Below, piece after piece: positions 1-64,000 of a DNA stretch of 64,000 nucleotides. The first letter of the stretch is position 1. The number at the start of each line of letters is the position of its first letter. The DNA is from Thermococcus guaymasensis DSM 11113. GTDB lineage: Archaea; Methanobacteriota_B; Thermococci; Thermococcales; Thermococcaceae. The stretch covers positions 1,824,388-1,888,387 of the forward strand of contig NZ_CP007140.1 in the NCBI RefSeq assembly GCF_000816105.1. Reading direction: 5' to 3'. The notes beneath the pieces were generated by a model, which searched no databases, was not told where the DNA came from, and saw only the letters and a list, made by a program, of their open reading frames with translations. Both the position numbers and the translations under genes were made by a program.

Positions 1-1
1 G

Positions 2-247
2 CCCGACCTCTACCGAAGAATGAAGAAGCACCCCGAAATAAAGTGGAGCGAAGTGGCGAGAAAGGCCATAGCGGAGTACCTGGCCAAAATCGAGGCCGAG
101 GAACTCAGCTCGGACGAACTGCTCTCGCTCCTCGGTGAGGACTTCAGGAAAGATCTTGAAAGCACGCCCGTTGAAGAGTATGAAAAGGCGCTCAAGAAAA
201 CGAGGGATGCGGAATGGAAAAGGCTCTCTACGACACCAACGTCCTGA
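2..247 (+). CDS. VapB-type antitoxin (5' partial)
   Basis: The reading frame is open to the first base of the window, so the true start lies outside; 81 residues are visible. The N-terminal visible part (DLYRRMKKHPEIKWSEVAR) resembles the ribbon-helix-helix DNA-binding region of archaeal VapB antitoxins, and the acidic C-terminal half fits a toxin-binding tail. The last 34 bases overlap the PIN-domain gene that follows, the usual arrangement of a VapBC operon. Inference: it neutralises the downstream PIN RNase and autoregulates the pair. An internal ATG at 20 is unlikely to be the start because the family motif continues upstream of it. Confidence 0.75.
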   Translation, partial: PDLYRRMKKHPEIKWSEVARKAIAEYLAKIEAEELSSDELLSLLGEDFRKDLESTPVEEYEKALKKTRDAEWKRLSTTPTS

Positions 248-540
248 TTGAGACGGTAAAATCCCGCAAAAAGCTCGAAGGGTACACAACGGTTCTCAAT
301 GTCGTGGAGTTTCCGAGGGCGCTTGAGCTTGGCCTGACCGTGATAACCCCGAGCCTCGAAGACTACCTGCTCGCAATCAAGATATCACAGGCAATGGTCA
401 GGAAGGGAACGCCCGTTCCGGCAGTCGATGCGGTAGTTGCCTCGGTCGCGATAAACAGGGAGCTGACGCTCGTTACGAGGGACAAACACTTCGAGTGGAT
501 AAAGGAAGAGTTTGAGGGACTAAAACTTCAGAGCGTGTAG
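214..540 (+). CDS. VapC-type PIN-domain ribonuclease toxin
   Basis: A 108-residue protein with the four acidic positions of a PIN nuclease: D8 in [10 protein letters not shown]32 in [10 protein letters not shown]72 in AVDAVVASV and D89 in [13 protein letters not shown] toxins cut RNA (often tRNA or rRNA) in a metal-dependent way. The gene overlaps the antitoxin by 34 bases, so the two are probably translationally coupled. It is slightly shorter than the usual 125-140 residues, with a compact middle. Its 3' end overlaps the convergent DUF1931 gene by 13 bases. Confidence 0.82.
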
Positions 541-989
541 TCCAGAACTTTCTTAGCCTCCTCGATGTGCTCGGGGTAGACGTTCTTAATCTCCGGGTGG
601 AGCGCCTTGATGACCCTTCCGATGAGCACGAAGAGGGTTCCCGCGATAATCGGGAGCTCGTTGACGACGTCCTCCTCAAGCGGTATGTCGCCGGGTATCT
701 TCTTGAGGACGTACTTCCTGATGGGCTCAATCTGAACCTTCTCGTTCTCGATGACCGCTCTAAAGAGGTTCAGACTGTTCTTGAAGCCCCTGGTAATCGG
801 TATGTGGCGCATCTTTATCGTGCTCGAGCGCTCGGCCTTGGCGTTCTCGTAGGCAACCTCGAAGAGGTCGGCTAATTTCTTCTCGACGATCTCCATCATC
901 TCCTCGGCCCTCGGCTTGACGACCGCAAGCTCGCAGGTCCTCTCCAGAATTTTCTGGAGCTGTGGATAGGGTATTATCATCTCTGCCAT
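528..989 (-). CDS. DUF1931 family histone-fold protein
   Basis: A 153-residue protein matching the DUF1931 family, whose members contain two histone-fold units in one chain. Visible features are the helical N-terminus ([17 protein letters not shown]), a middle [11 protein letters not shown] segment and a C-terminal alanine-rich helical region. The role is not established; DNA binding is inferred from the fold only. Start: the ATG at 989 has a GGTGGTGAG ribosome binding site just upstream, and a strong BRE/TATA element lies at 1045-1060. It is divergent from the MobA-like gene. Confidence 0.75.
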
Positions 990-1044
990 CTCTCACCACC
1001 CCCTTACTCCACCTGTCCTCGCCAGCATATTTTAGTAACCCAGA

Positions 1045-1060
1045 GTATATAAAACTTTCG
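1045..1060 (-). promoter_or_regulatory. BRE/TATA promoter of the DUF1931 gene
   Basis: Read on the minus strand this is CGAAAGTTTTATATAC, a textbook Thermococcales BRE plus TATA box. It lies about 55-70 bases before the DUF1931 start codon, leaving a leader of roughly 30 bases with a ribosome binding site. Confidence 0.75.
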
Positions 1061-1066
1061 GGGCGG

Positions 1067-1080
1067 GAGATTTTTAAGGG
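1067..1080 (+). promoter_or_regulatory. TATA element of the MobA-like gene
   Basis: GAGATTTTTAAGGG is centred about 26 bases before the ATG at 1100, so the transcript should be leaderless or nearly so. This is why the ATG at 1100 is preferred over an in-frame start at 962, which lies inside the divergent gene. Confidence 0.55.
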
Positions 1081-1099
1081 CAACCCTCTACTCTGCACC

Positions 1100-1690
1100 A
1101 TGCTCGGAGTAATCCTTGCGTTTCCAGAAAAGCGGTGGGAGAACTATACGATACCTGTGAACGACGAGCCTGTGGTAAAGCTCACTGAGAGGCGCCTTTT
1201 AATGAGCAAGAGGATAGACAGGGTTATTACAATCGTCAGAAGGGACAAGCTGAGGATTTACTCCCTCCACGTTTCAAACCCCGTGCCGGTAACGGGGAGA
1301 AACAAGCTGGAAGCCCTCCTCAAGGCCCTTCCCGGCGAGCCTTTCTTCCTAGTCGAGGGCAACATGCCCCTGGTGATGCCGTTCCTCGTGAACTATCTGG
1401 TTGGACTCTTTTACGAGAACGAACCCGAGGCGCTGATACCCGTCTGGAGGGACGGAACGGCTGAGATCACGCACGCCATCTATGAGCCGGCCGCACTGGA
1501 GGACGCGATAAACACGGCCATAGTTGAGGGATATAAGAGCCTTAGCAGGATAACGGAGTTTCTCGAATACGAACCCTTGTCCATTGAGGAGCTTGCCAAG
1601 AAAAACCCCAAAGTAACTCCGAGTTTCTTTAAAGTGAGGAATTCCCTTGACGTCAGGTTCGCGGAGGAAACCCTGAAATTGGGAGTTTAG
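1100..1690 (+). CDS. MobA-like nucleotidyltransferase-fold protein
   Basis: A 196-residue protein. The FFLVEGNMPLVMPFLVNYLV segment resembles the metal-binding strand region (V..DMPLV) of MobA/IspD-type nucleotidyltransferases, and overall length fits MobA. However, the N-terminus lacks the LAGG..RMG nucleotide loop, and the aspartate of DMPLV is replaced. It may therefore be an inactive or diverged relative, so guanylylation of molybdenum cofactor should not be assumed. It stands alone between a divergent gene and a secreted-protein gene with its own promoter. Confidence 0.5.
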   Translation: MLGVILAFPEKRWENYTIPVNDEPVVKLTERRLLMSKRIDRVITIVRRDKLRIYSLHVSNPVPVTGRNKLEALLKALPGEPFFLVEGNMPLVMPFLVNYLVGLFYENEPEALIPVWRDGTAEITHAIYEPAALEDAINTAIVEGYKSLSRITEFLEYEPLSIEELAKKNPKVTPSFFKVRNSLDVRFAEETLKLGV

Positions 1691-1738
1691 ACCACAACGT
1701 TTAAGTCTCTTCAGCGAAAGGCTCTCCTGGTGGTTGTG

Positions 1739-3643
1739 TTGAAGGGTGTCCATGTTATCGCAATAACGCTCATACTCCTGTTTTCGGGCCTGGTAAGTGC
1801 CTCTGAATACTGGGTGGGCTTCTACGGTACCCCCGGTCACGATGCACTTGAAAGCGTCTCCATAATGCCCAATGGAGACATCGTGGCAGTCGGAAAGGTG
1901 TCTTTTAACGGCACCACCGCTCCGTGGGCGATAAGGGTGGATCGTTACGGAGAAGTCCTATGGTCTAAGTACTACCCAATCCCCGGCGCGGAAGGGGAGT
2001 TCGAAGCACTCGCAGTTGATGAAGAAGGGAACATAATAGCCGTGGGCCTACTCAGGAAGGAAGCAGGATCGGCTCTAACTACAGACATCCTTGTGGTGAA
2101 GCTCGACGGGAACGGGGAAGTCCTGTGGGCGAGAGCCTATGATGGTGGGCCAAACGAAATCGGAAAGTCCATCAAGGTAGTGGGAAATGCGATCTTCGTC
2201 GGCGGCTGCACTTCCATTGGAGACGTTCCCACTGCCTGGATTCTCCGCTTAAACCCCTACGGGAGCGTTGTTTGGGCTAGGGCTTATTCTGGCCCGTACC
2301 CCACGTTCAAACCATTCCTAGCCCTAAACGGGAGTGAGATTCTGGCCCTCGGCGTGCTTGAGACCGGCCACCCTGCGGTGCTCCGGCTGAATCCCCTCAG
2401 CGGAGGGATCATTGATGCGACCGAGTACACAGGTCTGTCGACTTCGTCTCCAATAATAGCCGTTGGAGACGGCCAGTACTTCCTCCTCAATGGCAACGGA
2501 ACATGCCTGACAGTGCTCCAGCAAGGAGAAGAGTGGACGTGTTACAAACCGGGCTTTGAGGGGATCGACGTTTCGGCGGCAGAATACGGCGCAGGGGTAC
2601 TCTACGCCCTCAGCACCGCAAAGCCCTGGTCAGGGATTAATTTCTACGTCCTCGGCCTGGAAGGTGAGACGGTCAGGCTGAGCAGGGCGTACAGGCTCAG
2701 CGACCTTGACGTCCCCGGCTCCTTAGCCGTTTCCGGAGATTCTCTGGTCGTTGTTGGTTCGACCGAACGTTTTTCGTCGACTGTGAACACCGAAGGCTTT
2801 ATCATGAGGCTCCCGCTCAACGGCGCGATCAAGGGGTACGAGACAAAGGACGTTAACCCTTCAGTGTTTACGGGCAGTTCCAGTGCGCGTAAGGCTGAAG
2901 TCTCTTCTGAATCACTCCTTCCAAGGATCTATGAACTAGAGGTCGAAGAAAGGGACGCTCCACCGGTGGGCTTCCTGAGAATAACTACAGAGGGAACTGA
3001 AGAACCCACTATGCTGTACGTGGACGGCAAATTCTGGGCACTGTTTGGCGGCGAGGGTGTTTTTGCACTTGCCCCCGGAACCCACGAGGTCAAGCTGGCG
3101 GCGGAAGGTTATTACCCCTACGAAACGACCGTTTCGATAGAGGCAGGGAAAGAGACCGCCATAAGGGCGGAACTTGAGAGAAAGATCGAGTACGGGACGC
3201 TGGTCATAAGCTCTACCCCCTCCAGTGCGGCCGTTTACCTCAACGGCACTCTCGTTGGGTGGACGCCCCTCACCATGAACCTCACCCCGGGCAGATATAC
3301 TCTGGAGGTAGTGAAAGAGGGTTATGAGCCCTACAAGGGGACCATCGAAGTCTCCGCTAACAAAGAGACAACCATTGCGGTCGAGCTTGAGGAGGTTAAA
3401 ACCACAACGACCTCGACAGTCAGCACTACCACGACAACCTCCGCGGCCCCAACAACTTCTTCAACACAGCCGCTAACCACAACGAGCACGAGTCCTCAAA
3501 GTGAGAGCAAGACGAGTACATCAAAGGCAGGCGAGATCACATCAACCACCAAGAAAGGGGGCATCTGCGGGCCGGGAACGGTCCTACTCCTGCCGATCAT
3601 TTCACCCCTACTGGTGAGGAGGCTTCGGAGGGGTCGGAGGTAG
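1739..3643 (+). CDS. Secreted propeller-like protein with PEGA domains and CGP-CTERM tail
   Basis: A 634-residue surface protein. Order: signal peptide (about 1-20), a long region of repeated strand motifs of the type GDIVAVGK / GNGEVLWAR typical of beta-propellers (about 25-370), two PEGA domains (about 409-483 and 484-551), a Thr/Ser-rich linker, then GGICGPG followed by a hydrophobic segment and an Arg-rich end, which is the CGP-CTERM sorting signal. Start: the TTG at 1739 has GGTGGT at 1729-1734 at good spacing; GTG codons at 1730 and 1736 are alternatives. It is probably lipid- or surface-anchored after C-terminal processing. The ligand is unknown. A paralogue is encoded at 21410-22933. 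Confidence 0.72.
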   Translation: MKGVHVIAITLILLFSGLVSASEYWVGFYGTPGHDALESVSIMPNGDIVAVGKVSFNGTTAPWAIRVDRYGEVLWSKYYPIPGAEGEFEALAVDEEGNIIAVGLLRKEAGSALTTDILVVKLDGNGEVLWARAYDGGPNEIGKSIKVVGNAIFVGGCTSIGDVPTAWILRLNPYGSVVWARAYSGPYPTFKPFLALNGSEILALGVLETGHPAVLRLNPLSGGIIDATEYTGLSTSSPIIAVGDGQYFLLNGNGTCLTVLQQGEEWTCYKPGFEGIDVSAAEYGAGVLYALSTAKPWSGINFYVLGLEGETVRLSRAYRLSDLDVPGSLAVSGDSLVVVGSTERFSSTVNTEGFIMRLPLNGAIKGYETKDVNPSVFTGSSSARKAEVSSESLLPRIYELEVEERDAPPVGFLRITTEGTEEPTMLYVDGKFWALFGGEGVFALAPGTHEVKLAAEGYYPYETTVSIEAGKETAIRAELERKIEYGTLVISSTPSSAAVYLNGTLVGWTPLTMNLTPGRYTLEVVKEGYEPYKGTIEVSANKETTIAVELEEVKTTTTSTVSTTTTTSAAPTTSSTQPLTTTSTSPQSESKTSTSKAGEITSTTKKGGICGPGTVLLLPIISPLLVRRLRRGRR

Positions 3644-3657
3644 AAACTCTTTTAACG
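3643..3657 (+). promoter_or_regulatory. BRE/TATA promoter of glmS
   Basis: GAAACTCTTTTAACG lies about 50 bases before the glmS ATG, giving a leader of roughly 25-30 bases that contains the AAAGGTGAT ribosome binding site. It overlaps the stop of the preceding gene, so glmS can be transcribed separately. Confidence 0.5.
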
Positions 3658-3703
3658 ATGGGCAGTTTATGTAACCCAAGCGTAAAAGGGCAAAGGTGAT
3701 ATC

Positions 3704-5512
3704 ATGTGCGGGATCATCGGCTACATCGGAGATAGGAAAGCCTGCGAAGTTATAGTCAAGGGCTTGAAGAGGCTCGAATACAGGGGCTACGACTCGGTTG
3801 GTGTGGTCACGGCCGACGGAGACAGGGTAGAGGTCAGAAAAGGGGCTGGAAGGATAGACGAGCTCACAGAGAAACTCGGCTTCCTTGAAATGGAGGGCAA
3901 CAGGGGTATCGGCCACACCCGCTGGGCAACACACGGCGTCCCAAACGACATCAACGCCCACCCCCACACGGACTGCACAGGGAAGATAGCAGTCGTCCAC
4001 AACGGCATCATAGAGAACTTCGCGGAGCTGAGAGAAGAGCTACTGAAGAAAGGGCACGTCTTCACAAGCGATACTGACACAGAAGTTATCGCTCACCTCA
4101 TAGAAGAGGAACTCAAATCAGCAAACGGTTTTGAGGAGGCCCTGAGAGGGGCCCTTAAGAAGCTCAAGGGCTCTTTTGCCCTGGGCATAATCTACGCGGA
4201 CGAACCCGACAGGATATACGTCGTCAGGAACGAGAGCCCACTCGTTCTCGGCATTGGAGAGGGTGAGAACTTCGCCGCCAGCGACGTGCCAGCCTTTCTG
4301 GAGTACACCAATAAGGCGGTCTTCCTAGACGACGGCGAGTACGCCATTCTCACGAGGGACTCATACGTCGTCAAGAAGCTCGACACCGGAGAGGTAGTTG
4401 AAAAGCCCGTCCATGAAATAGAATGGACACTCGAAATGGCCGAAAAGGCTGGTTATCCCCACTTCATGCTCAAGGAAATCTACGAGCAGCCAAGGGCCAT
4501 TAGGGACGCAATACACGGAAACAAGGAGGTGATAAGCAGGGTTGCCGGGGAAATAGCAAACTACGAGAAGATGATCTTCGTCGCCATGGGGACTTCCTAT
4601 CATGCGGCCCTCGCTGGGAAGTACCTGTTCCAGAGGCTCGCCAAGAAGATCCCCATAGTGGAGGAGGCGAGCGAGTTCCGCTACGAGTTCGAAGACCTAG
4701 TAGATAAAGACACGCTGGTCATCGCCATCACCCAGAGCGGAGAGACCGCTGACACGCTCGCGGCGATGAAGCTGGCAAAGGCCAAGGGGGCCAAAGTCCT
4801 GGCAATAGTCAACGTCGTCGGGAGCATGGCCACGAGGATAGCCGATTTAACCATCTACACCCATGCAGGGCCAGAGATAGGAGTCGCTGCAACTAAAACC
4901 TACACTACGCAGCTTACAGTCCTGACAATGCTGGCAATAGAGCTTGCAAAGGTTCTTGGAACCGCTAGCGAAGAGTATCTAAAAGAGCTCGAAAACGAGC
5001 TGGAGAAAGTCCCCGGGCTTGTTGAGGAAGTCCTCAAACACGACGCTGCCATCAGAGAGCTGGCAGAAAACCTCACAGATAGAAGGGACTTCTTCTACAT
5101 TGGAAGGGGCATAGGCGTCCCAACCGCTCTAGAAGGAGCTCTCAAGCTCAAGGAAATCAGCTACATTCACGCCGAAGGCCTGAGTGCCGGCGAGCTTAAA
5201 CACGGCCCGCTTGCCCTCCTTGAAGAGGGTGTTCCGGTCATTGCAATCGCCCCTAACGGCAAGACCTTCGATAAGATGGTCAGCAACATCGAGGAGGCGA
5301 GGGCAAGGGGGGCTTTCACAATAACCCTCTCCGACAGAAAAGAAGCTGAGACATTCTCTGACGTCTTGATAGAGATGCCTTCCCTTGACGAACTGCTCAC
5401 TCCTATAATCTATGTGGTGCCCCTTCAGCTTCTTGCTTACCACCTGGCCGTTCTGAGGGGCAACGACCCCGACAAACCAAGAAACCTTGCCAAATCGGTT
5501 ACCGTCGAATGA
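3704..5512 (+). CDS. glmS: Glutamine--fructose-6-phosphate aminotransferase (isomerizing)
   Basis: A 602-residue protein of standard GlmS length. It makes glucosamine-6-phosphate from fructose-6-phosphate and glutamine, the first step to UDP-GlcNAc. The N-terminal glutaminase domain begins MCGIIGYIG, where Cys2 becomes the nucleophile after Met removal. Two SIS sugar-isomerase domains follow, with [12 protein letters not shown] and TQSGETADT, and the chain ends NLAKSVTVE as in the family. The start is fixed by the AAAGGTGAT site and Cys2. The aglB gene starts 10 bases after the stop, so precursor synthesis and protein glycosylation may be co-transcribed. Confidence 0.96.
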
Positions 5513-5522
5513 GGTGGTTGGA

Positions 5523-8483
5523 ATGGTTAAGAGTAAGGTAAAGAAACAAAAGGAAAAAGTCAAGACCCCAAAGGGAGGCCGCAAAGAGCCTGAGAGCCTT
5601 AAGAAACTGGCTTCCCTTTACCCCAAGCTGAAAACCTATGGACTGGCAGTACTCACCCTGATCGTGGCCTATTACGGCTACATCATCAGGATGAAGACGG
5701 CTAAACTCAAGTACTTCCTTGACCCGGACACCTTCTATCACTTTGAGATGTTTAAGCAAGCGGTAAAAGAGGGGATACCCCACTACTGGCCATTGGCTGA
5801 GGCCCCCACCGGGATCAAGGTTAGTGGGTCCCTCGGTCTCTACGCCATCCCCGCCAAGGTCTACAACCTTATATTCAGCCACCTCGGCTACACAGAACTC
5901 GACTTCTTTAAGATGTGGACGCCCCTCGTTGGCGCGATCACGATAGTTGGGGTATACCTCCTCGGCAGGAAACTCCACTCCGACTGGGCAGGCTTTTGGG
6001 CAGCGGTGTTCCTGGCATTCTCCTACGCGAACTACACAAAGACCTACTCCGGAAACGCCAGGGGTGAGGCGCCGTTCCTCATGTTCTTCGTCTTTGCCCT
6101 GATCGCAATGACTTACTACCTCGATGAAAAGGCCAACTGGAAAGAGATCTCCAAATCCTGGAAGAAAGTCCTGTGGGGGATCCTTTTCCTGGTCTTCGGC
6201 TGGCTCTTCATGATGAGCTGGCAGGGAAGCGAGTTTGGAGTAGGTGTGCTGCTGCTCTTTATGGGCATCTACCCGATACTCCTCTTCGTCTTTGGAAAAA
6301 TAGAAGAGCTCAAGCGCTTCACCTACGAGTTCTATCCACTGATGCTCGTGCTGCTCCTTGGAGCGATTCCGTTGACTAGTATTCCCCTAATCGGATACAA
6401 GAGCTTCCTCGTGTTCTCCCTTGAAGTCTACTTTGCAATAGTAGTTCTAACCGCAATAATGCTCTTCGGGGAGAAAGTTGGCCTCAACTACTCGGACAAG
6501 AAGCACAGGTTTGGAACAGTCCTTGCCGTCGGCGTCCTGGGCTTCCTTGGTGCATACCTTTACTTTGGCCCCGACCTCTGGAAGTTCCTTGCTGGAGCCT
6601 ACCAGTCGAACCCGCTCTACCAGACGGTTGCTGAACTTGCGAAGACTCGCTGGGTTGATGTCAAGAACGCCTTCAGCATACACTACGCACATGGAGCGGG
6701 ACAGGATGGCATGCTCTATATATTCTCCATTGTTGGCTTCCTCGTCATTCTAAGCAGGATTTCATGGAAGCTCTACAAAGGGGACATAACGGGGTACAAG
6801 GAGGTGTTCCTTGTTGTCTACTACGCCGCCGCGACTTACTTCCTCTGGACGGCGGTGAGGTTCAGCTTCCAGGCGTCCGGGGCGGTTATCCTGCTCGCGG
6901 GCGTTTTCCTTGGGGAGGTAATAGGGGCCCTCGAAAGGATGGAAGAAAACCTTGGAACTAAGGCAATGTTCGCGGTGGTGCTGATCCTGCTCCTCTCACC
7001 CCTGCCTGTGATAGCGGCTAGGGACATGGGCACACTTGCAGATGCCCAGGCGACCGGAGAGGCAGTTCCAAAGTCCTGGCAGGACACCCTGCTCTGGATG
7101 AAGAACAACAGCAACCCCCTCGACAGCGCGACCGGCTGGTGGGACTACGGCTACTGGATAGAGTCTAGCCTGTTAAGCAACAGAAGAACCCCAACTGACG
7201 GTGGACACGGCTACGACAGGAGATACATCCTCGCGAAGTTCTATTCGCACAGCGGGAACGCGGGCGAGGTCGACTTCGAGGCGTGGGGGCTGAACTACCT
7301 CATCGCCTGGCAGAGTGACATCTTCAAGTTCAATGCCATAAGCTACCTCGGCGGTGCAATAACTTACGATGAATACGAGCATACTCCGATGTTCATGCCC
7401 GTTGGTCCACAGTACGGCTCAACGATCCTCTACGACAACAAGAGCAAGACCTACTACGTCCAGGCAACATATAACGGAAGAGTTCTCCAGTACATTCCGA
7501 AAATTGTAATAGACATGAGTAGCAGTTCTGTTCATCAGAACTCACAGCCCAATGTCCCATACGTTCTCTACATTTACCCCGGCAACTGGGGTATAATGGC
7601 CTATGAAAAAATAGCCTTCAGCAACTTCGTGCAGCTGGCCTTCAACTCCATTAACCCCATGAACGTGACGGACTCAATGAAGCTCCGCTCCAACTTCGTC
7701 CCGGTGAAGATGGAGGGCGGTGTCAACACCTACGAGTTCAGACCGTTCGCGGTCTACAGAATCGACCTCCTCGTGAACGGCACCCCCTCAAACGGAACAT
7801 GGAACCCGGTTTACTCTTCCCTCGCCCCGACGAAGCTCCCGATCGGCAACCACACCTTCAAGATATACATCTCTGCCTTCGGCAGGGACGTTGAGAACGC
7901 CACGCTGGTGTTCGAGGCCTACCAGAACGGAACCCTCGTGAAGAGGGAAACCCTCGCCGAGAACCTCCACATAGACCACCTCAATGAGACCCCGGTGATC
8001 GCTACCATAAACGTCCCCAACGCGACCAGCTACCGCATGGTGCTCATCCAGGACGGGCCTGTTGGAGTGCTCAACGGCCCCGTTAAGGTCGACGGAAAGG
8101 AAGTCAACCCGAGCTTCCCGATAGCGCCCGGCAAGAGCGGAGACATGGAGCTAACCGCCGCCTTCAGGAAGGACTACGAGAACGTTACCCTCGCGCTCAG
8201 GGCAACGGTGGTTTACTACCTTACACCCAACGGCAAGGACATATACAAGAACGAGTTCTACCTCGATCCGCACCAGGACATAATCACTTACATCCCAATC
8301 AAAGAGATGAGCGTCAAGGCGGGCGACAACCAGATAAGCGCACACGTTGAAGTCCCGGACGATGTGTTCAGTGCTTACATAGAGGAGCTGAAGCAGAAGT
8401 ACGGCGACAACTTTGTTGTCCATAGCAAGAGGCTCGAACCGGTCTTCATCACGAAGAAGGAGTACGTGATCTGGGAGGGTTAA
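5523..8483 (+). CDS. aglB: Oligosaccharyltransferase AglB/STT3
   Basis: A 986-residue membrane enzyme that transfers a lipid-linked glycan to Asn in N-x-S/T sequons on the outer face of the membrane. The first ~500 residues contain many hydrophobic helices and an early loop motif FLDPDTFYH (metal/catalytic Asp). The signature WWDYG lies at 539-543, at the start of the soluble domain, and a large beta-rich C-terminal part follows. The ATG at 5523 has an AGGTGG site; an in-frame ATG at 5487 inside glmS is rejected. It follows glmS directly. Its 3' end overlaps the convergent gene by 4 bases. Confidence 0.95.
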   Translation: MVKSKVKKQKEKVKTPKGGRKEPESLKKLASLYPKLKTYGLAVLTLIVAYYGYIIRMKTAKLKYFLDPDTFYHFEMFKQAVKEGIPHYWPLAEAPTGIKVSGSLGLYAIPAKVYNLIFSHLGYTELDFFKMWTPLVGAITIVGVYLLGRKLHSDWAGFWAAVFLAFSYANYTKTYSGNARGEAPFLMFFVFALIAMTYYLDEKANWKEISKSWKKVLWGILFLVFGWLFMMSWQGSEFGVGVLLLFMGIYPILLFVFGKIEELKRFTYEFYPLMLVLLLGAIPLTSIPLIGYKSFLVFSLEVYFAIVVLTAIMLFGEKVGLNYSDKKHRFGTVLAVGVLGFLGAYLYFGPDLWKFLAGAYQSNPLYQTVAELAKTRWVDVKNAFSIHYAHGAGQDGMLYIFSIVGFLVILSRISWKLYKGDITGYKEVFLVVYYAAATYFLWTAVRFSFQASGAVILLAGVFLGEVIGALERMEENLGTKAMFAVVLILLLSPLPVIAARDMGTLADAQATGEAVPKSWQDTLLWMKNNSNPLDSATGWWDYGYWIESSLLSNRRTPTDGGHGYDRRYILAKFYSHSGNAGEVDFEAWGLNYLIAWQSDIFKFNAISYLGGAITYDEYEHTPMFMPVGPQYGSTILYDNKSKTYYVQATYNGRVLQYIPKIVIDMSSSSVHQNSQPNVPYVLYIYPGNWGIMAYEKIAFSNFVQLAFNSINPMNVTDSMKLRSNFVPVKMEGGVNTYEFRPFAVYRIDLLVNGTPSNGTWNPVYSSLAPTKLPIGNHTFKIYISAFGRDVENATLVFEAYQNGTLVKRETLAENLHIDHLNETPVIATINVPNATSYRMVLIQDGPVGVLNGPVKVDGKEVNPSFPIAPGKSGDMELTAAFRKDYENVTLALRATVVYYLTPNGKDIYKNEFYLDPHQDIITYIPIKEMSVKAGDNQISAHVEVPDDVFSAYIEELKQKYGDNFVVHSKRLEPVFITKKEYVIWEG

Positions 8484-8884
8484 TTCCTCACTATTTTTAT
8501 ATCTTCCAGCTTTTTTAATCCCTCTTTTTCCGCCGTTTTGACAATACCGGGGAGGAACTCTCCAAGAGGCTTGAGCAGGATTGCCTCAACACGCTCAAAT
8601 CCGAGCTTCTTTAGCGCAAAAGCCCTGTGGTGGCCGTCTATGATGTAGTATTTGTCCCTGTAGGGGATAGCTATTGTAGGGGCATCGTATCCGTGTTTTA
8701 TCTCTTCAAGGACTACAAGGAGTTTACTCTCACTGAGCTCTTTCTGGGTGGGGACGGCATCCTCAAGGGGAATGAACGTTCTTTCAAGCTCAAACCCAAT
8801 GCCATATATGGCTTCATACTCACGTTTTATCCGTTCAGCGCGTTTGAAGGCCCCTTCTCTGCTAATTAGGCTTATTCTACTCAA
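8480..8884 (-). CDS. Small ParB-like (SerK-type) nucleotide-binding domain protein
   Basis: A 134-residue protein with the ParB-fold signature IIDGHHRAFALKKLG (DGHHR at 83-87). The same DGHHR element occurs in the Thermococcus serine kinase SerK, which is about 240 residues long. This protein is only about half that size and lacks the C-terminal half, so kinase activity is uncertain; it may phosphorylate a small molecule or bind a nucleotide. It is the last gene of an operon led by adk, overlapping the methyltransferase gene by 4 bases (ATGA). Its stop codon overlaps the aglB stop. Confidence 0.65.
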   Translation of the reverse strand: MSRISLISREGAFKRAERIKREYEAIYGIGFELERTFIPLEDAVPTQKELSESKLLVVLEEIKHGYDAPTIAIPYRDKYYIIDGHHRAFALKKLGFERVEAILLKPLGEFLPGIVKTAEKEGLKKLEDIKIVRN

Positions 8885-9552
8885 CCCTTCACGCCCCTAA
8901 CAGCGATAAATGCGGCCAGCTCTTTGCATCTTTTGTGGCATTTCCTATCCACCCTCTCCGCGAGACCAAGGAATGGCCAGAACGAGGGGAAGAATATTAC
9001 CCCTGCGCTTTCAACGTCCCTGAAACCAGCGTTTTTTAAGAGAGTTTCCAGCTCCTCTGGCGTGTAAAACCTGGCATACCGATAGGCAGTCTCGACAAAA
9101 ATGCTCTTAAGCCTCTTGAAAATGAACCACAGGCTTCTGCCGTTCATAGTCCCGATAAGGACTTCGCCACCTGGCTTGAGGACGCGGTGGATCTCCGCGA
9201 TTACCTTCTCTGGCTCGTGTATGAATTCAAACATCGTGACGCTCAGCACGAGGTCAAAGCTTTCGTCCGGAAAGGGTAGGTTGTAGGCGTCTCCCTTGAT
9301 GCAGTTGAGGCCCTTCATCCGCGCTATTTTCAGCATTTCTTCACTTGCATCGAGTCCTATAACGTCGAAACCACGCTTTTTGAGCTCAAGCGTATAGTTC
9401 CCTGTTCCGCAGCCGAGATCCAGGGCTCTGCCAGACTTCGTTTTGAGCATCGAGAAGACCAGCCACTTCTCAACCCTGTCAACGTATTGGCCGGTCTTTG
9501 TTTTGTACCAGTCATCGTAGCGGCTCGCTATTTTGTCGAAATACTCCGCCAT
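8881..9552 (-). CDS. Class I SAM-dependent methyltransferase
   Basis: A 223-residue methyltransferase. SAM-binding motif I is ALDLGCGTG (43-51), followed by VIGLDASEEML (motif II), GDAYNLPFPDESFDLVLS (motif III/IV) and a VLKPGGEVLIG strand, the pattern of UbiE/Methyltransf_11 enzymes. The substrate cannot be read from sequence. The start codon directly follows the stop of the thiamine-binding gene (TAAATG), and the 3' end overlaps the ParB-like gene, so the genes form one operon downstream of adk. Confidence 0.85.
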   Translation of the reverse strand: MAEYFDKIASRYDDWYKTKTGQYVDRVEKWLVFSMLKTKSGRALDLGCGTGNYTLELKKRGFDVIGLDASEEMLKIARMKGLNCIKGDAYNLPFPDESFDLVLSVTMFEFIHEPEKVIAEIHRVLKPGGEVLIGTMNGRSLWFIFKRLKSIFVETAYRYARFYTPEELETLLKNAGFRDVESAGVIFFPSFWPFLGLAERVDRKCHKRCKELAAFIAVRGVKG

Positions 9553-9834
9553 TTAAACCCCCATCTTGCCCTCTATGGTGAGGGACTTATCAACCCTATC
9601 GTCAATCTTCAGGTTGATGACGATACGCTTCGCACCGGCTTTTAGCATTGCCTCATGGCACTTCTTTACAAGCTCAAGGATCTCCTCCACGGAGCCCTCA
9701 ACTACCGTTCCCATAGGGCAGACGTAGTATTTAAGGCCGCTGGCCTTTATGACCTCCAAGACCGGTTCAAGGTACTTTCCAACGCTCGGGCTCCCAGTCC
9801 CAAGGGGAAAGAGACACAGCTCCGCGACGGCCAT
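9553..9834 (-). CDS. MTH1187/YkoF family thiamine-binding protein
   Basis: A 93-residue ferredoxin-like-fold protein. The AELCLFPLGTGSPSVGKYL start, the YYVCPMGTVVEG middle and the IVINLKIDDR strand are typical of the MTH1187 (DUF77) family, members of which bind thiamine or related molecules and are usually homotetramers. The ATG at 9834 is 7 bases after the adk stop. It sits between adk and a methyltransferase in a tight operon; the functional link is not evident. Confidence 0.85.
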   Translation of the reverse strand: MAVAELCLFPLGTGSPSVGKYLEPVLEVIKASGLKYYVCPMGTVVEGSVEEILELVKKCHEAMLKAGAKRIVINLKIDDRVDKSLTIEGKMGV

Positions 9835-9840
9835 GGGGCA

Positions 9841-10515
9841 TCACTCCTGTTCTTTTCTCTTTTTCTCCCTCTCGTGAATGTAATCAAGGAGGGGCTTCAT
9901 CCTTTTCCAGACATCGGGTATGAGGCCGTCTCCATCGACCCGGACGTAGATGCCCTTCGCCCGGTAGAACTTTATTATGGGCTCCATGTTCTTGGTGTAG
10001 ATGCGGTATCTCTTTCTGACAACCTCTTCCCTGTCATCGGCCCTTTGAATCAGCTTTGAGCCGCAGATATCGCAGACTCCCGGAACTTTTGGAGGGTTGT
10101 ACTTAATATGATAGACGGCGTTGCAGTTCGGACATATCCTCCTTCCGGCTATCCTTTCCACGCTCGTGTCCTCGTCTATGAATATCTCAAGTGCAAGGTC
10201 AAGCCGTATGCCGTGGTCGTAGAGGTAGTTTTCAAGCGCTATGACCTGCTCAGGCGTTCTCGGGTATCCGTCGAGTATGAAGTTTTCCCTCTGGCGCCGC
10301 AGGCGGGAAATTATCAGGGTGTTGACGATAGTGTCAGGTATTAAGTCACCCCTGCTCAGATAGGTGGCCATCTCCACCCCAAGGGAGCTTTTTCGCTCTA
10401 TCTCCTGCCTTATGAGGTCTCCTGAGGAGATGTAAGTGAGGCCGTACTCTTCGACGATCCTCCTGGAGTGAGTACTCTTTCCTGAGCCGGGAGGCCCAAA
10501 GATAAGGATGTTCAC
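9841..10515 (-). CDS. adk: Adenylate kinase with zinc-binding lid
   Basis: A 224-residue kinase interconverting ATP + AMP and 2 ADP. The P-loop is GPPGSGKS near the N-terminus, AMP-binding residues lie in YISSGDLIR, and the lid carries a four-cysteine zinc knuckle (CPNC near 130 and CDIC about 20 residues later). The GTG at 10515 is preferred: it begins the NILIFGPPG core directly and has a GGTGG site at 10521-10526. The longer frame to 10989 runs through the divergent gene and is not real. It is the first gene of a four-gene operon. Confidence 0.93.
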   Translation of the reverse strand: MNILIFGPPGSGKSTHSRRIVEEYGLTYISSGDLIRQEIERKSSLGVEMATYLSRGDLIPDTIVNTLIISRLRRQRENFILDGYPRTPEQVIALENYLYDHGIRLDLALEIFIDEDTSVERIAGRRICPNCNAVYHIKYNPPKVPGVCDICGSKLIQRADDREEVVRKRYRIYTKNMEPIIKFYRAKGIYVRVDGDGLIPDVWKRMKPLLDYIHEREKKRKEQE

Positions 10516-10572
10516 GGGTATCCACCAATAAGCATTTATGTCTGAAAGTTGAATAATCTTTTGGTGGTCATT

Positions 10573-11019
10573 ATGAAGCTGAGCACTGGCTACGTTAGAG
10601 CCTCCGGCTATGCCCATAAGGTTAGGAGAGTCCTTTTCGCTTTGACGAGAGGTAAGGTTGATCCTAAAGAGGTCATCCGTGCTGCGGGCGAACTCAACCA
10701 GCGCATATTCGAGCGGCTCCTTGAACTTAAGGTTGACAAGGCGGACGTAGTAAGGATAACCGTTCCCTTCGAGATAGAGGACGGAAGGATAGTCTGGGAC
10801 TACGGGAACCTCAAAATCGAAGTTTACAAAAAGGGCGAGGAAGAGCGGCTTGCAAAGGCCCTCGAAGAGGTCGAGGAGAGGGAGAGAGAACTCGACCAAA
10901 GAATCCGAGAGATCGAGGAAACGGCACTGAGACTCAAGGAAATAGCAGAAGAACTCCTTGAAAAGATAGAAAGACTGAAAGAGGAACACACTTCCCTGAA
11001 GTTGAAGGCAGAGGAGTGA
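10573..11019 (+). CDS. DUF2258 family protein
   Basis: A 148-residue archaeal protein. The N-terminal half (KLSTGYVRASGYAHKVRR, then a VVRITVPFEI strand and WDYGNLKIEVY) is the conserved DUF2258 domain. The C-terminal 60 residues are a highly charged coiled coil rich in E, R and L. Nucleic-acid binding has been suggested for this family but cannot be shown here. Start: the ATG at 10573 follows a GGTGGT site at 10561-10566. It is divergent from adk. Confidence 0.75.
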   Translation: MKLSTGYVRASGYAHKVRRVLFALTRGKVDPKEVIRAAGELNQRIFERLLELKVDKADVVRITVPFEIEDGRIVWDYGNLKIEVYKKGEEERLAKALEEVEERERELDQRIREIEETALRLKEIAEELLEKIERLKEEHTSLKLKAEE

Positions 11020-11163
11020 ATAAACCTCTTTATTGTTTACCTGCCTTGATTATCTTCTCAAGCTGACTTCCTCATGAGGGGCTATGCCCTTGTACGTAGA
11101 GGTTGAAGTATTTTGACATGGCCGCACTCAATAATGTATCAGAGTACAAGACAGCAGGGAGCA

Positions 11164-11175
11164 AGCCTTTTATCT
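11164..11175 (+). promoter_or_regulatory. Possible TATA element for a short RNA
   Basis: AGCCTTTTATCT resembles a Thermococcales TATA box with no protein start downstream at promoter distance. Its predicted start site (about +25) falls at 11194-11197, the first base of a 7-bp hairpin, which supports a non-coding transcript. Confidence 0.35.
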
Positions 11176-11194
11176 TCCAAGCCCAAGATTCCCA

Positions 11195-11267
11195 TGCCCG
11201 ACGAGTAGTGGGTTGCGATGACGTCGGGACCCCCAGGGGGGCGACATTCCAAATGCCCCCCTTCTGA
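11195..11267 (+). ncRNA. Candidate structured small RNA
   Basis: This GC-rich stretch holds two perfect 7-bp stems: CCCGACG (11197-11203) with CGTCGGG (11222-11228), and GGGGGGC (11236-11242) with GCCCCCC (11255-11261). A C-box-like GCGATGA (11215-11221) and a D-box-like CTGA (11264-11267), 53 bases end to end, suggest a C/D guide RNA, but no clear C' and D' pair is visible. The stems could instead mean another RNA class or a terminator. A TATA-like element 25-30 bases upstream fits. The opposite strand looks weakly coding (see findings), so the assignment is tentative. Confidence 0.3.
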
Positions 11268-11270
11268 AAA

Positions 11271-11280
11271 GTTAAAAGCC
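11271..11280 (+). promoter_or_regulatory. TATA element of the DUF2284 gene
   Basis: GTTAAAAGCC is centred about 24 bases before the ATG at 11300, which implies a leaderless mRNA and selects that ATG over the in-frame TTG at 11294. Confidence 0.5.
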
Positions 11281-11299
11281 CTTTACCGTTTCTTTGATT

Positions 11300-11761
11300 A
11301 TGCAGGTACTGTGGGAACGTGAGATCCCAGTGGACACCATCAAAGTATCACCAAGGCCCGTGTGGAAGTGTCGGGCCTGTCCAATGTACGGCAAAAGGCC
11401 CAGCTGTCCTCCCCATGCCCCGGACTGGAAGGAAGCGCGGGAGTGGGTGGGGAGCTTCAAGCGCGCTATCTTAGTAAAGTTCGAGATAGACATGAATGAC
11501 TTTGAGAACGAAAAAAGAAAGGTACTCCTCTGGCTTTTGGACAAAGAGCGGGAGTTATTCAGGGAAGGGAACTTTTACGCAATGGCGCTCTTCCCCGGAA
11601 ACTGCAACCTCTGCCCAGACTGCCCCTTTGAGAGAGGCGAACCCTGCAGGATGCCTGAGAAGGTCAGACCCAGTGTTGACGCGGTAGGAATAGAGCTCAG
11701 CTCCCTCGTTGAGATAGACTTTTCGGAGAGTGTCCTATACGGCCTGATAATGGTTGAGTAG
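11300..11761 (+). CDS. DUF2284 family cysteine-rich metal-binding protein
   Basis: A 153-residue protein with two cysteine clusters: KCRACPMYGKRPSCPPHAP near 22-40, and CNLCPDCPF...C near 100-115. This is the DUF2284 pattern, thought to bind metal or an iron-sulfur centre. The substrate and partners are unknown. The start is set by the TATA element 24 bases upstream. The CARF gene begins 8 bases after its stop, so the DUF2284, CARF and PIN genes are probably one transcript, although a functional link is only inferred. Confidence 0.78.
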   Translation: MQVLWEREIPVDTIKVSPRPVWKCRACPMYGKRPSCPPHAPDWKEAREWVGSFKRAILVKFEIDMNDFENEKRKVLLWLLDKERELFREGNFYAMALFPGNCNLCPDCPFERGEPCRMPEKVRPSVDAVGIELSSLVEIDFSESVLYGLIMVE

Positions 11762-11769
11762 GTGGTACC

Positions 11770-12237
11770 ATGACCGTTCATGTTGCACTGCTCGGGAGGA
11801 CTCCATGGGCGCTGGTAAACACTTACTACGCTTCCGTTATGAGAGGTTCGCGACCGAGGGCCGTCTACGTCATAACAGAGAGGAGATATTCTCACTTCCT
11901 TCCCAAGATCATCAAAGCTATCAAGGAGATTTCCAGGGCATATGGCTTTGAACCGACCATCGAAACAAGGGTTATAGAGGATGACGACTTCCAGATGGCG
12001 GATAGAGTTTTCCGTGAGCTCTTCTCGAAGATAAACGGTGAAGAAGTTGTCCTAAACATGACTTCAGGCAGGAAAGCACTCGTGGCCGCAGCAATAGTCC
12101 AGAGCAGAAACTGCAACCTGAAGGAGATCCTCTACATGGCACTGCTCGACGTTGACTTCCCGGATAGGCCTTACATGATGCTCCCCCTGCACATGCAGAG
12201 GCTCAAGAACTTCCTCGGTGATGGCTATGAGCATTGA
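11770..12237 (+). CDS. Stand-alone CARF-domain protein
   Basis: A 155-residue Rossmann-like protein consisting of a CARF (CRISPR-associated Rossmann fold) domain. It shows the N-terminal strand-loop HVALLGRTPWALVNTYYA and the second signature VVLNMTSGRKALVAAA (NMTSGRK at 96-102), which matches the N-(L/M)-(T/S)-G-G-R-K ligand loop of Csa3-type CARF domains. CARF domains bind cyclic oligoadenylates made by type III CRISPR Cas10; some degrade them as ring nucleases. There is no fused HTH or nuclease; the next gene, overlapping by 11 bases, encodes a PIN nuclease. Inference: a sensor working with, or switching off, that nuclease. The ATG follows a GGTGG site. Confidence 0.72.
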   Translation: MTVHVALLGRTPWALVNTYYASVMRGSRPRAVYVITERRYSHFLPKIIKAIKEISRAYGFEPTIETRVIEDDDFQMADRVFRELFSKINGEEVVLNMTSGRKALVAAAIVQSRNCNLKEILYMALLDVDFPDRPYMMLPLHMQRLKNFLGDGYEH

Positions 12238-13204
12238 GGTTGTGATCGAGAAGCCGGAGCTTCAGATACTCATAAACCTCCTCCAGAAAGACGGAATTTT
12301 CGTCAGTTACCCTCTGTATGATATCCCCCTCTTCTTGGCTAGGGAAAGCGAGAAAGGCTACACTATTAACGTCCTCGCCAGGAGGCACGACTTCAGGGGC
12401 AGACACCCCGAGCTACCGTCGTATTCCGACTTCTACGAGACCTTTATCTCATCGGGCATAATAACCTACGACAACATAGACGAATTCGCCAACATGCTTG
12501 AGGTCTATCGCGTCCTCCGTAAGGGCGTCTCCTTTGCCCCGGATACCAACCTCTTCTACCATCGATTCATTTCCTCTTACCGGCCTTTAGACGGCTACCA
12601 GATAGTGGTCGCCGAGGACGTCAAAAACGAGATTGAAGCGGCGATGAACTACAAATACAGACACCAGCACCTGATCGAGATCTCGCGCGAAGTAAAGAAC
12701 GGCCACCTCCTGCGGGAGCTTTCAAACAGGAGAACCAAAAAGGCTAGAAAAGCTGCCTACATTGCCCTCAAGGAGTTCGAGGCCCTGAAGGACAGAATAA
12801 TAATCGCCGAAAGGTATGGCAGCGGGCACAACAACGACGAGATTATAGTGAAGACTCTCAAACACTTCGACGAGATGAGCCCCTCTCTGCTTGTCTTCCT
12901 GACGGCAGACCTCGCGATAACAGACGTGGCAAAGATGGAAGGCCTTGAGTACTTCCTTTTCGAGTACCCCACGAAAGAACTCGGAACACATGAGGTCTCG
13001 GCCTACCGGCTGAGGACCCTCATCTTTAACCTCGCGGCAGTTTTCGGTGTTATTGATGTCAATGGGACAGTAATTTACGGAGAGTTCGGTGGAAAAAGGA
13101 AGCTTAACGAGCTTAAACTGATCTTCAGAGACGAGGGACTCTTCAGGGAATTCATCTTCCACCTCAACCTCTGCAGACGGCTTGAGGCAATAATGAAAGA
13201 ATGA
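12227..13204 (+). CDS. PIN-domain nuclease partner of the CARF protein
   Basis: A 325-residue protein. The central PIN domain has candidate catalytic acids D106 (SFAPDTNLFYH), E135 (EDVKNEIEAA), D204 (HNNDEIIVKTL) and D228 (VFLTADLAITDV). About 100 residues precede it and about 75 follow it, much larger than a VapC toxin. RNA cleavage is the expected activity. The start at 12227 is chosen because GGTGAT at 12216-12221 is correctly spaced; it overlaps the CARF gene by 11 bases, so translation is coupled. No recognised effector of this architecture comes to mind. A hairpin terminator follows. Confidence 0.72.
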   Translation: MSIEVVIEKPELQILINLLQKDGIFVSYPLYDIPLFLARESEKGYTINVLARRHDFRGRHPELPSYSDFYETFISSGIITYDNIDEFANMLEVYRVLRKGVSFAPDTNLFYHRFISSYRPLDGYQIVVAEDVKNEIEAAMNYKYRHQHLIEISREVKNGHLLRELSNRRTKKARKAAYIALKEFEALKDRIIIAERYGSGHNNDEIIVKTLKHFDEMSPSLLVFLTADLAITDVAKMEGLEYFLFEYPTKELGTHEVSAYRLRTLIFNLAAVFGVIDVNGTVIYGEFGGKRKLNELKLIFRDEGLFREFIFHLNLCRRLEAIMKE

Positions 13205-13213
13205 ACAAGAGCT

Positions 13214-13249
13214 TCAAAGCACACAGAAATGCTTTGATGTCCATTTTTT
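13214..13249 (+). terminator. Hairpin plus T-run after the CARF-PIN operon
   Basis: TCAAAGCA (13214-13221) and TGCTTTGA (13230-13237) form a perfect 8-bp stem with an 8-base loop, followed by six T residues at 13244-13249. It lies 10 bases after the PIN stop and before the aminotransferase promoter. Archaeal termination mainly needs the T-run; the stem may add stability. Confidence 0.5.
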
Positions 13250-13299
13250 CGTTGAGGTAACGTTATAAGCATCGTGTATAAGGTAGAGCGGTGATCATC

Positions 13300-14469
13300 A
13301 TGGCGCTGAGCGACAGGCTTGAGCTGGTTAATCCTTCCGAGATTAGGAAGCTCTTCGACCTTGCCCAAGGTGTTGAAGGCCTTATATCACTTGGAATCGG
13401 TGAACCCGATTTTGACACCCCGGAGCACATCAAGGAGTACGCAAAGGAGGCCCTCGACAAGGGAATGACGCATTATGGGCCGAACGCGGGCCTGCCGATG
13501 CTCCGCGAGGCGATAGCGAGGAAGCTGAAAAAGCAGAACAGCATCGATGTCGACCCCAAGAGCGAGATAATGGTTCTCGTCGGGGCGAACCAGGCGTTCA
13601 TCATGGGCCTGGCGGCGTTTCTCAGGGACGGCGAGGAAGTCCTCATACCAAGCCCGATGTTTGTCAGCTACGCCCCCGCGGTTATCCTGGCCGGCGGGAA
13701 GCCCATTGAAGTCCCAACATACGAGGAAAACGAGTTCAGGCTCAGCGTTGACGACCTTGAGAAGTACGTGAGCGAGAAAACGAGGGCACTGATAATCAAC
13801 AGTCCAAACAACCCCACCGGCGCCGTCCTAACGAAGAAAGACCTTGAGGAGATCGCCGACTTCGCGATCGAGCACGATCTCATGGTCTTCAGCGACGAGG
13901 TCTACGAGCACTTCGTCTACGACGGTGCAAAGAACTACAGCATCGCTTCCCTAGATGGAATGTTCGAGCGCACGATAACGATAAACGGCTTCTCAAAGAC
14001 ATTTGCCATGACCGGCTGGCGCCTCGGCTTCGTTGCCGCCCCCGCTTGGATAATCGAAAAGATGACACGCTTCCAGATGTACAATGCCACCTGCCCGGTG
14101 ACCTTCGCCCAGTACGCCGCTGCCAAGGCCCTCGACGACCCGAGGAGCTGGAAGGCAGTCAAGGAGATGAGGAACGAGTACGACAGGAGGAGGAACCTCG
14201 TCTGGAAGCGCTTGAATGAGATGGGCCTGCCCACGGTGAAGCCGAAGGGTGCCTTCTACATCTTCCCAAGGATTAAGGACACCGGCCTGACCGACAAGGA
14301 GTTCAGCGAGCTCATGCTGAAGGAGGCGAGGGTCGCGGTTGTCCCAGGCTCGGCATTCGGAAAGGCCGGCGAGGGCTACATAAGGATAAGCTACGCGACA
14401 GCCTACGAGAAGCTTGAGGAAGCAATGGACAGGATGGAGAAAGTTTTGAAGGAGAAAAAGCTCGTTTAG
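13300..14469 (+). CDS. Class I/II PLP-dependent aminotransferase
   Basis: A 389-residue fold-type I aminotransferase. The PLP lysine is K233 in NGFSKTFAMTGWRLGF. Other conserved parts are SLGIGEPDFDTP (N-terminal arm), HYGPNAGLP, NSPNNPTGAVL and the C-terminal YIRISYATAYE arginine that holds the substrate carboxylate. It most resembles the Thermococcales enzymes annotated as aspartate or aromatic aminotransferase; substrate preference cannot be decided by eye. The ATG at 13300 has GGTGAT just upstream. It is transcribed alone and converges on the thioesterase gene with a 4-base gap. Confidence 0.9.
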   Translation: MALSDRLELVNPSEIRKLFDLAQGVEGLISLGIGEPDFDTPEHIKEYAKEALDKGMTHYGPNAGLPMLREAIARKLKKQNSIDVDPKSEIMVLVGANQAFIMGLAAFLRDGEEVLIPSPMFVSYAPAVILAGGKPIEVPTYEENEFRLSVDDLEKYVSEKTRALIINSPNNPTGAVLTKKDLEEIADFAIEHDLMVFSDEVYEHFVYDGAKNYSIASLDGMFERTITINGFSKTFAMTGWRLGFVAAPAWIIEKMTRFQMYNATCPVTFAQYAAAKALDDPRSWKAVKEMRNEYDRRRNLVWKRLNEMGLPTVKPKGAFYIFPRIKDTGLTDKEFSELMLKEARVAVVPGSAFGKAGEGYIRISYATAYEKLEEAMDRMEKVLKEKKLV

Positions 14470-14473
14470 CCCT

Positions 14474-14869
14474 TTAACTTTCTTTTTCCAGTACGTGCTT
14501 CTCAAGAACGTAACAGTGGAAGGTGCCCTCGAAGACTTTTTCACAGTTCTCGTTCAGAACCTCAGCCTTTACTATTTTCTTCCGTCCCATGTCCTTAACT
14601 ACTTCAGCCTTTGCGGTCAGCTTTTCGCCGACTTTAACCGGCTTCAGAAACCTCACCTCTGCCTTTCCAAGCACGACGGTGGGCTCGTTAACCGCCAGCA
14701 TGGCGGCATAGTCTGCCAGACCAAAGGTGAAGCCTCCGTGGACGAGGCCGTACTCATCAACTGCCATCTCCCCGTTCGTCAGCAGTTCAACCTCAGCCCT
14801 GCCCGGTTCGATCTTCACGGGCTTCCCCACGAGCCTATCAGAAGTCAGCTTATGCGTCCTCTGCTCCAT
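14474..14869 (-). CDS. Hotdog-fold thioesterase (PaaI-like)
   Basis: A 131-residue hotdog-fold protein. The central-helix motif VHGGFTFGLADYAAMLA and the strand KAEVRFLKPVKVGEKL are typical of PaaI/4HBT-type acyl-CoA thioesterases. The substrate is unknown. The ATG at 14869 has a GGTGG site (complement of 14874-14879) with a 5-base spacer; an in-frame ATG at 14881 lacks one. It follows the radical SAM gene directly (its ribosome binding site begins just after that stop), so both are likely in one operon. Confidence 0.82.
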   Translation of the reverse strand: MEQRTHKLTSDRLVGKPVKIEPGRAEVELLTNGEMAVDEYGLVHGGFTFGLADYAAMLAVNEPTVVLGKAEVRFLKPVKVGEKLTAKAEVVKDMGRKKIVKAEVLNENCEKVFEGTFHCYVLEKHVLEKES

Positions 14870-14881
14870 TGGAACCACCAT

Positions 14882-16627
14882 TCAAAGTTCCACAAGATCC
14901 TTTAAAACTTCCCTCATTCCGGGGTCTATCATCTCAAGGAACTCCTGCTTTTCCTTCAGTGGTCTCATGGCCATTAGTTTGAACGCTCTCTTTCTCCCGA
15001 TGCCTGGAATGAGCTGTAGAACTTTTGGACTCTCGCGGTTCACGTTTATGGGGGCGGGAATCCCCGTTATGCTCCTGAAGCCGTGATCAACGATTAGAAC
15101 GTTGTAGAAGCGGTTGAGGGGAATCTCCTTCGGAACCCCGACGATGAGGGGGTAGCTCCCTATCTGCCTCCCATAAGTTAGGCCGTTATCGAAGACCTCC
15201 GCCCTGACGTCTTTCAGAACCGTCCCAACTGGGACGACCCTTTTGAGCATCGGCAAATCAATCTCGTGCCTTATCTTGTGCCGGTAGTGCTGGATTAAGC
15301 GCTTGTGCTTTTCCGTCTTGACCTTGTTCCGCATATGCCACAGGGGCGTTCCCGGGAAAACAACGACCTGTCTGATGTTTATCCTCCTCACCATGAGACC
15401 ATCGTCGAGGAGCCTCTTGAGGAACTGGAACGTCATCTCGTAGCTCTTCTTTGTCTCACCCGGCAGGCCGAAGATAATGTTTATTCCCGGCAGAAGCCAG
15501 GGCATTCCGTTGTAGCCTCTCTTAGCCCCGATTTCGTTGAGAATTCTCACGGCTTCATAGGTCTCCTCGGCGGTGGCGTTCAGGTTGTTGAGCTTCGCCA
15601 CCTTTGGATCGGCGCTTTCGAGACCGAAAGCAACCACGTTTCCCGGAGTCCCGTACTTTATGAGCGCCTTCGCAATCCTCACGCTCTCCTCTGGATAATT
15701 CGCTATAACCGCGGGGTTGGCGTTGTCCACGTGAAGGGTCTTAACATCTGGCGCGACGGAGCGGATTCCTGCGAAGAGCTTCTCTATGGCTTCCGGGTTC
15801 GGAACTGGAACGCGGCCGTCCGGCCTCGCCATGTAGGAGAATATACAGCTCTGCCTCCCAACGCGGAAGTGCCTTACGCCAAGGTCGTAGAGAGCTTTGA
15901 CCTCGGCAACCACGTCTTCCACCGGTCTGTCCTCGACGGTTCTGTAGCGCACCGGCTCGGTGCAGAAGGAACAGCCCCCTATGCCCATCGCCTTTGGACA
16001 GCCACGCTGTGTTTCTATTTCAACTATGACGAAGTCGGGGTAATCCGGGAACTGCTTAACCACCTCGGCGCCGATGATTGCGTAATCGCGCAATTCTCGA
16101 TAGTTTCTAAACCTGAAGGGGTCGGCATCCTTCGGGTTGCTCAGGTAGTCGAAGAGGAAAGCCTCCAGATCGCCGTAGACGACGTAATCAAAAACGCTTT
16201 CCGCGAGCTGGAGCTCCCTGCTTGTGATTTTAACGCCGCCCATTGATGCGGAACCCATGAAGGCTGGCCCGCCGAGGATTTTTGTAGCCGTGGCGTCCCT
16301 CAGGAAGCGGGCAACCTCCTCAACGCTCCCGGGGACTGCGGAGAGGTACTTACCCGGCGTGTGCAGTCCGCCGATGTAAACGACTAGGTCAGCCTTCTCC
16401 AGAATCTCCCTGGTCTTCGGAAAGTTAGGCGTCTTGTTTTTGGTCTCTATTCCTTTCTCGCCGAGAAAAGTTGCCCTAAGGTCGTCTATCGTGAGGTAAA
16501 AGACCTGGGCATCCTTTCTCGCCTTTTTTATCGCCCCATAGGCGTAGCGGGGATAGATGCCGAGGTAAGGGGGTACCCCGAGGCCCGCAGGCTCGTCGGT
16601 GTATCCATCAATAAGAACTACTCTCAT
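14882..16627 (-). CDS. Radical SAM protein with C-terminal helix-hairpin-helix (COG1031-like)
   Basis: A 581-residue protein. The N-terminal ~190 residues look like a Rossmann/B12-binding-type domain. The cluster cysteines are C210, C219 and C222, a CX8CX2C spacing rather than CX3CX2C, followed by GGCSFCTEPVRYRTVEDR. A radical SAM barrel follows (FGLESADPKVAKLNN, IIFGLPGETKKSYEM), and the C-terminus has a helix-hairpin-helix (LIPGIGRKRAFKLMAM) that may bind nucleic acid. This matches COG1031, whose substrate is unknown; RNA or DNA modification is an inference. The ATG at 16627 sits about 24 bases after a TATA element, so the mRNA is probably leaderless. Confidence 0.8.
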   Translation of the reverse strand: MRVVLIDGYTDEPAGLGVPPYLGIYPRYAYGAIKKARKDAQVFYLTIDDLRATFLGEKGIETKNKTPNFPKTREILEKADLVVYIGGLHTPGKYLSAVPGSVEEVARFLRDATATKILGGPAFMGSASMGGVKITSRELQLAESVFDYVVYGDLEAFLFDYLSNPKDADPFRFRNYRELRDYAIIGAEVVKQFPDYPDFVIVEIETQRGCPKAMGIGGCSFCTEPVRYRTVEDRPVEDVVAEVKALYDLGVRHFRVGRQSCIFSYMARPDGRVPVPNPEAIEKLFAGIRSVAPDVKTLHVDNANPAVIANYPEESVRIAKALIKYGTPGNVVAFGLESADPKVAKLNNLNATAEETYEAVRILNEIGAKRGYNGMPWLLPGINIIFGLPGETKKSYEMTFQFLKRLLDDGLMVRRINIRQVVVFPGTPLWHMRNKVKTEKHKRLIQHYRHKIRHEIDLPMLKRVVPVGTVLKDVRAEVFDNGLTYGRQIGSYPLIVGVPKEIPLNRFYNVLIVDHGFRSITGIPAPINVNRESPKVLQLIPGIGRKRAFKLMAMRPLKEKQEFLEMIDPGMREVLKDLVEL

Positions 16628-16645
16628 GCCAGTAGCTCTCAAGAA

Positions 16646-16668
16646 GTACTTAAAAAGGTTAAACCTTT
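16646..16668 (-). promoter_or_regulatory. TATA box overlapped by a palindrome, radical SAM gene promoter
   Basis: On the minus strand CCTTTTTAAGTAC is the BRE/TATA element. A perfect palindrome, AAAGGTT (16654-16660), A, AACCTTT (16662-16668), overlaps its upstream half. A protein bound there would compete with TFB/TBP. It may also simply reflect the AT-rich promoter. Confidence 0.4.
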
Positions 16669-16714
16669 CGGGAATACTGCCTAACCAAAGATACAGGAAC
16701 TACTCAACCAAACT

Positions 16715-17215
16715 TCACACTGTTTCGCCCTGCGACTTGCCAACCATTTTAATGACATAATCTGCCGCGTTCTGGAGGGCAACGGAAAAGCCCGGCTCAA
16801 CGCCTATGACTATCGTCTCCTTCCCTTTCCTCTTGGCCTCCTGGATTATGGGCAGGAAGTCCGCGTCCCTCGTGGCCAGGGCTATGACGTCAATGTCCGA
16901 GTTGTAGATCAGCTCCATGGCCTCGATGGCTATCCTAACATCGGTATCCCCCGCGACTATCACAGGCTCAAGCCCCTGGTTGACAACGGCCTCAATGAGT
17001 CCCTGGGGAGCGTACTGGTTGAGGACGACCTTCGCGATCCTTATCTTGCCGATCTTCTCAAGGGCTTCAACGATGTCCTCAAGCTTTATCCCGAACTCCT
17101 TCCGAAGGATGTTTGGCCCGTCAACAATGAGCCCGATGCTCTTACCTTTAATCTCGGTTTCAGGTTCTGGTTGCTCCTTTTCACGCTTGAATACCCTAAT
17201 GAGCGTTTCCTTCAT
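16715..17215 (-). CDS. NYN-domain (PIN-like) protein, copy 2
   Basis: A 166-residue protein of the NYN/LabA-like group (PIN-like RNase fold). Motifs: [14 protein letters not shown] (first acidic residue), then [28 protein letters not shown] and [16 protein letters not shown], which hold the remaining acidic positions. It keeps the DADF motif, whereas the upstream paralogue has NAEF. NYN proteins are implicated in RNA processing. The start overlaps the stop of copy 1 by one base (TAATG), so the two are translationally coupled. About 30 residues of charged tail precede the domain. Confidence 0.82.
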
Positions 17216-17733
17216 TATTTATTCCTCCCTTCTTTCTTCGGCTCAAGGACGATGGTGTAGTCTGCTGCATGCTTCAGGGCGGCGGAAAAGCCCGGCTCAA
17301 CGCCGATCACAACCGTTTCTTTGCCCTTCTCCTTGGCTTTCAGGATCACGGGCAAAAACTCTGCGTTCCGCGTTGCCAGGGCGATTACATCTATGTTGGA
17401 GTTATAAATTTCGCGCATGGCCTCAACGGCAAGCTTGACTCCCGTCTCACCAGAAACGACAACGGCCTCGAACCCCTGATTCGAGACCGCCTCAATGAGC
17501 CCCTGGGGAGCGTACTGGTTGAGGACGACCTTTGCAACGCGGATATCCCCTATGTTTTCAAGTGCCTCAACGATGTCTTCGAGTTTTATTCCGAACTCCT
17601 TTCGAAGGATATTGGGCCCGTCGATGAGGAGGGCTATCCTCTTCCCGCGCTTGACCTTTTTCTTTATCATTCCTATACTCCTGATCCCGTCCTTTGTCAT
17701 CGAGATGATCCTTTCCCAACTTCCCCCGGGCAT
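17215..17733 (-). CDS. NYN-domain (PIN-like) protein, copy 1
   Basis: A 172-residue paralogue of the next gene, sharing [20 protein letters not shown] and [14 protein letters not shown]. In the last acidic motif it has [13 protein letters not shown] instead of RDADF, so one presumed metal ligand is changed to Asn/Glu. The pair may be an active/inactive heterodimer (inference). Start: the ATG at 17733 has GGTGA at good spacing; an ATG at 17700 is the alternative. A TATA-like run lies near 17788-17800, just after the tmcA stop. Confidence 0.78.
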
Positions 17734-17799
17734 GGGTGTCACCGTTGAAACTGCTGAAATCAAAGACTCTTTACGAGACAATGCTATAAAAAATATTCG

Positions 17800-20229
17800 T
17801 CAGAGGAGCCTCTTGTAGTAGTACCAGAGACCCCTTATGATGTCGCGCACCTCGATCATTGTGAAGGTCTCTGTCCTGTCTATCAGCTTCGCCGTCTCCT
17901 CCCAGCTGTGTGCCTGGAGGACGCGGTAGATGAGGAGCTTTATCTGCCTCTCGTCGAGGTAGGGCTTCATCCAGCCGTCGAGGAAGTAGAGCTTCACTAT
18001 GGGCTTCACCGCATCAACAACCGTGTCGTAGGTCAGGACCTTGCCCGTGAAGGCGTCAAGTCTCTTTTTCTGAATCTCCGTGAGGTGAACCGGGTAGTCA
18101 ACGGCCTCGCCGAAGGGCGTCTCGAAGAGCCAGCGCGCTATCTCGGGTTCGAGTTCCCTGTGCGTATCTCCGAGCCACTCCGTAAACCTTATCCTGAACT
18201 CGTCGTTGGCCTTCTTTATGAGCTTCCTGGCCTTCTCGCTTATCGGTTTGAGCACGATGGCCGTGAACTCGCCGCTGACCGGGTTTCTGGCCGGGCTGAG
18301 GTGTACCACCGCAAAGCCGTTCCTGACCCAGAAGCGGACAAGCTCTTCGCTCGCACCGAACCCGGAGCCTATCCAGTCGAGGCCCTTCTGGCGCGCCTCC
18401 TTCTCAAGGAGCTCAAGGGCCTTGCTTCCGAGCCCCATGTCCATCGCGTCCGGGTGCGTTGCGATTCTGACTATGCGGTAGCCCTTCAGCTTGGCGAACT
18501 CCTTCAGGTAGTGGTGCTTGACCATCATATCGGGGATTATGTTGCCCCTCGGCTTGTAGCCCTTGGCCATCTTCTCGATGACGTTCTTGGGTATCCCGCC
18601 CTCCTTGGCTATCTGGACTGCCGTAACGATCTTGCCGTTCTTCAGCCGGAGCACACGGGCCTCGTGATGGGGTGCATCGGCCAAAAGCGCCACGTCGCTC
18701 GGCCTGTTGCGGTAGTGGGCGAGGATGTAGATTCCAACGAAGTGCCTGAGGTCTTCCCTGTCGTTTTCGAACCAGTCGTCGAGGTCTGGCTCCTCAAGGT
18801 AGACCTCCTTCCTCTTTATCAGCTCGAAGTCTTCCTCCGTGAGCTCAACGGGCTCAGCATCGAGGAGCAGGACGTCGAAGAGCCACCGCTCAATCGGGTC
18901 GTTTTCGGCATAGCGGATCGGCTCCTCCATGTGGAGCTCCTTGAAGGAGCGCTTCTCCCTCGCCTTCTTGAGGAACTTGACGGAGAAGCCCCTTCCAGCT
19001 CCCTCGTAGCCGTGAATGGTGGAGGAGTAAACGACCCTCTCCTTGTTCAGGTACTTGTGTAGTATTGGAACATGGATTCCAGCGGCCTCGTCGAGGATGT
19101 AGAGGTCAGCGCTCTTCTTGTAGCCCTCAGCCGGCGGGTAATAGCGCAGGCCGATCTTCCTCGCGTACAGCTCCTTTATCAGGCCCCTCTCCTCAACGAC
19201 ATGGGGCTTGAACCCGAGCTTTTCAAGGGCCCTCTTGGCGAAGCGGAACAGGGCCTGAACGTTCTCAAGCTCCGGGGCGGTAACGACGATTCTCGTCCTC
19301 TTCTTTAGAGCCAAGGCCAGACCTATTGCGCCTATTCCAACGGAAACGCTCTTACCCCTACCCCTGTCGGCGGTGAGGACGAGCATTCCGCCCTCGACGA
19401 GCTCTTCAAACGCCTTGAGGACTTCCACCTGCCCCTCTGTGAGGGCCATCTCGTAGAGCTCCTTGGGGAAGAGGGTCTCCTCGGGAACCGGCACGCCTTT
19501 TCTGCCCTTTATCCTGGCCTGGCTCTTGTGCCTCTTCGGCTTTTTCCTGGCCTTTCCGTTCTCGGTGATGATGTAGATGCCGTCGTGCTCCGTGAACTTC
19601 CTGATAAGGCGTCGGTTGAATCTCTTCTTGACGTCGTCTATCGTGTACGGGGGAGTTACAAGACTCTTGTGGAAGCCAGTCCACATGTCCTTCCACTTCT
19701 CAAACGGGTGGGCGAGTATGAATATCAGCCCTCCGCCGCGCACGGTCTCGATAATCCTTCCGAGGTCGTTCGGCGAGTAGTCGTAGCTCATGTCGAGGAT
19801 CAGCAGATCGTACGTCCTTCCAAGAATGTCCCTAGTGTGCTTGAAGGTCACGGCCTTGACCTCGACGTTAGAACCAGCTAAAACGTCGAAGTGCTTCCTG
19901 AAGGCCTCGTAGCGCTTCCTTCCAAAGGTCTCCTCGCCAAGGGCGTCGGTGGCGTAGAGAACCTCTATCCTGTCCTCGCTCTCGTCGCGGAGGCGCTTCT
20001 TGATGAGCTCGTCGAGAACCCCGCTCAGAACCCTCGCCGAGGCTCCCGCAAGGATTCCGGCCAGCTCGGCCTTTTTAAGCGTGTCACCCTCGATTAGAAT
20101 CATTCTCCTGTGGAAGTTCTCAAGGGCCTGAGCCAGAGCGGTCTCGGTGATCTTGAGAACCGCGTCCTTAACCTTCTCGCCCTTCGCGTACTCTCTCACT
20201 TCCTTATCAAAGCGAACCTTGACGGTCAC
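17800..20229 (-). CDS. tmcA: RNA cytidine acetyltransferase TmcA/NAT10 homologue
   Basis: An 809-residue enzyme that makes N4-acetylcytidine in RNA using acetyl-CoA and ATP. Order: N-terminal DUF1726-type domain, a helicase-like module with Walker A TADRGRGKS (about 284-293) and DEAA, then a GNAT acetyltransferase domain (RIATHPDAMDMGLGSKALELLE) and a C-terminal RNA-binding tail. In Thermococcales the homologue acetylates many rRNA and tRNA sites and helps growth at high temperature (literature). The GTG at 20229 is preferred because GGGAGGTGAC sits just upstream; a GTG at 20238 is part of that site. Confidence 0.93.
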   Translation of the reverse strand: MTVKVRFDKEVREYAKGEKVKDAVLKITETALAQALENFHRRMILIEGDTLKKAELAGILAGASARVLSGVLDELIKKRLRDESEDRIEVLYATDALGEETFGRKRYEAFRKHFDVLAGSNVEVKAVTFKHTRDILGRTYDLLILDMSYDYSPNDLGRIIETVRGGGLIFILAHPFEKWKDMWTGFHKSLVTPPYTIDDVKKRFNRRLIRKFTEHDGIYIITENGKARKKPKRHKSQARIKGRKGVPVPEETLFPKELYEMALTEGQVEVLKAFEELVEGGMLVLTADRGRGKSVSVGIGAIGLALALKKRTRIVVTAPELENVQALFRFAKRALEKLGFKPHVVEERGLIKELYARKIGLRYYPPAEGYKKSADLYILDEAAGIHVPILHKYLNKERVVYSSTIHGYEGAGRGFSVKFLKKAREKRSFKELHMEEPIRYAENDPIERWLFDVLLLDAEPVELTEEDFELIKRKEVYLEEPDLDDWFENDREDLRHFVGIYILAHYRNRPSDVALLADAPHHEARVLRLKNGKIVTAVQIAKEGGIPKNVIEKMAKGYKPRGNIIPDMMVKHHYLKEFAKLKGYRIVRIATHPDAMDMGLGSKALELLEKEARQKGLDWIGSGFGASEELVRFWVRNGFAVVHLSPARNPVSGEFTAIVLKPISEKARKLIKKANDEFRIRFTEWLGDTHRELEPEIARWLFETPFGEAVDYPVHLTEIQKKRLDAFTGKVLTYDTVVDAVKPIVKLYFLDGWMKPYLDERQIKLLIYRVLQAHSWEETAKLIDRTETFTMIEVRDIIRGLWYYYKRLL

Positions 20230-20260
20230 GGCCGTCACCTCCCGGAAGAAAGGGAGAAGG

Positions 20261-20293
20261 GGGATTTAAAAAGGTAGCTCAAACCTTTTAATC
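20261..20293. promoter_or_regulatory. Back-to-back promoters of tmcA and the cupin gene
   Basis: On the minus strand ACCTTTTTAAATCCC (20261-20275) serves tmcA; on the plus strand AAACCTTTTAATC (20281-20293) serves the cupin gene, whose ATG at 20314 is about 26 bases from the box centre (leaderless). The two boxes form an inverted repeat separated by only about 5 bases, so the two genes may compete for transcription factors. Confidence 0.55.
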
Positions 20294-20313
20294 TCCCACA
20301 GCTATCGTTGAAC

Positions 20314-20658
20314 ATGAAGGCCGAAATCAAAAACCTCATAGACAGGGAGACGTACCGGAAGCTGCCCCTCTTTGAGGGGGAACTCCCCGAGAACAGCTAC
20401 GCCCAGATAGTGGAGATCAAGCCCGGGCAGACCGTCGGGAAGCACTACCACCTCCGCCAGTACGAGCTGTTTTGCATCTTGAGCGGGGAAGCGAAGCTCG
20501 GCATCGGCGATACGGAATACCTCGCAAAGCCCGGAGACATATTCCTCGTTAAGCCAAAGACCGTCCACTGGGTCGTCAACGAGCGTGACGAGCCCTTCAG
20601 ACTTTTCGTTGTTAAGCTGAACTACGAAGGCGACGATTCAGTATGGCTGGAGGACTGA
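20314..20658 (+). CDS. Cupin-domain protein
   Basis: A 114-residue single cupin. Motif 1 is [22 protein letters not shown] (metal-binding His residues and Glu) and motif 2 is [17 protein letters not shown]. It is probably a small-molecule binder, isomerase or epimerase, but the substrate is unknown. The stop is 4 bases before the aspartate racemase start, so they are likely co-transcribed and may act on related compounds (inference). The ATG at 20314 fits a leaderless start; the TTG at 20308 is less likely. Confidence 0.8.
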
Positions 20659-20662
20659 GAGA

Positions 20663-21361
20663 ATGCCCGAGAGGGTCATCGGCATCCTCGGAGGCATGGG
20701 GCCTCTGGCGACGGCTGACCTCTTCAGGAGGATAGTCGAGAAAACGCCCGCCAAACGCGACCAGGATCACCCGAGGATCATAATCTACAACAACCCGAAG
20801 ATACCTGACAGAACGGCGTTCATCCTCGGAAAGGGTGAGGACCCGAGGCCCGAGCTGATAGAGGGTGCGAAGAAGCTCGAAAGCTGGGGGGCGGACTTCG
20901 TCATAATGCCCTGCAACACCGCTCACTTTTTTGCTGAGACGATACAGAGGGCGATAAAAATCCCCCTCGTGAGCATGGTAGAAGAGACGGCCAAGCAAAT
21001 AGAGAAGATGGGCATCAGAAAAGCCGGCCTCCTCGCAACAGATGGAACCGTCAAAGGGCTCGTCTACCACCGCGCACTTCTAAGGAGGGGAATACATATA
21101 GCAGTGCCAGGGAAGAGAGACCAGGAGCTCGTCATGAAAGCCATCTATGAGGGAATAAAGGCGGGAAACCTTGAGCTCGGAAGAGAGCTCCTTTTGAACG
21201 TCGCTAAAAAGCTAGAACGCAGGGTCGAGGGCATAATAGCCGGTTGCACGGAAGTCAGCGTTGTCTTGAAGCCAGAAGACCTGAGCGTTCCCCTCATTGA
21301 CCCCATGGATGTGATAGCAGAAAAGGCCGTAAAACTGGCACTCGGCATTGAGGAGCTCTAA
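20663..21361 (+). CDS. Aspartate racemase
   Basis: A 232-residue member of the Asp/Glu racemase family, which interconverts L- and D-aspartate without PLP. The two catalytic cysteines are present: C84 in [10 protein letters not shown] and C195 in [11 protein letters not shown]. The N-terminal [15 protein letters not shown] loop is typical. It closely resembles the archaeal enzyme known from Pyrococcus. It lies directly after the cupin gene. A second, altered family member is encoded at 30242-30922. Confidence 0.9.
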
Positions 21362-21409
21362 ATTCTTTCTTTTTGAGGACAAAGTGAAAGCGAAGAAGGT
21401 TAAAGAAGT

Positions 21410-22933
21410 TTACCTACTCTTTCTCCAGAACAAGAGGGCCGAGAGAGACAACGCGACCAGAAGGCCCGGCCCGCAGAGCTTCCAGCCGTCATTCTTTGAA
21501 GTGGTTGTGGTCGAGGGGATCGTTGACGTTGTGGTAGTGGCAGATCCGGTGGTAGTCGTTGTAGTGGTGGCTGTTGTGGTCTTTGTTGTGGTTGTTCCAG
21601 TTGTGTGAGACGTGGTTGTCATGGTGCTCGTGGTGTCGGGGTTTTCAAGGGGGCAGAGCGCTTCAAAGCCTCCGGTAATTGTTTTGACTTTTGGGACAGC
21701 ATCCCGAGCCGAGACGCTTACGGGTATGGCTTTCCCACCAGAGCTAACCCACGTTACCGGGGTCGCCCCCTCAACAGGGAAATCAAGCCTATGAACAGAG
21801 ACGTGACAACCGGCAAAGCTCTCACCCTCCCTGAAAGTGCCGAGGAAGAAGCTCGACCCGCCGATGCTTCCGGTCTCCAGGCCAGTCCCGTTCAGACTGC
21901 CGACAAAAACCATCCCACCGGAAGGGAGAGGTGCAAGAGACCTTATCCAGTCAACACCCTCGCTTCCAATGAGAAGCGACTCGCCTGTCGTCCCGTAGAT
22001 GTCCATGAAAAGAAGCCAGGCCTGGGGATTTGGGATGGAGTACGTTATACCACCAAGCGCAAGTTTTCCAGAGGGAAGGAGAGAGACTGCATTGGCCCAG
22101 TCCTCTCCCGGGCCGCCAACGATCCTTGCCCAGAGGAGCCTTCCATTGAGGTCTGTCCTGACCACGAACAGGTTAACGTTGGTCTCGTTGTTGAAGAAGG
22201 TAGTGTATCCGACGAGAGTTATACCCCTTCCATCGAGCTCGATGTCGTAGAGCATATCCATCCCCTCAAAACCATAAGTCCTCTCCCACAGGATGCTTCC
22301 ACTTTCATCAACCTTCGCCAGCCAGAAATCGAGAGATGACGTAGAGCTGGAGTTTGCAATGCCCGCGATGTAGATGCCCTGACCGGGTAGGATCTCCATT
22401 GAGACCGGAACGACGTTCAAACTGGTGTTGAGTAGATAGGCGTGTTCAACCAGGCCCTTAGAGGCTAGTTTGAGCAGGAGAGGCTTTTCATTTGCGGAAG
22501 AGAGAGCTAAAATTCCGTCCCCGTAGGGGAGAGCGGAGTAAATCATCCCCGTGGGGTACACTTTGCTCCACACTAGGTTCCCGTTTTTGTCCACCAGAAA
22601 AATCCAGCCCCCGTTGAAAGACGCACTTCCTCCCGCGACGAGGACTGAGCCGTCGGGGAGTACTTTAACACTAGACACCAGATCTCTGCCTGTGTCCCCG
22701 TAAGCCTTCTCCCAGAGAACTTTTCCCTCTGCGCTTAGCGCGACAAGAACGATATCAAAGTCGCCAATGCCGGTTCCATTGGATATGCCGGCTGCAACAA
22801 TTGCGTTCTGACCAGCATCAACTGCTATAAATGAGCTGAGGCCCGGGGTAGTGCCTTTCACCATAACAGGGGCTCCCTGAGCCAGACCCACTGTGGAGAG
22901 CAAAAAGAGTAGTATGAGCAACCTAGCCTTCAA
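21410..22933 (-). CDS. Secreted propeller-like protein with CGP-CTERM tail
   Basis: A 507-residue surface protein: signal peptide (ARLLILLFLLSTVGLAQG), repeated propeller-like blades (patterns such as GDFDIVLVALSAEGKVLWEK and GMDMLYDIELDGRGITLVG), a short region to about 430, a Thr-rich linker, and KLCGPGLLVALSLSALLFW plus basic end (CGP-CTERM). It is a shorter paralogue of the protein at 1739-3643, lacking PEGA domains. The TTG at 22933 is well placed behind GGTGA; the GTG at 22942 is the alternative. The 3' end abuts the convergent racemase gene. Confidence 0.72.
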   Translation of the reverse strand: MKARLLILLFLLSTVGLAQGAPVMVKGTTPGLSSFIAVDAGQNAIVAAGISNGTGIGDFDIVLVALSAEGKVLWEKAYGDTGRDLVSSVKVLPDGSVLVAGGSASFNGGWIFLVDKNGNLVWSKVYPTGMIYSALPYGDGILALSSANEKPLLLKLASKGLVEHAYLLNTSLNVVPVSMEILPGQGIYIAGIANSSSTSSLDFWLAKVDESGSILWERTYGFEGMDMLYDIELDGRGITLVGYTTFFNNETNVNLFVVRTDLNGRLLWARIVGGPGEDWANAVSLLPSGKLALGGITYSIPNPQAWLLFMDIYGTTGESLLIGSEGVDWIRSLAPLPSGGMVFVGSLNGTGLETGSIGGSSFFLGTFREGESFAGCHVSVHRLDFPVEGATPVTWVSSGGKAIPVSVSARDAVPKVKTITGGFEALCPLENPDTTSTMTTTSHTTGTTTTKTTTATTTTTTTGSATTTTSTIPSTTTTSKNDGWKLCGPGLLVALSLSALLFWRKSR

Positions 22934-22980
22934 TCCCTTCACCCAATGGGGAATCTATGAGAGGAATAAAAAGTTGCCGC

Positions 22981-23367
22981 TCATTCAAACCCATCTGAGA
23001 CTTCAAGGCCGTTTCCGTCCTCTTCCTCAAGCTCTCTTATTTCAAAGACCTTCAGAGGAACCCTCTTCAGGGCCTTTCCCACGACCGCTTTTGCTATCCT
23101 CTCTGCGTGCTCAATGTTCTGGGCGTTAAAAACTTTGAGCGTGAGGTATATCCCAACCAACCCAACGGAACCGATAACAAAGGCGCTCTCAAAGTGGGCA
23201 CCGCAGACTGGGCACTGGGAGTAGCCGATCTCGACCCTCACAAAGTCAAGGTTCTCCTTGTTTAGGGCCTTTGTCACCTTGCTCACTGCAACGTTTACTG
23301 CGTCCTCACTTGTCTCGACGTCCTTAACAATTATTGGGGCTTCAAGCACGACAATGTAATCCCCCAT
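22981..23367 (-). CDS. DUF555 (UPF0212) family protein
   Basis: A 128-residue archaeal protein of the DUF555 family. Recognisable parts are GDYIVVLEAPIIVKDVET at the start, a CPVC knuckle (possible zinc site) near residue 52, and the KRVPLKVFEI strand near the C-terminus. Its function is unknown. It is 9 bases downstream of the DUF357 gene and probably co-transcribed with it. Confidence 0.82.
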   Translation of the reverse strand: MGDYIVVLEAPIIVKDVETSEDAVNVAVSKVTKALNKENLDFVRVEIGYSQCPVCGAHFESAFVIGSVGLVGIYLTLKVFNAQNIEHAERIAKAVVGKALKRVPLKVFEIRELEEEDGNGLEVSDGFE

Positions 23368-23376
23368 GGTCTCACC

Positions 23377-23664
23377 TCACCCAAAGGCAAAGAGCCTGTC
23401 GTCTTCACCCCTAAAGACGCCGAGCCTTACGCCGGCGTCGATAAACCCGTGGGCATAGTTCAGTGCGGCAAATGCCGTCACGTAGTCACCCTTCTCGTAA
23501 TAGTACTTGGCATCCTCAAAATAGCTCCTCGCCATCGTCAAGAAATCCTCGGCGACCCTATAAAGGAGGCTTTTCTCGTGAATTGAAACCTCAAGTGTCT
23601 TTAGGGCTTCCTCTGTTATTTTAAAATACCGTTTGAGCTTTTCATCGGTGATCTCTCGCCCCAC
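23377..23664 (-). CDS. DUF357 family protein
   Basis: A 95-residue all-helical protein matching DUF357: an N-terminal helix, the [21 protein letters not shown] region and the [19 protein letters not shown]-terminal helix, which recall HEPN-like four-helix folds. No catalytic motif is visible. The GTG at 23664 has GAGGCGA at suitable spacing. It is the first gene of a pair with the DUF555 gene, and divergent from the HAD gene. Confidence 0.8.
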
Positions 23665-23763
23665 CGGTCTCGCCTCGCTGATGGTTGGGTTGCGGTTTTA
23701 TAAACCTTGCCCACCACTATCGTTAAATATCCAAAGTCCCTTAGAATCCCACAGGGTGAAGTC

Positions 23764-24492
23764 ATGATAAAGGTCGTTTTCTTCGACCTCGATGACACCC
23801 TCGTTGATACGACAAAACTCGCCGAGATGGCGAGGCAGAACGCAATAGAGAACATGATACGACACGGGCTTCCCGTTGACTTTGAAACCGCCTACAACGA
23901 GCTCCTTGAGCTAATAAACGAGTACGGAAGCAACTTCGGCAAACATTTTGATTATCTGCTCAGGCGTCTTGACTTACCAAACAATCCCAAATGGGTAGCC
24001 GCCGGTGTCATAGCATACCACAACACTAAGTTCACCTATCTCAGGACAGTTAATGGCGTGAGAAGAACCCTCCTTGAGCTCCAGAGGGTCGGCTATCGGC
24101 TCGGGATAATAACCGACGGTGACCCCATAAAGCAGTGGGAAAAAATCCTCAGGCTTGACCTTGACCCATACTTTGAGGAGGTCTTCATATCTGATTACCT
24201 CGGAGTCAAAAAGCCCCACCCGAAGATATTTGAGAAGGCTCTCCGAAAAATGAAAGTAGAGCCCCATGAGGCGGTAATGGTTGGGGACAGGCTTTACTCC
24301 GATATTTATGGGGCCAAACAGGTTGGAATGCAAACTATCTGGTTCCGCTATGGAAAATACGCCAACAGAGAGCTTGATTACCTTGATTACGCGGACTTTA
24401 CCGTAGATAGTCTCGAAGAAGTGCCGAAGATTGTGAGGGGACTCAACGATGAGGAAGAAGAGCGTTCAGATTCGGAAGTTCATGCTGATTGA
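23764..24492 (+). CDS. HAD-superfamily phosphatase
   Basis: A 242-residue HAD hydrolase. Motif I is [14 protein letters not shown] (nucleophile and acid Asp), motif II is in GIITDGDP, motif III is [12 protein letters not shown] and motif IV is [14 protein letters not shown]. The helical cap between motifs I and II is of the C1 type. It resembles the Pyrococcus PH1421-type phosphatases; the substrate is unknown. The ATG at 23764 follows GGGTGAAG; an in-frame start at 23707 is upstream of the likely promoter. It overlaps the ASCH gene by 44 bases. Confidence 0.85.
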
Positions 24493-25030
24493 CTCCGCCT
24501 ACAAGTCCAGAATCCTCAGGGGAGACAAGGTCACAACAATACGCTACGGGAGTTATGAAGCTAAACCGGGGAGCGAGGTCTACCTCGTGATAACCCCGAG
24601 CGACACTGCCATAGCGAAGGTAAGAATCACGAAGGTCGAGCGAAAGAAAGTGAGGGAACTCACCAATGAAGATGCCAAGCTCGATGGCTTCTCCGACGTT
24701 AAAGAGCTTCTCCGCGAGCTCAACAAAATCTACGGCGAGCTCTACGGGGACGACGAGGTTACAATCATAGGGTTTGAGGTCATCAAGCGCTTTGAGGACG
24801 GAATTCCCCTCAAGTGGCTCAAGGGTCTCAACTACCGCGAGCCGGAGGAAATAGCGAGGCTCTACCTCGAAAACCAGGACAAGCTCAACTTCAACCGCGA
24901 GACCGACTTCATAATGCGCCGCATATACAACGAGGGGCTCAGAAGGGCGGTCAGAACCTTTGGGCCCAAGAAAGTTCAGGGGGCGCTCCTCAAGGTCTAT
25001 CACGGCCTCTACGGGGCGGGATTGATTTAG
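24449..25030 (+). CDS. ASCH-domain protein
   Basis: A 193-residue protein with an N-terminal ASCH (PUA-like) domain: the [15 protein letters not shown] loop and [18 protein letters not shown] strands are typical. The helical C-terminal ~80 residues ([17 protein letters not shown]) are extra. ASCH domains are thought to bind RNA or modified bases; the ligand is unknown. It overlaps the HAD phosphatase gene by 44 bases, so the two are likely co-expressed. The start could also be the ATG at 24482. Confidence 0.78.
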
Positions 25031-25133
25031 GCAGGGAAAGCTTTTTTATGGCTTCTTCCTTCTTTGGACGCCATGAAAAAGAGCAAGTTTGACACAGGAC
25101 ACTCGGAAAGCTCAACGTGGAGGTCGTTGCGGT

Positions 25134-25595
25134 ATGAATAGTACCATCGAGGTCTTTCTGCTCTCGCTCGTCCCGACGTTCGAGGGGCGCTACGCCATAG
25201 TCTATGGCATCGGCAGGGGCTACCCCCTATGGGAGACGCTTTTGACGGCCATCCTGGGCGTTTTGATCCTCTCAATCGTCCTTCCGGCAGCCCTGCCATA
25301 CATAGACAGGATTATGCTGTGGCTGGAGAGGACGCCCTTGCAGAAGCTCGCGCGGCTATACCTCTACTACGTTGAGAGGGTTAGGAAAAAGGCCCACCCC
25401 TACGTGGAGAGGTGGGGCTTCATCGGGCTGACCGTGTTCGTCGCCATACCTCTGCCCGGAACCGGGGTGTGGACGGGGGCATTAGCGGCTTACCTCTTTG
25501 GAATCGAGAAGAAGCAGACGGTTCCAGCCCTGATACTCGGCGGGCTTTTGAGCATGGCGATAACGGTTTTGCCAGCGCTGGGGATGTTTGGATAA
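25134..25595 (+). CDS. Small multi-drug export family membrane protein
   Basis: A 153-residue membrane protein of the Sm_multidrug_ex (COG2426) family. It starts with a membrane segment containing SLVPTFEGRYAIVYG, has a second helix (TAILGVLILSIVLPAAL), a charged loop, and a pair of C-terminal helices with AIPLPGTGVWTGALAAYLFG, the family signature. Transport substrate is unproven despite the name. The ATG at 25134 has GGAGGT about 10 bases upstream; a longer frame to 25089 is less likely. Confidence 0.8.
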   Translation: MNSTIEVFLLSLVPTFEGRYAIVYGIGRGYPLWETLLTAILGVLILSIVLPAALPYIDRIMLWLERTPLQKLARLYLYYVERVRKKAHPYVERWGFIGLTVFVAIPLPGTGVWTGALAAYLFGIEKKQTVPALILGGLLSMAITVLPALGMFG

Positions 25596-25682
25596 AACTG
25601 AAAGAAAAGCTCAAACGAGGCTTCACTATACTACTCTTTAATATCCGTTCGTTTATGTTAGAGTTTTGGCGTTTAAGATGTG

Positions 25683-26768
25683 TCAGAACTCAAGCCTCTC
25701 AAGTTCTTTCTCAATGAGCCTCCACTGCTTCTCCGAGTACGTGGAAGAGTCTGTGACCACTATGAGGGTGCCCCCAACGTTGAGAACGTGGTCTTTCAAT
25801 GAGAGCAGGAACTTGAAAGCGCTTTCAAAGCCGTTTTCTAGGGCGAGATACTCAAAGCAGTCGAGCACGACGATTGAATGCCCCATTTCGAGGTGCTTTT
25901 TGACCAGGTCTACAAGTATCCCTATGTCGGTTGGGCGAATTATCATCACGTTCTCGGAGGGAGCACTGGAAACGACTTTGGTGACCCAGAATACTGGAAA
26001 CGTTGGCGTTTCATCTTTGGGCGGGTTCCGGGTAATAAGGACACCGTTTCCAGCCACCTGCATCTTATGAAATATTGTCTGGAGGTACCTCGGATTGTCC
26101 ACGTAGAACGCACCCTGCGGTATATTGACCACCATAGTTTTAGGAGGCGCGACATGGAAAAGGGCGTACTTTACCATCCCAACGAGCATCATCGCCCTAA
26201 ACACTGCCCCAGCCCCATACAGGTAGGGGGCTATCTCAGTATTCACCGTCACGGGATACGTTATGTTAATGGCACCGAGAAGAAAAGCACCCACTGGAAA
26301 GAGAGTGGCAATGCTCTTTATTTCAATCTCCCTTCTGATGAGAGTGTAGCCCGTGATCATGAGGGATAGCCCCATGAAGGGCATTGGAAACGCCATGAGG
26401 AGCAGGGAGGAGGTGCTAAAGAGCGCCGCGAGCAGAACGTACGCAGAACCAGCTACAGATGCCAACACGAGCAACAATTGTCCCTTTATGGTCTCTAAGC
26501 GCTCATTGAGGTAAAGTGAAGTGGTCAACAGAAGTACGGCTTCAATCACTGCCAGAAGGGCAAGAAGGGGAGTGAAGGTTTCTGGGTCATGAGAAACACC
26601 CAAGTTTTCGAGTATCGGCTTTTGGACGAGGGCAGCCAAGAAGTCAACCCAGAGGGCCAAACTCAGAAAGAGCATGGACTTCTCCTGCTTTCGGGCCCAC
26701 CTGTAAAGGGCAAATCCCCACGTAAAAAGCCTCATAACCACGTTTAGAATTCCCAACACAGTTATCAC
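25683..26768 (-). CDS. Membrane protein with C-terminal DUF835 domain
   Basis: A 361-residue protein. The first ~215 residues contain about seven hydrophobic helices. The cytoplasmic C-terminal half starts with NIPQGAFYVDNPRYLQTIF and includes GHSIVVLDCFEYLALENGFES, the DUF835 signature, which resembles a RecA/KaiC-like fold without a P-loop. DUF835 membrane proteins are common in Thermococcales and of unknown role, possibly signalling. A promoter with AAGCTTAAATAACTG on the minus strand lies at about 26792-26806. It is a single-gene unit. Confidence 0.8.
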   Translation of the reverse strand: MITVLGILNVVMRLFTWGFALYRWARKQEKSMLFLSLALWVDFLAALVQKPILENLGVSHDPETFTPLLALLAVIEAVLLLTTSLYLNERLETIKGQLLLVLASVAGSAYVLLAALFSTSSLLLMAFPMPFMGLSLMITGYTLIRREIEIKSIATLFPVGAFLLGAINITYPVTVNTEIAPYLYGAGAVFRAMMLVGMVKYALFHVAPPKTMVVNIPQGAFYVDNPRYLQTIFHKMQVAGNGVLITRNPPKDETPTFPVFWVTKVVSSAPSENVMIIRPTDIGILVDLVKKHLEMGHSIVVLDCFEYLALENGFESAFKFLLSLKDHVLNVGGTLIVVTDSSTYSEKQWRLIEKELERLEF

Positions 26769-26879
26769 CCATTATTTAGCAGTTTACACAGACAGTTATT
26801 TAAGCTTTTAGCCGCTTAAAGATGTTTTGGGAGAATTTAATGGAAAAGATCTAAAAATCGTCGAATGAATAACGAGGCG

Positions 26880-28202
26880 TCACTTCGTCGCCCTCGTTAT
26901 TCCAACGTCCTCCACGAGGACGTAGGGCGTCGTGACCGGCGTGCTGACCTCCCACCAGTGGATGTGGTAGCTCTCCTTTCCGAGGGCCCTGATGCCCTCA
27001 AGGATTCTCTGCAGGTTGTCGCTGACGCGGATGTTCCTTATAGGCCTCAGCTCGCCGTTCTCGACGAGGAATATTCCGTCCCTCGGGATTGTGGAGAAGT
27101 CCCCTGCAACGTAGTTCTGGAAGCGGGTGTACCAGACGTTGGTGATGTAGATGCCCCTCTTGACCTCGCTGAAGAGCTCCTCCTTCGACCAGTCACCCGG
27201 TTCAAGGACGATGTTCCACGCGTGGGGCATTATTAAGCCAGCGTTTGCGGTGGTCTCGGTGCCGTACTTCTTAGCTAAGCTCGTGTTGAGCAGGAACGTC
27301 TTGAAGGTTCCGTTCTCGATTATCGTCGTTTCCCTCGTCGGGACGCCCTCGTCGTCGAACTTCCTCGTTCCGTAGCCGTTTGGCATGTTGCCGACGTCCT
27401 TTATCGTGACGAGCTCACTCGCGACCTTCTGGCCGAGCTTGTTCACGAGGAAGCTGAAACCGGCCTCTGCCGCGTAAGCCGAGGTCATGAAGCTCATGTA
27501 GCTGAGCAGGTTCGCAAACGCCAGCGGGTCGAAGATGACGTCGAAGCGTCCCTCCGGCCCCTGCTCCGGGTTCTGCGCCATCCTCGCTATCTCTCCAGCT
27601 TTCCTTCCGGCGCTTTCGGGATCGAACTTCTTGAGGACGCGGACCGAGTTCGTCCCGTGGCCGCTCTCAAGGTCGCCGATGAAGGCCCTGACGCTTATCT
27701 CTATCCCGGTGCCCTCGTCGAAGGCCTCGACGCCGTTGCTCGTGGTGAGGTAGAGCCCCTTGTGGTCGGTGTAGAGGACTCCAGCGACGCGTTTGGCCCC
27801 TTCTTCGAGGGCCGCATTAATGGCCGTCTCCACGTACTCGTTCGGCTCGTCGAGCTCGATTATAGCCTTGTCAAAGGTCTCCGGGATGTCCTTGTATTGG
27901 AACGGGCCCTCGGCGATTCCGTGGTAGTCCTCCTTCGGCGCCATGCCCTTCATGTTGCTCAAAAGCGTCTTTAGAGTCCTCTCGATGTTCTCCTCGCTCA
28001 GCTCGGTGATGGTCGTCCCAGCCACTCTCTTCTCCAGCTCAACGAAGAGCTCCACCTTCCTCTCGTGCCAGTTCTTGGCGACGGTTATCTCGTTGTTGGC
28101 AAAGCGGACCTGTCTCCTGTCCATCTCGTAGCCCAGAACTACGACGTCACCGAAGCCGAGCTCCTTGGCCTTCTTAAGGATGAACTCATTAACGTCGAAC
28201 AT
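26880..28202 (-). CDS. TldE/PmbA metalloprotease-complex subunit
   Basis: A 440-residue member of the TldD/PmbA family, the TldE-type partner. It lacks the HEXXXH metal site found in the upstream TldD. The N-terminal segment (ANNEITVAKNWHERKVEL) and the C-terminal barrel half (RDGIFLVENGEL and VLVEDVGITRATK) are typical. In bacteria TldD/TldE form a heterodimeric protease that cuts unfolded peptides. The ATG at 28202 has GGTGGTGGAG; a longer frame to 28343 inside tldD is rejected. It starts 10 bases after tldD. Confidence 0.87.
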   Translation of the reverse strand: MFDVNEFILKKAKELGFGDVVVLGYEMDRRQVRFANNEITVAKNWHERKVELFVELEKRVAGTTITELSEENIERTLKTLLSNMKGMAPKEDYHGIAEGPFQYKDIPETFDKAIIELDEPNEYVETAINAALEEGAKRVAGVLYTDHKGLYLTTSNGVEAFDEGTGIEISVRAFIGDLESGHGTNSVRVLKKFDPESAGRKAGEIARMAQNPEQGPEGRFDVIFDPLAFANLLSYMSFMTSAYAAEAGFSFLVNKLGQKVASELVTIKDVGNMPNGYGTRKFDDEGVPTRETTIIENGTFKTFLLNTSLAKKYGTETTANAGLIMPHAWNIVLEPGDWSKEELFSEVKRGIYITNVWYTRFQNYVAGDFSTIPRDGIFLVENGELRPIRNIRVSDNLQRILEGIRALGKESYHIHWWEVSTPVTTPYVLVEDVGITRATK

Positions 28203-28212
28203 CTCCACCACC

Positions 28213-29631
28213 TCACGGCCTCCTAAGCGGTATGTCCCTGAGCCTCGCGTGTGCTCCACCCATCCAGACGGGGACTCCCTGGCTGGGCTCGCCCTTACCG
28301 CAGGTTCCAGGATAGAACTCAACGTCCTTTCCAACGGCGTCAACGCTGCTCCATAATGCCTTGGTGGTTATCTCAAGGATGGGTCTCCTGACCGGGTGTT
28401 TTATCTCGCCGTTCTCTATGAGGTAAGCCTCTCTGCCGATGTACCTCTGCTGGTAGCGCCTGTCGTCAATGTTCCACTCGTTGAAGCTCACCATGTAAAC
28501 ACCGAGCTTGATATCTTCAATCAGCTCTTCGAAGGAGTGGTCGCCTGGGGCAAGGTAGGTGTTGGCCATCCTCACTATCGGCTCGCGATTGTAGTTCAGC
28601 GCTCTAGCGGAGCCGTTTGACCTCTGGCCGAGCTTCGCCGCGTACTCCCTGTTGGTGAGGAACTCGGTGATTATCCCGTTCCTTATGAGGTACCTCGGTC
28701 TTGCTTTCACGCCCTCGTCGTCGTAGAGGTAGAACCCCCAGCTGTTCGGGATTGTCGGGTCGTCTATGACGGTAACGACTTCACTTCCAATCCTCTCACC
28801 GAGCATGCCTGGTTTAACGAAGCTCTCTCCGGCCTGGGCCGCTTCCCTTCCCAGAATCCTATCCGCCTCATAGGGGTGTCCAACGCTTTCGTGAACGGCT
28901 ATTCCCGCCACTTCGGGGCTGATAACGAGGTCAACTTTCCCTTCGGGCGGCTTCTTGCCCTCATAGATGAGCCTCTTCAGGGCCTGGACGTCTTTGACCG
29001 CCCACTTCCAAGGCTCGTCCTTCTCAATGAGTTCGAGACCGCCGGAAAATGCCCTTTGGACGAATGGCGCCTGCTCCATCTGACCATTTTCGATGACCAC
29101 AAGGTTGTAGGTGACAGAAACGCGCGGGATTTTGCTCTTTACATACGCCCCCTCGCTGTTTACGAAGACCTTCTTCCAGAGCTGGTCTGAGTAAGTAAGG
29201 TAGCGCATCGGCACGTTCACGCCCGTTGCCTTCACTTCCTCCTCAATCTTCTTGAGGATTTCAAGCTTCTCCTCTGGCGAGAAGTCGCGGAAGTCCTTCT
29301 TCATCTTGACCTTGTATGAGACGCGGTGAAAGTCCTCCTCGCTGAAGCGGATGGGCTCGTTCCTCACCTTTGAGGCGGCTTTTGCCAGCTTCACCGCCTT
29401 CTTAACGGCCTCGCTCACGCTCTCCTTCGTGAGAACGTTGGTGCTTGCAAAGCCCATTCCTCCATCAACCAGAACCCTGATGCCGATTCCCTTGTCGGCG
29501 AGCACCTCAAGGCCTTCGGGATTGCCGTTTTTCATGGCAAGGGAAGTGCCGTTCTTCTCTTCATACCTTGCCTCTGCGTAGCTCGCCCCCCGTTCGAGGG
29601 CCTTTTCAACAGCAAACTCCAAAAGTTCCAT
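28213..29631 (-). CDS. tldD: TldD metalloprotease, catalytic subunit
   Basis: A 472-residue TldD homologue carrying the zinc-binding HEXXXH motif HESVGH (247-252) in GIAVHESVGHPYEADRI and the C-terminal cysteine region YPGTCGKGEPSQGVPVWMGG that provides the further zinc ligand. It forms a protease with TldE encoded next. The ATG at 29631 has GGTGA with a 5-base spacer. The promoter is at 29673-29689. Confidence 0.9.
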   Translation of the reverse strand: MELLEFAVEKALERGASYAEARYEEKNGTSLAMKNGNPEGLEVLADKGIGIRVLVDGGMGFASTNVLTKESVSEAVKKAVKLAKAASKVRNEPIRFSEEDFHRVSYKVKMKKDFRDFSPEEKLEILKKIEEEVKATGVNVPMRYLTYSDQLWKKVFVNSEGAYVKSKIPRVSVTYNLVVIENGQMEQAPFVQRAFSGGLELIEKDEPWKWAVKDVQALKRLIYEGKKPPEGKVDLVISPEVAGIAVHESVGHPYEADRILGREAAQAGESFVKPGMLGERIGSEVVTVIDDPTIPNSWGFYLYDDEGVKARPRYLIRNGIITEFLTNREYAAKLGQRSNGSARALNYNREPIVRMANTYLAPGDHSFEELIEDIKLGVYMVSFNEWNIDDRRYQQRYIGREAYLIENGEIKHPVRRPILEITTKALWSSVDAVGKDVEFYPGTCGKGEPSQGVPVWMGGAHARLRDIPLRRP

Positions 29632-29672
29632 GCACATCACCCCGGATTACTGCATATAGTAGTTCACGGAAG

Positions 29673-29689
29673 AGTATAAAAGTCTTTCC
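29673..29689 (-). promoter_or_regulatory. BRE/TATA promoter of tldD-tldE
   Basis: On the minus strand GGAAAGACTTTTATACT is a strong BRE/TATA element 45-58 bases before the tldD ATG, giving a leader of about 20 bases with a GGGGTGA site. Confidence 0.7.
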
Positions 29690-29759
29690 GTTAAGATGAG
29701 GGTCGAAAGGGGAGGAAGGTTTAAGCCTATTTTGGAATTAAAATGGGGACGGTGAGACA

Positions 29760-29912
29760 ATGGACGAGGCCGTAAGTCTGAAAACAAAGAAGCTCGCTGA
29801 AGAGGAGGTTAATGAAGAAGAGCTTAGAGAACTTGAGAGACTCTCGAAGGAAACACTAGAAAACGGAATACTCTGGAGAGAGGCTAAGAAAGAGCTGGGG
29901 CTAAAAGATTAA
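29760..29912 (+). CDS. Small charged protein (50 residues), unknown
   Basis: A 50-residue ORF that reads as a highly charged helical peptide (EEEVNEEELRELERLSKE, then ILWREAKKELGLKD). It has its own TATA-like GGTTTAAG at 29718-29725 and a GGTGAGACA site before the ATG, and its stop overlaps the mazG stop by 4 bases, so it is probably real. The composition and C-terminal WREAKKELGLKD recall short archaeal antitoxins, but no toxin gene is adjacent. No function is assigned. Confidence 0.55.
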   Translation: MDEAVSLKTKKLAEEEVNEEELRELERLSKETLENGILWREAKKELGLKD

Positions 29913-30202
29913 AACTTCTCCTCGCACTCGCACGGATTTTTCTTGCAGTAGGGACAGACGCCGGGATACTTCTTCTTTGCGGCCTCTTCCAGGTCAACTC
30001 CGAGCAGGTTTGCTAAGCTCGCGAGCCATGCCAGAACGTCGGCGAACTCCTCCTCCATGGCCTCGCGGTCGTTCTTCCGTATCGCCTCGCTCAGTTCACC
30101 GACTTCCTCCACGAACCAGAGGAAGGTTCTCTCAACGCCCCTCTTTGAGTCCTTGTGGAAGTAAATCTCCCGAATCATCTCCTGAAACTCCCGAATCTTC
30201 AT
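29909..30202 (-). CDS. mazG: MazG-like nucleotide pyrophosphohydrolase
   Basis: A 97-residue single MazG domain that should hydrolyse NTPs or dNTPs to the monophosphate. The metal site is EEVGELSEAI followed by EEEFADVLAWL. The C-terminus carries CPYC and CEC, a possible zinc knuckle that is seen in archaeal MazG-like proteins. It is a single-gene unit converging on the 50-residue ORF. Confidence 0.88.
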   Translation of the reverse strand: MKIREFQEMIREIYFHKDSKRGVERTFLWFVEEVGELSEAIRKNDREAMEEEFADVLAWLASLANLLGVDLEEAAKKKYPGVCPYCKKNPCECEEKF

Positions 30203-30241
30203 GTTCTCACCCGAGAAGGAGGAAAGAAAAGGGCTTAAAAA

Positions 30242-30922
30242 TCACTCGGCCGCGAGCTCGATGAGCTTCCTCATGTGGATTTCGGCCGTGTCGAAGACCT
30301 CGACCGGCACGTCGCCCTGCTTTATGGCCAGCGGGAGCTCGGTGCAGCCGAGGATAACTCCCTCAACTCCTTTTTCCTTTGCATATCTTTCCACGAGGTC
30401 AACCAGGTAGGGCTTGCTCTTGAGGTTCTCAAAGGCCAGCTCCTCGAAGATTATCCTGTCTATTTCGTCAATCTCTTCTTCGTTGGGGGTTATTACCTCA
30501 AAGCCCGCCTCGCGGAGGGCGTTCTTGTAGAAGTCCGCCGTCATCGTCGTCTTCGTCCCGAGGAGGAGAACCTTCTTAACGTCCCTCCTTTTCATCTCCT
30601 CGATGAGGGCCTCTATTATGCTCACCATCGGCACGCTAACGGCTTTCTGGACATCTGGAAAGACTATGTGCGGTGTGTTAGCGGTCAGGGCTATTATTTC
30701 AGCTCCGGCCCTCTCAAGGGCCTTCGCGGCCTTGATCAGTATCTCTTTCCGTCCTTCCCAGCCGCGGGGGTTGTTTTTGAACTCTTCGAAGTTTATCGAG
30801 TAGATTATCAGCTCCGGAAACGTAAACGGCCCGAACTTTTCTCTGCTCAGCCTGATGTAGTTCCTGTAGTAGTAACAGGTTGATTCCGGCGTCGTTCCAC
30901 CTATGAGGCCTATCTTTTTCAT
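30242..30922 (-). CDS. Asp/Glu racemase-family protein lacking the first catalytic Cys
   Basis: A 226-residue protein with the racemase fold: KKIGLIGGTTPEST loop at the N-terminus and ILGCTELPLAI at the C-terminus (C193). The first catalytic cysteine (C84 in the enzyme at 20663) is replaced: the motif reads LTANTPHIVF, with alanine at 81. A two-base racemase mechanism is therefore impaired; it may be a one-sided racemase, an isomerase of another substrate or a binding protein. The ATG at 30922 has GGTGGT at good spacing. It is divergent from the adenosyltransferase gene. Confidence 0.78.
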   Translation of the reverse strand: MKKIGLIGGTTPESTCYYYRNYIRLSREKFGPFTFPELIIYSINFEEFKNNPRGWEGRKEILIKAAKALERAGAEIIALTANTPHIVFPDVQKAVSVPMVSIIEALIEEMKRRDVKKVLLLGTKTTMTADFYKNALREAGFEVITPNEEEIDEIDRIIFEELAFENLKSKPYLVDLVERYAKEKGVEGVILGCTELPLAIKQGDVPVEVFDTAEIHMRKLIELAAE

Positions 30923-30973
30923 GGCAAACCACCGGGAAAGGTAGACCCAACACAATTATGAACCTTTTGGTTT

Positions 30974-30994
30974 CAAACTAAATGTTTTAGTTTG
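30974..30994. promoter_or_regulatory. Perfect 9-3-9 palindrome between divergent promoters
   Basis: CAAACTAAA (30974-30982) and TTTAGTTTG (30986-30994) flank TGT. It lies about 50 bases upstream of the racemase-family gene and just before the TATA box of the adenosyltransferase gene, an expected position for an operator controlling one or both. Confidence 0.5.
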
Positions 30995-31008
30995 AGCGAG
31001 CCAAAGGA

Positions 31009-31049
31009 ATAATGATTTAACCCCAAGAAACGAAACACCTTCGGGGTGA
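31009..31049 (+). promoter_or_regulatory. Promoter and leader hairpin of the adenosyltransferase gene
   Basis: TAATGATTTAACCCC (31009-31023) is the TATA region. In the leader, CCCCAAG (31021-31027) can pair with CTT-C-GGGG (31039-31046), which would bury the GGGGTGA ribosome binding site at 31043-31049. A role in control is inferred only. Confidence 0.35.
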
Positions 31050-31053
31050 AAGC

Positions 31054-31569
31054 ATGCCTATAACAACAAAGACCGGCGATAAAGGTTTAACAGGCCTCTT
31101 CACCGGCGACCGCGTGGCGAAGTATTCACCAATAATGGAGGCCAACGGCACTATAGACGAGCTCGACAGCTTTCTCGGGGAAGCCAAGCACTATGTCCCG
31201 GAAGAGATGGCGGAAATCCTCGAAAAAATCCAGGTTCAGCTCTACGACCTGATGGCCGAGCTCGCGAGCAGGGGGAAGTACGCCAAGGTGGGCGATGACG
31301 AGATTCGCTGGCTTGAGGAGCTTACGAAGAAGTACGAGGACGAGCTCCAGATTAGAGCTTTCGTCCTGCCCGGCTCAACGATAGCGAGTGCGAAGCTCGA
31401 CGTCTGCAGAGCCATAACCAGGAGGGCCGAGAGGAGAGTGGCCAAACTCGTCCTCGACTACGGTTTCGGCCAGAACGCTCTCGTCTACCTAAACAGGCTC
31501 AGCGATCTGCTCTTCATAATGGCGAGGGCGATAGAGAAGCGCGAGGGGAAGCTGAAGGAGGTCAAATGA
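31054..31569 (+). CDS. PduO-type cob(I)yrinic acid a,c-diamide adenosyltransferase
   Basis: A 171-residue ATP:corrinoid adenosyltransferase that adds the adenosyl group to cobalamin. The N-terminal ATP-binding TKTGDKGLTGLFTGDRV and the helix ARRGK/CRAITRRAERRVAKL with the NRLSDLLFIMAR end are typical of PduO. It acts in B12 salvage or biosynthesis. The GGGGTGA site before the ATG sets the start. It converges on an MFS gene and has its own promoter. Confidence 0.92.
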   Translation: MPITTKTGDKGLTGLFTGDRVAKYSPIMEANGTIDELDSFLGEAKHYVPEEMAEILEKIQVQLYDLMAELASRGKYAKVGDDEIRWLEELTKKYEDELQIRAFVLPGSTIASAKLDVCRAITRRAERRVAKLVLDYGFGQNALVYLNRLSDLLFIMARAIEKREGKLKEVK

Positions 31570-31579
31570 GCGTCTCCTT

Positions 31580-32821
31580 TCATTCTTCCAGTTCTTCCTC
31601 TGCCTGAACGTCCATCAGCAGAATTTCGCGGTATCTCAGCCAGTAATAGAGGGCGACGGCCCCCATTCCAATCCAGAGGCCGAGTGCAACAAGCCACGCT
31701 GGATAGAGGTTCAGGAGGGGACCGACGAGAACTAGTCCGGCCGGTGTCGCGATCCGCGTGAGGATTCCCAGGGCCGAGAAAACCCTGCCGCGAACCTCGC
31801 TCGGAACGGCTCTCTGGAGCTTGGACTGGATGGGAATGTCTATGAACGTCTCAGTTACTCCCCAAATCACGGCAACTGCACCAAGGAAGAAGAATGCAGC
31901 ATTTCTGTCGAGGCTCGAAACGGGTGAGATGACCCATATGAAAGCTATTGTCATCATCCCATCCAAAACCATCGCCCTGAACAGGAACTTCCCCGCTTTC
32001 TTCCCAAACTTCACCGCTATGAGAACGTTTCCAAGCAAAGCTCCACCCATGAAGAAGCTCTCCATGAGGCCGAACTGAAGGCTCGTGAACTTCAGAACCT
32101 CCCTCATGACATAGGGAAGGAGCACAGCGCCAAAGGGTGCGCTAAAGATACCCAAGAATATCGCAAAGGTCATCAGCGTCCTCAGGTAGTGGTGCCCGAA
32201 GATGAAACGGACGCCTTCCTTTATGTCGCTGAAGACCTGACCGATTCCCTCAATTGGCTTTGCCTTCCACTCGTAGCGGATTAGCATCTCAAAGAGGCCT
32301 GAACCGAAGAAGCTGACCGCGTTTATCAGGATTGCAAGCTTTATCCCACCGATTCCGTAGATTAAACCGCCGAGGGCCGGTCCAACGAGGCGGGCCAGTA
32401 TCGTGAAAGAAGACACCGTTGAGTTTGCCTTCTCAAGCTCGTCGGGCTCCACCAAGTCGGGGAACATCGCTCCGGTTCCGGCAGAGAAGAACGAACCCAA
32501 GACCGCCATGACTATCTGAACGGCAAGGAGCTGGTAGATGCCCAAGAGGTCAAACGCGATGACGCCGAAGAGGATAATGCCCCGGGCAAGGTCAAATCCC
32601 ACCATGAGCCACTTTCTGTTGTAGCGATCGCCGACGACACCGGCGAAGGGCATGATGATTAACGAGGGAATTATCTCAGCGAGGATGAAGGCAGTCATCA
32701 TCGAGCCGCTGTGGGTCTGGTCAAGGACGTAGAGGGGCAGTGCAACGTCCTGCACCGCCCAGCCGAGCTGGGAAACGAACCTCCCCACTGCGAAGAGCCA
32801 GAAGTTCCTGTTAAGGCTCAC
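31580..32821 (-). CDS. MFS transporter, second of a paralogous pair
   Basis: A 413-residue protein with about 12 membrane helices. The segment GVVGDRYNRKWLMVG is the MFS loop 2-3 motif. It is closely related along its length to the upstream gene (shared GRFVSQ.GW.VQDVALPLYVLDQT and YQLLA.Q.VM), so the pair arose by tandem duplication. The start overlaps the upstream stop by 4 bases (ATGA). It resembles drug or macrolide exporters; the substrate is unknown. Confidence 0.85.
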   Translation of the reverse strand: MSLNRNFWLFAVGRFVSQLGWAVQDVALPLYVLDQTHSGSMMTAFILAEIIPSLIIMPFAGVVGDRYNRKWLMVGFDLARGIILFGVIAFDLLGIYQLLAVQIVMAVLGSFFSAGTGAMFPDLVEPDELEKANSTVSSFTILARLVGPALGGLIYGIGGIKLAILINAVSFFGSGLFEMLIRYEWKAKPIEGIGQVFSDIKEGVRFIFGHHYLRTLMTFAIFLGIFSAPFGAVLLPYVMREVLKFTSLQFGLMESFFMGGALLGNVLIAVKFGKKAGKFLFRAMVLDGMMTIAFIWVISPVSSLDRNAAFFFLGAVAVIWGVTETFIDIPIQSKLQRAVPSEVRGRVFSALGILTRIATPAGLVLVGPLLNLYPAWLVALGLWIGMGAVALYYWLRYREILLMDVQAEEELEE

Positions 32822-34065
32822 GGCACCACCTCCGCGTTTTCTGAGCCGATGTTTATAACGGTTTCCCTAAAGCGGAGGTAATAATACAGGGTTATCATTA
32901 CGCTCGGGACTGTGAGGGCGAGGATTATCACCGTTGTTCCTGCGACGTCGATGAGGGGCCCCACGAGGGCCATGCCCAGCGGGGTCGTTGCCATCATCAC
33001 CGTCTCAAAAGCCGTGAAAAATCTGGAGCGGACCTCATCTGGGACTGCCTTCTGGAGCTTCGTGAAGAGCGGGATATTGACCAGGGTGTTGAAGAGCCCT
33101 ATCAGGCCGATTATCCCAAGCAGGGACGGATAGGCCAGTTCGCCAAGGATGGAGCGCGTCACGAAGGCAAGGCCCGTCAGGCAGAGGAGCTGGGCAAACA
33201 GCGCTCCAAAGAGGAAGTCCTCGGATTTCTCGCCGAGCTTCAATGCGATGAGCATGTTTCCGGCCAGCGCCCCTAGGGTCGCCGCCGTCTCGACGCTGCC
33301 GAACTTGACGGCAGAGAGGCCCAGCTCAATCCTGGCAAGGTAGGGAAGGACCACCGCGAACACCGGGTTGAGGAGGGTGTTGAGCAGTATCCCAAAGCTT
33401 ACGAGCACCATGAGGTTCTTTGAGCTCTTCATGAAGCGGAAGCCTTCGAGCATGTCGTCCCAGACCTCGTGGAGGCTTGAGAGCTCCCGCGTTTCCCTGC
33501 GGTACTCGATCAGGATTTCAAACAGTCCCGAGCCAAAGAAGCTCACAGCGTTCACCAGGAAGGCCAGTTTGATTCCGCCGAGGGCGTAGATTAGCCCGCC
33601 GAGGATGGGGCCGAGTATCCTTAGTATCTGGCCACCACTCTGCAGTATCGAGTTCGCCCTCGCAAGCTGCTCCCTCTCCACCAGGTCGGGAAACATCCCG
33701 ACTATGCCTGCCGAGAAGAACGCTCCCATGACGCTCATCACCATCTGAATTGCCAGGAGCTGGTATATTCCCAGCAGGTTGAACCCTATGACCGCGAAGA
33801 GGAGGACTCCCCTCGCTATATCGAGGCCGTACATGAGCTTCTTCCTGTCGTAGCGGTCACCGATAACCCCGGCTATCGGGTTCACGAGCAACCTCGGAAT
33901 TAGCTCGGCCATTATGAAGAGGCTCATCATCGCCCCGCTGCCGGTCTGGTCGAGCACATAGAGCGGAACGGCAACATCCTGCACGACCCATCCGGCCTGT
34001 GATATCCACCTGCCCACGGTGTAGAGCCAGAAGTTCCGGCCCATCCTCCGGAAATCCTCGAACAT
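32818..34065 (-). CDS. MFS transporter, first of a paralogous pair
   Basis: A 415-residue 12-helix protein with the MFS motif GVIGDRYDRKKLMYG. It is the upstream member of the tandem pair and may work as a heterodimer with it (inference). Starts at 34065 (ATG), 34044 (ATG) or 34092 (GTG) are all possible; 34065 is chosen as it precedes the conserved DFRRMGRNFWLY. It lies 63 bases after the DUF4097 gene and is probably the fifth gene of the ArsR-led cluster, though the AT-rich gap at 34093-34128 may hold a separate promoter. Confidence 0.83.
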   Translation of the reverse strand: MFEDFRRMGRNFWLYTVGRWISQAGWVVQDVAVPLYVLDQTGSGAMMSLFIMAELIPRLLVNPIAGVIGDRYDRKKLMYGLDIARGVLLFAVIGFNLLGIYQLLAIQMVMSVMGAFFSAGIVGMFPDLVEREQLARANSILQSGGQILRILGPILGGLIYALGGIKLAFLVNAVSFFGSGLFEILIEYRRETRELSSLHEVWDDMLEGFRFMKSSKNLMVLVSFGILLNTLLNPVFAVVLPYLARIELGLSAVKFGSVETAATLGALAGNMLIALKLGEKSEDFLFGALFAQLLCLTGLAFVTRSILGELAYPSLLGIIGLIGLFNTLVNIPLFTKLQKAVPDEVRSRFFTAFETVMMATTPLGMALVGPLIDVAGTTVIILALTVPSVMITLYYYLRFRETVINIGSENAEVVP

Positions 34066-34128
34066 CCCCGCTAACCCCCATGCATCTCTCACTTAATTAC
34101 TGAATTAAATAATTGAAGAATTAAAGAA

Positions 34129-34782
34129 TCAAATCAGCTCGACCCTCACGTCGCCGTTCACGGTGCTGGCCCTGACCTCAAATTCACCCGTCCCTATAAC
34201 GGGGTCGCCCGGGTCTATGCCGACCAGCTTAACGTCTCCATTGACCCTTTTGCTGACTATCCTGGCATCGCAGAACTCTGTCAGGCGAAGCACGATGTCG
34301 CCGTTGACACAGCTTACCTCGACGTTCCCCTCGAGCTCCTCGATGGTAAGTTCGATTTCACCGTTCACTGTGGAGGCCTTCAGGGGGCCAGCAACCGTTA
34401 GGTGAGCCATTATCTCGCCGTTCACCGTGCTGATATTTTTGGTCTCGCAGTCCTCCAGCCATATCCTACCGTTCACGGTAGCGACGTTCTCAAACCGAAC
34501 ACTCCTGGCCTTAAGCTCGCCGTTCACGTTCTTGGCGTTTACAACGACGTTCCTGGGCACCTTCAGGCTTATCTCAGCCCAACCGTTCTCCCTGAGCAGG
34601 TTCAGGAACTTTTTCTTCGGCTCCTCTCTGATGATAAGCTTGCTTCCCTTTTGTTCGACTTCAACGTTTACCTCGCCGTGGATGGTGTAATCCACCTCGA
34701 CGTAGTCGTTCTCCCATCCCTCGATCTCGATCCGGCCGTTGGTGGCCTTTATGTCGACTTCCCGGACGTTTTCAAATATCAT
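34129..34782 (-). CDS. DUF4097-type beta-helix protein with VNG repeats
   Basis: A 217-residue protein with seven evenly spaced VNG(E/R/D) turns (for example ATVNGRI, STVNGEI, RVNGDV), typical of DUF4097 right-handed beta-helix proteins. There is no signal peptide, so it is probably cytoplasmic or membrane-associated through partners. Function unknown; relatives often sit beside membrane proteins and regulators, as here. The ATG overlaps the stop of a 45-residue ORF by 4 bases, showing translational coupling. Confidence 0.78.
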   Translation of the reverse strand: MIFENVREVDIKATNGRIEIEGWENDYVEVDYTIHGEVNVEVEQKGSKLIIREEPKKKFLNLLRENGWAEISLKVPRNVVVNAKNVNGELKARSVRFENVATVNGRIWLEDCETKNISTVNGEIMAHLTVAGPLKASTVNGEIELTIEELEGNVEVSCVNGDIVLRLTEFCDARIVSKRVNGDVKLVGIDPGDPVIGTGEFEVRASTVNGDVRVELI

Positions 34783-34916
34783 ATCAAACCCTCCAGCGGA
34801 TGAAATTCAAAATCGAAAAGGGGCCTCTCGTGCCCCGTCTTCTTTTCGCAACACTCCTCCCGTCCATCGGCGATTGTGATGGTATCAGGAGCCTTTGAAA
34901 TTGCCGCGGTCTCCAT
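34779..34916 (-). CDS. Small coupled ORF (45 residues), unknown
   Basis: A 45-residue ORF starting METAAISKAPDT, with a CC pair in EECCEKK and a hydrophobic acidic end (LFDFEFHPLEGLI). It has a GGTGAGTGGG site, starts 5 bases after the stop of the membrane-protein gene and ends in an ATGA overlap with the DUF4097 gene. The tight packing on both sides argues that it is translated. No family is recognised; the cysteine pair could bind metal or form a disulfide. Confidence 0.6.
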   Translation of the reverse strand: METAAISKAPDTITIADGREECCEKKTGHERPLFDFEFHPLEGLI

Positions 34917-34921
34917 CCCAC

Positions 34922-36214
34922 TCACCCCAGGTATGATGTCAGCTCGTCGAGGAGCTCCTTCACGCGCCTGTTGAGCAGGGTCCTGTCTATGCCAAGGCCC
35001 TCTATCAGCTCGGCGCTCTGCTCCTCCACTATCTCCTTCGCCTTCCTGACCACCAGCCTATAGGCGTCGCCGTTCTCTATGGTGTACGCTTTGCCCCCCG
35101 TCCTTATGCGCACCGTGCCGTCTCTGGCGGAGATCACGACGTCCTCGATGCGTATTTTGGCCCTTCCCCTGCCGACGCTGACCGAGACGTCGCCCGAGCG
35201 CAGGGAAACAGTTTCGCCCAAGCTGAGGCTCTCGTTTCCGCTCCGGTAGATCACCCTCTCACCGTCGACCTCGATGGAGTACTCGTCGGTCTGAACCTTC
35301 AGCCTCTCGCCTACCTTGGTGAGCTGGAAGCCGTTGCGGAGCTCCCTTATGGTCAGCATTCCCCCGGGCCTCTCAGCGATTCCGTCATGGATGTGTATCG
35401 GGCCAACCCTGACCCTCTCCCCGTGCGGTGTATCTATGACCTCAATGAAAGGCAGCTTCACGTACTCGAAGTCCTCACCCTCGTAGACTTTGATTACGCC
35501 GAGGTCAACAACGCGTTCGCCTTTGGCCTTCTTGTAAAGCCTGTCAGGGTTAATCAGGCTGTTTGCAGTTTCAACGAAACCCTCGTCAGCATTTGTTTTC
35601 TTCCCGACCTTCAGCTCTCCCCACACGGCCACGGGGCTTGAAAGGGCTTTCCTTATCTTTCCGAGCGGAGTTTCCGCCTCGACCGTGACGTTTCCATCTA
35701 TGACCCAGCCAATTCTCTTCCTGCCGAACTTCACCGGGTAAGCCTTTCCGGTGCCCTCAAGCTTCACGTCCCCGAAGTCAGCCCCGTTGAACTCGTAGGC
35801 CTTCTTCTCGACCTTCCACTGGAAGTGCCTTTCCTCGCCCTTGCCGATGAGCAGTCCCGCTATGGCGAGGACAACGGAGTATGCAAAGGCCCTTCCGGCG
35901 AGTCCGTGGAGATCCTCGGGCATGCCGAGCCAGCCACCGAAGTACAGGAACACGCTCGTCCAGAATGCACCCTTCGCCAGTGCAAAGATTATTCCGGTCA
36001 GCGTTACGCCGAACCACTTCCCCACGCTCAGCAGTTCGAAGGCGAATATCAAGGCTATTATCGCGTAGACCATGTAGCTGTTGTACTCTTCAAGGCCGAG
36101 GTATCCTTTAAAGAGCCAGACGATCAGGAGTACTGCAGCGAACTTTTTGAGGTACTCGGCTATCTTAAACCTCGGGCTTTCGTAGCCCGTAATGTTATAG
36201 TTCCAAACACTCAT
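34922..36214 (-). CDS. Membrane protein with beta-rich C-terminal domain, unknown
   Basis: A 430-residue protein. The first ~125 residues hold four hydrophobic helices (VLLIVWLFKGYL, YMVYAIIALIFAFELL and two more). The rest is beta-rich and soluble, with short repeats such as VTVEAETPLGKI and VSVSVGRGRAKIRIEDV that resemble the DUF4097-type strands of the downstream gene. The family is not recognised. It overlaps the arsR-type gene by 4 bases, so its expression should follow that regulator. Confidence 0.68.
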   Translation of the reverse strand: MSVWNYNITGYESPRFKIAEYLKKFAAVLLIVWLFKGYLGLEEYNSYMVYAIIALIFAFELLSVGKWFGVTLTGIIFALAKGAFWTSVFLYFGGWLGMPEDLHGLAGRAFAYSVVLAIAGLLIGKGEERHFQWKVEKKAYEFNGADFGDVKLEGTGKAYPVKFGRKRIGWVIDGNVTVEAETPLGKIRKALSSPVAVWGELKVGKKTNADEGFVETANSLINPDRLYKKAKGERVVDLGVIKVYEGEDFEYVKLPFIEVIDTPHGERVRVGPIHIHDGIAERPGGMLTIRELRNGFQLTKVGERLKVQTDEYSIEVDGERVIYRSGNESLSLGETVSLRSGDVSVSVGRGRAKIRIEDVVISARDGTVRIRTGGKAYTIENGDAYRLVVRKAKEIVEEQSAELIEGLGIDRTLLNRRVKELLDELTSYLG

Positions 36215-36624
36215 TCTTCCACCTCCTCGAGGGCAGTTATTATCTCAAGCAAGCGCAAAAAGAGACGTCCGTCGGGCGATATTTCGTACCTTTCTCCCTT
36301 TCTCACCATCCGGGTTTTCACCAGGAGCTTCAGGTGGTGGGAAACGGTGGGGCTTTCCACCCCAAGGGCGTCCTTTATCTCCTTGAAGCCCATCGGCCCC
36401 TCGGAAAGCATCTTCAGAATCCTTATCCTGTCCGGGTTGGCGAGGGCCTTGAGGGTTTTCGCAGCTCTCTCCTCGTCTATCTCGGGCAGGCTTCCGCCTT
36501 CGAGCTTTCTCCTGAGGCGGGCCTTTATCGAGAGCATGACCTCATCAACGGGGTCAATGCTTTCCTCCAGCACCTCCAGCCTCTTCTTCAGCTCTTCGAG
36601 CTGAACCTTCAGGTCGTTCTCCAT
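36211..36624 (-). CDS. ArsR-family transcriptional regulator with N-terminal coiled coil
   Basis: A 137-residue protein. Residues 1-30 form a leucine-rich coiled coil (QLEELKKRLEVLEE); the winged helix-turn-helix is at about 55-125, with KALANPDRIRILKMLSEG, the recognition region GVESPTVSHHLKLLVK and wing RKGERYEIS. No metal-binding cysteine motif (ELCVCDL type) is seen, so it is probably not a metal sensor. It is the first gene of a cluster with a membrane protein, a small ORF, a DUF4097 protein and two MFS transporters. A large palindrome lies between its TATA box and start, consistent with autoregulation. Confidence 0.85.
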   Translation of the reverse strand: MENDLKVQLEELKKRLEVLEESIDPVDEVMLSIKARLRRKLEGGSLPEIDEERAAKTLKALANPDRIRILKMLSEGPMGFKEIKDALGVESPTVSHHLKLLVKTRMVRKGERYEISPDGRLFLRLLEIITALEEVEE

Positions 36625-36635
36625 GGTACCACCAG

Positions 36636-36666
36636 GTACAGATTTTTGTAGTACAATTTTCTGTAC
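36636..36666. promoter_or_regulatory. 31-bp palindromic operator at the arsR-type promoter
   Basis: Outer arms GTACAGA (36636-36642) and TCTGTAC (36660-36666) and inner arms TTGTA and TACAA are symmetric around G36651; 12 of 15 positions match between the two halves. It covers the expected transcription start, about 20-50 bases downstream of the TATA box, so a bound protein would block initiation. Confidence 0.65.
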
Positions 36667-36682
36667 TTAACTAGTGCGCTAG

Positions 36683-36700
36683 GTATATAAAAGTTTATCG
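36683..36700 (-). promoter_or_regulatory. BRE/TATA promoter of the ArsR-led cluster
   Basis: On the minus strand CGATAAACTTTTATATAC is a strong BRE/TATA element. The predicted start site (about 36660) falls within the palindrome at 36636-36666. Confidence 0.75.
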
Positions 36701-36762
36701 GTGTGAGAAGAGACCTCCCAATAACAAGTACACGATAACAGAGGGAAAGAGGACAACAGGAG

Positions 36763-37242
36763 TCACTCAAGCCGGGATTCTATAGTCTTAATCTCCTCAT
36801 CGAGCAAGTCTCTAATCTGTTTGAGGAGTGTGAGGTACTCCCCGAGGGTCCCCTTGTCGATCTTCCGTGCCCTACCAGTCTCCTCGATTTTCCTCTTTAG
36901 TCTCTCATGGTAGCTTATCGCGGTGTAGAGGGTTCGGAGAGTCAGCTCGTTCGATGTCCTCAGATAGTCCCAGCCCTTTTCGGTCAGCCGGTACTTGATG
37001 CGCCTTACCTTTCCACGGTATTCCTCATGGGGCTCCAGAAGACCCTCCTCGACCATCTTGTTGAGTATCGTGTATAGGTTGCTATGGCTCGGCTTCCAAA
37101 GGCCGATTGCAAGTTTTTCAAGCTCTTTCAGGATTTCGTAACCATGTGTTTCTCCTTTGAGGCCGACGATGACCAATATGATGTTCTTCAGGGGAACCGT
37201 AAAGAGGCCCTTTATTATCTTCCTCTTCAGGTCTTCTCTCAT
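36763..37242 (-). CDS. PadR-family transcriptional regulator
   Basis: A 159-residue winged-helix regulator. The PadR features are the N-terminal LKNIILVIVGLKGETHGYEILKEL, the recognition helix KPSHSNLYTILNKMVEEGLL, the wing with RRIKYRLTEKG, and a C-terminal helical dimerisation part of about 60 residues. PadR proteins respond to small molecules and often control transporters; targets here could be the neighbouring genes. The ATG at 37242 has GGTGGT; a GTG-type start at 37251 is part of that site. It is divergent from a 39-residue ORF and the AEC transporter. Confidence 0.85.
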   Translation of the reverse strand: MREDLKRKIIKGLFTVPLKNIILVIVGLKGETHGYEILKELEKLAIGLWKPSHSNLYTILNKMVEEGLLEPHEEYRGKVRRIKYRLTEKGWDYLRTSNELTLRTLYTAISYHERLKRKIEETGRARKIDKGTLGEYLTLLKQIRDLLDEEIKTIESRLE

Positions 37243-37313
37243 TGCGACCACCGTAATTAAAAGTTAAACCACACTCCTTATAAGCGATTCTCTCAATGAC
37301 ATATCGAAATTAG

Positions 37314-37340
37314 ACATATTTTAATTTATCATGTTGATAA
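37314..37340 (+). promoter_or_regulatory. TATA box and palindrome upstream of the 39-residue ORF
   Basis: CATATTTTAATTT (37314-37326) is centred about 27 bases before the ATG at 37347. Directly after it, TTATCA (37326-37331) and TGATAA (37335-37340) form a palindrome around TGT, at a repressor-like position. A direct repeat of GACATAT lies just upstream (from about 37298 and 37313). The divergent PadR protein is a candidate binder. Confidence 0.4.
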
Positions 37341-37346
37341 GCGACA

Positions 37347-37466
37347 ATGATGGATATGGCGTGGAACGAATGGATAGTGGGGCACGCAAAGACTACTGTG
37401 ACCCTCTTCGGCGAGAAGGCATGGTGGCCACCGCACAAGGGCGGAAAGAAGGACGAGAGGAAGTGA
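37347..37466 (+). CDS. Small leaderless ORF (39 residues), unknown
   Basis: A 39-residue ORF with the core MAWNEWIVGHAKTTVTLF and a tryptophan/proline/lysine-rich end (WWPPHKGGKKDERK). No ribosome binding site is visible, but a TATA element is at leaderless distance. The ORF ends just before a T-rich stretch at 37477-37490 that could terminate it. A longer overlapping frame (37331-37522) runs through that T-run and the next promoter and is rejected. Divergent from the PadR gene. No family recognised. Confidence 0.5.
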   Translation: MMDMAWNEWIVGHAKTTVTLFGEKAWWPPHKGGKKDERK

Positions 37467-37498
37467 CCCAGCCCCGTTCTTTTTTCTTTCCATTCGAC

Positions 37499-37512
37499 AG
37501 GCTTTTAAACGC
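37499..37512 (+). promoter_or_regulatory. TATA element of the AEC transporter gene
   Basis: AGGCTTTTAAACGC is centred about 25 bases before the ATG at 37531, implying a leaderless mRNA. Confidence 0.6.
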
Positions 37513-37530
37513 TAAGTCATAGCTTTCACC

Positions 37531-38409
37531 ATGAACATCGCAGAGATGCTCGCGCTCATAGCGGTCGGCTACGTCCTCAAGCGCCTCATTAGGTCGGAGA
37601 AGCCCTTTGACTACCTCCGAATCCTGGTCAACGACATCCTTTTGGCCTTCTTCGTGTTTGGCAATGTCGCGAGCAAGGACTTAAACTACCTCCTCAGCAT
37701 CAAAACCGTCTTTCTCTACGTCTTTCTTATCATTGGCATAAGCCTCTCAACATCATATCTCTACGGCTGCTTCGTCCTCAAAAACGACCCCTGGGCCGGT
37801 GCGCTGATGGTTCTCTCGGTCTACCCCAACACGGCAGCGCTTGGTTTTCCCATAGCAAGCCTCTTCCTCGACGACATAACGCCGGCCATACTCTACTCCA
37901 CGACCAACTCGATGATAGTAATTCCAATCGTTACCTTCATAGCGGCCCACTACTCCAGCGGAGGCGCGAGCGTCAGGGCGAGCTTCCTGAAGGCCTTCAA
38001 GTTCCCACCAACGGTGGCAAACCTCTTTGCCCTGGCACTCGTCATAGGCGGCGTTCATCTTCCTACCCAAATCCTTGAGCCGGTAAAAACCGTTGGCTGG
38101 CTCAGCATTCCATTGCTCATCATCTACTTCGGCTCGCGGATAACGCTGAGGGCCTTCAACCTGAGGAAGCTCTTCGAGGTTGGAACGTTCAGGATTGCGA
38201 TTCCTTTCGCCTTTGTCTTCCTGACCCTCCACTGGGCGAGACCCGAGGTCTTCTACTCGGTTCTCGTCGAGGCGAGCATGCCACCGGCCATAGCGGCCAA
38301 CGCGATTTTAGCTCAGTACCGGCTAAAGGCGGAGGAAGCGATAAGCGTCACCTTCGTGCTGACCCTTTTTGTTATTGTTTTATTCCCCGTCCTCAGATTG
38401 GTCCTCTGA
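37531..38409 (+). CDS. AEC-family (auxin efflux carrier type) transporter
   Basis: A 292-residue protein with about ten membrane helices, matching the Mem_trans/AEC family: AEMLALIAVGYVLKRL at the start, an LSVYPNTAALGFPIASLF motif in the middle (family N-x-x-x-x-G-x-P), and EASMPPAIAANAILA near the end. Members export or take up organic anions; the substrate here is unknown. It lies next to a PadR regulator, which may control it (inference). Confidence 0.85.
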   Translation: MNIAEMLALIAVGYVLKRLIRSEKPFDYLRILVNDILLAFFVFGNVASKDLNYLLSIKTVFLYVFLIIGISLSTSYLYGCFVLKNDPWAGALMVLSVYPNTAALGFPIASLFLDDITPAILYSTTNSMIVIPIVTFIAAHYSSGGASVRASFLKAFKFPPTVANLFALALVIGGVHLPTQILEPVKTVGWLSIPLLIIYFGSRITLRAFNLRKLFEVGTFRIAIPFAFVFLTLHWARPEVFYSVLVEASMPPAIAANAILAQYRLKAEEAISVTFVLTLFVIVLFPVLRLVL

Positions 38410-38585
38410 CTTCATTAACTCTCACTACTTTCCCCCGCTTGGAGAAAAGGTAATATACATCTAATGCACAGTTTTCTAAAACAGGTTGCCATAACATGAG
38501 AAAGGAAATTTTCAATATTTTACATTCTAACCCAACCGGTCTCTTTCTTTATTTTGAGGCCGGTTACTCAGAGGGGGAATGGAAA

Positions 38586-39041
38586 ATGGGATTTATGGAC
38601 TCCCTGAAGAGTGCCGCTTCCAGCTTTGTTAAATCCGTACGCCACAAGACCTTCAAGATGCCGGCCGAGGAACTGGCCGAAAAGTGGGAGAAGCTCAGGC
38701 CTTACGGAGTTGAGATAGAGGCGGACACAAAATACGGGGGAAAGTACAGCACCTCAGCCTGGTTCACCATAGAGGACGTCACCGTCAAAGAGGTTGAGGT
38801 CGGGATCTTCCGGAAATCGCGGAAAAAGAAGATCATTGTAAAGTGCTATCGCGAAATAGAGCCCTACGATGAGTATGACGAGGAAGAAGAGGAGGAGATA
38901 GACTGGTTCGATTTCTCAAGGGAGGAAGAAACGATAGAAAGAAAAGAGGTGACGTTCTGGGAGGGGGACAAGGTCAAGATACGCATGACCGAGGCGGATT
39001 ACGAGAAAATGCTTGAACGGGAAGGGGATGTTCTGAAGTGA
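38586..39041 (+). CDS. Acidic cytoplasmic protein, unknown
   Basis: A 151-residue protein starting MGFMDSLKSAASSFVKSV (amphipathic helix), then a mixed alpha/beta part and a very acidic stretch (YDEYDEEEEEEIDWFDF). No family is recognised. The ATG at 38586 follows GAGGGGGA; an ATG at 38496 without a site would add 30 residues. It is the first gene of a four-ORF operon: its stop overlaps the 27-codon ORF by 4 bases, and the lipoprotein gene follows. Confidence 0.6.
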   Translation: MGFMDSLKSAASSFVKSVRHKTFKMPAEELAEKWEKLRPYGVEIEADTKYGGKYSTSAWFTIEDVTVKEVEVGIFRKSRKKKIIVKCYREIEPYDEYDEEEEEEIDWFDFSREEETIERKEVTFWEGDKVKIRMTEADYEKMLEREGDVLK

Positions 39042-39121
39042 AGACGGTAAAGGTTCTGTTTGTGCTGAGCGGATTGAGCTTTCTTTTCTTTGCTCCCCTA
39101 TTAGGAGGTGATGGAGGATGA
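39038..39121 (+). CDS. 27-residue hydrophobic mini-ORF
   Basis: A GTG-started 27-codon ORF (MKTVKVLFVLSGLSFLFF, then APLLGGDGG) with the look of a signal peptide or single membrane helix. Its start overlaps the preceding stop (GTGA) and its stop overlaps the lipoprotein start (ATGA). The lipoprotein's ribosome binding site (AGGAGGTGATGG) lies inside it. It may be a real membrane peptide or a coupling leader for the lipoprotein. Confidence 0.45.
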   Translation: MKTVKVLFVLSGLSFLFFAPLLGGDGG

Positions 39122-41667
39122 GAAAAGCCCTAATTGCCCTGTTGATAATAGGAGTGGTGCTTGTTGGAGGATGCATAGGCGGAACGAGCGAGAAGTCCAC
39201 TGGAGGGGGGCAAACTGGAACTTCCCCGCAAACAACGGCTGGAGGAAATCAAGGCACGACGGGGGAATCACCATCTGAGAGCGGGGGGACGGTTAGCAGT
39301 CTTGAAGAAATCGGCCAGAGGGGGCACGTTGAGCTATTCAACGAGAACGGCCTCAAAGGGATAACGGTTCACGTTGACGGCTCTTCATGGGTGAGCAACG
39401 GCAACGCCTACAACACGCTCTTTGACTACGCCCCGATGTTCTACTCGGGAGGAAACCTCTACATTTACCAGTACGTCGACGAGAGCTTTTCGCAGGTGTA
39501 CACGGACGGCACACTGGAGGTCTATCCCTTCATAGTACTCAAGATGTCAGTTAACGGGGTGGAGTTCACCTTCGCCGGCCCGCAGGACTCAATACTAACC
39601 GCTGGAACCGACGGAAAGCTCTACCTCATCGTATACGACCTGGACGAAAGGAAAAACTGGCCGAGCGACGATGACAAGAAGGCCGTCTACTTCTACAAGA
39701 CCAAACGAGTCGAGAGCTGGGATTTGAACGTCAAACACGTGGCGGCGGGTTCCGAAAAGGACGATGAGTACGTCTACTACGTCGCATGGAACGGCAACGA
39801 GGTTTACGTAATCGGCTGGGACTACGAGAATCTGCTCGACTTCACGAAGGGGGAGGGACAGAAAGCCGAAGCCAAAAGGTTCTCATTTGATAACGTAAGG
39901 GACGTGCTGGTTGGAAAGCAGGGCATCTACGTCCTGAGCGGCGGAAAGCTCTACGTCATAAACACCGTTGATGGCCCGGATGGAGTTAAGGTCTCAGCGG
40001 AATTTGACGTCGGTGAAAACGCCCAGCTATCGCTTGATGAGGGAGGTGACTACGACCTTGTTTCGCTCTACGACGGGAAGACCCTCAAGCTGATGGTCTT
40101 CGAGGACGGAAAACTCGACGAGGACTATTGGGCGGAGATTAAGCTCGAAGGGTACGAGAGCGTCTACGTCTACCTCCCGAGCAGTGGAGTTGAGTTTGTG
40201 GCGCTGAAAGGGAACAGGGCTTACTTCTACACCTTCGACTTCACTTATCACGAAACGACTCTGGTCGGGTACCTCGACCTCCCAGTCAAGCCGGTGTGGG
40301 CCTCCGGCCACATTGACGGCTGGGACGTGGGGGTCATAACCTTCTGGGGCGACGATGGGAAGTACTACAGGCTGTTCGAGGTTCTAAAGACGAGCGAAGG
40401 TGAAGGCACCTCGTCTGGAACCACCACAGGAGGGAGTGAAGGCTCAGGAACTTCATCCGGAACTTCAGGGGAATCAGGAGGGAGTACTTCGACAGGAACT
40501 TCGGAAAGCGGGCAGGGGACAGAGGCCTCTTTTGAAGACCAACTCAAAAACTTCCTCGAAAATGCCTACACGGTGGAGGGCCTGGTTTACAGCAGAGACG
40601 GCTACGGCTACAGGGGAATAAAGATAAGCCCAAGGACAGGCAGGCTCTACTACTTCCCGTACGGCTATGAAAACACCTTATTCCTTGTTGACGGCGATAA
40701 AGTTATCCGGATAGTCCCCTGGGACCAGGACTTTTTCGACGAAAAAACGGACAACCCCAGCATAGACCCCCACGATACTGGGAGTGTGAGGATAACCGTC
40801 CTCCCCTCAAAGGCTAAACTATACTACGCGATACCTAACGGAGACTACGCGGTTATGGTTGACGAGAACGGAAAGCTCCACGTACTGATGGGCCTTGAGT
40901 GGCACTCCGGTAATGACGTAGAATGGGACACCTTCAAGAGTGACGTCGTTTACGACTTTGACGCCTCTGGAGTGCTTATTCAGTACCTCTGGTCAAACTA
41001 CCTCTTCTATGCATGGAAGGACAACGAGCTCAGAATTTACGTCTACAACCCTGATACGGCCTACAAGATGTGGGATGAAGGTGCCAACATAACGGTCGAG
41101 CCAAAGGTTTACAGCCTGCCAGACAGGATAAGGGAGGTCAACCCATACATAGCGGACGACTTCATTGTCGTTCTAACCGATGAGGGAACTTACCTCGTTC
41201 CGAATCCCGTTGGCCACTATGGGGAGGACACGAATATCTACAGAATAGACGACCGCGTGGATTTGATTGGTGCCTACCACTACTGGTACCTGAACGAACT
41301 GCTCGCATACTCAAACGGCAAGCTCTACGGCCTCGCGGTTGATTACTCAAGCGACGAGAGGACAGTAAGCGTTGAGAAGGGGCCCTACGTTTCAATACCA
41401 GATGCCGTAGGCCTCTACGGGGACAATAGCCAGGAGGAGTTCATAGCGCTGTCACTCAGCGACGGAACGTTCCTGGTTTATCAGCACGCCTGGAACGACC
41501 AGAGGCAGGCCTACGAGTTCTCCCTTAGGAAGACGTTCCACCTTCCGGCACCGCTCGTGAAGTTCACCTTCGACTACAGGCCGGAATGGGACTGGATTAA
41601 GGTGCTTGGCTTGGGAGCTGATGGCTCCTTCTACAACTTCGAAATACAGGGCCCAGGTGAGGGGTGA
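39118..41667 (+). CDS. Large two-module lipoprotein, unknown
   Basis: An 849-residue exported protein. Lipobox LVGGC puts the lipidated cysteine at 19, followed by a Gly/Thr/Ser linker to about 60. Two large beta-rich modules (about 65-420 and 475-845) are separated by a second Ser/Gly/Thr linker at about 424-471. Both modules contain repeated strand motifs such as KLYLIVYD, GKLYVI, VYVIGWDYE and NELRIYVYN, suggesting two beta-propellers. No catalytic motif is seen; a role in binding is inferred. It starts within the mini-ORF's stop and ends one base into the next gene. Confidence 0.68.
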   Translation: MRKALIALLIIGVVLVGGCIGGTSEKSTGGGQTGTSPQTTAGGNQGTTGESPSESGGTVSSLEEIGQRGHVELFNENGLKGITVHVDGSSWVSNGNAYNTLFDYAPMFYSGGNLYIYQYVDESFSQVYTDGTLEVYPFIVLKMSVNGVEFTFAGPQDSILTAGTDGKLYLIVYDLDERKNWPSDDDKKAVYFYKTKRVESWDLNVKHVAAGSEKDDEYVYYVAWNGNEVYVIGWDYENLLDFTKGEGQKAEAKRFSFDNVRDVLVGKQGIYVLSGGKLYVINTVDGPDGVKVSAEFDVGENAQLSLDEGGDYDLVSLYDGKTLKLMVFEDGKLDEDYWAEIKLEGYESVYVYLPSSGVEFVALKGNRAYFYTFDFTYHETTLVGYLDLPVKPVWASGHIDGWDVGVITFWGDDGKYYRLFEVLKTSEGEGTSSGTTTGGSEGSGTSSGTSGESGGSTSTGTSESGQGTEASFEDQLKNFLENAYTVEGLVYSRDGYGYRGIKISPRTGRLYYFPYGYENTLFLVDGDKVIRIVPWDQDFFDEKTDNPSIDPHDTGSVRITVLPSKAKLYYAIPNGDYAVMVDENGKLHVLMGLEWHSGNDVEWDTFKSDVVYDFDASGVLIQYLWSNYLFYAWKDNELRIYVYNPDTAYKMWDEGANITVEPKVYSLPDRIREVNPYIADDFIVVLTDEGTYLVPNPVGHYGEDTNIYRIDDRVDLIGAYHYWYLNELLAYSNGKLYGLAVDYSSDERTVSVEKGPYVSIPDAVGLYGDNSQEEFIALSLSDGTFLVYQHAWNDQRQAYEFSLRKTFHLPAPLVKFTFDYRPEWDWIKVLGLGADGSFYNFEIQGPGEG

Positions 41668-42164
41668 TGGAAGCGCAACTCATAGTCCCGGTGCAGGAGA
41701 TAGCGAGGGGAAAGCCCAAGTTCGGAATATGGGCGGTAGTAGGGGAAAAAGTCTACTACATCAGGATGAAGGAAGGGACGTGGGGCGACGCCCTCAAAAG
41801 GGGCCTGATGTACGGGGGAGCGTACATCTCAATCTACACCGCCGCCAAAGCGAGGGAGGAATACGAAGAGGCGGTCAGGAACTACCTGTCGTCCCTTGAG
41901 CTTCCCCCAAACTTCGTGGAGCACATAGACGACTATGCCAGGGAAAGCGATAGAAGCTTTGTGGCAAGGGTTGAGGAGACCTCAGTAAAGCGCGGAAAGG
42001 GCTTCCTCGGCAACGAAGCCAACGGCCAGACCCCGGTCGAGCTTAAAGCTCCCAACGGCTCGATAAAGTTCTACGTCGCCACGGAGACCTTTGAAAAAAT
42101 AAAACCAACGCTCCAGGCAATACCCTTCAGGGAGTACAAGGAAGCGAGGCTCTGGGTGTTTTGA
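41667..42164 (+). CDS. Cytoplasmic protein of the lipoprotein operon, unknown
   Basis: A 165-residue protein without signal peptide. It has an N-terminal strand pair (AQLIVPVQEI and IWAVVGEKVYYIRM), a small alanine-rich helix region (GGAYISIYTAAKAREEY) and a C-terminal beta part. No family recognised. The ATG overlaps the lipoprotein stop (TGATG) and has a GGTGAG site, so it is co-translated with that gene. The end has its own downstream gap before the M42 peptidase. Confidence 0.6.
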   Translation: MEAQLIVPVQEIARGKPKFGIWAVVGEKVYYIRMKEGTWGDALKRGLMYGGAYISIYTAAKAREEYEEAVRNYLSSLELPPNFVEHIDDYARESDRSFVARVEETSVKRGKGFLGNEANGQTPVELKAPNGSIKFYVATETFEKIKPTLQAIPFREYKEARLWVF

Positions 42165-42209
42165 GATAAGTTTTTATCCCTTTCGATTTTTCTTTTAACG
42201 GTGGTTCAA

Positions 42210-43229
42210 ATGGAGCGCGTCGTTGAGATTCTGAGAGAAATCCTGGAGATTCCGTCCCCAACGGGCTACACTAAGGAAGTTCTCGCGCACATCGAGAAGA
42301 AACTGAACGAGGCAGGGATAAAGACCCGCTACACCAACAAGGGAGCTCTTTTAGCCTACAACCACCCGGAGCCGGAGCTCGTCATAGCAGCCCACGTTGA
42401 CACCCTCGGCGCGATGGTTAAGGGCATCCTCCCCGACGGGCACCTGAGCTTCACGAAAATCGGCGGACTTCTCCTCCCGGCCTTCGAGGGCGAATACTGC
42501 ACGATAATAACCCGCTCGGGGAAGAGGTTTAGGGGAACGCTCCTCCTCAAGAACCCGAGCGTCCACGTGAACAAGGAGGCCGGAAAGAAGGAGCGCAAGG
42601 AGGAGAACATGTACATCCGCCTCGACGAGCTTGTCGAGAAGAAGGAAGATACAGAGAAGCTCGGCATAAGGCCCGGCGACTTCATAGCCCTCGACCCGAA
42701 GTTCGAGTACGTGAACGGCTTCGTCAAGGCCCACTTCCTCGACGACAAGGCGAGCGTCGCAGTGATGATCGACCTGATGCTCGATTTAGGTGCCGAGACC
42801 CTCGGAAAGCTCCCCGTGGCGTTCTTCTTCTCGCCCTACGAGGAGGTCGGGCACGGCGGTTCGGCGGGCTATCCTCCGACGACTAAGGAGCTCCTCGTCG
42901 TCGACATGGGCGTCGTTGGAGAGGGCGTCGCGGGTAAGGAAACTGCCGTGTCGATAGCGGCCAAGGACTCGAGCGGGCCCTACGACTACGAGATGACGAC
43001 GAAACTCATCGAGCTGGCCGAGAAGCACGAGATTCCCCACGTCGTAGACGTCTTCCCCTATTACGGCTCCGACGGCTCGGCGGCGCTCAGGGCAGGCTGG
43101 GACTTCCGCGTTGCCCTCATTGGACCCGGAGTGCACGCGAGCCACGGTATGGAGAGAACTCACATCAAAGGCCTTCTAGCGACGAAGGAGTTGATAAAGG
43201 TCTACATAGAGGAGCGATTTCGCCGGTGA
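42210..43229 (+). CDS. M42-family metallo-aminopeptidase (TET type)
   Basis: A 339-residue M42 peptidase. Metal ligands and catalytic residues are visible in AAHVDTLGAMV, HFLDDKASVAVM, FSPYEEVGHGGSAG (catalytic Glu pair), VVDMGVVGEG and GVHASHGMERTH near the end. Thermococcales members form tetrahedral dodecamers that trim peptides after the proteasome (literature). The ATG at 42210 follows GGTGGT; a GTG at 42201 is part of that site. The PTPS gene follows with its ribosome binding site overlapping the stop. Confidence 0.9.
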   Translation: MERVVEILREILEIPSPTGYTKEVLAHIEKKLNEAGIKTRYTNKGALLAYNHPEPELVIAAHVDTLGAMVKGILPDGHLSFTKIGGLLLPAFEGEYCTIITRSGKRFRGTLLLKNPSVHVNKEAGKKERKEENMYIRLDELVEKKEDTEKLGIRPGDFIALDPKFEYVNGFVKAHFLDDKASVAVMIDLMLDLGAETLGKLPVAFFFSPYEEVGHGGSAGYPPTTKELLVVDMGVVGEGVAGKETAVSIAAKDSSGPYDYEMTTKLIELAEKHEIPHVVDVFPYYGSDGSAALRAGWDFRVALIGPGVHASHGMERTHIKGLLATKELIKVYIEERFRR

Positions 43230-43234
43230 CGGTT

Positions 43235-43582
43235 ATGAGGGCCCGAATCATTGAGCGCTTCAAGTTTGAGGCGGCCCATGCGGTTTTAATCGATGGAAAG
43301 CCCGAGGAGCTTCACGGGCACACTTTCCGGCTGGAGGTGACTGTGGAGGGCCCTATAAAGGAAGGCTACGTCATAGACTTCATTCAGCTAAGAAACCTTG
43401 TCAACAGGGTTCTGGAAAAACTCGATCACAAGAACCTCAACTTGCTTTTTGAGAACCCAACGACCGAGAATATTGCACTGTGGATAGGAGAAGAGGTATC
43501 AAGGAGTCTCCCAGAAGGAGTATTCCTCAAAAGGCTGGTTCTATGGGAAGGCGAGGAAAACGGTGTCGAGCTGGAGTTTTAG
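43235..43582 (+). CDS. 6-pyruvoyl-tetrahydropterin synthase/QueD family protein without the usual Cys
   Basis: A 115-residue PTPS-fold protein. Zinc ligands are the His of FEAAHAV and both His of HGHTFRLEV. The usual catalytic Cys a few residues before HGH is absent; the motif is KPEELHGH. A glutamate at this position is described for the archaeal PTPS-III type, which makes 6-hydroxymethyl-dihydropterin for folate or methanopterin; that role is inferred. The ATG at 43235 has GGTGA. It overlaps the convergent ABC gene by 4 bases. Confidence 0.82.
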   Translation: MRARIIERFKFEAAHAVLIDGKPEELHGHTFRLEVTVEGPIKEGYVIDFIQLRNLVNRVLEKLDHKNLNLLFENPTTENIALWIGEEVSRSLPEGVFLKRLVLWEGEENGVELEF

Positions 43583-44187
43583 CCGATTCTTTTCAATTTT
43601 CCCTCTTCAAGAAGGTACACTGAGTCACATTTTGGGCCAAGAACCTCGATGAAGTGCGTGACGCTCACAACGGTCTTACCCTGCTCTCTGAATAGATCAC
43701 AAACAGAGAGCATGGCGTTCCTTGATTCAATGTCCAGGGACACTAGCGGTTCGTCGAGAAGCACGAGTTCAGGGTTTCCCGCGAGGGCACAAACTAGATC
43801 GAGCTTCTTCACGGTGCCGTGGGAGAGTTTCTCCACAGGAACATGCATGACCTTTTCAAGGTCAAGAAGGGTGACAAGCTCATTGACCCATCCGGGGTTA
43901 ATGTTGCCAGTTAGTCTCGAAAAGAGTTCTATGTTGTCTTTCACCGTCAGTCTGGAGTATAAGGCCGGTTCTTGGGCAACGAAGCCGATCCCGGAGACAT
44001 TGAGTTCAACCTTTCCCTCAAAATCGGTTAAGCCGGCTATAACCTTCAAAAGGGTACTCTTACCGCTCCCGTTCTTTCCAATGATGCAAACCGATTCCCC
44101 CCGCTCTATCTCAAGATTGACATCGTTGAGTACCAAATGGCTTCCATAGCGCTTCCTAACGTTTCGGAGGACTACTGCATGATCCAT
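43579..44187 (-). CDS. ABC transporter ATP-binding protein
   Basis: A 202-residue ATPase. Walker A is IGKNGSGKSTLLK, the Q-loop is GFVAQEPALYS, the signature is KLSHGTVKKLD (an altered LSGGQ), Walker B is ELVLLDEPLVSLD, and the H-loop is SVTHF. It is short and at the low end for ABC ATPases. It overlaps the permease gene by 16 bases. With one permease it forms an ABC-2 type exporter, probably of a lipid, drug or peptide. Confidence 0.9.
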   Translation of the reverse strand: MDHAVVLRNVRKRYGSHLVLNDVNLEIERGESVCIIGKNGSGKSTLLKVIAGLTDFEGKVELNVSGIGFVAQEPALYSRLTVKDNIELFSRLTGNINPGWVNELVTLLDLEKVMHVPVEKLSHGTVKKLDLVCALAGNPELVLLDEPLVSLDIESRNAMLSVCDLFREQGKTVVSVTHFIEVLGPKCDSVYLLEEGKLKRIG

Positions 44188-45218
44188 TTCAGCGCCCTCC
44201 TGTGAAGGGTTATAATTCCAACTATAAGGACTGCAACTGACACGACATTGATCAAAATATAATCGGAATAGAGGGACATCTCCACAGGGCGGAACATGAA
44301 AGACCTCATGAGGATTGCGGAGTAATAAGTGGGGATAAGCCTGGCAACTCTCTGGAGAGCCTCCGGGAAGAACCCCACCGGGTAGAAAAGGCCGGAAATA
44401 AAAATAACGAAACCCATCAGGACGTGCAGGAAAGTTTTGGCATGGGCCTCGAACCTCAGAAGCATTGTAACAAAGAGGCCGAGGAGAGAGAAGAAAAGCG
44501 TATTCAAGAGCAGAATGAGCAGGACTTTTACATTCAAGAACGCCTCAACACCCATGGCCTCGTACACGACCAGAATTATCAAACTTTGGATGAAAACAAG
44601 GAGCAGCATAACCACAATTCTCAGGGCAATATTCCGACCGAGAACCCCAAGGAGACGAAGACGTGGAAAAACCTGCTTCTCAGCTATACAATTGTCTGCA
44701 ACCAGCTCAAAACCTATTATCATTGATATAAGCAGGAGAACTCCTGGAAGAAAGAACGTAGGCAGGGAAATTTTCTCATTTATTCCCGTTGAGGAAATCC
44801 CAGCACTCCTCAACTCAACCCGGAGGACTCTAAGGAGATTCTCCGAAATTGAAGCAACAGGGTTCATACTCCTATCGTAGTAGACAACATACTCCCCGTT
44901 TTCAAGGCTCTCGAAATGCTTAACCTCTATCACGACGTAGTATTCCTCGCGCTGGAGGCCTTTAAGGGCTGCATCAAGATCCGAGACCAAATAGGGATGC
45001 GAGAACGTTCTAGCTATCTGCATAATAGCAGACACATCATCCTGACTAACATTGCCCTCAATGACTATTGCCATGGGGGTGTCCTCTGGGATGGCTTCTT
45101 TATAACTGCTTGAAACCACCCCAAAGAACAGAGGTATAAAAATAAGAAAAAACAAAACAGACCTTCTACGGGCTATCAGCTTAATCTCCTTTAAAAACAA
45201 ATCAAAAAGAGAGGACAT
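44172..45218 (-). CDS. ABC-2 type transporter permease
   Basis: A 348-residue permease with the ABC-2 layout: a first helix after SLFDLFLKEIKLIARRRSVLFFLIF, a large extracellular domain of about 130 residues, then about five C-terminal helices (FFLPGVLLLISMIIGFE, IVVMLLLVFIQSLIILVV and others). The ATG at 45218 has GGTGA upstream; the GTG at 45227 is less likely. It is transcribed just before the ATPase gene, about 50 bases after the DUF3352-type lipoprotein gene. Confidence 0.86.
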   Translation of the reverse strand: MSSLFDLFLKEIKLIARRRSVLFFLIFIPLFFGVVSSSYKEAIPEDTPMAIVIEGNVSQDDVSAIMQIARTFSHPYLVSDLDAALKGLQREEYYVVIEVKHFESLENGEYVVYYDRSMNPVASISENLLRVLRVELRSAGISSTGINEKISLPTFFLPGVLLLISMIIGFELVADNCIAEKQVFPRLRLLGVLGRNIALRIVVMLLLVFIQSLIILVVYEAMGVEAFLNVKVLLILLLNTLFFSLLGLFVTMLLRFEAHAKTFLHVLMGFVIFISGLFYPVGFFPEALQRVARLIPTYYSAILMRSFMFRPVEMSLYSDYILINVVSVAVLIVGIITLHRRALKWIMQ

Positions 45219-45267
45219 CAAGTTCACCTGCCCACTATTCTTCCTCTCTGCTAATTTTAGGTATTCC

Positions 45268-46377
45268 TTAACCGTTGATTAAGTCTTCGAGCTCTTTTTC
45301 TATTTCTTCTTCTGCCTCCTTAGTAACCTGATCTCTATTTTCGTTATTTGTTTCATACGTGTAATACATGTATGGGGAGTTTAGTTCATCTATTATTTCC
45401 GATATCAAATCAACACTGGCTTCAATTGTAACGACGACATCCTTTCCGTTCCTCGTGACGGTGATGCCCTCCTCAAAAAGTTTCTTCAAGTTTTCGTTTT
45501 CCTTGACAAATCCCATGCTCTTTACTGTTGCAAGGCTCCCGTTGATAATCTTGGCCATGTCATCCGCTGAGTCCTCGTTTTCAAAGTGAACTACGCTCTT
45601 TAGGTACAGGGCATCCTTCCCTTTGGGAGTGTACACCATTGCAACATACTCAAAGTCTGGGAGCAGTGAAACTATGGGTACAGTCGGAGCGTTTTGAACT
45701 GCCCTATCCACCTCATTTTTAACCTTGGAGGGCATTTTCTCGTAATTGGCAATAGCTACAATGTAACCATTTCCAACTTTCCCAGCTATTCCGCTTAGAT
45801 CCTTGTCATATTCTGCATCCCCCTTCTTCACGTCAATGATGTCTTTCACCATACTTAGAGTTCCGATTATGACGTAATCCCTTTCAACAACAATGCCATA
45901 CCGAGTTCCATCGTAGTCTTCTCCTTTGTAAATAGTAATACCCTTATACTTGGATTCTTCGAGTTCTTCACTCTCCGTTATCTTCTCGATCAGGTCATCC
46001 ACGTCAAACTTGCCCTGAATGTAGATGGCAAAGTCCATTGTTTCAATGTCTCCGTATTCATCGTAGTCAACGTCATTGAGGATGAAAACGCCCCAGTCAA
46101 CGTCGGAGGGATCAACATCCGTTGAATCCTCGATTTCCTCCAGAAATTCCTCGTACTTATCATCATAACCAAAGGTCTCCATGAGGGACTTTGTAGTCTC
46201 GTCTTCTAAGATGGCGGCGTCAACATAAACTACTGCAATAGAGTCCCCCGGAACGACTCGTACCCACTCCTTACTGGCATCGCTGCCTCCAATGCAACCG
46301 GTTGAGGTTACACCCAACGAAAGCACAAGAACAATAACAGCTAATACCGCCAAAGTACCTCTTAGTTTCTTCATCAT
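45268..46377 (-). CDS. DUF3352-like lipoprotein
   Basis: A 369-residue exported protein. The signal peptide ends at STGC (lipidated Cys 28). The sequence RVVPGDSIAVVYVDAA followed by repeated alpha/beta units (DDLIEKITESEELEESKYKGITIYKGED) matches DUF3352, a family of exported archaeal and bacterial proteins of unknown function. The end is acidic and helical. A promoter (AACCTTTATTAAATTTG on the minus strand, about 46405-46421) lies upstream; it may be co-transcribed with the ABC genes. Confidence 0.65.
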   Translation of the reverse strand: MMKKLRGTLAVLAVIVLVLSLGVTSTGCIGGSDASKEWVRVVPGDSIAVVYVDAAILEDETTKSLMETFGYDDKYEEFLEEIEDSTDVDPSDVDWGVFILNDVDYDEYGDIETMDFAIYIQGKFDVDDLIEKITESEELEESKYKGITIYKGEDYDGTRYGIVVERDYVIIGTLSMVKDIIDVKKGDAEYDKDLSGIAGKVGNGYIVAIANYEKMPSKVKNEVDRAVQNAPTVPIVSLLPDFEYVAMVYTPKGKDALYLKSVVHFENEDSADDMAKIINGSLATVKSMGFVKENENLKKLFEEGITVTRNGKDVVVTIEASVDLISEIIDELNSPYMYYTYETNNENRDQVTKEAEEEIEKELEDLING

Positions 46378-46465
46378 TAGACCCCCTAGAATATTACCAC
46401 GTCAAATTTAATAAAGGTTGCGAGGTACTTCTTTCTCTCTATTGAAGGACAACCTCCACATAACA

Positions 46466-46939
46466 CTATTTTTTACAAGATTTTGCTTCCATGACACTTT
46501 TGAGGGAAACTAGTTTGCTTGTATCCTTTTCCAGCACAATCTCTTCAGGGAATGGTACTTTCACAGGGATGGTCTTTCTAATCCCTTCAGAGGTCTGCCA
46601 GTTTATCACGTCTCCCTCTTCGACATCCAGTGATTTAATGAGTCCCATAGGCCCCTCGATTATGTACTTGGCGGGCCTTTTGGGAGAGTACATCCGCCAT
46701 TTCCTCGCAGTCGTGAAGTCCACAACGCGCCTCGTGGAGTCCAGCCATATCACGTCTATGTCGCTCAGCATGAAGAACATGTGGATTGAGGCGTTCAGCC
46801 TGCTCTCATCAGGAAGTACAAAAACGAGGGCGTAGTTCACATTTCCTACGAGCATCAACCCCCTAAAGCGCTTAAGGAATGTATCCGCAAGCTCGACACG
46901 TCCTTGCCAGACTTTTCCTTTTGTCTCGTTGATTATCAT
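46466..46939 (-). CDS. DUF192-domain protein
   Basis: A 157-residue protein with the DUF192 pattern: [16 protein letters not shown] at the N-terminus, then [16 protein letters not shown] and [15 protein letters not shown]. No signal peptide is present, unlike many bacterial members. Function unknown. It has its own promoter (minus-strand AGGCTTATTAAG near 46961-46972) and a start without an obvious ribosome binding site, consistent with a short leader. The C-terminal ~40 residues (after GPMGL) extend beyond the usual domain. Confidence 0.78.
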
Positions 46940-47093
46940 GTTTCGATGTTCACAGCCAGACTTAATAAGCCTTGTTGGTGGAATGCCCGCCAGGTGGAAA
47001 AATCAGGAAGCAAAAAACAATGTTCCCAGCAGTTAAGGGTCTGGAGAAATGAAACTGGAGAGGAGATAGGGAAAACAACGGAAACCCTAAAGC

Positions 47094-47645
47094 TCAGCCC
47101 TTGAGCTCCTCTGCAAGCTCAAACCCCCTGTGGAGGGCCTTGAGGTTTATCTCCTCCGTGCCCTTCGGAACGGAGTCGCGGACGGCCTGCTCTATCGCTT
47201 CTCTGCTCACGATTCCCGTAATTCCTACGAGTAGTCCCAGGGTAAGGATGTTCATCGTCAGGCTGAGGCCGGTCGTCTCCTCCGCTATCTCCGTCAGGGG
47301 GAGGGCTACGACGTTGAGCTTCTTCTCGAAGTCGAGGTCTCTGTGGGGGATGAGATCTTTTTCGATTATTACTGTCGCGCCCTCCTTTACCGTGCGGAGG
47401 TACTTGTTGTAGGCCTCCTGGGAGAAGAAAACCGCATAATCTGGCTGGAGCGTCTTGGGGTAGTCAATCAGCTCGTCGCTTATGACCACTTCCGCCTTGC
47501 TCGCACCGCCCCTGGATTCCGGGCCGTAGCTCTGGGTCTGGACGGCGTAGAGGTTCTCATAGACAGCAGCCGCCCTGCCGAGGATGACGCTCGCGAGTAT
47601 AACGCCCTGACCGCCGAACCCGCTGAAGAGGACTTCCTTCCTCAT
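47094..47645 (-). CDS. 2-oxoacid:ferredoxin oxidoreductase, gamma subunit (second set)
   Basis: A 183-residue gamma subunit: FSGFGGQGVILASVILG at the N-terminus, the YGPESRGGASKAEVVIS loop, and a helical C-terminus. It shares the enzyme with the alpha and beta subunits encoded just upstream. Start: the ATG at 47645 has GGTGGG and overlaps the beta stop by 4 bases; the GTG at 47654 is part of that site. This set corresponds to the second group in the Pyrococcus operon, whose substrate is uncertain. Confidence 0.9.
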   Translation of the reverse strand: MRKEVLFSGFGGQGVILASVILGRAAAVYENLYAVQTQSYGPESRGGASKAEVVISDELIDYPKTLQPDYAVFFSQEAYNKYLRTVKEGATVIIEKDLIPHRDLDFEKKLNVVALPLTEIAEETTGLSLTMNILTLGLLVGITGIVSREAIEQAVRDSVPKGTEEINLKALHRGFELAEELKG

Positions 47646-48490
47646 TTTTCCCACCCCATCATCTTCTTTGCCCTCTTTATGTACTCCCTGTACTCCCTCA
47701 CGAGGCCGGGCCTGTCCCTGTCGGCGAACTCGCCTATAACAATCTTGCCCTCAAGCTCCTCTGGGGACATCTTCTTTGCCTTGCTGAGCGGAACGGTTAT
47801 CTTCTGGTACCAGCGGATTAGCTCCGGGGCGGTCTTCATCCTGTTCCTCCTTCCAAAGCTTATCGGGCACGGGCTCAGGAACTCGACGAGGGTAAAGCCT
47901 TCTTTGCTGAGGGCCTTCTTGATGCTGTTGATGCCCTGGAGGTAGTTGAAGACCGTCCAGCGAGCAACGTAGTTAGCGCCGGCGGCAACGGCCAGGCCGG
48001 CTATGTCAAATGGGTTCTCAAACTGGCCGTATGGCGCTGTAGTTCCGCGCAGGCCCTTCAGAGCGGTGGGCGCGACCTGTCCGCCGGTCATTCCGTAGGT
48101 GAAGTTGTTGATTAGGATTACAGTCACGTCGAGGTTCCTCCTTATGGCGTGGATGAAGTGGTTTCCACCGATCGCTGCGGCGTCACCATCGCCCATGAAG
48201 GCGATTATCTTGAGGTCGGGGTTGGTGAGCTTTATGCCCGTTGCAAAGGCCAGCGCCCTTCCGTGGGTCGTGTGGAGACCGTCGAAGTTAACGAAGCCGG
48301 GCACACGTGAGGAACAGCCTATTCCGCTGACCCATACAATCTCGTCCTGGTTGAGGCCGAGGTCATCTATTGCCCTTAAAGTGAACTGGAGGACGCTGCC
48401 AATCCCACACCCGGGGCAGAATATCGTTGGGAGCATATCCTTTCTGAGGTACTTGTCGCGAATCTCGTAAGCGGACTTCAGGTACATCAT
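47642..48490 (-). CDS. 2-oxoacid:ferredoxin oxidoreductase, beta subunit (second set)
   Basis: A 282-residue thiamine-diphosphate-binding beta subunit. The iron-sulfur cysteines start with FCPGCGIGSVL, the TPP motif is MGDGDAAAIGGNH followed by LINNFTYGMTGGQ. It closely resembles the beta subunit at 50790. The start overlaps the alpha gene by 4 bases; the ATG at 48487 is an alternative. Confidence 0.92.
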   Translation of the reverse strand: MMYLKSAYEIRDKYLRKDMLPTIFCPGCGIGSVLQFTLRAIDDLGLNQDEIVWVSGIGCSSRVPGFVNFDGLHTTHGRALAFATGIKLTNPDLKIIAFMGDGDAAAIGGNHFIHAIRRNLDVTVILINNFTYGMTGGQVAPTALKGLRGTTAPYGQFENPFDIAGLAVAAGANYVARWTVFNYLQGINSIKKALSKEGFTLVEFLSPCPISFGRRNRMKTAPELIRWYQKITVPLSKAKKMSPEELEGKIVIGEFADRDRPGLVREYREYIKRAKKMMGWEK

Positions 48491-49635
48491 CCCACCACCC
48501 TTCTGACTATCTCCATCGGCGTGTGCACCTCACCGCCAAGCTTGGCTATGAGCTCGACCTCGGCTTTGCCGTTGGCACCCTCCTTGACGAGGTGGTAGAG
48601 CTGTCCGAGGTTCATTTCGGGCACGTATATCTTCCTGACGCGCTCCGCGAGCTCCTCGATGTGGTCGAAGTCGAAGGGCCAGAGGGTGTTGAGCTTGAGC
48701 AGACCCGCCTTAACGCCCTTCTCGCGGAGTATCCTGACGGCACGCACGGCGGAGCGGGAGACGATTCCGGTCGCCACGATGGCCACATCGGCGTCGTCGA
48801 GCATGAACTCCTCGTAGCCTATTATCTCGTCCTTATGGTCGAGTATCTTCCTGAAAATCCTCGTTATGAGCTTCTCGTGGACTTCGGCTTCGACAGTCTT
48901 TGGCCTCCCGCGCTCGTCGTGGGTCAGGCCGGTCACGTAGGTGCGGTAGCCCTTCCCGAATATCGGCATCGGTGGGACGCCGTCGCCGTGCGGATCTCCA
49001 AAGGGGAGCCTGGCCTCCTCCTCGTTCTGGGGAAGCTTTCTCTCAACGAGCTCGATCTCATCAGGGTTGGGAATGTAAACGCGCTCGCGCATGTGGGCTA
49101 TCTCCGCATCGGTGAGGAGAACCACCGGCGTCCTGTACTTTTCCGCCAAGTTGAAGGCCCGGATTGTGAAGTCGAACGCCTCCTGGACGGTCGAGGGGCT
49201 GAGGACGATGAGCATGTGGTCGCCGTGGGTGCCCCATATGGCCTGCATTATGTCGCCCTGAGCGGGCAAAGTCGGCTGGCCCGTTGAGGGGCCTCCGCGC
49301 TGGACGTCAACAACAACTATGGGAGTCTCGGTCATTACTGCATATCCGAGGTTCTCCATCATTAGCGAGAATCCCGGTCCGCTCGTCGCCGTCATCGCCT
49401 TCGCTCCAGCCCAGGAAGCGCCTATTATCGCGGCTATGCTCGCTATCTCGTCCTCCATCTGGATGCTTACACCGTCAACGAGGGGCATGTAGAGGGCCAT
49501 AGCCTCAAATATCTCGCTGGCGGGCGTTATCGGGTAGCCCGCGTAGAAACGGCAGCCGGCAAGGATTGCGGCCCTTGCTATGGCCTCATCACCCTGAATG
49601 AAATCGAACTTTCCAACGGGAAACGGGTACCTCAT
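48487..49635 (-). CDS. 2-oxoacid:ferredoxin oxidoreductase, alpha subunit (second set)
   Basis: A 382-residue alpha subunit with GDEAIARAAILAGCRFYAGYPITP (PP-domain start), the TSGPGFSLMMENLG helix and RGGPSTGQPT. It is paralogous to the alpha subunit at 51653. The gene overlaps the upstream gamma gene by 4 bases. No separate delta subunit is encoded in this half, so it likely shares the one at 52846 or contains none. Confidence 0.92.
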   Translation of the reverse strand: MRYPFPVGKFDFIQGDEAIARAAILAGCRFYAGYPITPASEIFEAMALYMPLVDGVSIQMEDEIASIAAIIGASWAGAKAMTATSGPGFSLMMENLGYAVMTETPIVVVDVQRGGPSTGQPTLPAQGDIMQAIWGTHGDHMLIVLSPSTVQEAFDFTIRAFNLAEKYRTPVVLLTDAEIAHMRERVYIPNPDEIELVERKLPQNEEEARLPFGDPHGDGVPPMPIFGKGYRTYVTGLTHDERGRPKTVEAEVHEKLITRIFRKILDHKDEIIGYEEFMLDDADVAIVATGIVSRSAVRAVRILREKGVKAGLLKLNTLWPFDFDHIEELAERVRKIYVPEMNLGQLYHLVKEGANGKAEVELIAKLGGEVHTPMEIVRRVVG

Positions 49636-50144
49636 TTCAATCCCTCCTCATAACCTGCCATGAAAGCCTTGATGTTCACATCTTCAGTCCCCTTCGGGAC
49701 GCGCCTCCTAATCGCCTCCTCAACGCTCTCCTTCTTCACAACGCCCGTCTTCGCCACGAGGTAGCCGAGAGCGACCATGTTTACTGTCAGAGCGAGTCCA
49801 GTGGTCTCTTCGGCGATTCTGGTGAAAGGCGCGCCGATGTAGTCCCTATCGGGCCTGACCAAATCCGTCTCGATTATTAGGAGCCCGTCCTCTTTCAGCG
49901 AGTCCTTAACGGTGTCGTAGCCGAGCTGGTGAAGCGCTACGAGAACGTCTGCCCTCGTGACCATTACGTCGTAAATCGGCTCCTTCGAGATTATGACGTC
50001 CGCTATGGAGTGGCCTCCCCTGCTCGCGGAGCTGTAGTCCTGAGTCTGAAGAACGTTCAACCCCTCAATCGCGGCGGCCTCTCCGAGGATGACACCGGCC
50101 AGGACGACACCCTGGCCACCTATGCCAGCCAGCCTTATCTGCAT
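49632..50144 (-). CDS. 2-oxoglutarate:ferredoxin oxidoreductase, gamma subunit (first set)
   Basis: A 170-residue gamma subunit: LAGIGGQGVVLAGVILG, DYSSASRGGHSIADVIIS and a C-terminal helix. It completes the delta-alpha-beta-gamma enzyme, although an MNT-HEPN pair separates it from its beta gene. It lies 3 bases after the HEPN stop, so translation should proceed through the insertion. Assignment to 2-oxoglutarate rather than another 2-oxoacid is by gene order in Thermococcales. Confidence 0.88.
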   Translation of the reverse strand: MQIRLAGIGGQGVVLAGVILGEAAAIEGLNVLQTQDYSSASRGGHSIADVIISKEPIYDVMVTRADVLVALHQLGYDTVKDSLKEDGLLIIETDLVRPDRDYIGAPFTRIAEETTGLALTVNMVALGYLVAKTGVVKKESVEEAIRRRVPKGTEDVNIKAFMAGYEEGLK

Positions 50145-50147
50145 GAA

Positions 50148-50525
50148 TTACACCCCCAGATACTCCTTCGTGAACTTCAAAAACTCCTCCGCGCCTTTCA
50201 AAACGTCCCGGGCGTCCCCCTCGGTGTACTCGACAAAAACGTCGTAGTCAGCCGTATGCCTCATGTTCAGGGCCTTTGAATACGCAGTGTAGAGCTTAGC
50301 CGGAAGCACCCCCGTCTTCACGAACTCCTTTCCGAGCTGGGCATGAACTCCCGCATGGCTCTTGGGGTTGACTCCTTTTGAGAGCAGAAGCGCCCTGGCG
50401 CAGTAGAACATCGAGTAGTACGCGCTTGAGATTGCGAAACCATAGTATCCCTTGGAGTAAAGCTCCCAGGAAGCTTTGAGCCTCTCCTCCGCCCTCCTGA
50501 TGAGTGCCCTGATTTCCTCGTTCAT
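50148..50525 (-). CDS. HEPN-domain protein (toxin candidate)
   Basis: A 125-residue four-helix HEPN protein. Visible are EERLKASWELYSKGYYGFAISSAYYSMFYCARALL, the VNPKSHAGVHAQLGKEFV segment and the MRHTADYD motif of the COG1895 type. HEPN proteins paired with MNT nucleotidyltransferases form toxin-antitoxin modules; the HEPN part is the RNase toxin when active. The canonical RX4-6H motif is not obvious, so activity is uncertain. It overlaps the MNT gene by 4 bases. Confidence 0.82.
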   Translation of the reverse strand: MNEEIRALIRRAEERLKASWELYSKGYYGFAISSAYYSMFYCARALLLSKGVNPKSHAGVHAQLGKEFVKTGVLPAKLYTAYSKALNMRHTADYDVFVEYTEGDARDVLKGAEEFLKFTKEYLGV

Positions 50526-50797
50526 ACCGCTATGCCCTCCTTCACGGCACTCTCGTAGAGGCTATCCTTCCTCGTGTGAAGGACAATCATAACCGAAATC
50601 CCTAACTCAAGCGTTAGCTCGGCGCTGAGCTCTCCTGCCCTGTCCCAGTCCTCAGGCTCTATCTTATCGAGTACCACGAGGACGTCAAGGTCGCTCTCGG
50701 GTTTAGCGTCACCCCTTGCCCGGGAGCCGAAGATTATGACCTCCTCCACCCTGTCCCCAAAGGCTTCCTTCACCCTCTTTCCAACGGCCTCAAACAT
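50522..50797 (-). CDS. MNT-type minimal nucleotidyltransferase (antitoxin candidate)
   Basis: A 91-residue nucleotidyltransferase with the signature IIFGSRARGDAKPESDLDVLVV (GSx-ARG-SDxD). In known HEPN-MNT modules this partner modifies (for example AMPylates) and inactivates the HEPN toxin. The ATG at 50797 has GGTGG upstream and overlaps the preceding beta gene by 8 bases; the longer frame to 50839 is rejected. The pair sits inside the oxidoreductase operon. Confidence 0.83.
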   Translation of the reverse strand: MFEAVGKRVKEAFGDRVEEVIIFGSRARGDAKPESDLDVLVVLDKIEPEDWDRAGELSAELTLELGISVMIVLHTRKDSLYESAVKEGIAV

Positions 50798-51653
50798 CAT
50801 CGCCACCCTTAAGGCCGAAGTGCTCTTGAACCTCGTCAATCAGCTTGTTGAGCTCCTCGGTGAACTCGGGCCTCTCTCTGCTGACGAACTCGCCGATTAC
50901 GAACTTGCCCTCGAGCTCTTCCGGGGACATGCTCTTTGCCTTGCTGACAGGGACGCTGTTCTTCAGGAACCAGCGGAGCATTTCGGCGGGCTCTTTCATT
51001 TTGTTCCTCCTTCCGAACTGAACGGGACACTGCGAGATGACTTCGACAAGGGAGAAGCCCTTAACGGTTAGAGCCTTCTTTATACTTTCGATGAGCTGAT
51101 AGACGTGGGCCGTAGTCCATCTCGCCACGTAGCTCGCTCCGGCGGCAGCCACAGTCTCGGATACGTTCAGCGGGTGCTCTATGTTCCTGTAGGGGCTTGT
51201 GGTGGTCTTGGCGCCGAAGGGCGTCGTCGGGGCTACCTGTCCGCCCGTCATTCCGTAGATGAAGTTATTGACGAGAATCACGGTTATGTCGATGTTCCTC
51301 CTCGCGGCGTGGAGCATGTGGTTCCCGCCTATACTCGCCAAATCGCCGTCACCGCTTATGACAACGACCTTTTTGTCGGGCAAACCGACCTTCACGCCGG
51401 TCGCGAAGGCTATCGCTCTCCCATGGGTCGTGTGGAGCGTGTCGGCCAGGAAGTAGGGCGAGGCTATCCAAGCGGAACAGCCTATTCCGCTCACGACAAC
51501 CAAATCCTTCGGGTCGAGCTTGAGCTGGTCAACAGCGTTGGCGAAGGCGTTCAAAACCGTTCCACCGCCGCAGCCGGGACAGAGGGCAGGGGGGAGGGCC
51601 TCCTTACGAAGGTATTTGACCATGGGGTAAGTGGAATAGATTTCTTTCGCCAT
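50790..51653 (-). CDS. 2-oxoglutarate:ferredoxin oxidoreductase, beta subunit (first set)
   Basis: A 287-residue TPP-binding beta subunit: LCPGCGGGTVLNAF, the TPP motif SGDGDLASIGGNH and LVNNFIYGMTGGQ. Its gamma gene comes only after the MNT and HEPN genes. Its ATG overlaps the alpha stop by one base (TGATG). Confidence 0.92.
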   Translation of the reverse strand: MAKEIYSTYPMVKYLRKEALPPALCPGCGGGTVLNAFANAVDQLKLDPKDLVVVSGIGCSAWIASPYFLADTLHTTHGRAIAFATGVKVGLPDKKVVVISGDGDLASIGGNHMLHAARRNIDITVILVNNFIYGMTGGQVAPTTPFGAKTTTSPYRNIEHPLNVSETVAAAGASYVARWTTAHVYQLIESIKKALTVKGFSLVEVISQCPVQFGRRNKMKEPAEMLRWFLKNSVPVSKAKSMSPEELEGKFVIGEFVSRERPEFTEELNKLIDEVQEHFGLKGGDDV

Positions 51654-52843
51654 CAGGCAACACCCCTTATCTCGCGCAGGATTTCCTCAACTGTGAGGGG
51701 CACTCCGCCGATTTTGTTCACGCCCTTAAGCAGAACGTCGTCGTTGACGTAGCGCTGAACTTCGAGGATCATCTGGCCGAGGTTCATCTCCGGGACGAGT
51801 ATTGCCCTGACGCGCTTTCCGAGCTCCCTCATCCTCTCACCCGGGAACGGGTGGACGGTCTTCGGCACGAAGAGGCCGGCCTTTATGCCCTCCTCTCTCG
51901 CCTTCAGAACGGCTCCGAAGGCGGGCCTTGCCGTTACTCCCCAGCTGACGACCAGTATCTCTGCATCGTCGGTGAAGTGCTCCTCGTACTTCTCGTAAAC
52001 GTGCCTGTTCTGCTCAATCTTCCTATGAATCCTCCTCACGAGCCTGTCATGGACTTCCGGCGTGTAGACGTCTCTTAAACCGTTCTCCTTGTGGGTCGAG
52101 CCTGTCACGTGGGTGAAGTAGCCGTGTCCGAAGAGGGGCATCGGCGGGACACCGTCTCCGTGCGGGTCGCCGAAGGGAAGCTTAGCCTCCTCCTCGTTCC
52201 GGGGGAGCTTGCGGTAGGTTATCTCCACTTCTGAAACGTCGGGTATCTTAACGAGCTCACGCGTGTGAGCCAGGATTCCATCAAAGAGAACCACGACGGG
52301 AGTCCTGAGCCTCTCGGCTATGTTAAAGGCCCTTATTGTCTCCCAGAAGGCGTCCTGTCCGCTGGTCGGTGAGAGGGCAACTATCGGGTGGTCGCCATGG
52401 GTTCCCCACCTCGCCTGGAAGAAGTCACCCTGGGCGCCCTTGGTGGCCTGTCCCGTGCTCGGCCCGCTCCTCTGCACATCAACGAGAACTAAGGGGGTCT
52501 CGGTCATCACAGCGTAGCCGAGGTTCTCCTGCATCAGCGAGAAGCCCGGCCCCGCGGTTGCCGTCATGACCTTGAGGCCAGTCCAGGACGCCCCGACCAT
52601 CGCGGCTATGCTCGCTATCTCGTCCTCCATCTGGAGGTAGTAGCCGCCAAGCTTGGGGAGCTCCCGCGCCATTGTCTCGGCGATTTCGCTTGACGGGGTT
52701 ATCGGATAGCCCGCGTAGAAACGGCAGCCCGCAAAGAGCGCACCGTATGCAACGGCCTCGTTGCCCTGAAGGAAGTAGTTGCCGGGCTTGTATAGCTTTC
52801 TGAGGAGCCTGACCTGCTCAGGCTCATCACCGCGGATTATCAT
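51653..52843 (-). CDS. 2-oxoglutarate:ferredoxin oxidoreductase, alpha subunit (first set)
   Basis: A 396-residue alpha subunit with GNEAVAYGALFAGCRFYAGYPITP, TAGPGFSLMQENLG and RSGPSTGQATKGAQGD. It oxidises a 2-oxoacid with CoA and ferredoxin, probably 2-oxoglutarate, to feed biosynthesis and amino-acid catabolism. The ATG at 52843 has GGTGGTGAG; the longer frame (52852) starts within that site. It begins 2 bases after the delta stop. Confidence 0.92.
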   Translation of the reverse strand: MIIRGDEPEQVRLLRKLYKPGNYFLQGNEAVAYGALFAGCRFYAGYPITPSSEIAETMARELPKLGGYYLQMEDEIASIAAMVGASWTGLKVMTATAGPGFSLMQENLGYAVMTETPLVLVDVQRSGPSTGQATKGAQGDFFQARWGTHGDHPIVALSPTSGQDAFWETIRAFNIAERLRTPVVVLFDGILAHTRELVKIPDVSEVEITYRKLPRNEEEAKLPFGDPHGDGVPPMPLFGHGYFTHVTGSTHKENGLRDVYTPEVHDRLVRRIHRKIEQNRHVYEKYEEHFTDDAEILVVSWGVTARPAFGAVLKAREEGIKAGLFVPKTVHPFPGERMRELGKRVRAILVPEMNLGQMILEVQRYVNDDVLLKGVNKIGGVPLTVEEILREIRGVA

Positions 52844-52845
52844 AC

Positions 52846-53115
52846 TCACCACCTTACTGATATCGCGAAGTCAGGGCAGAGAAGCTCGCAGAGCTTGCAC
52901 TTAACGCACTTTTCGGCGTGAACCGGAACCGGGTAGTGGACGCCCTTCTCGCTCAGCTCCCTGCTCCATTCAAAGACCTTTCTTGGACACATTTCGACAC
53001 AGATTCCACAGCCCTTGCAGAGAAACGTATCAACGTCAATTTCAACAACGCCCTCCGCCTTTCCGACGACGAGATAGCCGTTTTTTTCAACAACGGTGTT
53101 CGCGTTTTCGGCCAT
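52846..53115 (-). CDS. 2-oxoacid:ferredoxin oxidoreductase, delta (ferredoxin) subunit
   Basis: An 89-residue protein with two [4Fe-4S] motifs: CKGCGICVEMCPRKVF and CVKCKLCELLCPDFAI. It passes electrons from the alpha-beta-gamma core to ferredoxin. It is the first gene of the seven-subunit operon. The ATG at 53115 has GGTGGT; the GTG at 53124 is part of that region. Confidence 0.92.
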   Translation of the reverse strand: MAENANTVVEKNGYLVVGKAEGVVEIDVDTFLCKGCGICVEMCPRKVFEWSRELSEKGVHYPVPVHAEKCVKCKLCELLCPDFAISVRW

Positions 53116-53150
53116 GGGAACCACCTCTTAACGGGTGCCTTTTACGTTTG

Positions 53151-53170
53151 TCAACATTTAAAGCTTTCGC
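53151..53170 (-). promoter_or_regulatory. BRE/TATA promoter of the oxidoreductase operon
   Basis: On the minus strand GCGAAAGCTTTAAATGTTGA is a clear BRE/TATA element about 45 bases before the delta ATG. It should drive delta-alpha-beta, the MNT-HEPN pair and the four later genes. Confidence 0.65.
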
Positions 53171-53173
53171 GAG

Positions 53174-53189
53174 TGAACATTGATGTTCA
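53174..53189. promoter_or_regulatory. Palindrome upstream of the oxidoreductase promoter
   Basis: TGAACAT and ATGTTCA flank TG (perfect 7-2-7). It is just upstream of the BRE, where archaeal activators usually bind. Confidence 0.45.
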
Positions 53190-53260
53190 GAAGAGGTTCA
53201 TTCGAGGACAGGATTAATTTTGGACAAAAGTTTTGGAAATGACAGGGACTTCCCGAAGGA

Positions 53261-54235
53261 TCACCACGTTATCAGCTGCCAGTCGAGGAGGCCGTTCTCG
53301 ACTATGTACTCCCACCGCTCCTTGCACTGCGGCTTCAGGTTCTCGATGTACCTCAGGTCTTGAGTCGCCGAGAACTTCTTGATGGCCTTCCCTATGGCCT
53401 TGTCGTAGTCCGTCAGGCAGTTGTGGGGGCCGCGCTTTGAGCCCGCACCGACCGGGTCACTTAGGATTCTCTTGTTCGGGAACTTCCTCTTCGCCCAGAT
53501 GAGGACCTCAACCGCGCTCCAGAGCCAGGGCGGACGGTACTCGTTCTTCTCCCAGAGCCTCTCGTAGAGCGTGCCCTTCTGGATGTCCGTGATGTTTATC
53601 GAGAAGGTGTCCGTGTAGGGTTCTGCCTTTATCATACTCTCCTTGGTGTCCTCGATGCCGTCGCGTTCGCTCAGGAAAATCGGCTTCAGCAGGAGGTAGG
53701 TTTTAACCTTCGCACCCGCCTCGTGTACGATCTCCGCCGCCCTCACGAAGTCCGCAAAGGTGTTGCCCTTGTTTATCGAGACATCGGCCACATCGTCGTT
53801 GGCAGTCTCAAGTCCTATGGCCACCTCGAAGTGCTTGTCGGGAACGATTTCAGCAAGCTCCCTAACTGCATCGTAGCGGACGAGCTCGCTCCTGCTCTCG
53901 ATGACGATTTCCTCAACGTTGTCCAATTCCGCAAGGAGCTCGAAGATTTTTCTCCTCGTCTCGGGCTTGAGCTCACCGTTGTCAAGGAAGGAACCCGATG
54001 TGAACATCCTGACAGCGAAGGGGCCTTTCTTGCCCCTAATTTTTTCAAGTGCCTCCCTAACGTAGTCAACTATCGCTTCCTGACTCCACTTCACCTTTGG
54101 TGCCGCTGTAGGGTATGCGCACATGTAGCAGGCCTTCCCTATCCTGAAGCGGTAACAGCCTATCGTGGGGAGGATTATGAAGAGCGCCGTTCCGGGTTTG
54201 CCAGCGACGTTGTCCTCGCTCGTCCAGTAGGTCAT
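53261..54235 (-). CDS. Archaeosine biosynthesis radical SAM protein RaSEA
   Basis: A 324-residue radical SAM protein of the TIGR01210 type. The cluster cysteines are C27, C36 and C39 in IGCYRFRIGKACYMCAYP, a CX8CX2C spacing. The barrel contains AIGLETANDDVAD and TYLLLKPIFLSERD. RaSEA works with ArcS to convert the lysine-modified preQ0 base into archaeosine in tRNA (literature, from Thermococcus kodakarensis). The ATG at 54235 follows GGTGAGAGC. It is divergent from surE. Confidence 0.82.
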   Translation of the reverse strand: MTYWTSEDNVAGKPGTALFIILPTIGCYRFRIGKACYMCAYPTAAPKVKWSQEAIVDYVREALEKIRGKKGPFAVRMFTSGSFLDNGELKPETRRKIFELLAELDNVEEIVIESRSELVRYDAVRELAEIVPDKHFEVAIGLETANDDVADVSINKGNTFADFVRAAEIVHEAGAKVKTYLLLKPIFLSERDGIEDTKESMIKAEPYTDTFSINITDIQKGTLYERLWEKNEYRPPWLWSAVEVLIWAKRKFPNKRILSDPVGAGSKRGPHNCLTDYDKAIGKAIKKFSATQDLRYIENLKPQCKERWEYIVENGLLDWQLITW

Positions 54236-54263
54236 GCTCTCACCTAGCCCGGGGTTGGGGATA

Positions 54264-54276
54264 GGGTTTTTAAAAT
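54264..54276 (+). promoter_or_regulatory. TATA element of surE
   Basis: GGGTTTTTAAAAT is centred about 26 bases before the ATG at 54296, indicating a leaderless mRNA and choosing that start over 54275. Confidence 0.6.
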
Positions 54277-54295
54277 GTGGGGTCGAGCGGTTGTC

Positions 54296-55081
54296 ATGGC
54301 AAAAATACTCCTCACCAACGACGACGGAATTTACTCCAACGGCCTGCGCGCGGCGGTAAAAGCGCTGAGCGAGCTTGGCGAGGTCTACGTAGTTGCCCCG
54401 CTCTTCCAGAGGAGCGCGAGCGGTAGGGCCATGACGCTCCACAGGCCGATAAGGGCCAAGCGCGTTGACGTCCCCGGCGCGAGAATAGCCTATGGAATAG
54501 ACGGAACTCCTACTGACTGCGTGATTTTTGCCATAGCCCGCTTCGGGAGCTTTGATTTAGCCGTCAGCGGAATCAATCTTGGCGAGAACTTAAGCACCGA
54601 GATAACTGTTTCCGGAACGGCTTCCGCTGCCATAGAGGCATCAACCCACGGAATTCCGAGCATAGCGGTGAGCCTTGAGGTGGACTGGAAGAAGACCCTC
54701 GGCGAGGGCGAGGGGGTGGACTTCTCGGTCTCGGCTCACTTCCTCAGAAGAATCGCCGGCGCGGTTCTTGAGAGGGGCCTTCCCAATGGAGTGGACATGC
54801 TCAACGTGAACGTGCCGAGCGACGCGACGAAGGAAACGGAGATAGCAATCGCCCGCCTAGCCCGGAAGCGCTACTGTCCAACGGTCGAGGAGCGCATAGA
54901 CCCCAAGGGCAACCCCTACTACTGGATTGTCGGCAGGCTCGTTCAGAATTTTGAGCCAGGAACCGATGCGTACGCTTTGAAGGTCGAGAGGAAGGTCAGC
55001 GTTACGCCGATAAACATCGACATGACTGCTAGAGTGGACTTCAATGCGATTAAGACGCTTTTGAAGAACAAAGAAAAATAA
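54296..55081 (+). CDS. surE: 5'-nucleotidase SurE
   Basis: A 261-residue SurE phosphatase for nucleoside monophosphates. The N-terminal KILLTNDDGIYSNGLRA holds the metal-binding DD pair, followed by RSASGRAMTLH, GTPTDCV and SGINLGENLSTEITVSGT. It may also act on other phosphate esters, as in other organisms. A single gene with its own promoter. Confidence 0.93.
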   Translation: MAKILLTNDDGIYSNGLRAAVKALSELGEVYVVAPLFQRSASGRAMTLHRPIRAKRVDVPGARIAYGIDGTPTDCVIFAIARFGSFDLAVSGINLGENLSTEITVSGTASAAIEASTHGIPSIAVSLEVDWKKTLGEGEGVDFSVSAHFLRRIAGAVLERGLPNGVDMLNVNVPSDATKETEIAIARLARKRYCPTVEERIDPKGNPYYWIVGRLVQNFEPGTDAYALKVERKVSVTPINIDMTARVDFNAIKTLLKNKEK

Positions 55082-55172
55082 ATGACAAATCCAGTTGAAG
55101 GAGAACAAATGGCAATACCTTGTCCAAAATTTGGCAGATCTTAATCATTTGTACAGCCATCGAAACTCACAA

Positions 55173-55186
55173 ACAATTTATAACCC
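55173..55186 (+). promoter_or_regulatory. TATA element of the third CGP-CTERM protein
   Basis: ACAATTTATAACCC lies about 37 bases before the ATG at 55216, with an AGGTGAATATC site in the short leader. Confidence 0.55.
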
Positions 55187-55215
55187 CACGGAAGATATCT
55201 TAACAGGTGAATATC

Positions 55216-57174
55216 ATGAGAAAGGTAGCAACCATTATCGTGGCTTTTGTTTTGTTTAGCGTTTTTGGGTTTGCCTTGGCCAGCGCCACAACCGTTGCAG
55301 TGGACTTAACTCACGGTGAAAACACCAAGTATCTCGTTGACCCAGTTGTCGACCAGAGCAATCAGAGCCACATCCTTGCGCCCTCAATCGTCGAAGGCGT
55401 TGGAGACATGCAGTGGGCCTACTTCGGAAACCCAGACATGTTCCCCAACAACACCAAGATCAAGAACCTCGGGGACACGATAACTGCCGACGCCCTCAAA
55501 GACGTTGACATACTCATCCTTGGCCAGCCAACAAGCCCATTCACCCCCGAAGAAATCCAGGCAATCAAAGACTGGTTTGCCCAGGGCGGTAAGGTTCTCT
55601 GGATCGCCGCCGACAGCGACTACGGAAGCGGCGTCCAGACCCAGGACATAGCTGACAGCTTCCTCGAACAGCTTGGCTATGGCAACCTCAGAATCGACCT
55701 CTGCTCCGTGGATGATCATGCCAGCAACACTGGGTCTACCTTCCAAGTTATTGGACACGTTGACCCCGACGCGGACACGCCCTTCAAGGGAATGATCACT
55801 AAGGACTTCCTCCACGATGGCAAAGTGCTCTTCCACGGGCCGGGCGTGGTCGCCTGGGTTGACGAGAACGGAAACTGGCACCCACTCACCGAGGACTCCA
55901 AGCCGCCCCTCACGTACAGGATTGTGGTAACCAGTGAGGATGGCATAATCGTTGAGAACAGCGCTCCATCGGCAAACGCTTACATAGCCAATGACACGGG
56001 GGTCTTCACTCTCCTCGCGGCTCAGGTCGTCCCGCTTGGAGGCACTCAGAGTATCCTCATAGTCAGCGGTGAGAGCCCGTACGGTGCCTACAAGCCGATC
56101 TGGAGCCCTCTCTTCCGGGGTGTAAACCTTGATGGCCCGCAGTTCGTCAGCAACATACTCCACTGGGCCGCCTTGGTTGCCAAGTCCGGTGTTCCGGAGA
56201 ATCTCTTCTCAGTCCCAGACCCGGAGGGTGACGATCACGGGCCGGGAACCTACACCTACCCGACTGACGCAGTTTTCAACAAGACCGGACTCTTTGACCT
56301 TACTGGCCTCGATGTCCTCAAGGCCGGCGACAAGTACGTCTTCAGCTTCCACTTCAAGAACCTCGGTGGCAACCCGTGGAACGGGCCGAACGGCTTCAGC
56401 CTGCAGGTTATTGAAGCCTACTTCGACTTCAAGGAGGGTGGAAACACTTCAGCCATTAAACTCGATGAGAAAGGCCCAGGAAGCAACGTTGACCTTGACC
56501 CAGACCACCCATGGGATCTCGCCTTCAGGGTAACCGGCTGGAGCAAGAAGCTCGTCCTTCCAAACGGAACCGTTCTTGAGGACATTGACGTGTTCACGGA
56601 TCTGGACGAGAACACGATTAACGTCCTCGTTCCGGCCAAGTACTTCGGCGAGGATCTCAACGCAGAAAACATCAGGATGGCGGTTCTCGTTGGCAGTCAG
56701 GATGGGTTTGGTGTTGATGAGTGGCGTGATGTTCAGGTTGAGGCTGAGGAGTGGAGGATTGGTGGTGGTGACTCTGATGCCATCATAGCTGGCGTCGCCC
56801 CACGCGTCATGGACCTCCTCGTCCCAGAATGGTTCCACCCAACCCAAGAAGAGCAGCTGAGCAGCTACGACTCTGAAAACGGAAAGAGGGCAACAGTCTT
56901 GATGATAACCCCCATTGAAAGCGCCCCCACCACTACAACTACAACCACGACGACTACTACGACCTCCTCGACGACAACCACGACCACTACAACCACCACA
57001 ACGACGACCACTACCACAACTACTACCTCCACCACAACGACTACAACTACCACTACAACCACAACATCCTCAGCAACAACTACGACTACTTCAGAGGGTG
57101 GCGGTGGAATCTGCGGTCCAGCGGCCCTGATAGGCCTCGCAATAATCCCACTCCTCCTCAGGAGAAGGCGCTGA
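55216..57174 (+). CDS. Secreted protein with glucodextranase-like module and CGP-CTERM tail
   Basis: A 652-residue surface protein. A signal peptide (1-24) precedes a Rossmann-like domain resembling GATase1/DUF4350 (ADALKDVDILILGQPT and WFAQGGKVLWIAADSD). A C-terminal module has DPEGDDHGPGTYTYPTDAVF, as in the glucodextranase C-terminal binding domain. Then a long Thr linker and GGGGICGPAALIGLA plus RRRR end. It may bind a sugar polymer on the cell surface (inference). The ATG at 55216 follows GGTGAATATC. Confidence 0.76.
   Translation: MRKVATIIVAFVLFSVFGFALASATTVAVDLTHGENTKYLVDPVVDQSNQSHILAPSIVEGVGDMQWAYFGNPDMFPNNTKIKNLGDTITADALKDVDILILGQPTSPFTPEEIQAIKDWFAQGGKVLWIAADSDYGSGVQTQDIADSFLEQLGYGNLRIDLCSVDDHASNTGSTFQVIGHVDPDADTPFKGMITKDFLHDGKVLFHGPGVVAWVDENGNWHPLTEDSKPPLTYRIVVTSEDGIIVENSAPSANAYIANDTGVFTLLAAQVVPLGGTQSILIVSGESPYGAYKPIWSPLFRGVNLDGPQFVSNILHWAALVAKSGVPENLFSVPDPEGDDHGPGTYTYPTDAVFNKTGLFDLTGLDVLKAGDKYVFSFHFKNLGGNPWNGPNGFSLQVIEAYFDFKEGGNTSAIKLDEKGPGSNVDLDPDHPWDLAFRVTGWSKKLVLPNGTVLEDIDVFTDLDENTINVLVPAKYFGEDLNAENIRMAVLVGSQDGFGVDEWRDVQVEAEEWRIGGGDSDAIIAGVAPRVMDLLVPEWFHPTQEEQLSSYDSENGKRATVLMITPIESAPTTTTTTTTTTTTSSTTTTTTTTTTTTTTTTTTTSTTTTTTTTTTTTSSATTTTTSEGGGGICGPAALIGLAIIPLLLRRRR
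56926..57096 (+). repeat. Threonine-codon repeat tract
   Basis: A run of ACN codons (about 55 Thr, with a few Ser and Ala) forms the linker before the CGP-CTERM tail. All four Thr codons are used in irregular order, so this is not a simple microsatellite; it is likely an O-glycosylated spacer. Confidence 0.7.
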
Positions 57175-57220
57175 ACTTTCCATTTCTTCTTAATTTCCCC
57201 TTTAGTTGAACGGTTTTGGC

Positions 57221-57862
57221 TCACTTAACGCTAAGAAGAGGGGCTATCTCTTTATCAACTGGGACGGAGTGATCACCTAAAAGGGCTATTAGATCCGAGG
57301 GTGCACGTATCATGGACAACCCAAGGCGGTAGTGGCCACGGTACGACTTGACTCTGGCCACGATGAGGTAGTCGAACAGTTCTGGGGGTTCAAAATACCG
57401 CCTAAACTCACCGAAGAGATCAAGCTCGTTGAGTACAAGAGGGGTGTGGGAAAGAACGAGGGTCAAGTCTCTTTCGGTGGCCCGGTCAAGCATGTCTATT
57501 ACATCAGATCCGCTTTTGCCGTGAAGAAGAGGAAATCCAGAAACTACCAGGGCTGAACCCGGCTCAATGACATCTAGAGCCTCTACAACATCCTGCAGGC
57601 GGTAGGTTCTGGCAAAATAAAAGTTTTCCATGCTGGCCCCAATCCTGGAAACTGAGGAGGGAGAAAAACCGCCGCTGACCTGAACGTGGTACACCTTTCC
57701 GTTTTCAAGGAGGGCCCGTTCAAGGTACGAGAGAAGAAAGACTTCAGATAGTTCATCAGAAAAGAGAAGAGCCAGCGAACTACCTTCCTTTATTCCAAAC
57801 GGGAAACTCTCAAAGGGCTTTACCTCTGCAGTCTCCTCGGGGGCTTCAAAGATCAACGCCAT
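57221..57862 (-). CDS. RecA/KaiC-like fold protein lacking the P-loop (tentative)
   Basis: A 213-residue protein. The order of strands and helices (GSSLALLFSDELSEVFLLSYL, then a GKVYHVQVSGG strand and SALVVSGFPLL) resembles KaiC/RecA-type domains, but there is no GKT/S P-loop, so ATP use is doubtful. The TATA element on the minus strand at 57882-57899 and the absence of a ribosome binding site indicate a leaderless start at 57862 or 57865. It is located between the CGP-CTERM protein (convergent) and trm1 (same direction). Family unclear. Confidence 0.5.
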   Translation of the reverse strand: MALIFEAPEETAEVKPFESFPFGIKEGSSLALLFSDELSEVFLLSYLERALLENGKVYHVQVSGGFSPSSVSRIGASMENFYFARTYRLQDVVEALDVIEPGSALVVSGFPLLHGKSGSDVIDMLDRATERDLTLVLSHTPLVLNELDLFGEFRRYFEPPELFDYLIVARVKSYRGHYRLGLSMIRAPSDLIALLGDHSVPVDKEIAPLLSVK

Positions 57863-57881
57863 CATTTAATACACGGCAAGG

Positions 57882-57899
57882 CCATATTTATACCTTGCG
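57882..57899 (-). promoter_or_regulatory. TATA element of the RecA-like gene
   Basis: On the minus strand GCAAGGTATAAATATGGC is centred about 28 bases before the start, consistent with a leaderless mRNA. Confidence 0.6.
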
Positions 57900-57950
57900 T
57901 TTCATGAGGCGAGAACAAAAAAGACTCTTTAAAGCGCAAAAGGGACAGCA

Positions 57951-59102
57951 CTAACAACCTTTGCCGTTCCCCATACTTTTGAGTACCGCTTCGAAGGGTG
58001 CGTTGGTCTTTATTGATGTGGGTGAAAAGTGCGTCCTCGTTGCGGAAAAGCCGAGCGAGCGGAGAGTTTCTATAGCCTTTGAGACCTTAACGACTTCAAG
58101 GCCGTTCTTTCGTGCCAGTGCGTGGGTATCGTAATGGAACGGGACGTCAAGCTCTTCATGGAGTAAGGACAGGAACTGAAGGGTCTTTTTGTGGGCTATC
58201 GAGTCAGGTTCTGCTTTGGCCAGCTTCACGAGCTCTTCTACGAATTTTTCGTCCTTGAGGGACCCCAGCCACATCGGGCCGTAAGCTCCCTGTTCTTCAG
58301 GAAGAAAGCCAGTCTCATACCGGAATTTTCCGTTCTTCTCCTGCCAGAGGTATCCAAGCATCTCGACGCTCTCATCGGCTTTTTTTGCCCCGCTCTTCAG
58401 CCCCAAGAAGGCCCTGAAATAGTGGTCGCGGTAATATGCAAGCAGAACATCAACGCCGAGGTCGTACTTTGCCGCGTACCTTACCACAGTCCCTATGAGA
58501 ATCCGGAGGCCCGCTTCGTGGCACAGCTCGCCGCGGATTGGCTCAGCAAGGTATTTCCTCAGGCAGGCTTTCCGGTAGGCGCCGCAGAGGACACCCGTGT
58601 CGGTTGCCGTCACGCCAAGGAAGCCCCTCCGTTTTACGGATCGGAGGGCAGAGTCAAGGAACTCCACCGGGGATCCAAAGGGGTCTAGATCAATGAAATC
58701 AAAGTACCTGAACTTTTCAGCCATGAGCTTATTTGCATCACCAAGGTTGACGACGAGTCTTTTGCCATTTGGGAGTTTCACCTCTGCCCTACCACCTTCC
58801 GGAACGGATTCCACACCGAAGTTCAGCCCCACGTTTTTCAGGATAAGATTGAATGCCCCCTCATTGATGTCGTTCATCCAGACTTCCTCGGCGGGTGTTT
58901 CAAGGGAATACCTGAGACCCCGTATTCCAGTTGCAGAGAGGGCATCAAGGACGCGCTTCGGAGAAATGGCCTTTACCGCCAGAACGCTCAGATCCCTGTT
59001 AAGGGCCATCACAGGGTTGTAAAAAACGGGGGCATCATATATTCTCTCGGCTTTGGGAACCAGGATCCTCGCGAGCCCTTCTTTAATCTCCACCAGCTCC
59101 AT
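57951..59102 (-). CDS. trm1: tRNA (guanine26-N2/N2)-dimethyltransferase Trm1
   Basis: A 383-residue enzyme that dimethylates G26 of tRNA using SAM. Motifs: [15 protein letters not shown] (SAM motif I), [17 protein letters not shown] (catalytic DPFG) and [12 protein letters not shown]. The end with [19 protein letters not shown] is conserved. The ATG at 59102 has GGTGAGAGA; the longer frame to 59267 overlaps rpl35ae and is rejected. It follows the L35Ae gene with 32 bases between them. Confidence 0.93.
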
Positions 59103-59134
59103 TCTCTCACCGAGAAAGGAAAGGAAGAAGGGAT

Positions 59135-59398
59135 TTAAAGGATTTCGACGTAGTCGCCAAGGGCCTGCCCCGGGAGCCCTGGCTTGAAGTAGGCCTTTAC
59201 TTCTCCTTTGTTTCCATGAGTTCTGAGAATCTTCCCGAACATTTTCCTGCCGGTTGGAGTCCTCCACATGACCTTCCTGCCGATAAGGGCGCTCGCACCT
59301 GCCCTGTCGTTCACGCCAATGGGCTTAAGAATCATGTGGTGGTTGTATCTGTGCTCATGGGAACCTGCGTAGGCGAGGATCAGGGCCTTCCGCCTCAT
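59135..59398 (-). CDS. rpl35ae: Large-subunit ribosomal protein L35Ae
   Basis: An 87-residue ribosomal protein with [22 protein letters not shown] and the end [23 protein letters not shown], typical of archaeal L35Ae. The ATG at 59398 has GGTGAGGG; the longer frame to 59521 runs into the divergent gene. Promoter at 59427-59443. Likely co-transcribed with trm1. Confidence 0.93.
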
Positions 59399-59426
59399 GA
59401 CCCTCACCCGAATTGAATAATGAAGC

Positions 59427-59443
59427 GGATTTTTAAAAGTTGC
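59427..59443 (-). promoter_or_regulatory. BRE/TATA promoter of rpl35ae
   Basis: On the minus strand GCAACTTTTAAAAATCC is a strong promoter element about 35 bases before the L35Ae ATG. Confidence 0.65.
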
Positions 59444-59520
59444 TTTCTCTGTTGAAGCACTTGACCGGAACCATAAGCGACATGCTAATATAGGTTCTTC
59501 ACAAAGTTCCTTTGATCCCA

Positions 59521-60093
59521 ATGCTCGGCTTCCTAAGGAGGAGGAAACTTAGGCGGCTCAGGCACAACATGGACGAAATCCTGATCATGCACATAGGGGA
59601 TACGCCGGAGAGCGTTTATCGGTTTCTCGAAAGACTCATCGATGAACTTCAGCCAGATGTCATAATCCATACAGGTGACTTGGTTGACAACGTCAAACTT
59701 GAAAGAAGGCCCGAATTAAAGCCCGCCTACGAAGCGGGGCTTAGAAAACTCGCGCGGATACTCAAAGGCTCCGGGGCAAAGCTCTACATCGTGCCGGGCA
59801 ACGAGGACTGTAAGAAACTCCTCCAAGAATTCTTTGGAGATAATGTAGTTGAACCGGGAAGCATCGTCGAGATCGAGGGGAAAACTTTCGCCCTCGGCCA
59901 CTCATGGAGAGACGTTGCCAACAAGGAAGCGGACTTCAAGCTCTACGGCCACAACTTCAAGGTCATCCCGAGTGGTTTAAACGCTGTCCTTGGTATCAAC
60001 TTCATTTTTCTGCCGAGCGGCAGGACCGTTAGGGTGGATTATCCCGTTGGGACCGACACCGCCCGTGGTTACAGGCTTTGGAGGGGTTTGTGA
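59521..60093 (+). CDS. Calcineurin-like metallophosphoesterase
   Basis: A 190-residue phosphoesterase of the YfcE/MJ0936-like type. Metal-binding motifs are [15 protein letters not shown] and LGHSW, with YGHNF later. The N-terminal motif is [12 protein letters not shown], a variation of the usual D-x-H box. An N-terminal Arg-rich stretch ([10 protein letters not shown]) is unusual. The ATG at 59521 is preferred; a start at 59572 ([11 protein letters not shown]) is possible. It overlaps the next gene by one base. Confidence 0.78.
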
Positions 60094-61076
60094 TGAGGTT
60101 ACTCCGCTTTGGACCCTCGATTATCTTCCTCAGAACCTCCCACAAGAGCGCGGTGGAATCCGCTATAAGTGAGCTTTTCGGCGTTGAATACATTCCTACA
60201 GACGTTGCTATAAAGAAAAGCAGGGAGTTTGAGACAGTGCTTTTCGTGACGGATCAGTGGAAAAAAGAAACGATCCCACCTAAGAGCGCGTTTCTCGTGA
60301 AGTACCATGCGCCCGCTGTTCTGAGTAATTTAATAAACGCCAACCTGCCTATTGAGAAAGTCCACGTTGAGAGCTCGATAATATTCCTGAGGATTCCGGA
60401 GAACGTCGAAGAGGGCCTCAAGCTGATAGCGGAGAAGTACGGGGGAGAAGTTATGGACATAAGGACCGCCCTTGACGAGGGGGAGGTTATGGACACGATA
60501 ATTGGAGTTACAAGAAAAAAGCTGAGCTCACCAATTGGTCCGGAGGACGTTGAAGGGGCTGTCCTCGTAAGGCGGGACTTTCTGAGCGTTTACAGGGAAC
60601 TGCAGATGGACACTCCTCTCTTGCTTCTCAAGATTCTGCCCGAATGGAACGAGATAACAATTAAAATCTACGACACGGCGAAGCGCTACGAAGAGAACAT
60701 CGAAAGGCTCATGCTCGTTATTGAGAACCTCGACCTCGGCTTTGTCGTTGGAGAAGGCTGGGACTGGGACTACCCAAGGCCATTTATGCGCGTTCCCGTG
60801 TACAAGCTCAAGCTCCTGACGTGGGAAGACCCCCTCCGCGTGAAGTTCCTGCTAAAAGGGCTTGAATACAAGGGTTACAGGAGGTTCTGCGACATAGACG
60901 TATTCGTCGAAGGGAAAAAGATAGACTGGGTGAAGCTCGGAAAGTACGACTCAAAGTTCGAGCTTGCAAAGGCCGCAAGAGAAGAGCTCGAAAGTCTGCT
61001 CAGTAAGGAAGTCAGAGAAAGACTTCACGAGATAGAGGAGAGACTCCTTGCAGAGGAGGATTCTAAAGCTTCCTGA
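60093..61076 (+). CDS. Protein of unknown function
   Basis: A 327-residue soluble protein. It has an N-terminal alpha/beta part (FGPSIIFLRTSHKSAVES), a middle with VRRDFLSVYRELQMD and a wide beta region, and a C-terminal charged helix. No signature I know is visible. Its ATG overlaps the phosphoesterase stop (TGATG), so the two are co-translated and may act together. The 3' end overlaps the convergent m5C methyltransferase by 14 bases. Confidence 0.65.
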   Translation: MRLLRFGPSIIFLRTSHKSAVESAISELFGVEYIPTDVAIKKSREFETVLFVTDQWKKETIPPKSAFLVKYHAPAVLSNLINANLPIEKVHVESSIIFLRIPENVEEGLKLIAEKYGGEVMDIRTALDEGEVMDTIIGVTRKKLSSPIGPEDVEGAVLVRRDFLSVYRELQMDTPLLLLKILPEWNEITIKIYDTAKRYEENIERLMLVIENLDLGFVVGEGWDWDYPRPFMRVPVYKLKLLTWEDPLRVKFLLKGLEYKGYRRFCDIDVFVEGKKIDWVKLGKYDSKFELAKAAREELESLLSKEVRERLHEIEERLLAEEDSKAS

Positions 61077-61992
61077 GCTTCGCAACAAAGAAACCGCTCG
61101 TCCCGTGTTTGTCAGGATAGAAGCGCCTCGCCTTCTTTATTTCCTCGCTCAGCTCGATTCCAAATGGCTTCGTCAGCGCGGGCTCACCGTAGCGGAGCGG
61201 GAGGAGCTCAACGTCGAAGTTGTCCAGAACCCACTGAATTACGAACTCATTCTCCTCAGGCTCAAGGGAACAGGTAGAGTAGACGAGGATTCCCCCATTC
61301 TTGAGGACGCTTAAGCCCTTTTCAAGGAGCTGCATCTGGAGGCCCTGACAGAACTTTATGTCGTCCATCGTCCTGTTTGCCTTCCTCTCAGGGTTCTTGT
61401 GGATCGTGCCGGAGCCTGTACACGGAGCGTCGAGGAGAATTTTGTCGAACTCGACCCCGAGCTCGTCTATGTAGAGCGACGACTTGTGGAAGAGGATAGT
61501 ATTTGTGACGCCGAGGCGCGAGAGGTTGAGCCTGGTCTCCTTCAGCCTGTCCTCCCCCACATCAAAGGCGTAGATTATCCCTTCGTTCTCCATAAGCTGG
61601 GCTAAGTAAGAGGTTTTTCCGCCGGGCGCAGCCGCCATGTCCGCAACGACTTCACCGGGCTTCGGATCGAGCGCCACGGGGGGATACATCGAGCTGGCCT
61701 CCTGGATGTAGAGGAGGCCGCTGAGGTATTCAGGCGTGGAAGTGATTGAGAACGGCTCGCGCGTGAGGCAGAAACCCTCTCTCGCCCAGGGGACTCTCCT
61801 GAACTGGAAGCCCTTCTTGTTGAGGAGCTTCGTGAGCCTGGGTATTTCTATCCTGAGGGTGTTTACGCGGAAGCACCTCGGCAGGGGCTTTTCCATCGCC
61901 TCGGCTATGCTTAAGGCCCTCTCACCCCACAGTTCGTAATAGCGCTCCGCGAATGTCTTGGAGTAGCCAAGGGAAAACAACTTTTCGAGCAT
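61063..61992 (-). CDS. RNA (cytosine-C5)-methyltransferase, NOL1/NOP2/Sun family
   Basis: A 309-residue enzyme. SAM site VADMAAAPGGKTSYLAQ, then DAPCTGSGT and YSTCSLEPEENE, which hold the two catalytic cysteines. LPRCFRVNTLR near the N-terminus is typical. It resembles the archaeal tRNA m5C enzymes of Pyrococcus. A TATA element (CCTTTTAAACC, 62011-62021 minus) is close to the start, so the mRNA is short-leadered. Confidence 0.92.
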   Translation of the reverse strand: MLEKLFSLGYSKTFAERYYELWGERALSIAEAMEKPLPRCFRVNTLRIEIPRLTKLLNKKGFQFRRVPWAREGFCLTREPFSITSTPEYLSGLLYIQEASSMYPPVALDPKPGEVVADMAAAPGGKTSYLAQLMENEGIIYAFDVGEDRLKETRLNLSRLGVTNTILFHKSSLYIDELGVEFDKILLDAPCTGSGTIHKNPERKANRTMDDIKFCQGLQMQLLEKGLSVLKNGGILVYSTCSLEPEENEFVIQWVLDNFDVELLPLRYGEPALTKPFGIELSEEIKKARRFYPDKHGTSGFFVAKLRKL

Positions 61993-62043
61993 GAGGAAAG
62001 GTTTGAACAGGGGTTTAAAAGGTTCCCGTCGCTAGTAGGACAA

Positions 62044-62229
62044 TTGCCCTTTCGGCAGCGGTTGTTTACTCACCCGGGACTAGCGTTTTCAGGTGTCGGC
62101 AATGATATTACTCGCGAGTTTCTTGATGGCCTTGAGAGGAATCCTATAATTCAGCAAGGGATTTATATCCCAATAACACCCGGCATAAGGGCTAAAGAAT
62201 TGGGGCACATAAAAGAAGTTGAGAGCTAA
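62044..62229 (+). pseudogene. Coding-like 61-codon ORF, possible gene remnant
   Basis: A TTG-started frame (FSGVGNDITREFLDG, then IYIPITPGIRAKELGHIKE) that looks like real protein sequence but is short, has no ribosome binding site and starts within a possible promoter region. It may be a remnant of a larger gene. It ends just before the start of the M23-like gene. No family assigned. Confidence 0.25.
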
Positions 62230-62243
62230 TAGGGGTGAAATGA

Positions 62244-63032
62244 ATGAAAATAGGCAGGATAAACGACCTGTGGCTGGAAATTCCAGACGTTAGATACTCT
62301 TTCTTTGATACCCCATATACCCCCCACAAGCTTGGAACGGCCGTTGATGTATATTTCGAAGAGAAAGCGCTATTTCCGTTTGAAGAAGGGAAACTTGTTG
62401 AGATAAGGAGAATAAGAACCCCCAGACATATCCCGGTTGGCGATGACTATCTTTTAATCTTCGAGGTTGGAGACCTCTGCTTGAAGGTTCTCCACGTGGA
62501 GCCAGGGCTTAAAGTAGGAGAAAAAGTCTTCCTTGGCGATGAAATTGGAAGCCTGAGGCTCTCAGGGTTTTTCTCTCCGTGGAGTGAGAGACATGCCCAC
62601 TTTGAGGTTAGAAAATGTGAAGATCGGTACCGAGCGAGGGGCGGATTGACGATCTTCCCTGAAGTTAAGCCCCTCACTCCCATTGCTAAAGGAAAGGAGT
62701 TTGAAGTCGTCGAAAAAACGCCCACCTACCTTTGGCTCAGGCCCCTCAAAACTAGGGGCAGAGGCATGACCCCGTTCGGGAACATTGAAGGGGGCTTACC
62801 CTACTACAAATACGGGGCCATATTCAACGGAAAAGAAGCGGAGCTCTTTGGAAAACCATTGGAGGCAACTGAAGTCCTTCCCAATGGAGTCGGGATTTTC
62901 ACGGCAAATTTTGAGGTTTTTGCCAGCGAGCAAAAAGTTAGGGGTGTGGGAGTTTACTGCAATGAAGGCAGGGTCAAGCTTATTGGCGGAGATCTCGAAG
63001 TTGGAGAAGTCATTGAGATCGAGATTGTTTGA
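62244..63032 (+). CDS. M23-peptidase-like (duplicated hybrid motif) protein
   Basis: A 262-residue protein whose first half resembles LytM/M23 metallopeptidases: YTPHKLGTAVDVYFE (candidate first His and Asp), GKLVEIRRI, LKVLHVEPGLKVGEKVFLGDEIG (His in a surface loop and a turn) and HAHFEVRKCED (the HxH of the zinc site). The C-terminal half is a second beta domain. Archaea have no murein, so the substrate is something else. The ATG at 62244 follows GGGGTGA with a 5-base spacer. There is no signal peptide. It has a solitary context before fusA. Confidence 0.62.
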   Translation: MKIGRINDLWLEIPDVRYSFFDTPYTPHKLGTAVDVYFEEKALFPFEEGKLVEIRRIRTPRHIPVGDDYLLIFEVGDLCLKVLHVEPGLKVGEKVFLGDEIGSLRLSGFFSPWSERHAHFEVRKCEDRYRARGGLTIFPEVKPLTPIAKGKEFEVVEKTPTYLWLRPLKTRGRGMTPFGNIEGGLPYYKYGAIFNGKEAELFGKPLEATEVLPNGVGIFTANFEVFASEQKVRGVGVYCNEGRVKLIGGDLEVGEVIEIEIV

Positions 63033-63173
63033 GAGCAGTGGATGATTTCACAACCTGCTTTCACTTTCTGGAGCAGGAAATGACCATTCTACAATCCGAT
63101 GGGCACCCAGACGGCATCCACGCCAACATTACCGAGAAACCAGAGAGAAAAGAGAGGACAAAATCGAAAGCCT

Positions 63174-64000
63174 TCACTGCTGCGGGCAGACGTCCTTCTC
63201 GGTCGGCGGGTTCGGGTCGAGGCCTTTCCTCTGCCTGATCTGCCTGATGATCTGCTGGGCAAGCTCGTTCGGGACGCGCTTGAAGCCAGCGTGCTCGGTG
63301 GTCCAGAGGGCCTTTCCGCTGGTGGCACCACGGATGGCTCCGGCGAATCCGAACATCTCTGCAACTGGAGCCTCTCCGATGATGATCATGACCTCTCCTT
63401 CCTGCCTCATGTCGATGAGCTGACCGCGCCTCTGGTTGAGCTCCCTGCTGACGGCACCCATGTACTCATAGGGTATGTTAATGATGACCTTCTGGTAGGG
63501 CTCGTAGAGGACCGGATTGGCCTTCATCATGGCGCAGTGGATTGCAGTCCTTATGGCCGGGTAAATCTGGGCCGGACCGCGGTGGACGTTGTCCTCGTGG
63601 ATCTTGGCGTCGTGGAGTCTAACTATGACCTTCATGACCGGCTCCTTGGCGAGCGGGCCCTCGTCCATAGCCATGTGGAAACCGTCAACGAGGAGATCCA
63701 TGACCTCATTGAGGTACTGGATACCCTTGGTGTTGTCGAAGAACATGTTGCCGTTGTAGACGTCGACGATGCCCTTGGCCATCTCGTAGTCCATGCCGAG
63801 CTCGGCGAGCTTCTTGGCGACCGCCTTCGGGTCCTTCGGCCTGCCCTCGGGGATGATGCCCTCCTTGATGGCCTCGTAAATCTCGTCGGGCATCGGCTCG
63901 ACGGTGATGTAGAACCTGTTGTGCTTGTTCGGGGACTTTCCTTCGACGATCGGGCTCTGCTTGGTTATGCTCTCGCGGTAGACAACGATCGGCGGGCTGA
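63174..64000 (-). CDS. fusA: Elongation factor aEF-2 (3' part, gene runs out of window)
   Basis: The C-terminal ~275 residues of aEF-2, ending DPNPPTEKDVCPQQ. The diphthamide histidine lies in EDNVHRGPAQIYPAIR, followed by YEYMGAVSRELNQRRGQL and the domain V motif GFAGAIRGATSGKALWTTEHAGF. It drives ribosome translocation with GTP. The frame is open to position 64000; the start lies outside the window. Confidence 0.96.
   Translation of the reverse strand, partial: SPPIVVYRESITKQSPIVEGKSPNKHNRFYITVEPMPDEIYEAIKEGIIPEGRPKDPKAVAKKLAELGMDYEMAKGIVDVYNGNMFFDNTKGIQYLNEVMDLLVDGFHMAMDEGPLAKEPVMKVIVRLHDAKIHEDNVHRGPAQIYPAIRTAIHCAMMKANPVLYEPYQKVIINIPYEYMGAVSRELNQRRGQLIDMRQEGEVMIIIGEAPVAEMFGFAGAIRGATSGKALWTTEHAGFKRVPNELAQQIIRQIRQRKGLDPNPPTEKDVCPQQ

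Follow-up and report, generated by a model that had tools for sequence, protein, structure and literature searches.

A conserved two-gene CARF–PIN pair in Thermococcus guaymasensis and other archaea: a putative two-chain ribonuclease switch operating apart from Cas10

The window analysed here, a stretch of 64,000 nt from the genome of Thermococcus guaymasensis DSM 11113, carries overlapping genes for a single-domain CARF protein and a PIN-domain protein, which rather probably make up a two-chain, CARF-gated PIN ribonuclease working without Cas10. CARF domains have been treated almost wholly as readers of cyclic oligoadenylates made by Cas10, with RtcR as a rare exception. Orthologous pairs occur in Thermococcus, Archaeoglobus, Methanomicrobiales and Helarchaeota, a conservation far beyond what chance would produce, and both genes of the pair are under strong purifying selection. 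The finding of such selection in genomes without detectable Cas10, along with a ligand loop that is rebuilt and invariant, suggests that CARF proteins act as sensors outside CRISPR in archaea. With less assurance, we extend this to an archaeal RNase switch that would be a core trait of most Thermococcaceae, where a CARF protein no longer tied to CRISPR controls a PIN protein in a second chain upon a signal not made by Cas10, either a new cyclic oligonucleotide or the ends of damaged RNA.

The CARF gene (11770..12237, + strand) encodes a protein of 155 aa, predicted to be a ligand sensor, with the sequence NMTSGRK at residues 96–102. It overlaps by 11 bp the gene of the 325-aa PIN-domain protein, the predicted ribonuclease effector (12227..13204, + strand), whose reading frame runs from an ATG at 12227 to a stop at 13204, with GTG 12218 and ATG 12221 as alternative starts. 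Four predicted catalytic acids of the PIN protein, D106 (12542..12544), E135 (12629..12631), D204 (12836..12838) and D228 (12908..12910; all + strand), are essentially invariant: E135 and D204 in both alignments inspected, D106 in one and in 30/30 rows of another, and D228 in one and in 29/30 rows of another. The two proteins, NMTSGRK, the 11-bp overlap and the four acids had been listed in a preliminary description of this DNA and were confirmed, the acids at the same residues, as was a cysteine-rich gene ending at 11761, 8 bases upstream of the CARF gene. This first gene of the operon (11300..11761, + strand) encodes a putative metal-binding DUF2284 protein of 153 aa from ATG 11300 (Pfam PF10050, E = 3e-33). 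A hairpin followed by a T-rich stretch 3' of the PIN stop codon (13214..13237, + strand) is a possible operon end, the count of such sites not being above chance, and no Rfam family was found in the operon region.

Profile searches revealed the CARF protein to match PADLOC PDLC01971 (CARF_m1--CARF) with E = 1.2e-73 and 244 bits. Since Pfam and NCBIfam gave sub-threshold CARF matches only, its identity was settled via PADLOC and predicted structure; a PF09651 profile search of the genome was without match, as were its controls. The PIN protein matched Pfam PIN_4 slightly short of the cut-off (E = 6e-4), and the CARF and PIN proteins each matched the corresponding portion of the fused PADLOC profile CARF_m1--CARF_PIN (PDLC01973). 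AlphaFold2 models, computed from alignments of 29 and 28 sequences, reached a pLDDT of 87.6 and a pTM of 0.84 for the CARF protein and a pLDDT of 89.7 and a pTM of 0.88 for the PIN protein. A Foldseek search of the PDB with the CARF model gave 9JXW (SiRe_0806) as the top match, with many other CARF structures matching as well, and the PIN model gave 9JXX, also SiRe_0806, with E = 6e-8. The features of the CARF superfamily are thus present, comprising the Rossmann-like fold (AlphaFold2 with Foldseek, PADLOC) and a motif II of the TxGRK type. By sequence, Sso2081 was the best PDB match of the CARF protein; direct sequence searches of the PDB with the PIN protein produced no useful match. A CARF profile match and a modelled PIN fold bearing the acidic site, both named in the preliminary description as checks on its reading, were hence obtained.

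SiRe_0806 of Sulfolobus islandicus (PDB 9JXW and 9JXX, the latter with cA4) likewise consists of CARF and PIN parts, but it is one polypeptide, whereas the system in the window is encoded by two genes, has a changed motif I and belongs to a genome in which Cas10 was not detected. Because this single-chain protein, whose structure was determined with cA4, is the top structural match of both chains, the pair is read as a two-chain CARF–PIN effector. The earlier proposal that sensor and effector are split into two coupled genes is borne out by the match of both models to one fused structure and by the adjoining position of the genes in nearly all intact loci inspected. The PIN protein comprises an N-terminal domain (residues 1–95; 12227..12511, + strand), a PIN core and a C-terminal part. 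By position, its N-terminal part matches the linker and its C-terminal part the tail in fused CARF–PIN proteins, and the N-terminal domain is proposed as the docking part from its position relative to the fused proteins and its secondary structure. The equivalence with the linker leans on position and on the reading of alignments, since profile alignments to fused proteins begin at a residue number of at least 56. Contact between the CARF and PIN proteins would be expected from the fusion in relatives and from the gene overlap.

In the putative ligand pocket, motif I (residues 9–13, GRTPW; 11794..11808, + strand) has the family form GR[S/T]xW, and motif II (residues 98–102, TSGRK; 12061..12075, + strand) is the counterpart of Gly104-Arg105-Lys106 of Sso2081. 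Residues G9, R10 and W13 as well as T98, G100, R101 and K102 were invariant in 58 Thermococcaceae and in a wider set of 29 sequences. Motif I reads GR[S/T]xW throughout the split CARF proteins, in place of the GTS-type loop of Cas10-linked CARF proteins, and further CARF proteins from Halobacteriota have nearly all GRSxWA. In Sso2081, with motif I G9-T10-S11 and motif II G104-R105-K106, Arg105 is essential for cA4 binding, and cleavage is little affected by the Thr10Ala exchange (PMC10018336). Given a motif II identical to that of cA4 binders and the mild effect of Thr10Ala, the split CARF protein may still bind cA4.

The altered motif I bears on the suggestion, made in the preliminary description, that the CARF protein acts as a ring nuclease to switch off the PIN RNase. 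This was rejected on motif I and on the lack of a detectable Cas10 as a source of cyclic oligoadenylate. Crn1 ring nucleases (Sso2081, Sis0455) resemble the window protein as single CARF domains with a GRK motif II, but they have a GTS motif I with Ser11, cleave cA4 and occur in a type III context, whereas the window protein has R10 followed by S/T11 and no type III CRISPR context was seen in its host. It is very improbable that the CARF protein limits a signal as a ring nuclease beside an independent PIN RNase. Its Crn1-like size and fold, with Sso2081 as the best sequence match, and the presence of motif II would fit such a role; GR[S/T] instead of GTS in all orthologues, the missing Cas10 source, the overlapping or abutting genes and the fused homologues that join both parts speak against it.

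Fused CARF–PIN proteins of Thermococcaceae (PADLOC PDLC01973 type; mostly 480–530 aa) share domain order and PIN motif with the pair, but their motif I is GTS, with one GTT, instead of GR[S/T]xW. Split and fused forms fell into separate clades with 100/100 support in the CARF tree and the PIN tree alike. All 18 fused paralogues were found in genomes with Cas10 (18/18; Fisher 5e-10, ignoring phylogeny), at a distance to Cas10 of 3.1–15.4 kb in the 17 measurable cases. Since this Cas10-linked fused paralogue exists separately, the split version probably came to serve a different signal.

Among 94 Thermococcaceae genomes, 74 of which were of good quality, the intact pair was present in 65 of the 74 and both genes were jointly missing in the rest. 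Conservation of the pair in other genomes, another check raised at the outset, was thereby found. Using two Cas10 profiles, which could miss divergent Cas10, Cas10 was detected over the cut-off in 35 of the 94 genomes. The pair occurred in 42/45 good genomes without and in 23/29 with Cas10, so that no Cas10 was detected in 42 of the 65 good genomes bearing the pair, and the association had an odds ratio of 0.27–0.33 (not significant); Thermococcaceae having inherited the pair vertically, these genomes do not count as independent tests. Where pair and Cas10 lay on a single contig (13 genomes), they were 15–1669 kb apart, with more than 150 kb between them in 12. The host genome itself gave no Cas10 over the cut-off with the two profiles; a weak match (E 1.5e-5), to a frame of 219 aa, covers no more than model positions 3–77. 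The Csm1 profile, the only one applied to nine host records from outside Thermococcales, some of them incomplete, was matched over the cut-off in one. As the pair is conserved mostly in genomes lacking Cas10, its signal is probably other than that of Cas10.

The preliminary description had the pair acting in trans on cyclic oligoadenylate made by Cas10. That dependence found no support, with no Cas10 detected in the host or in most pair-bearing genomes and a fused paralogue that tracks Cas10 perfectly; the expected co-occurrence of the pair with Cas10 genomes was not seen as any enrichment. We consider it improbable, though less so than the ring-nuclease role, that the CARF protein binds cA4 or cA6 from a type III CRISPR system and thereby activates the PIN protein. 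The intact GRK motif, the solution of the closest fold, SiRe_0806, with cA4 and the 23 good genomes with both components are consistent with it. The weak and non-significant association, the large distances and the tight linkage of the fused paralogue argue against it, and a search for mCpol was also without match.

No alternative ligand synthase was identified; a DAC-domain protein in the host is the sole pointer to c-di-AMP as ligand and is regarded as a lead. No CRISPR array was found within the window and the only Cas1 of the genome lies outside, which for arrays and Cas1 agrees with the original statement that the window is devoid of CRISPR and Cas genes. The cas/CRISPR locus of the host (1780571–1799955) is 36–56 kb upstream of the pair and was judged visually to be type I-B-like together with I-A, Cas1 alone being checked by profile. 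At 1795834–1796529, this locus, which is without Cas10, encodes a CARF-HTH protein that by eye is Csa3-like, a further case of CARF without Cas10.

The order DUF2284–CARF–PIN is constant over five genera and farther neighbours vary; CARF and PIN were two ORFs in the Thermococcaceae loci inspected. The gap between the DUF2284 and CARF genes ranges from -4 to +35 bp, or is about 460 bp where an extra membrane-protein gene is present. In some Thermococcus, a membrane-like protein of about 150 aa without a Pfam family is encoded between them (L069:6744-7196, L070:5137-5592). DUF2284 was found in all good Thermococcaceae genomes. Because these include genomes devoid of the pair, it is not an obligate member; of the earlier idea of DUF2284 as a third member, its place as an operon neighbour in Thermococcales held. 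As an obligate partner it was rejected, since DUF2284 and the pair are each found where the other is absent. In the genus g3, Pyrococcus-like by inference, the pair was absent from 9/9 genomes (fused relatives occur in some of them), and in genome G034 it is cleanly gone with the customary flanking genes retained. In genome G076 (L081:5974-7913), the PIN gene is split between residues 200 and 201 by an insert of about 950 bp that bears two transposase-like ORFs, and no intact PIN gene is present.

Beyond Thermococcales, orthologues were found in Methanoculleus, Methanofollis, other Methanomicrobiales, Archaeoglobus and a MAG of Helarchaeota (Asgard). The CARF and PIN genes overlap or adjoin in all seven intact non-Thermococcales loci, which are without DUF2284. 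A draw of 394 genomes from Halobacteriota, the phylum of the Methanoculleus record, yielded 64 with matches, more than 40 of them strong. Of 32 Halobacteriota loci fetched (L184-L215), 30 have a separate CARF gene directly upstream and none has a single ORF. A HAD hydrolase gene, rather than DUF2284, is the usual companion there and follows directly downstream in 24 of the 32, so that CARF–PIN–HAD looks like a three-gene unit in this phylum. At Archaeoglobus-type loci, McrC and mostly also McrB are encoded just upstream of the pair (L145:19-3996, L144:155-3999, L184, L204; L144 and L204 are from one genome), which suggests a defence setting. Comparing the window with two relatives without detectable Cas10, dN/dS was 0.05–0.07 for the CARF gene and 0.05 for the PIN gene.

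These data also bear on the main alternative, a constitutive RNA-processing or decay enzyme in which the CARF protein serves the PIN RNase as a subunit, either structural or RNA-binding, and no second messenger takes part. Near-universal occurrence in single copy under strong purifying selection in Thermococcus, the housekeeping-like neighbours (DUF2284 and the downstream HAD hydrolase) and an RNase J-like gene, recognised by eye, near the pair in some loci would fit such an enzyme. The absence from g3 and G034, the apparent transposon within PIN in G076, strong matches in only about 12% of the sampled Halobacteriota, the adjoining McrBC genes in Archaeoglobus and the strictly conserved pocket motifs are harder to reconcile with it, and we regard this alternative as unlikely, albeit the least so of those considered.

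A toxin–antitoxin-like module, in which the CARF protein would keep a PIN toxin inactive until it is released or unlocked on infection, seems hardly probable. The small upstream partner, the overlapping stop and start, a PIN effector, loss as a unit and McrBC nearby in Archaeoglobus are reminiscent of such modules; the stable core inheritance differs from their usual scattered, mobile pattern, and there is no known VapB-type partner. VapBC consists of a short PIN toxin and a DNA-binding antitoxin, whereas the pair combines a CARF protein with a 325-aa PIN protein that has extra N- and C-terminal parts.

For the favoured CARF-gated ribonuclease, we propose that the CARF protein dimerises and binds a nucleotide or RNA-derived ligand in a pocket formed by GR[S/T]xWA and TSGRK. 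The PIN protein would dock on this dimer, its N-terminal domain sitting where the CARF–PIN linker lies in one-chain relatives, and RNA would be cut once the ligand is bound. Sequence and models establish the domains, the active-site acids, the pairing, the selection and the missing link to Cas10, and on these the complex, its ligand, the gating, the RNase activity and the role are predicted. Candidate signals are a cyclic or linear oligonucleotide, for instance RNA ends with a 2',3'-cyclic phosphate as in RtcR, and the role may lie in defence or in an RNA-stress response. The CARF domain of RtcR, which works without Cas10 as is proposed here but is fused to AAA+ and HTH domains, binds tRNA fragments with 2',3'-cyclic phosphate ends (PMC7790460), which demonstrates that a CARF domain can undergo such a shift of ligand. 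A study of CoCoNuT systems proposes like sensing for McrBC-related systems with CARF domains (PMC11090510).

Effectors of the CARF–PIN kind are already known in outline: two CARF families are associated with PIN (PMC4012209), PIN effectors have been listed (PMC12669027) and the SiRe_0806 structures are available. The CARF family itself is already catalogued in PADLOC, the PDLC01971 profile being essentially the window protein, as an entry for CARF alone with neither partner nor function. Little was found in the literature on CARF–PIN proteins and on DUF2284 in archaea. The novelty seems to lie in a fixed two-gene form that does not depend on Cas10, in its altered motif I and in its association with HAD and McrBC genes; part of this may stand in the 2020 CARF classification. 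The pair presents a testable case for a new nucleotide or RNA-damage signal, with the fused, Cas10-linked paralogue of the same family as a natural control.

Two further observations were made in the window. A GC-rich noncoding element of about 70 nt with two hairpins lies at 11195-11266 (+ strand), without an Rfam match at E ≤ 1; copies with 87–93% identity, several of them ending in ACA, recur in several Thermococcus genomes, where the distance to the pair varies, and the element is probably an unannotated structured RNA. Threonine-coding repeats are present at 3402-3485 and 56909-57094 within two large ORFs with signal-peptide-like starts.
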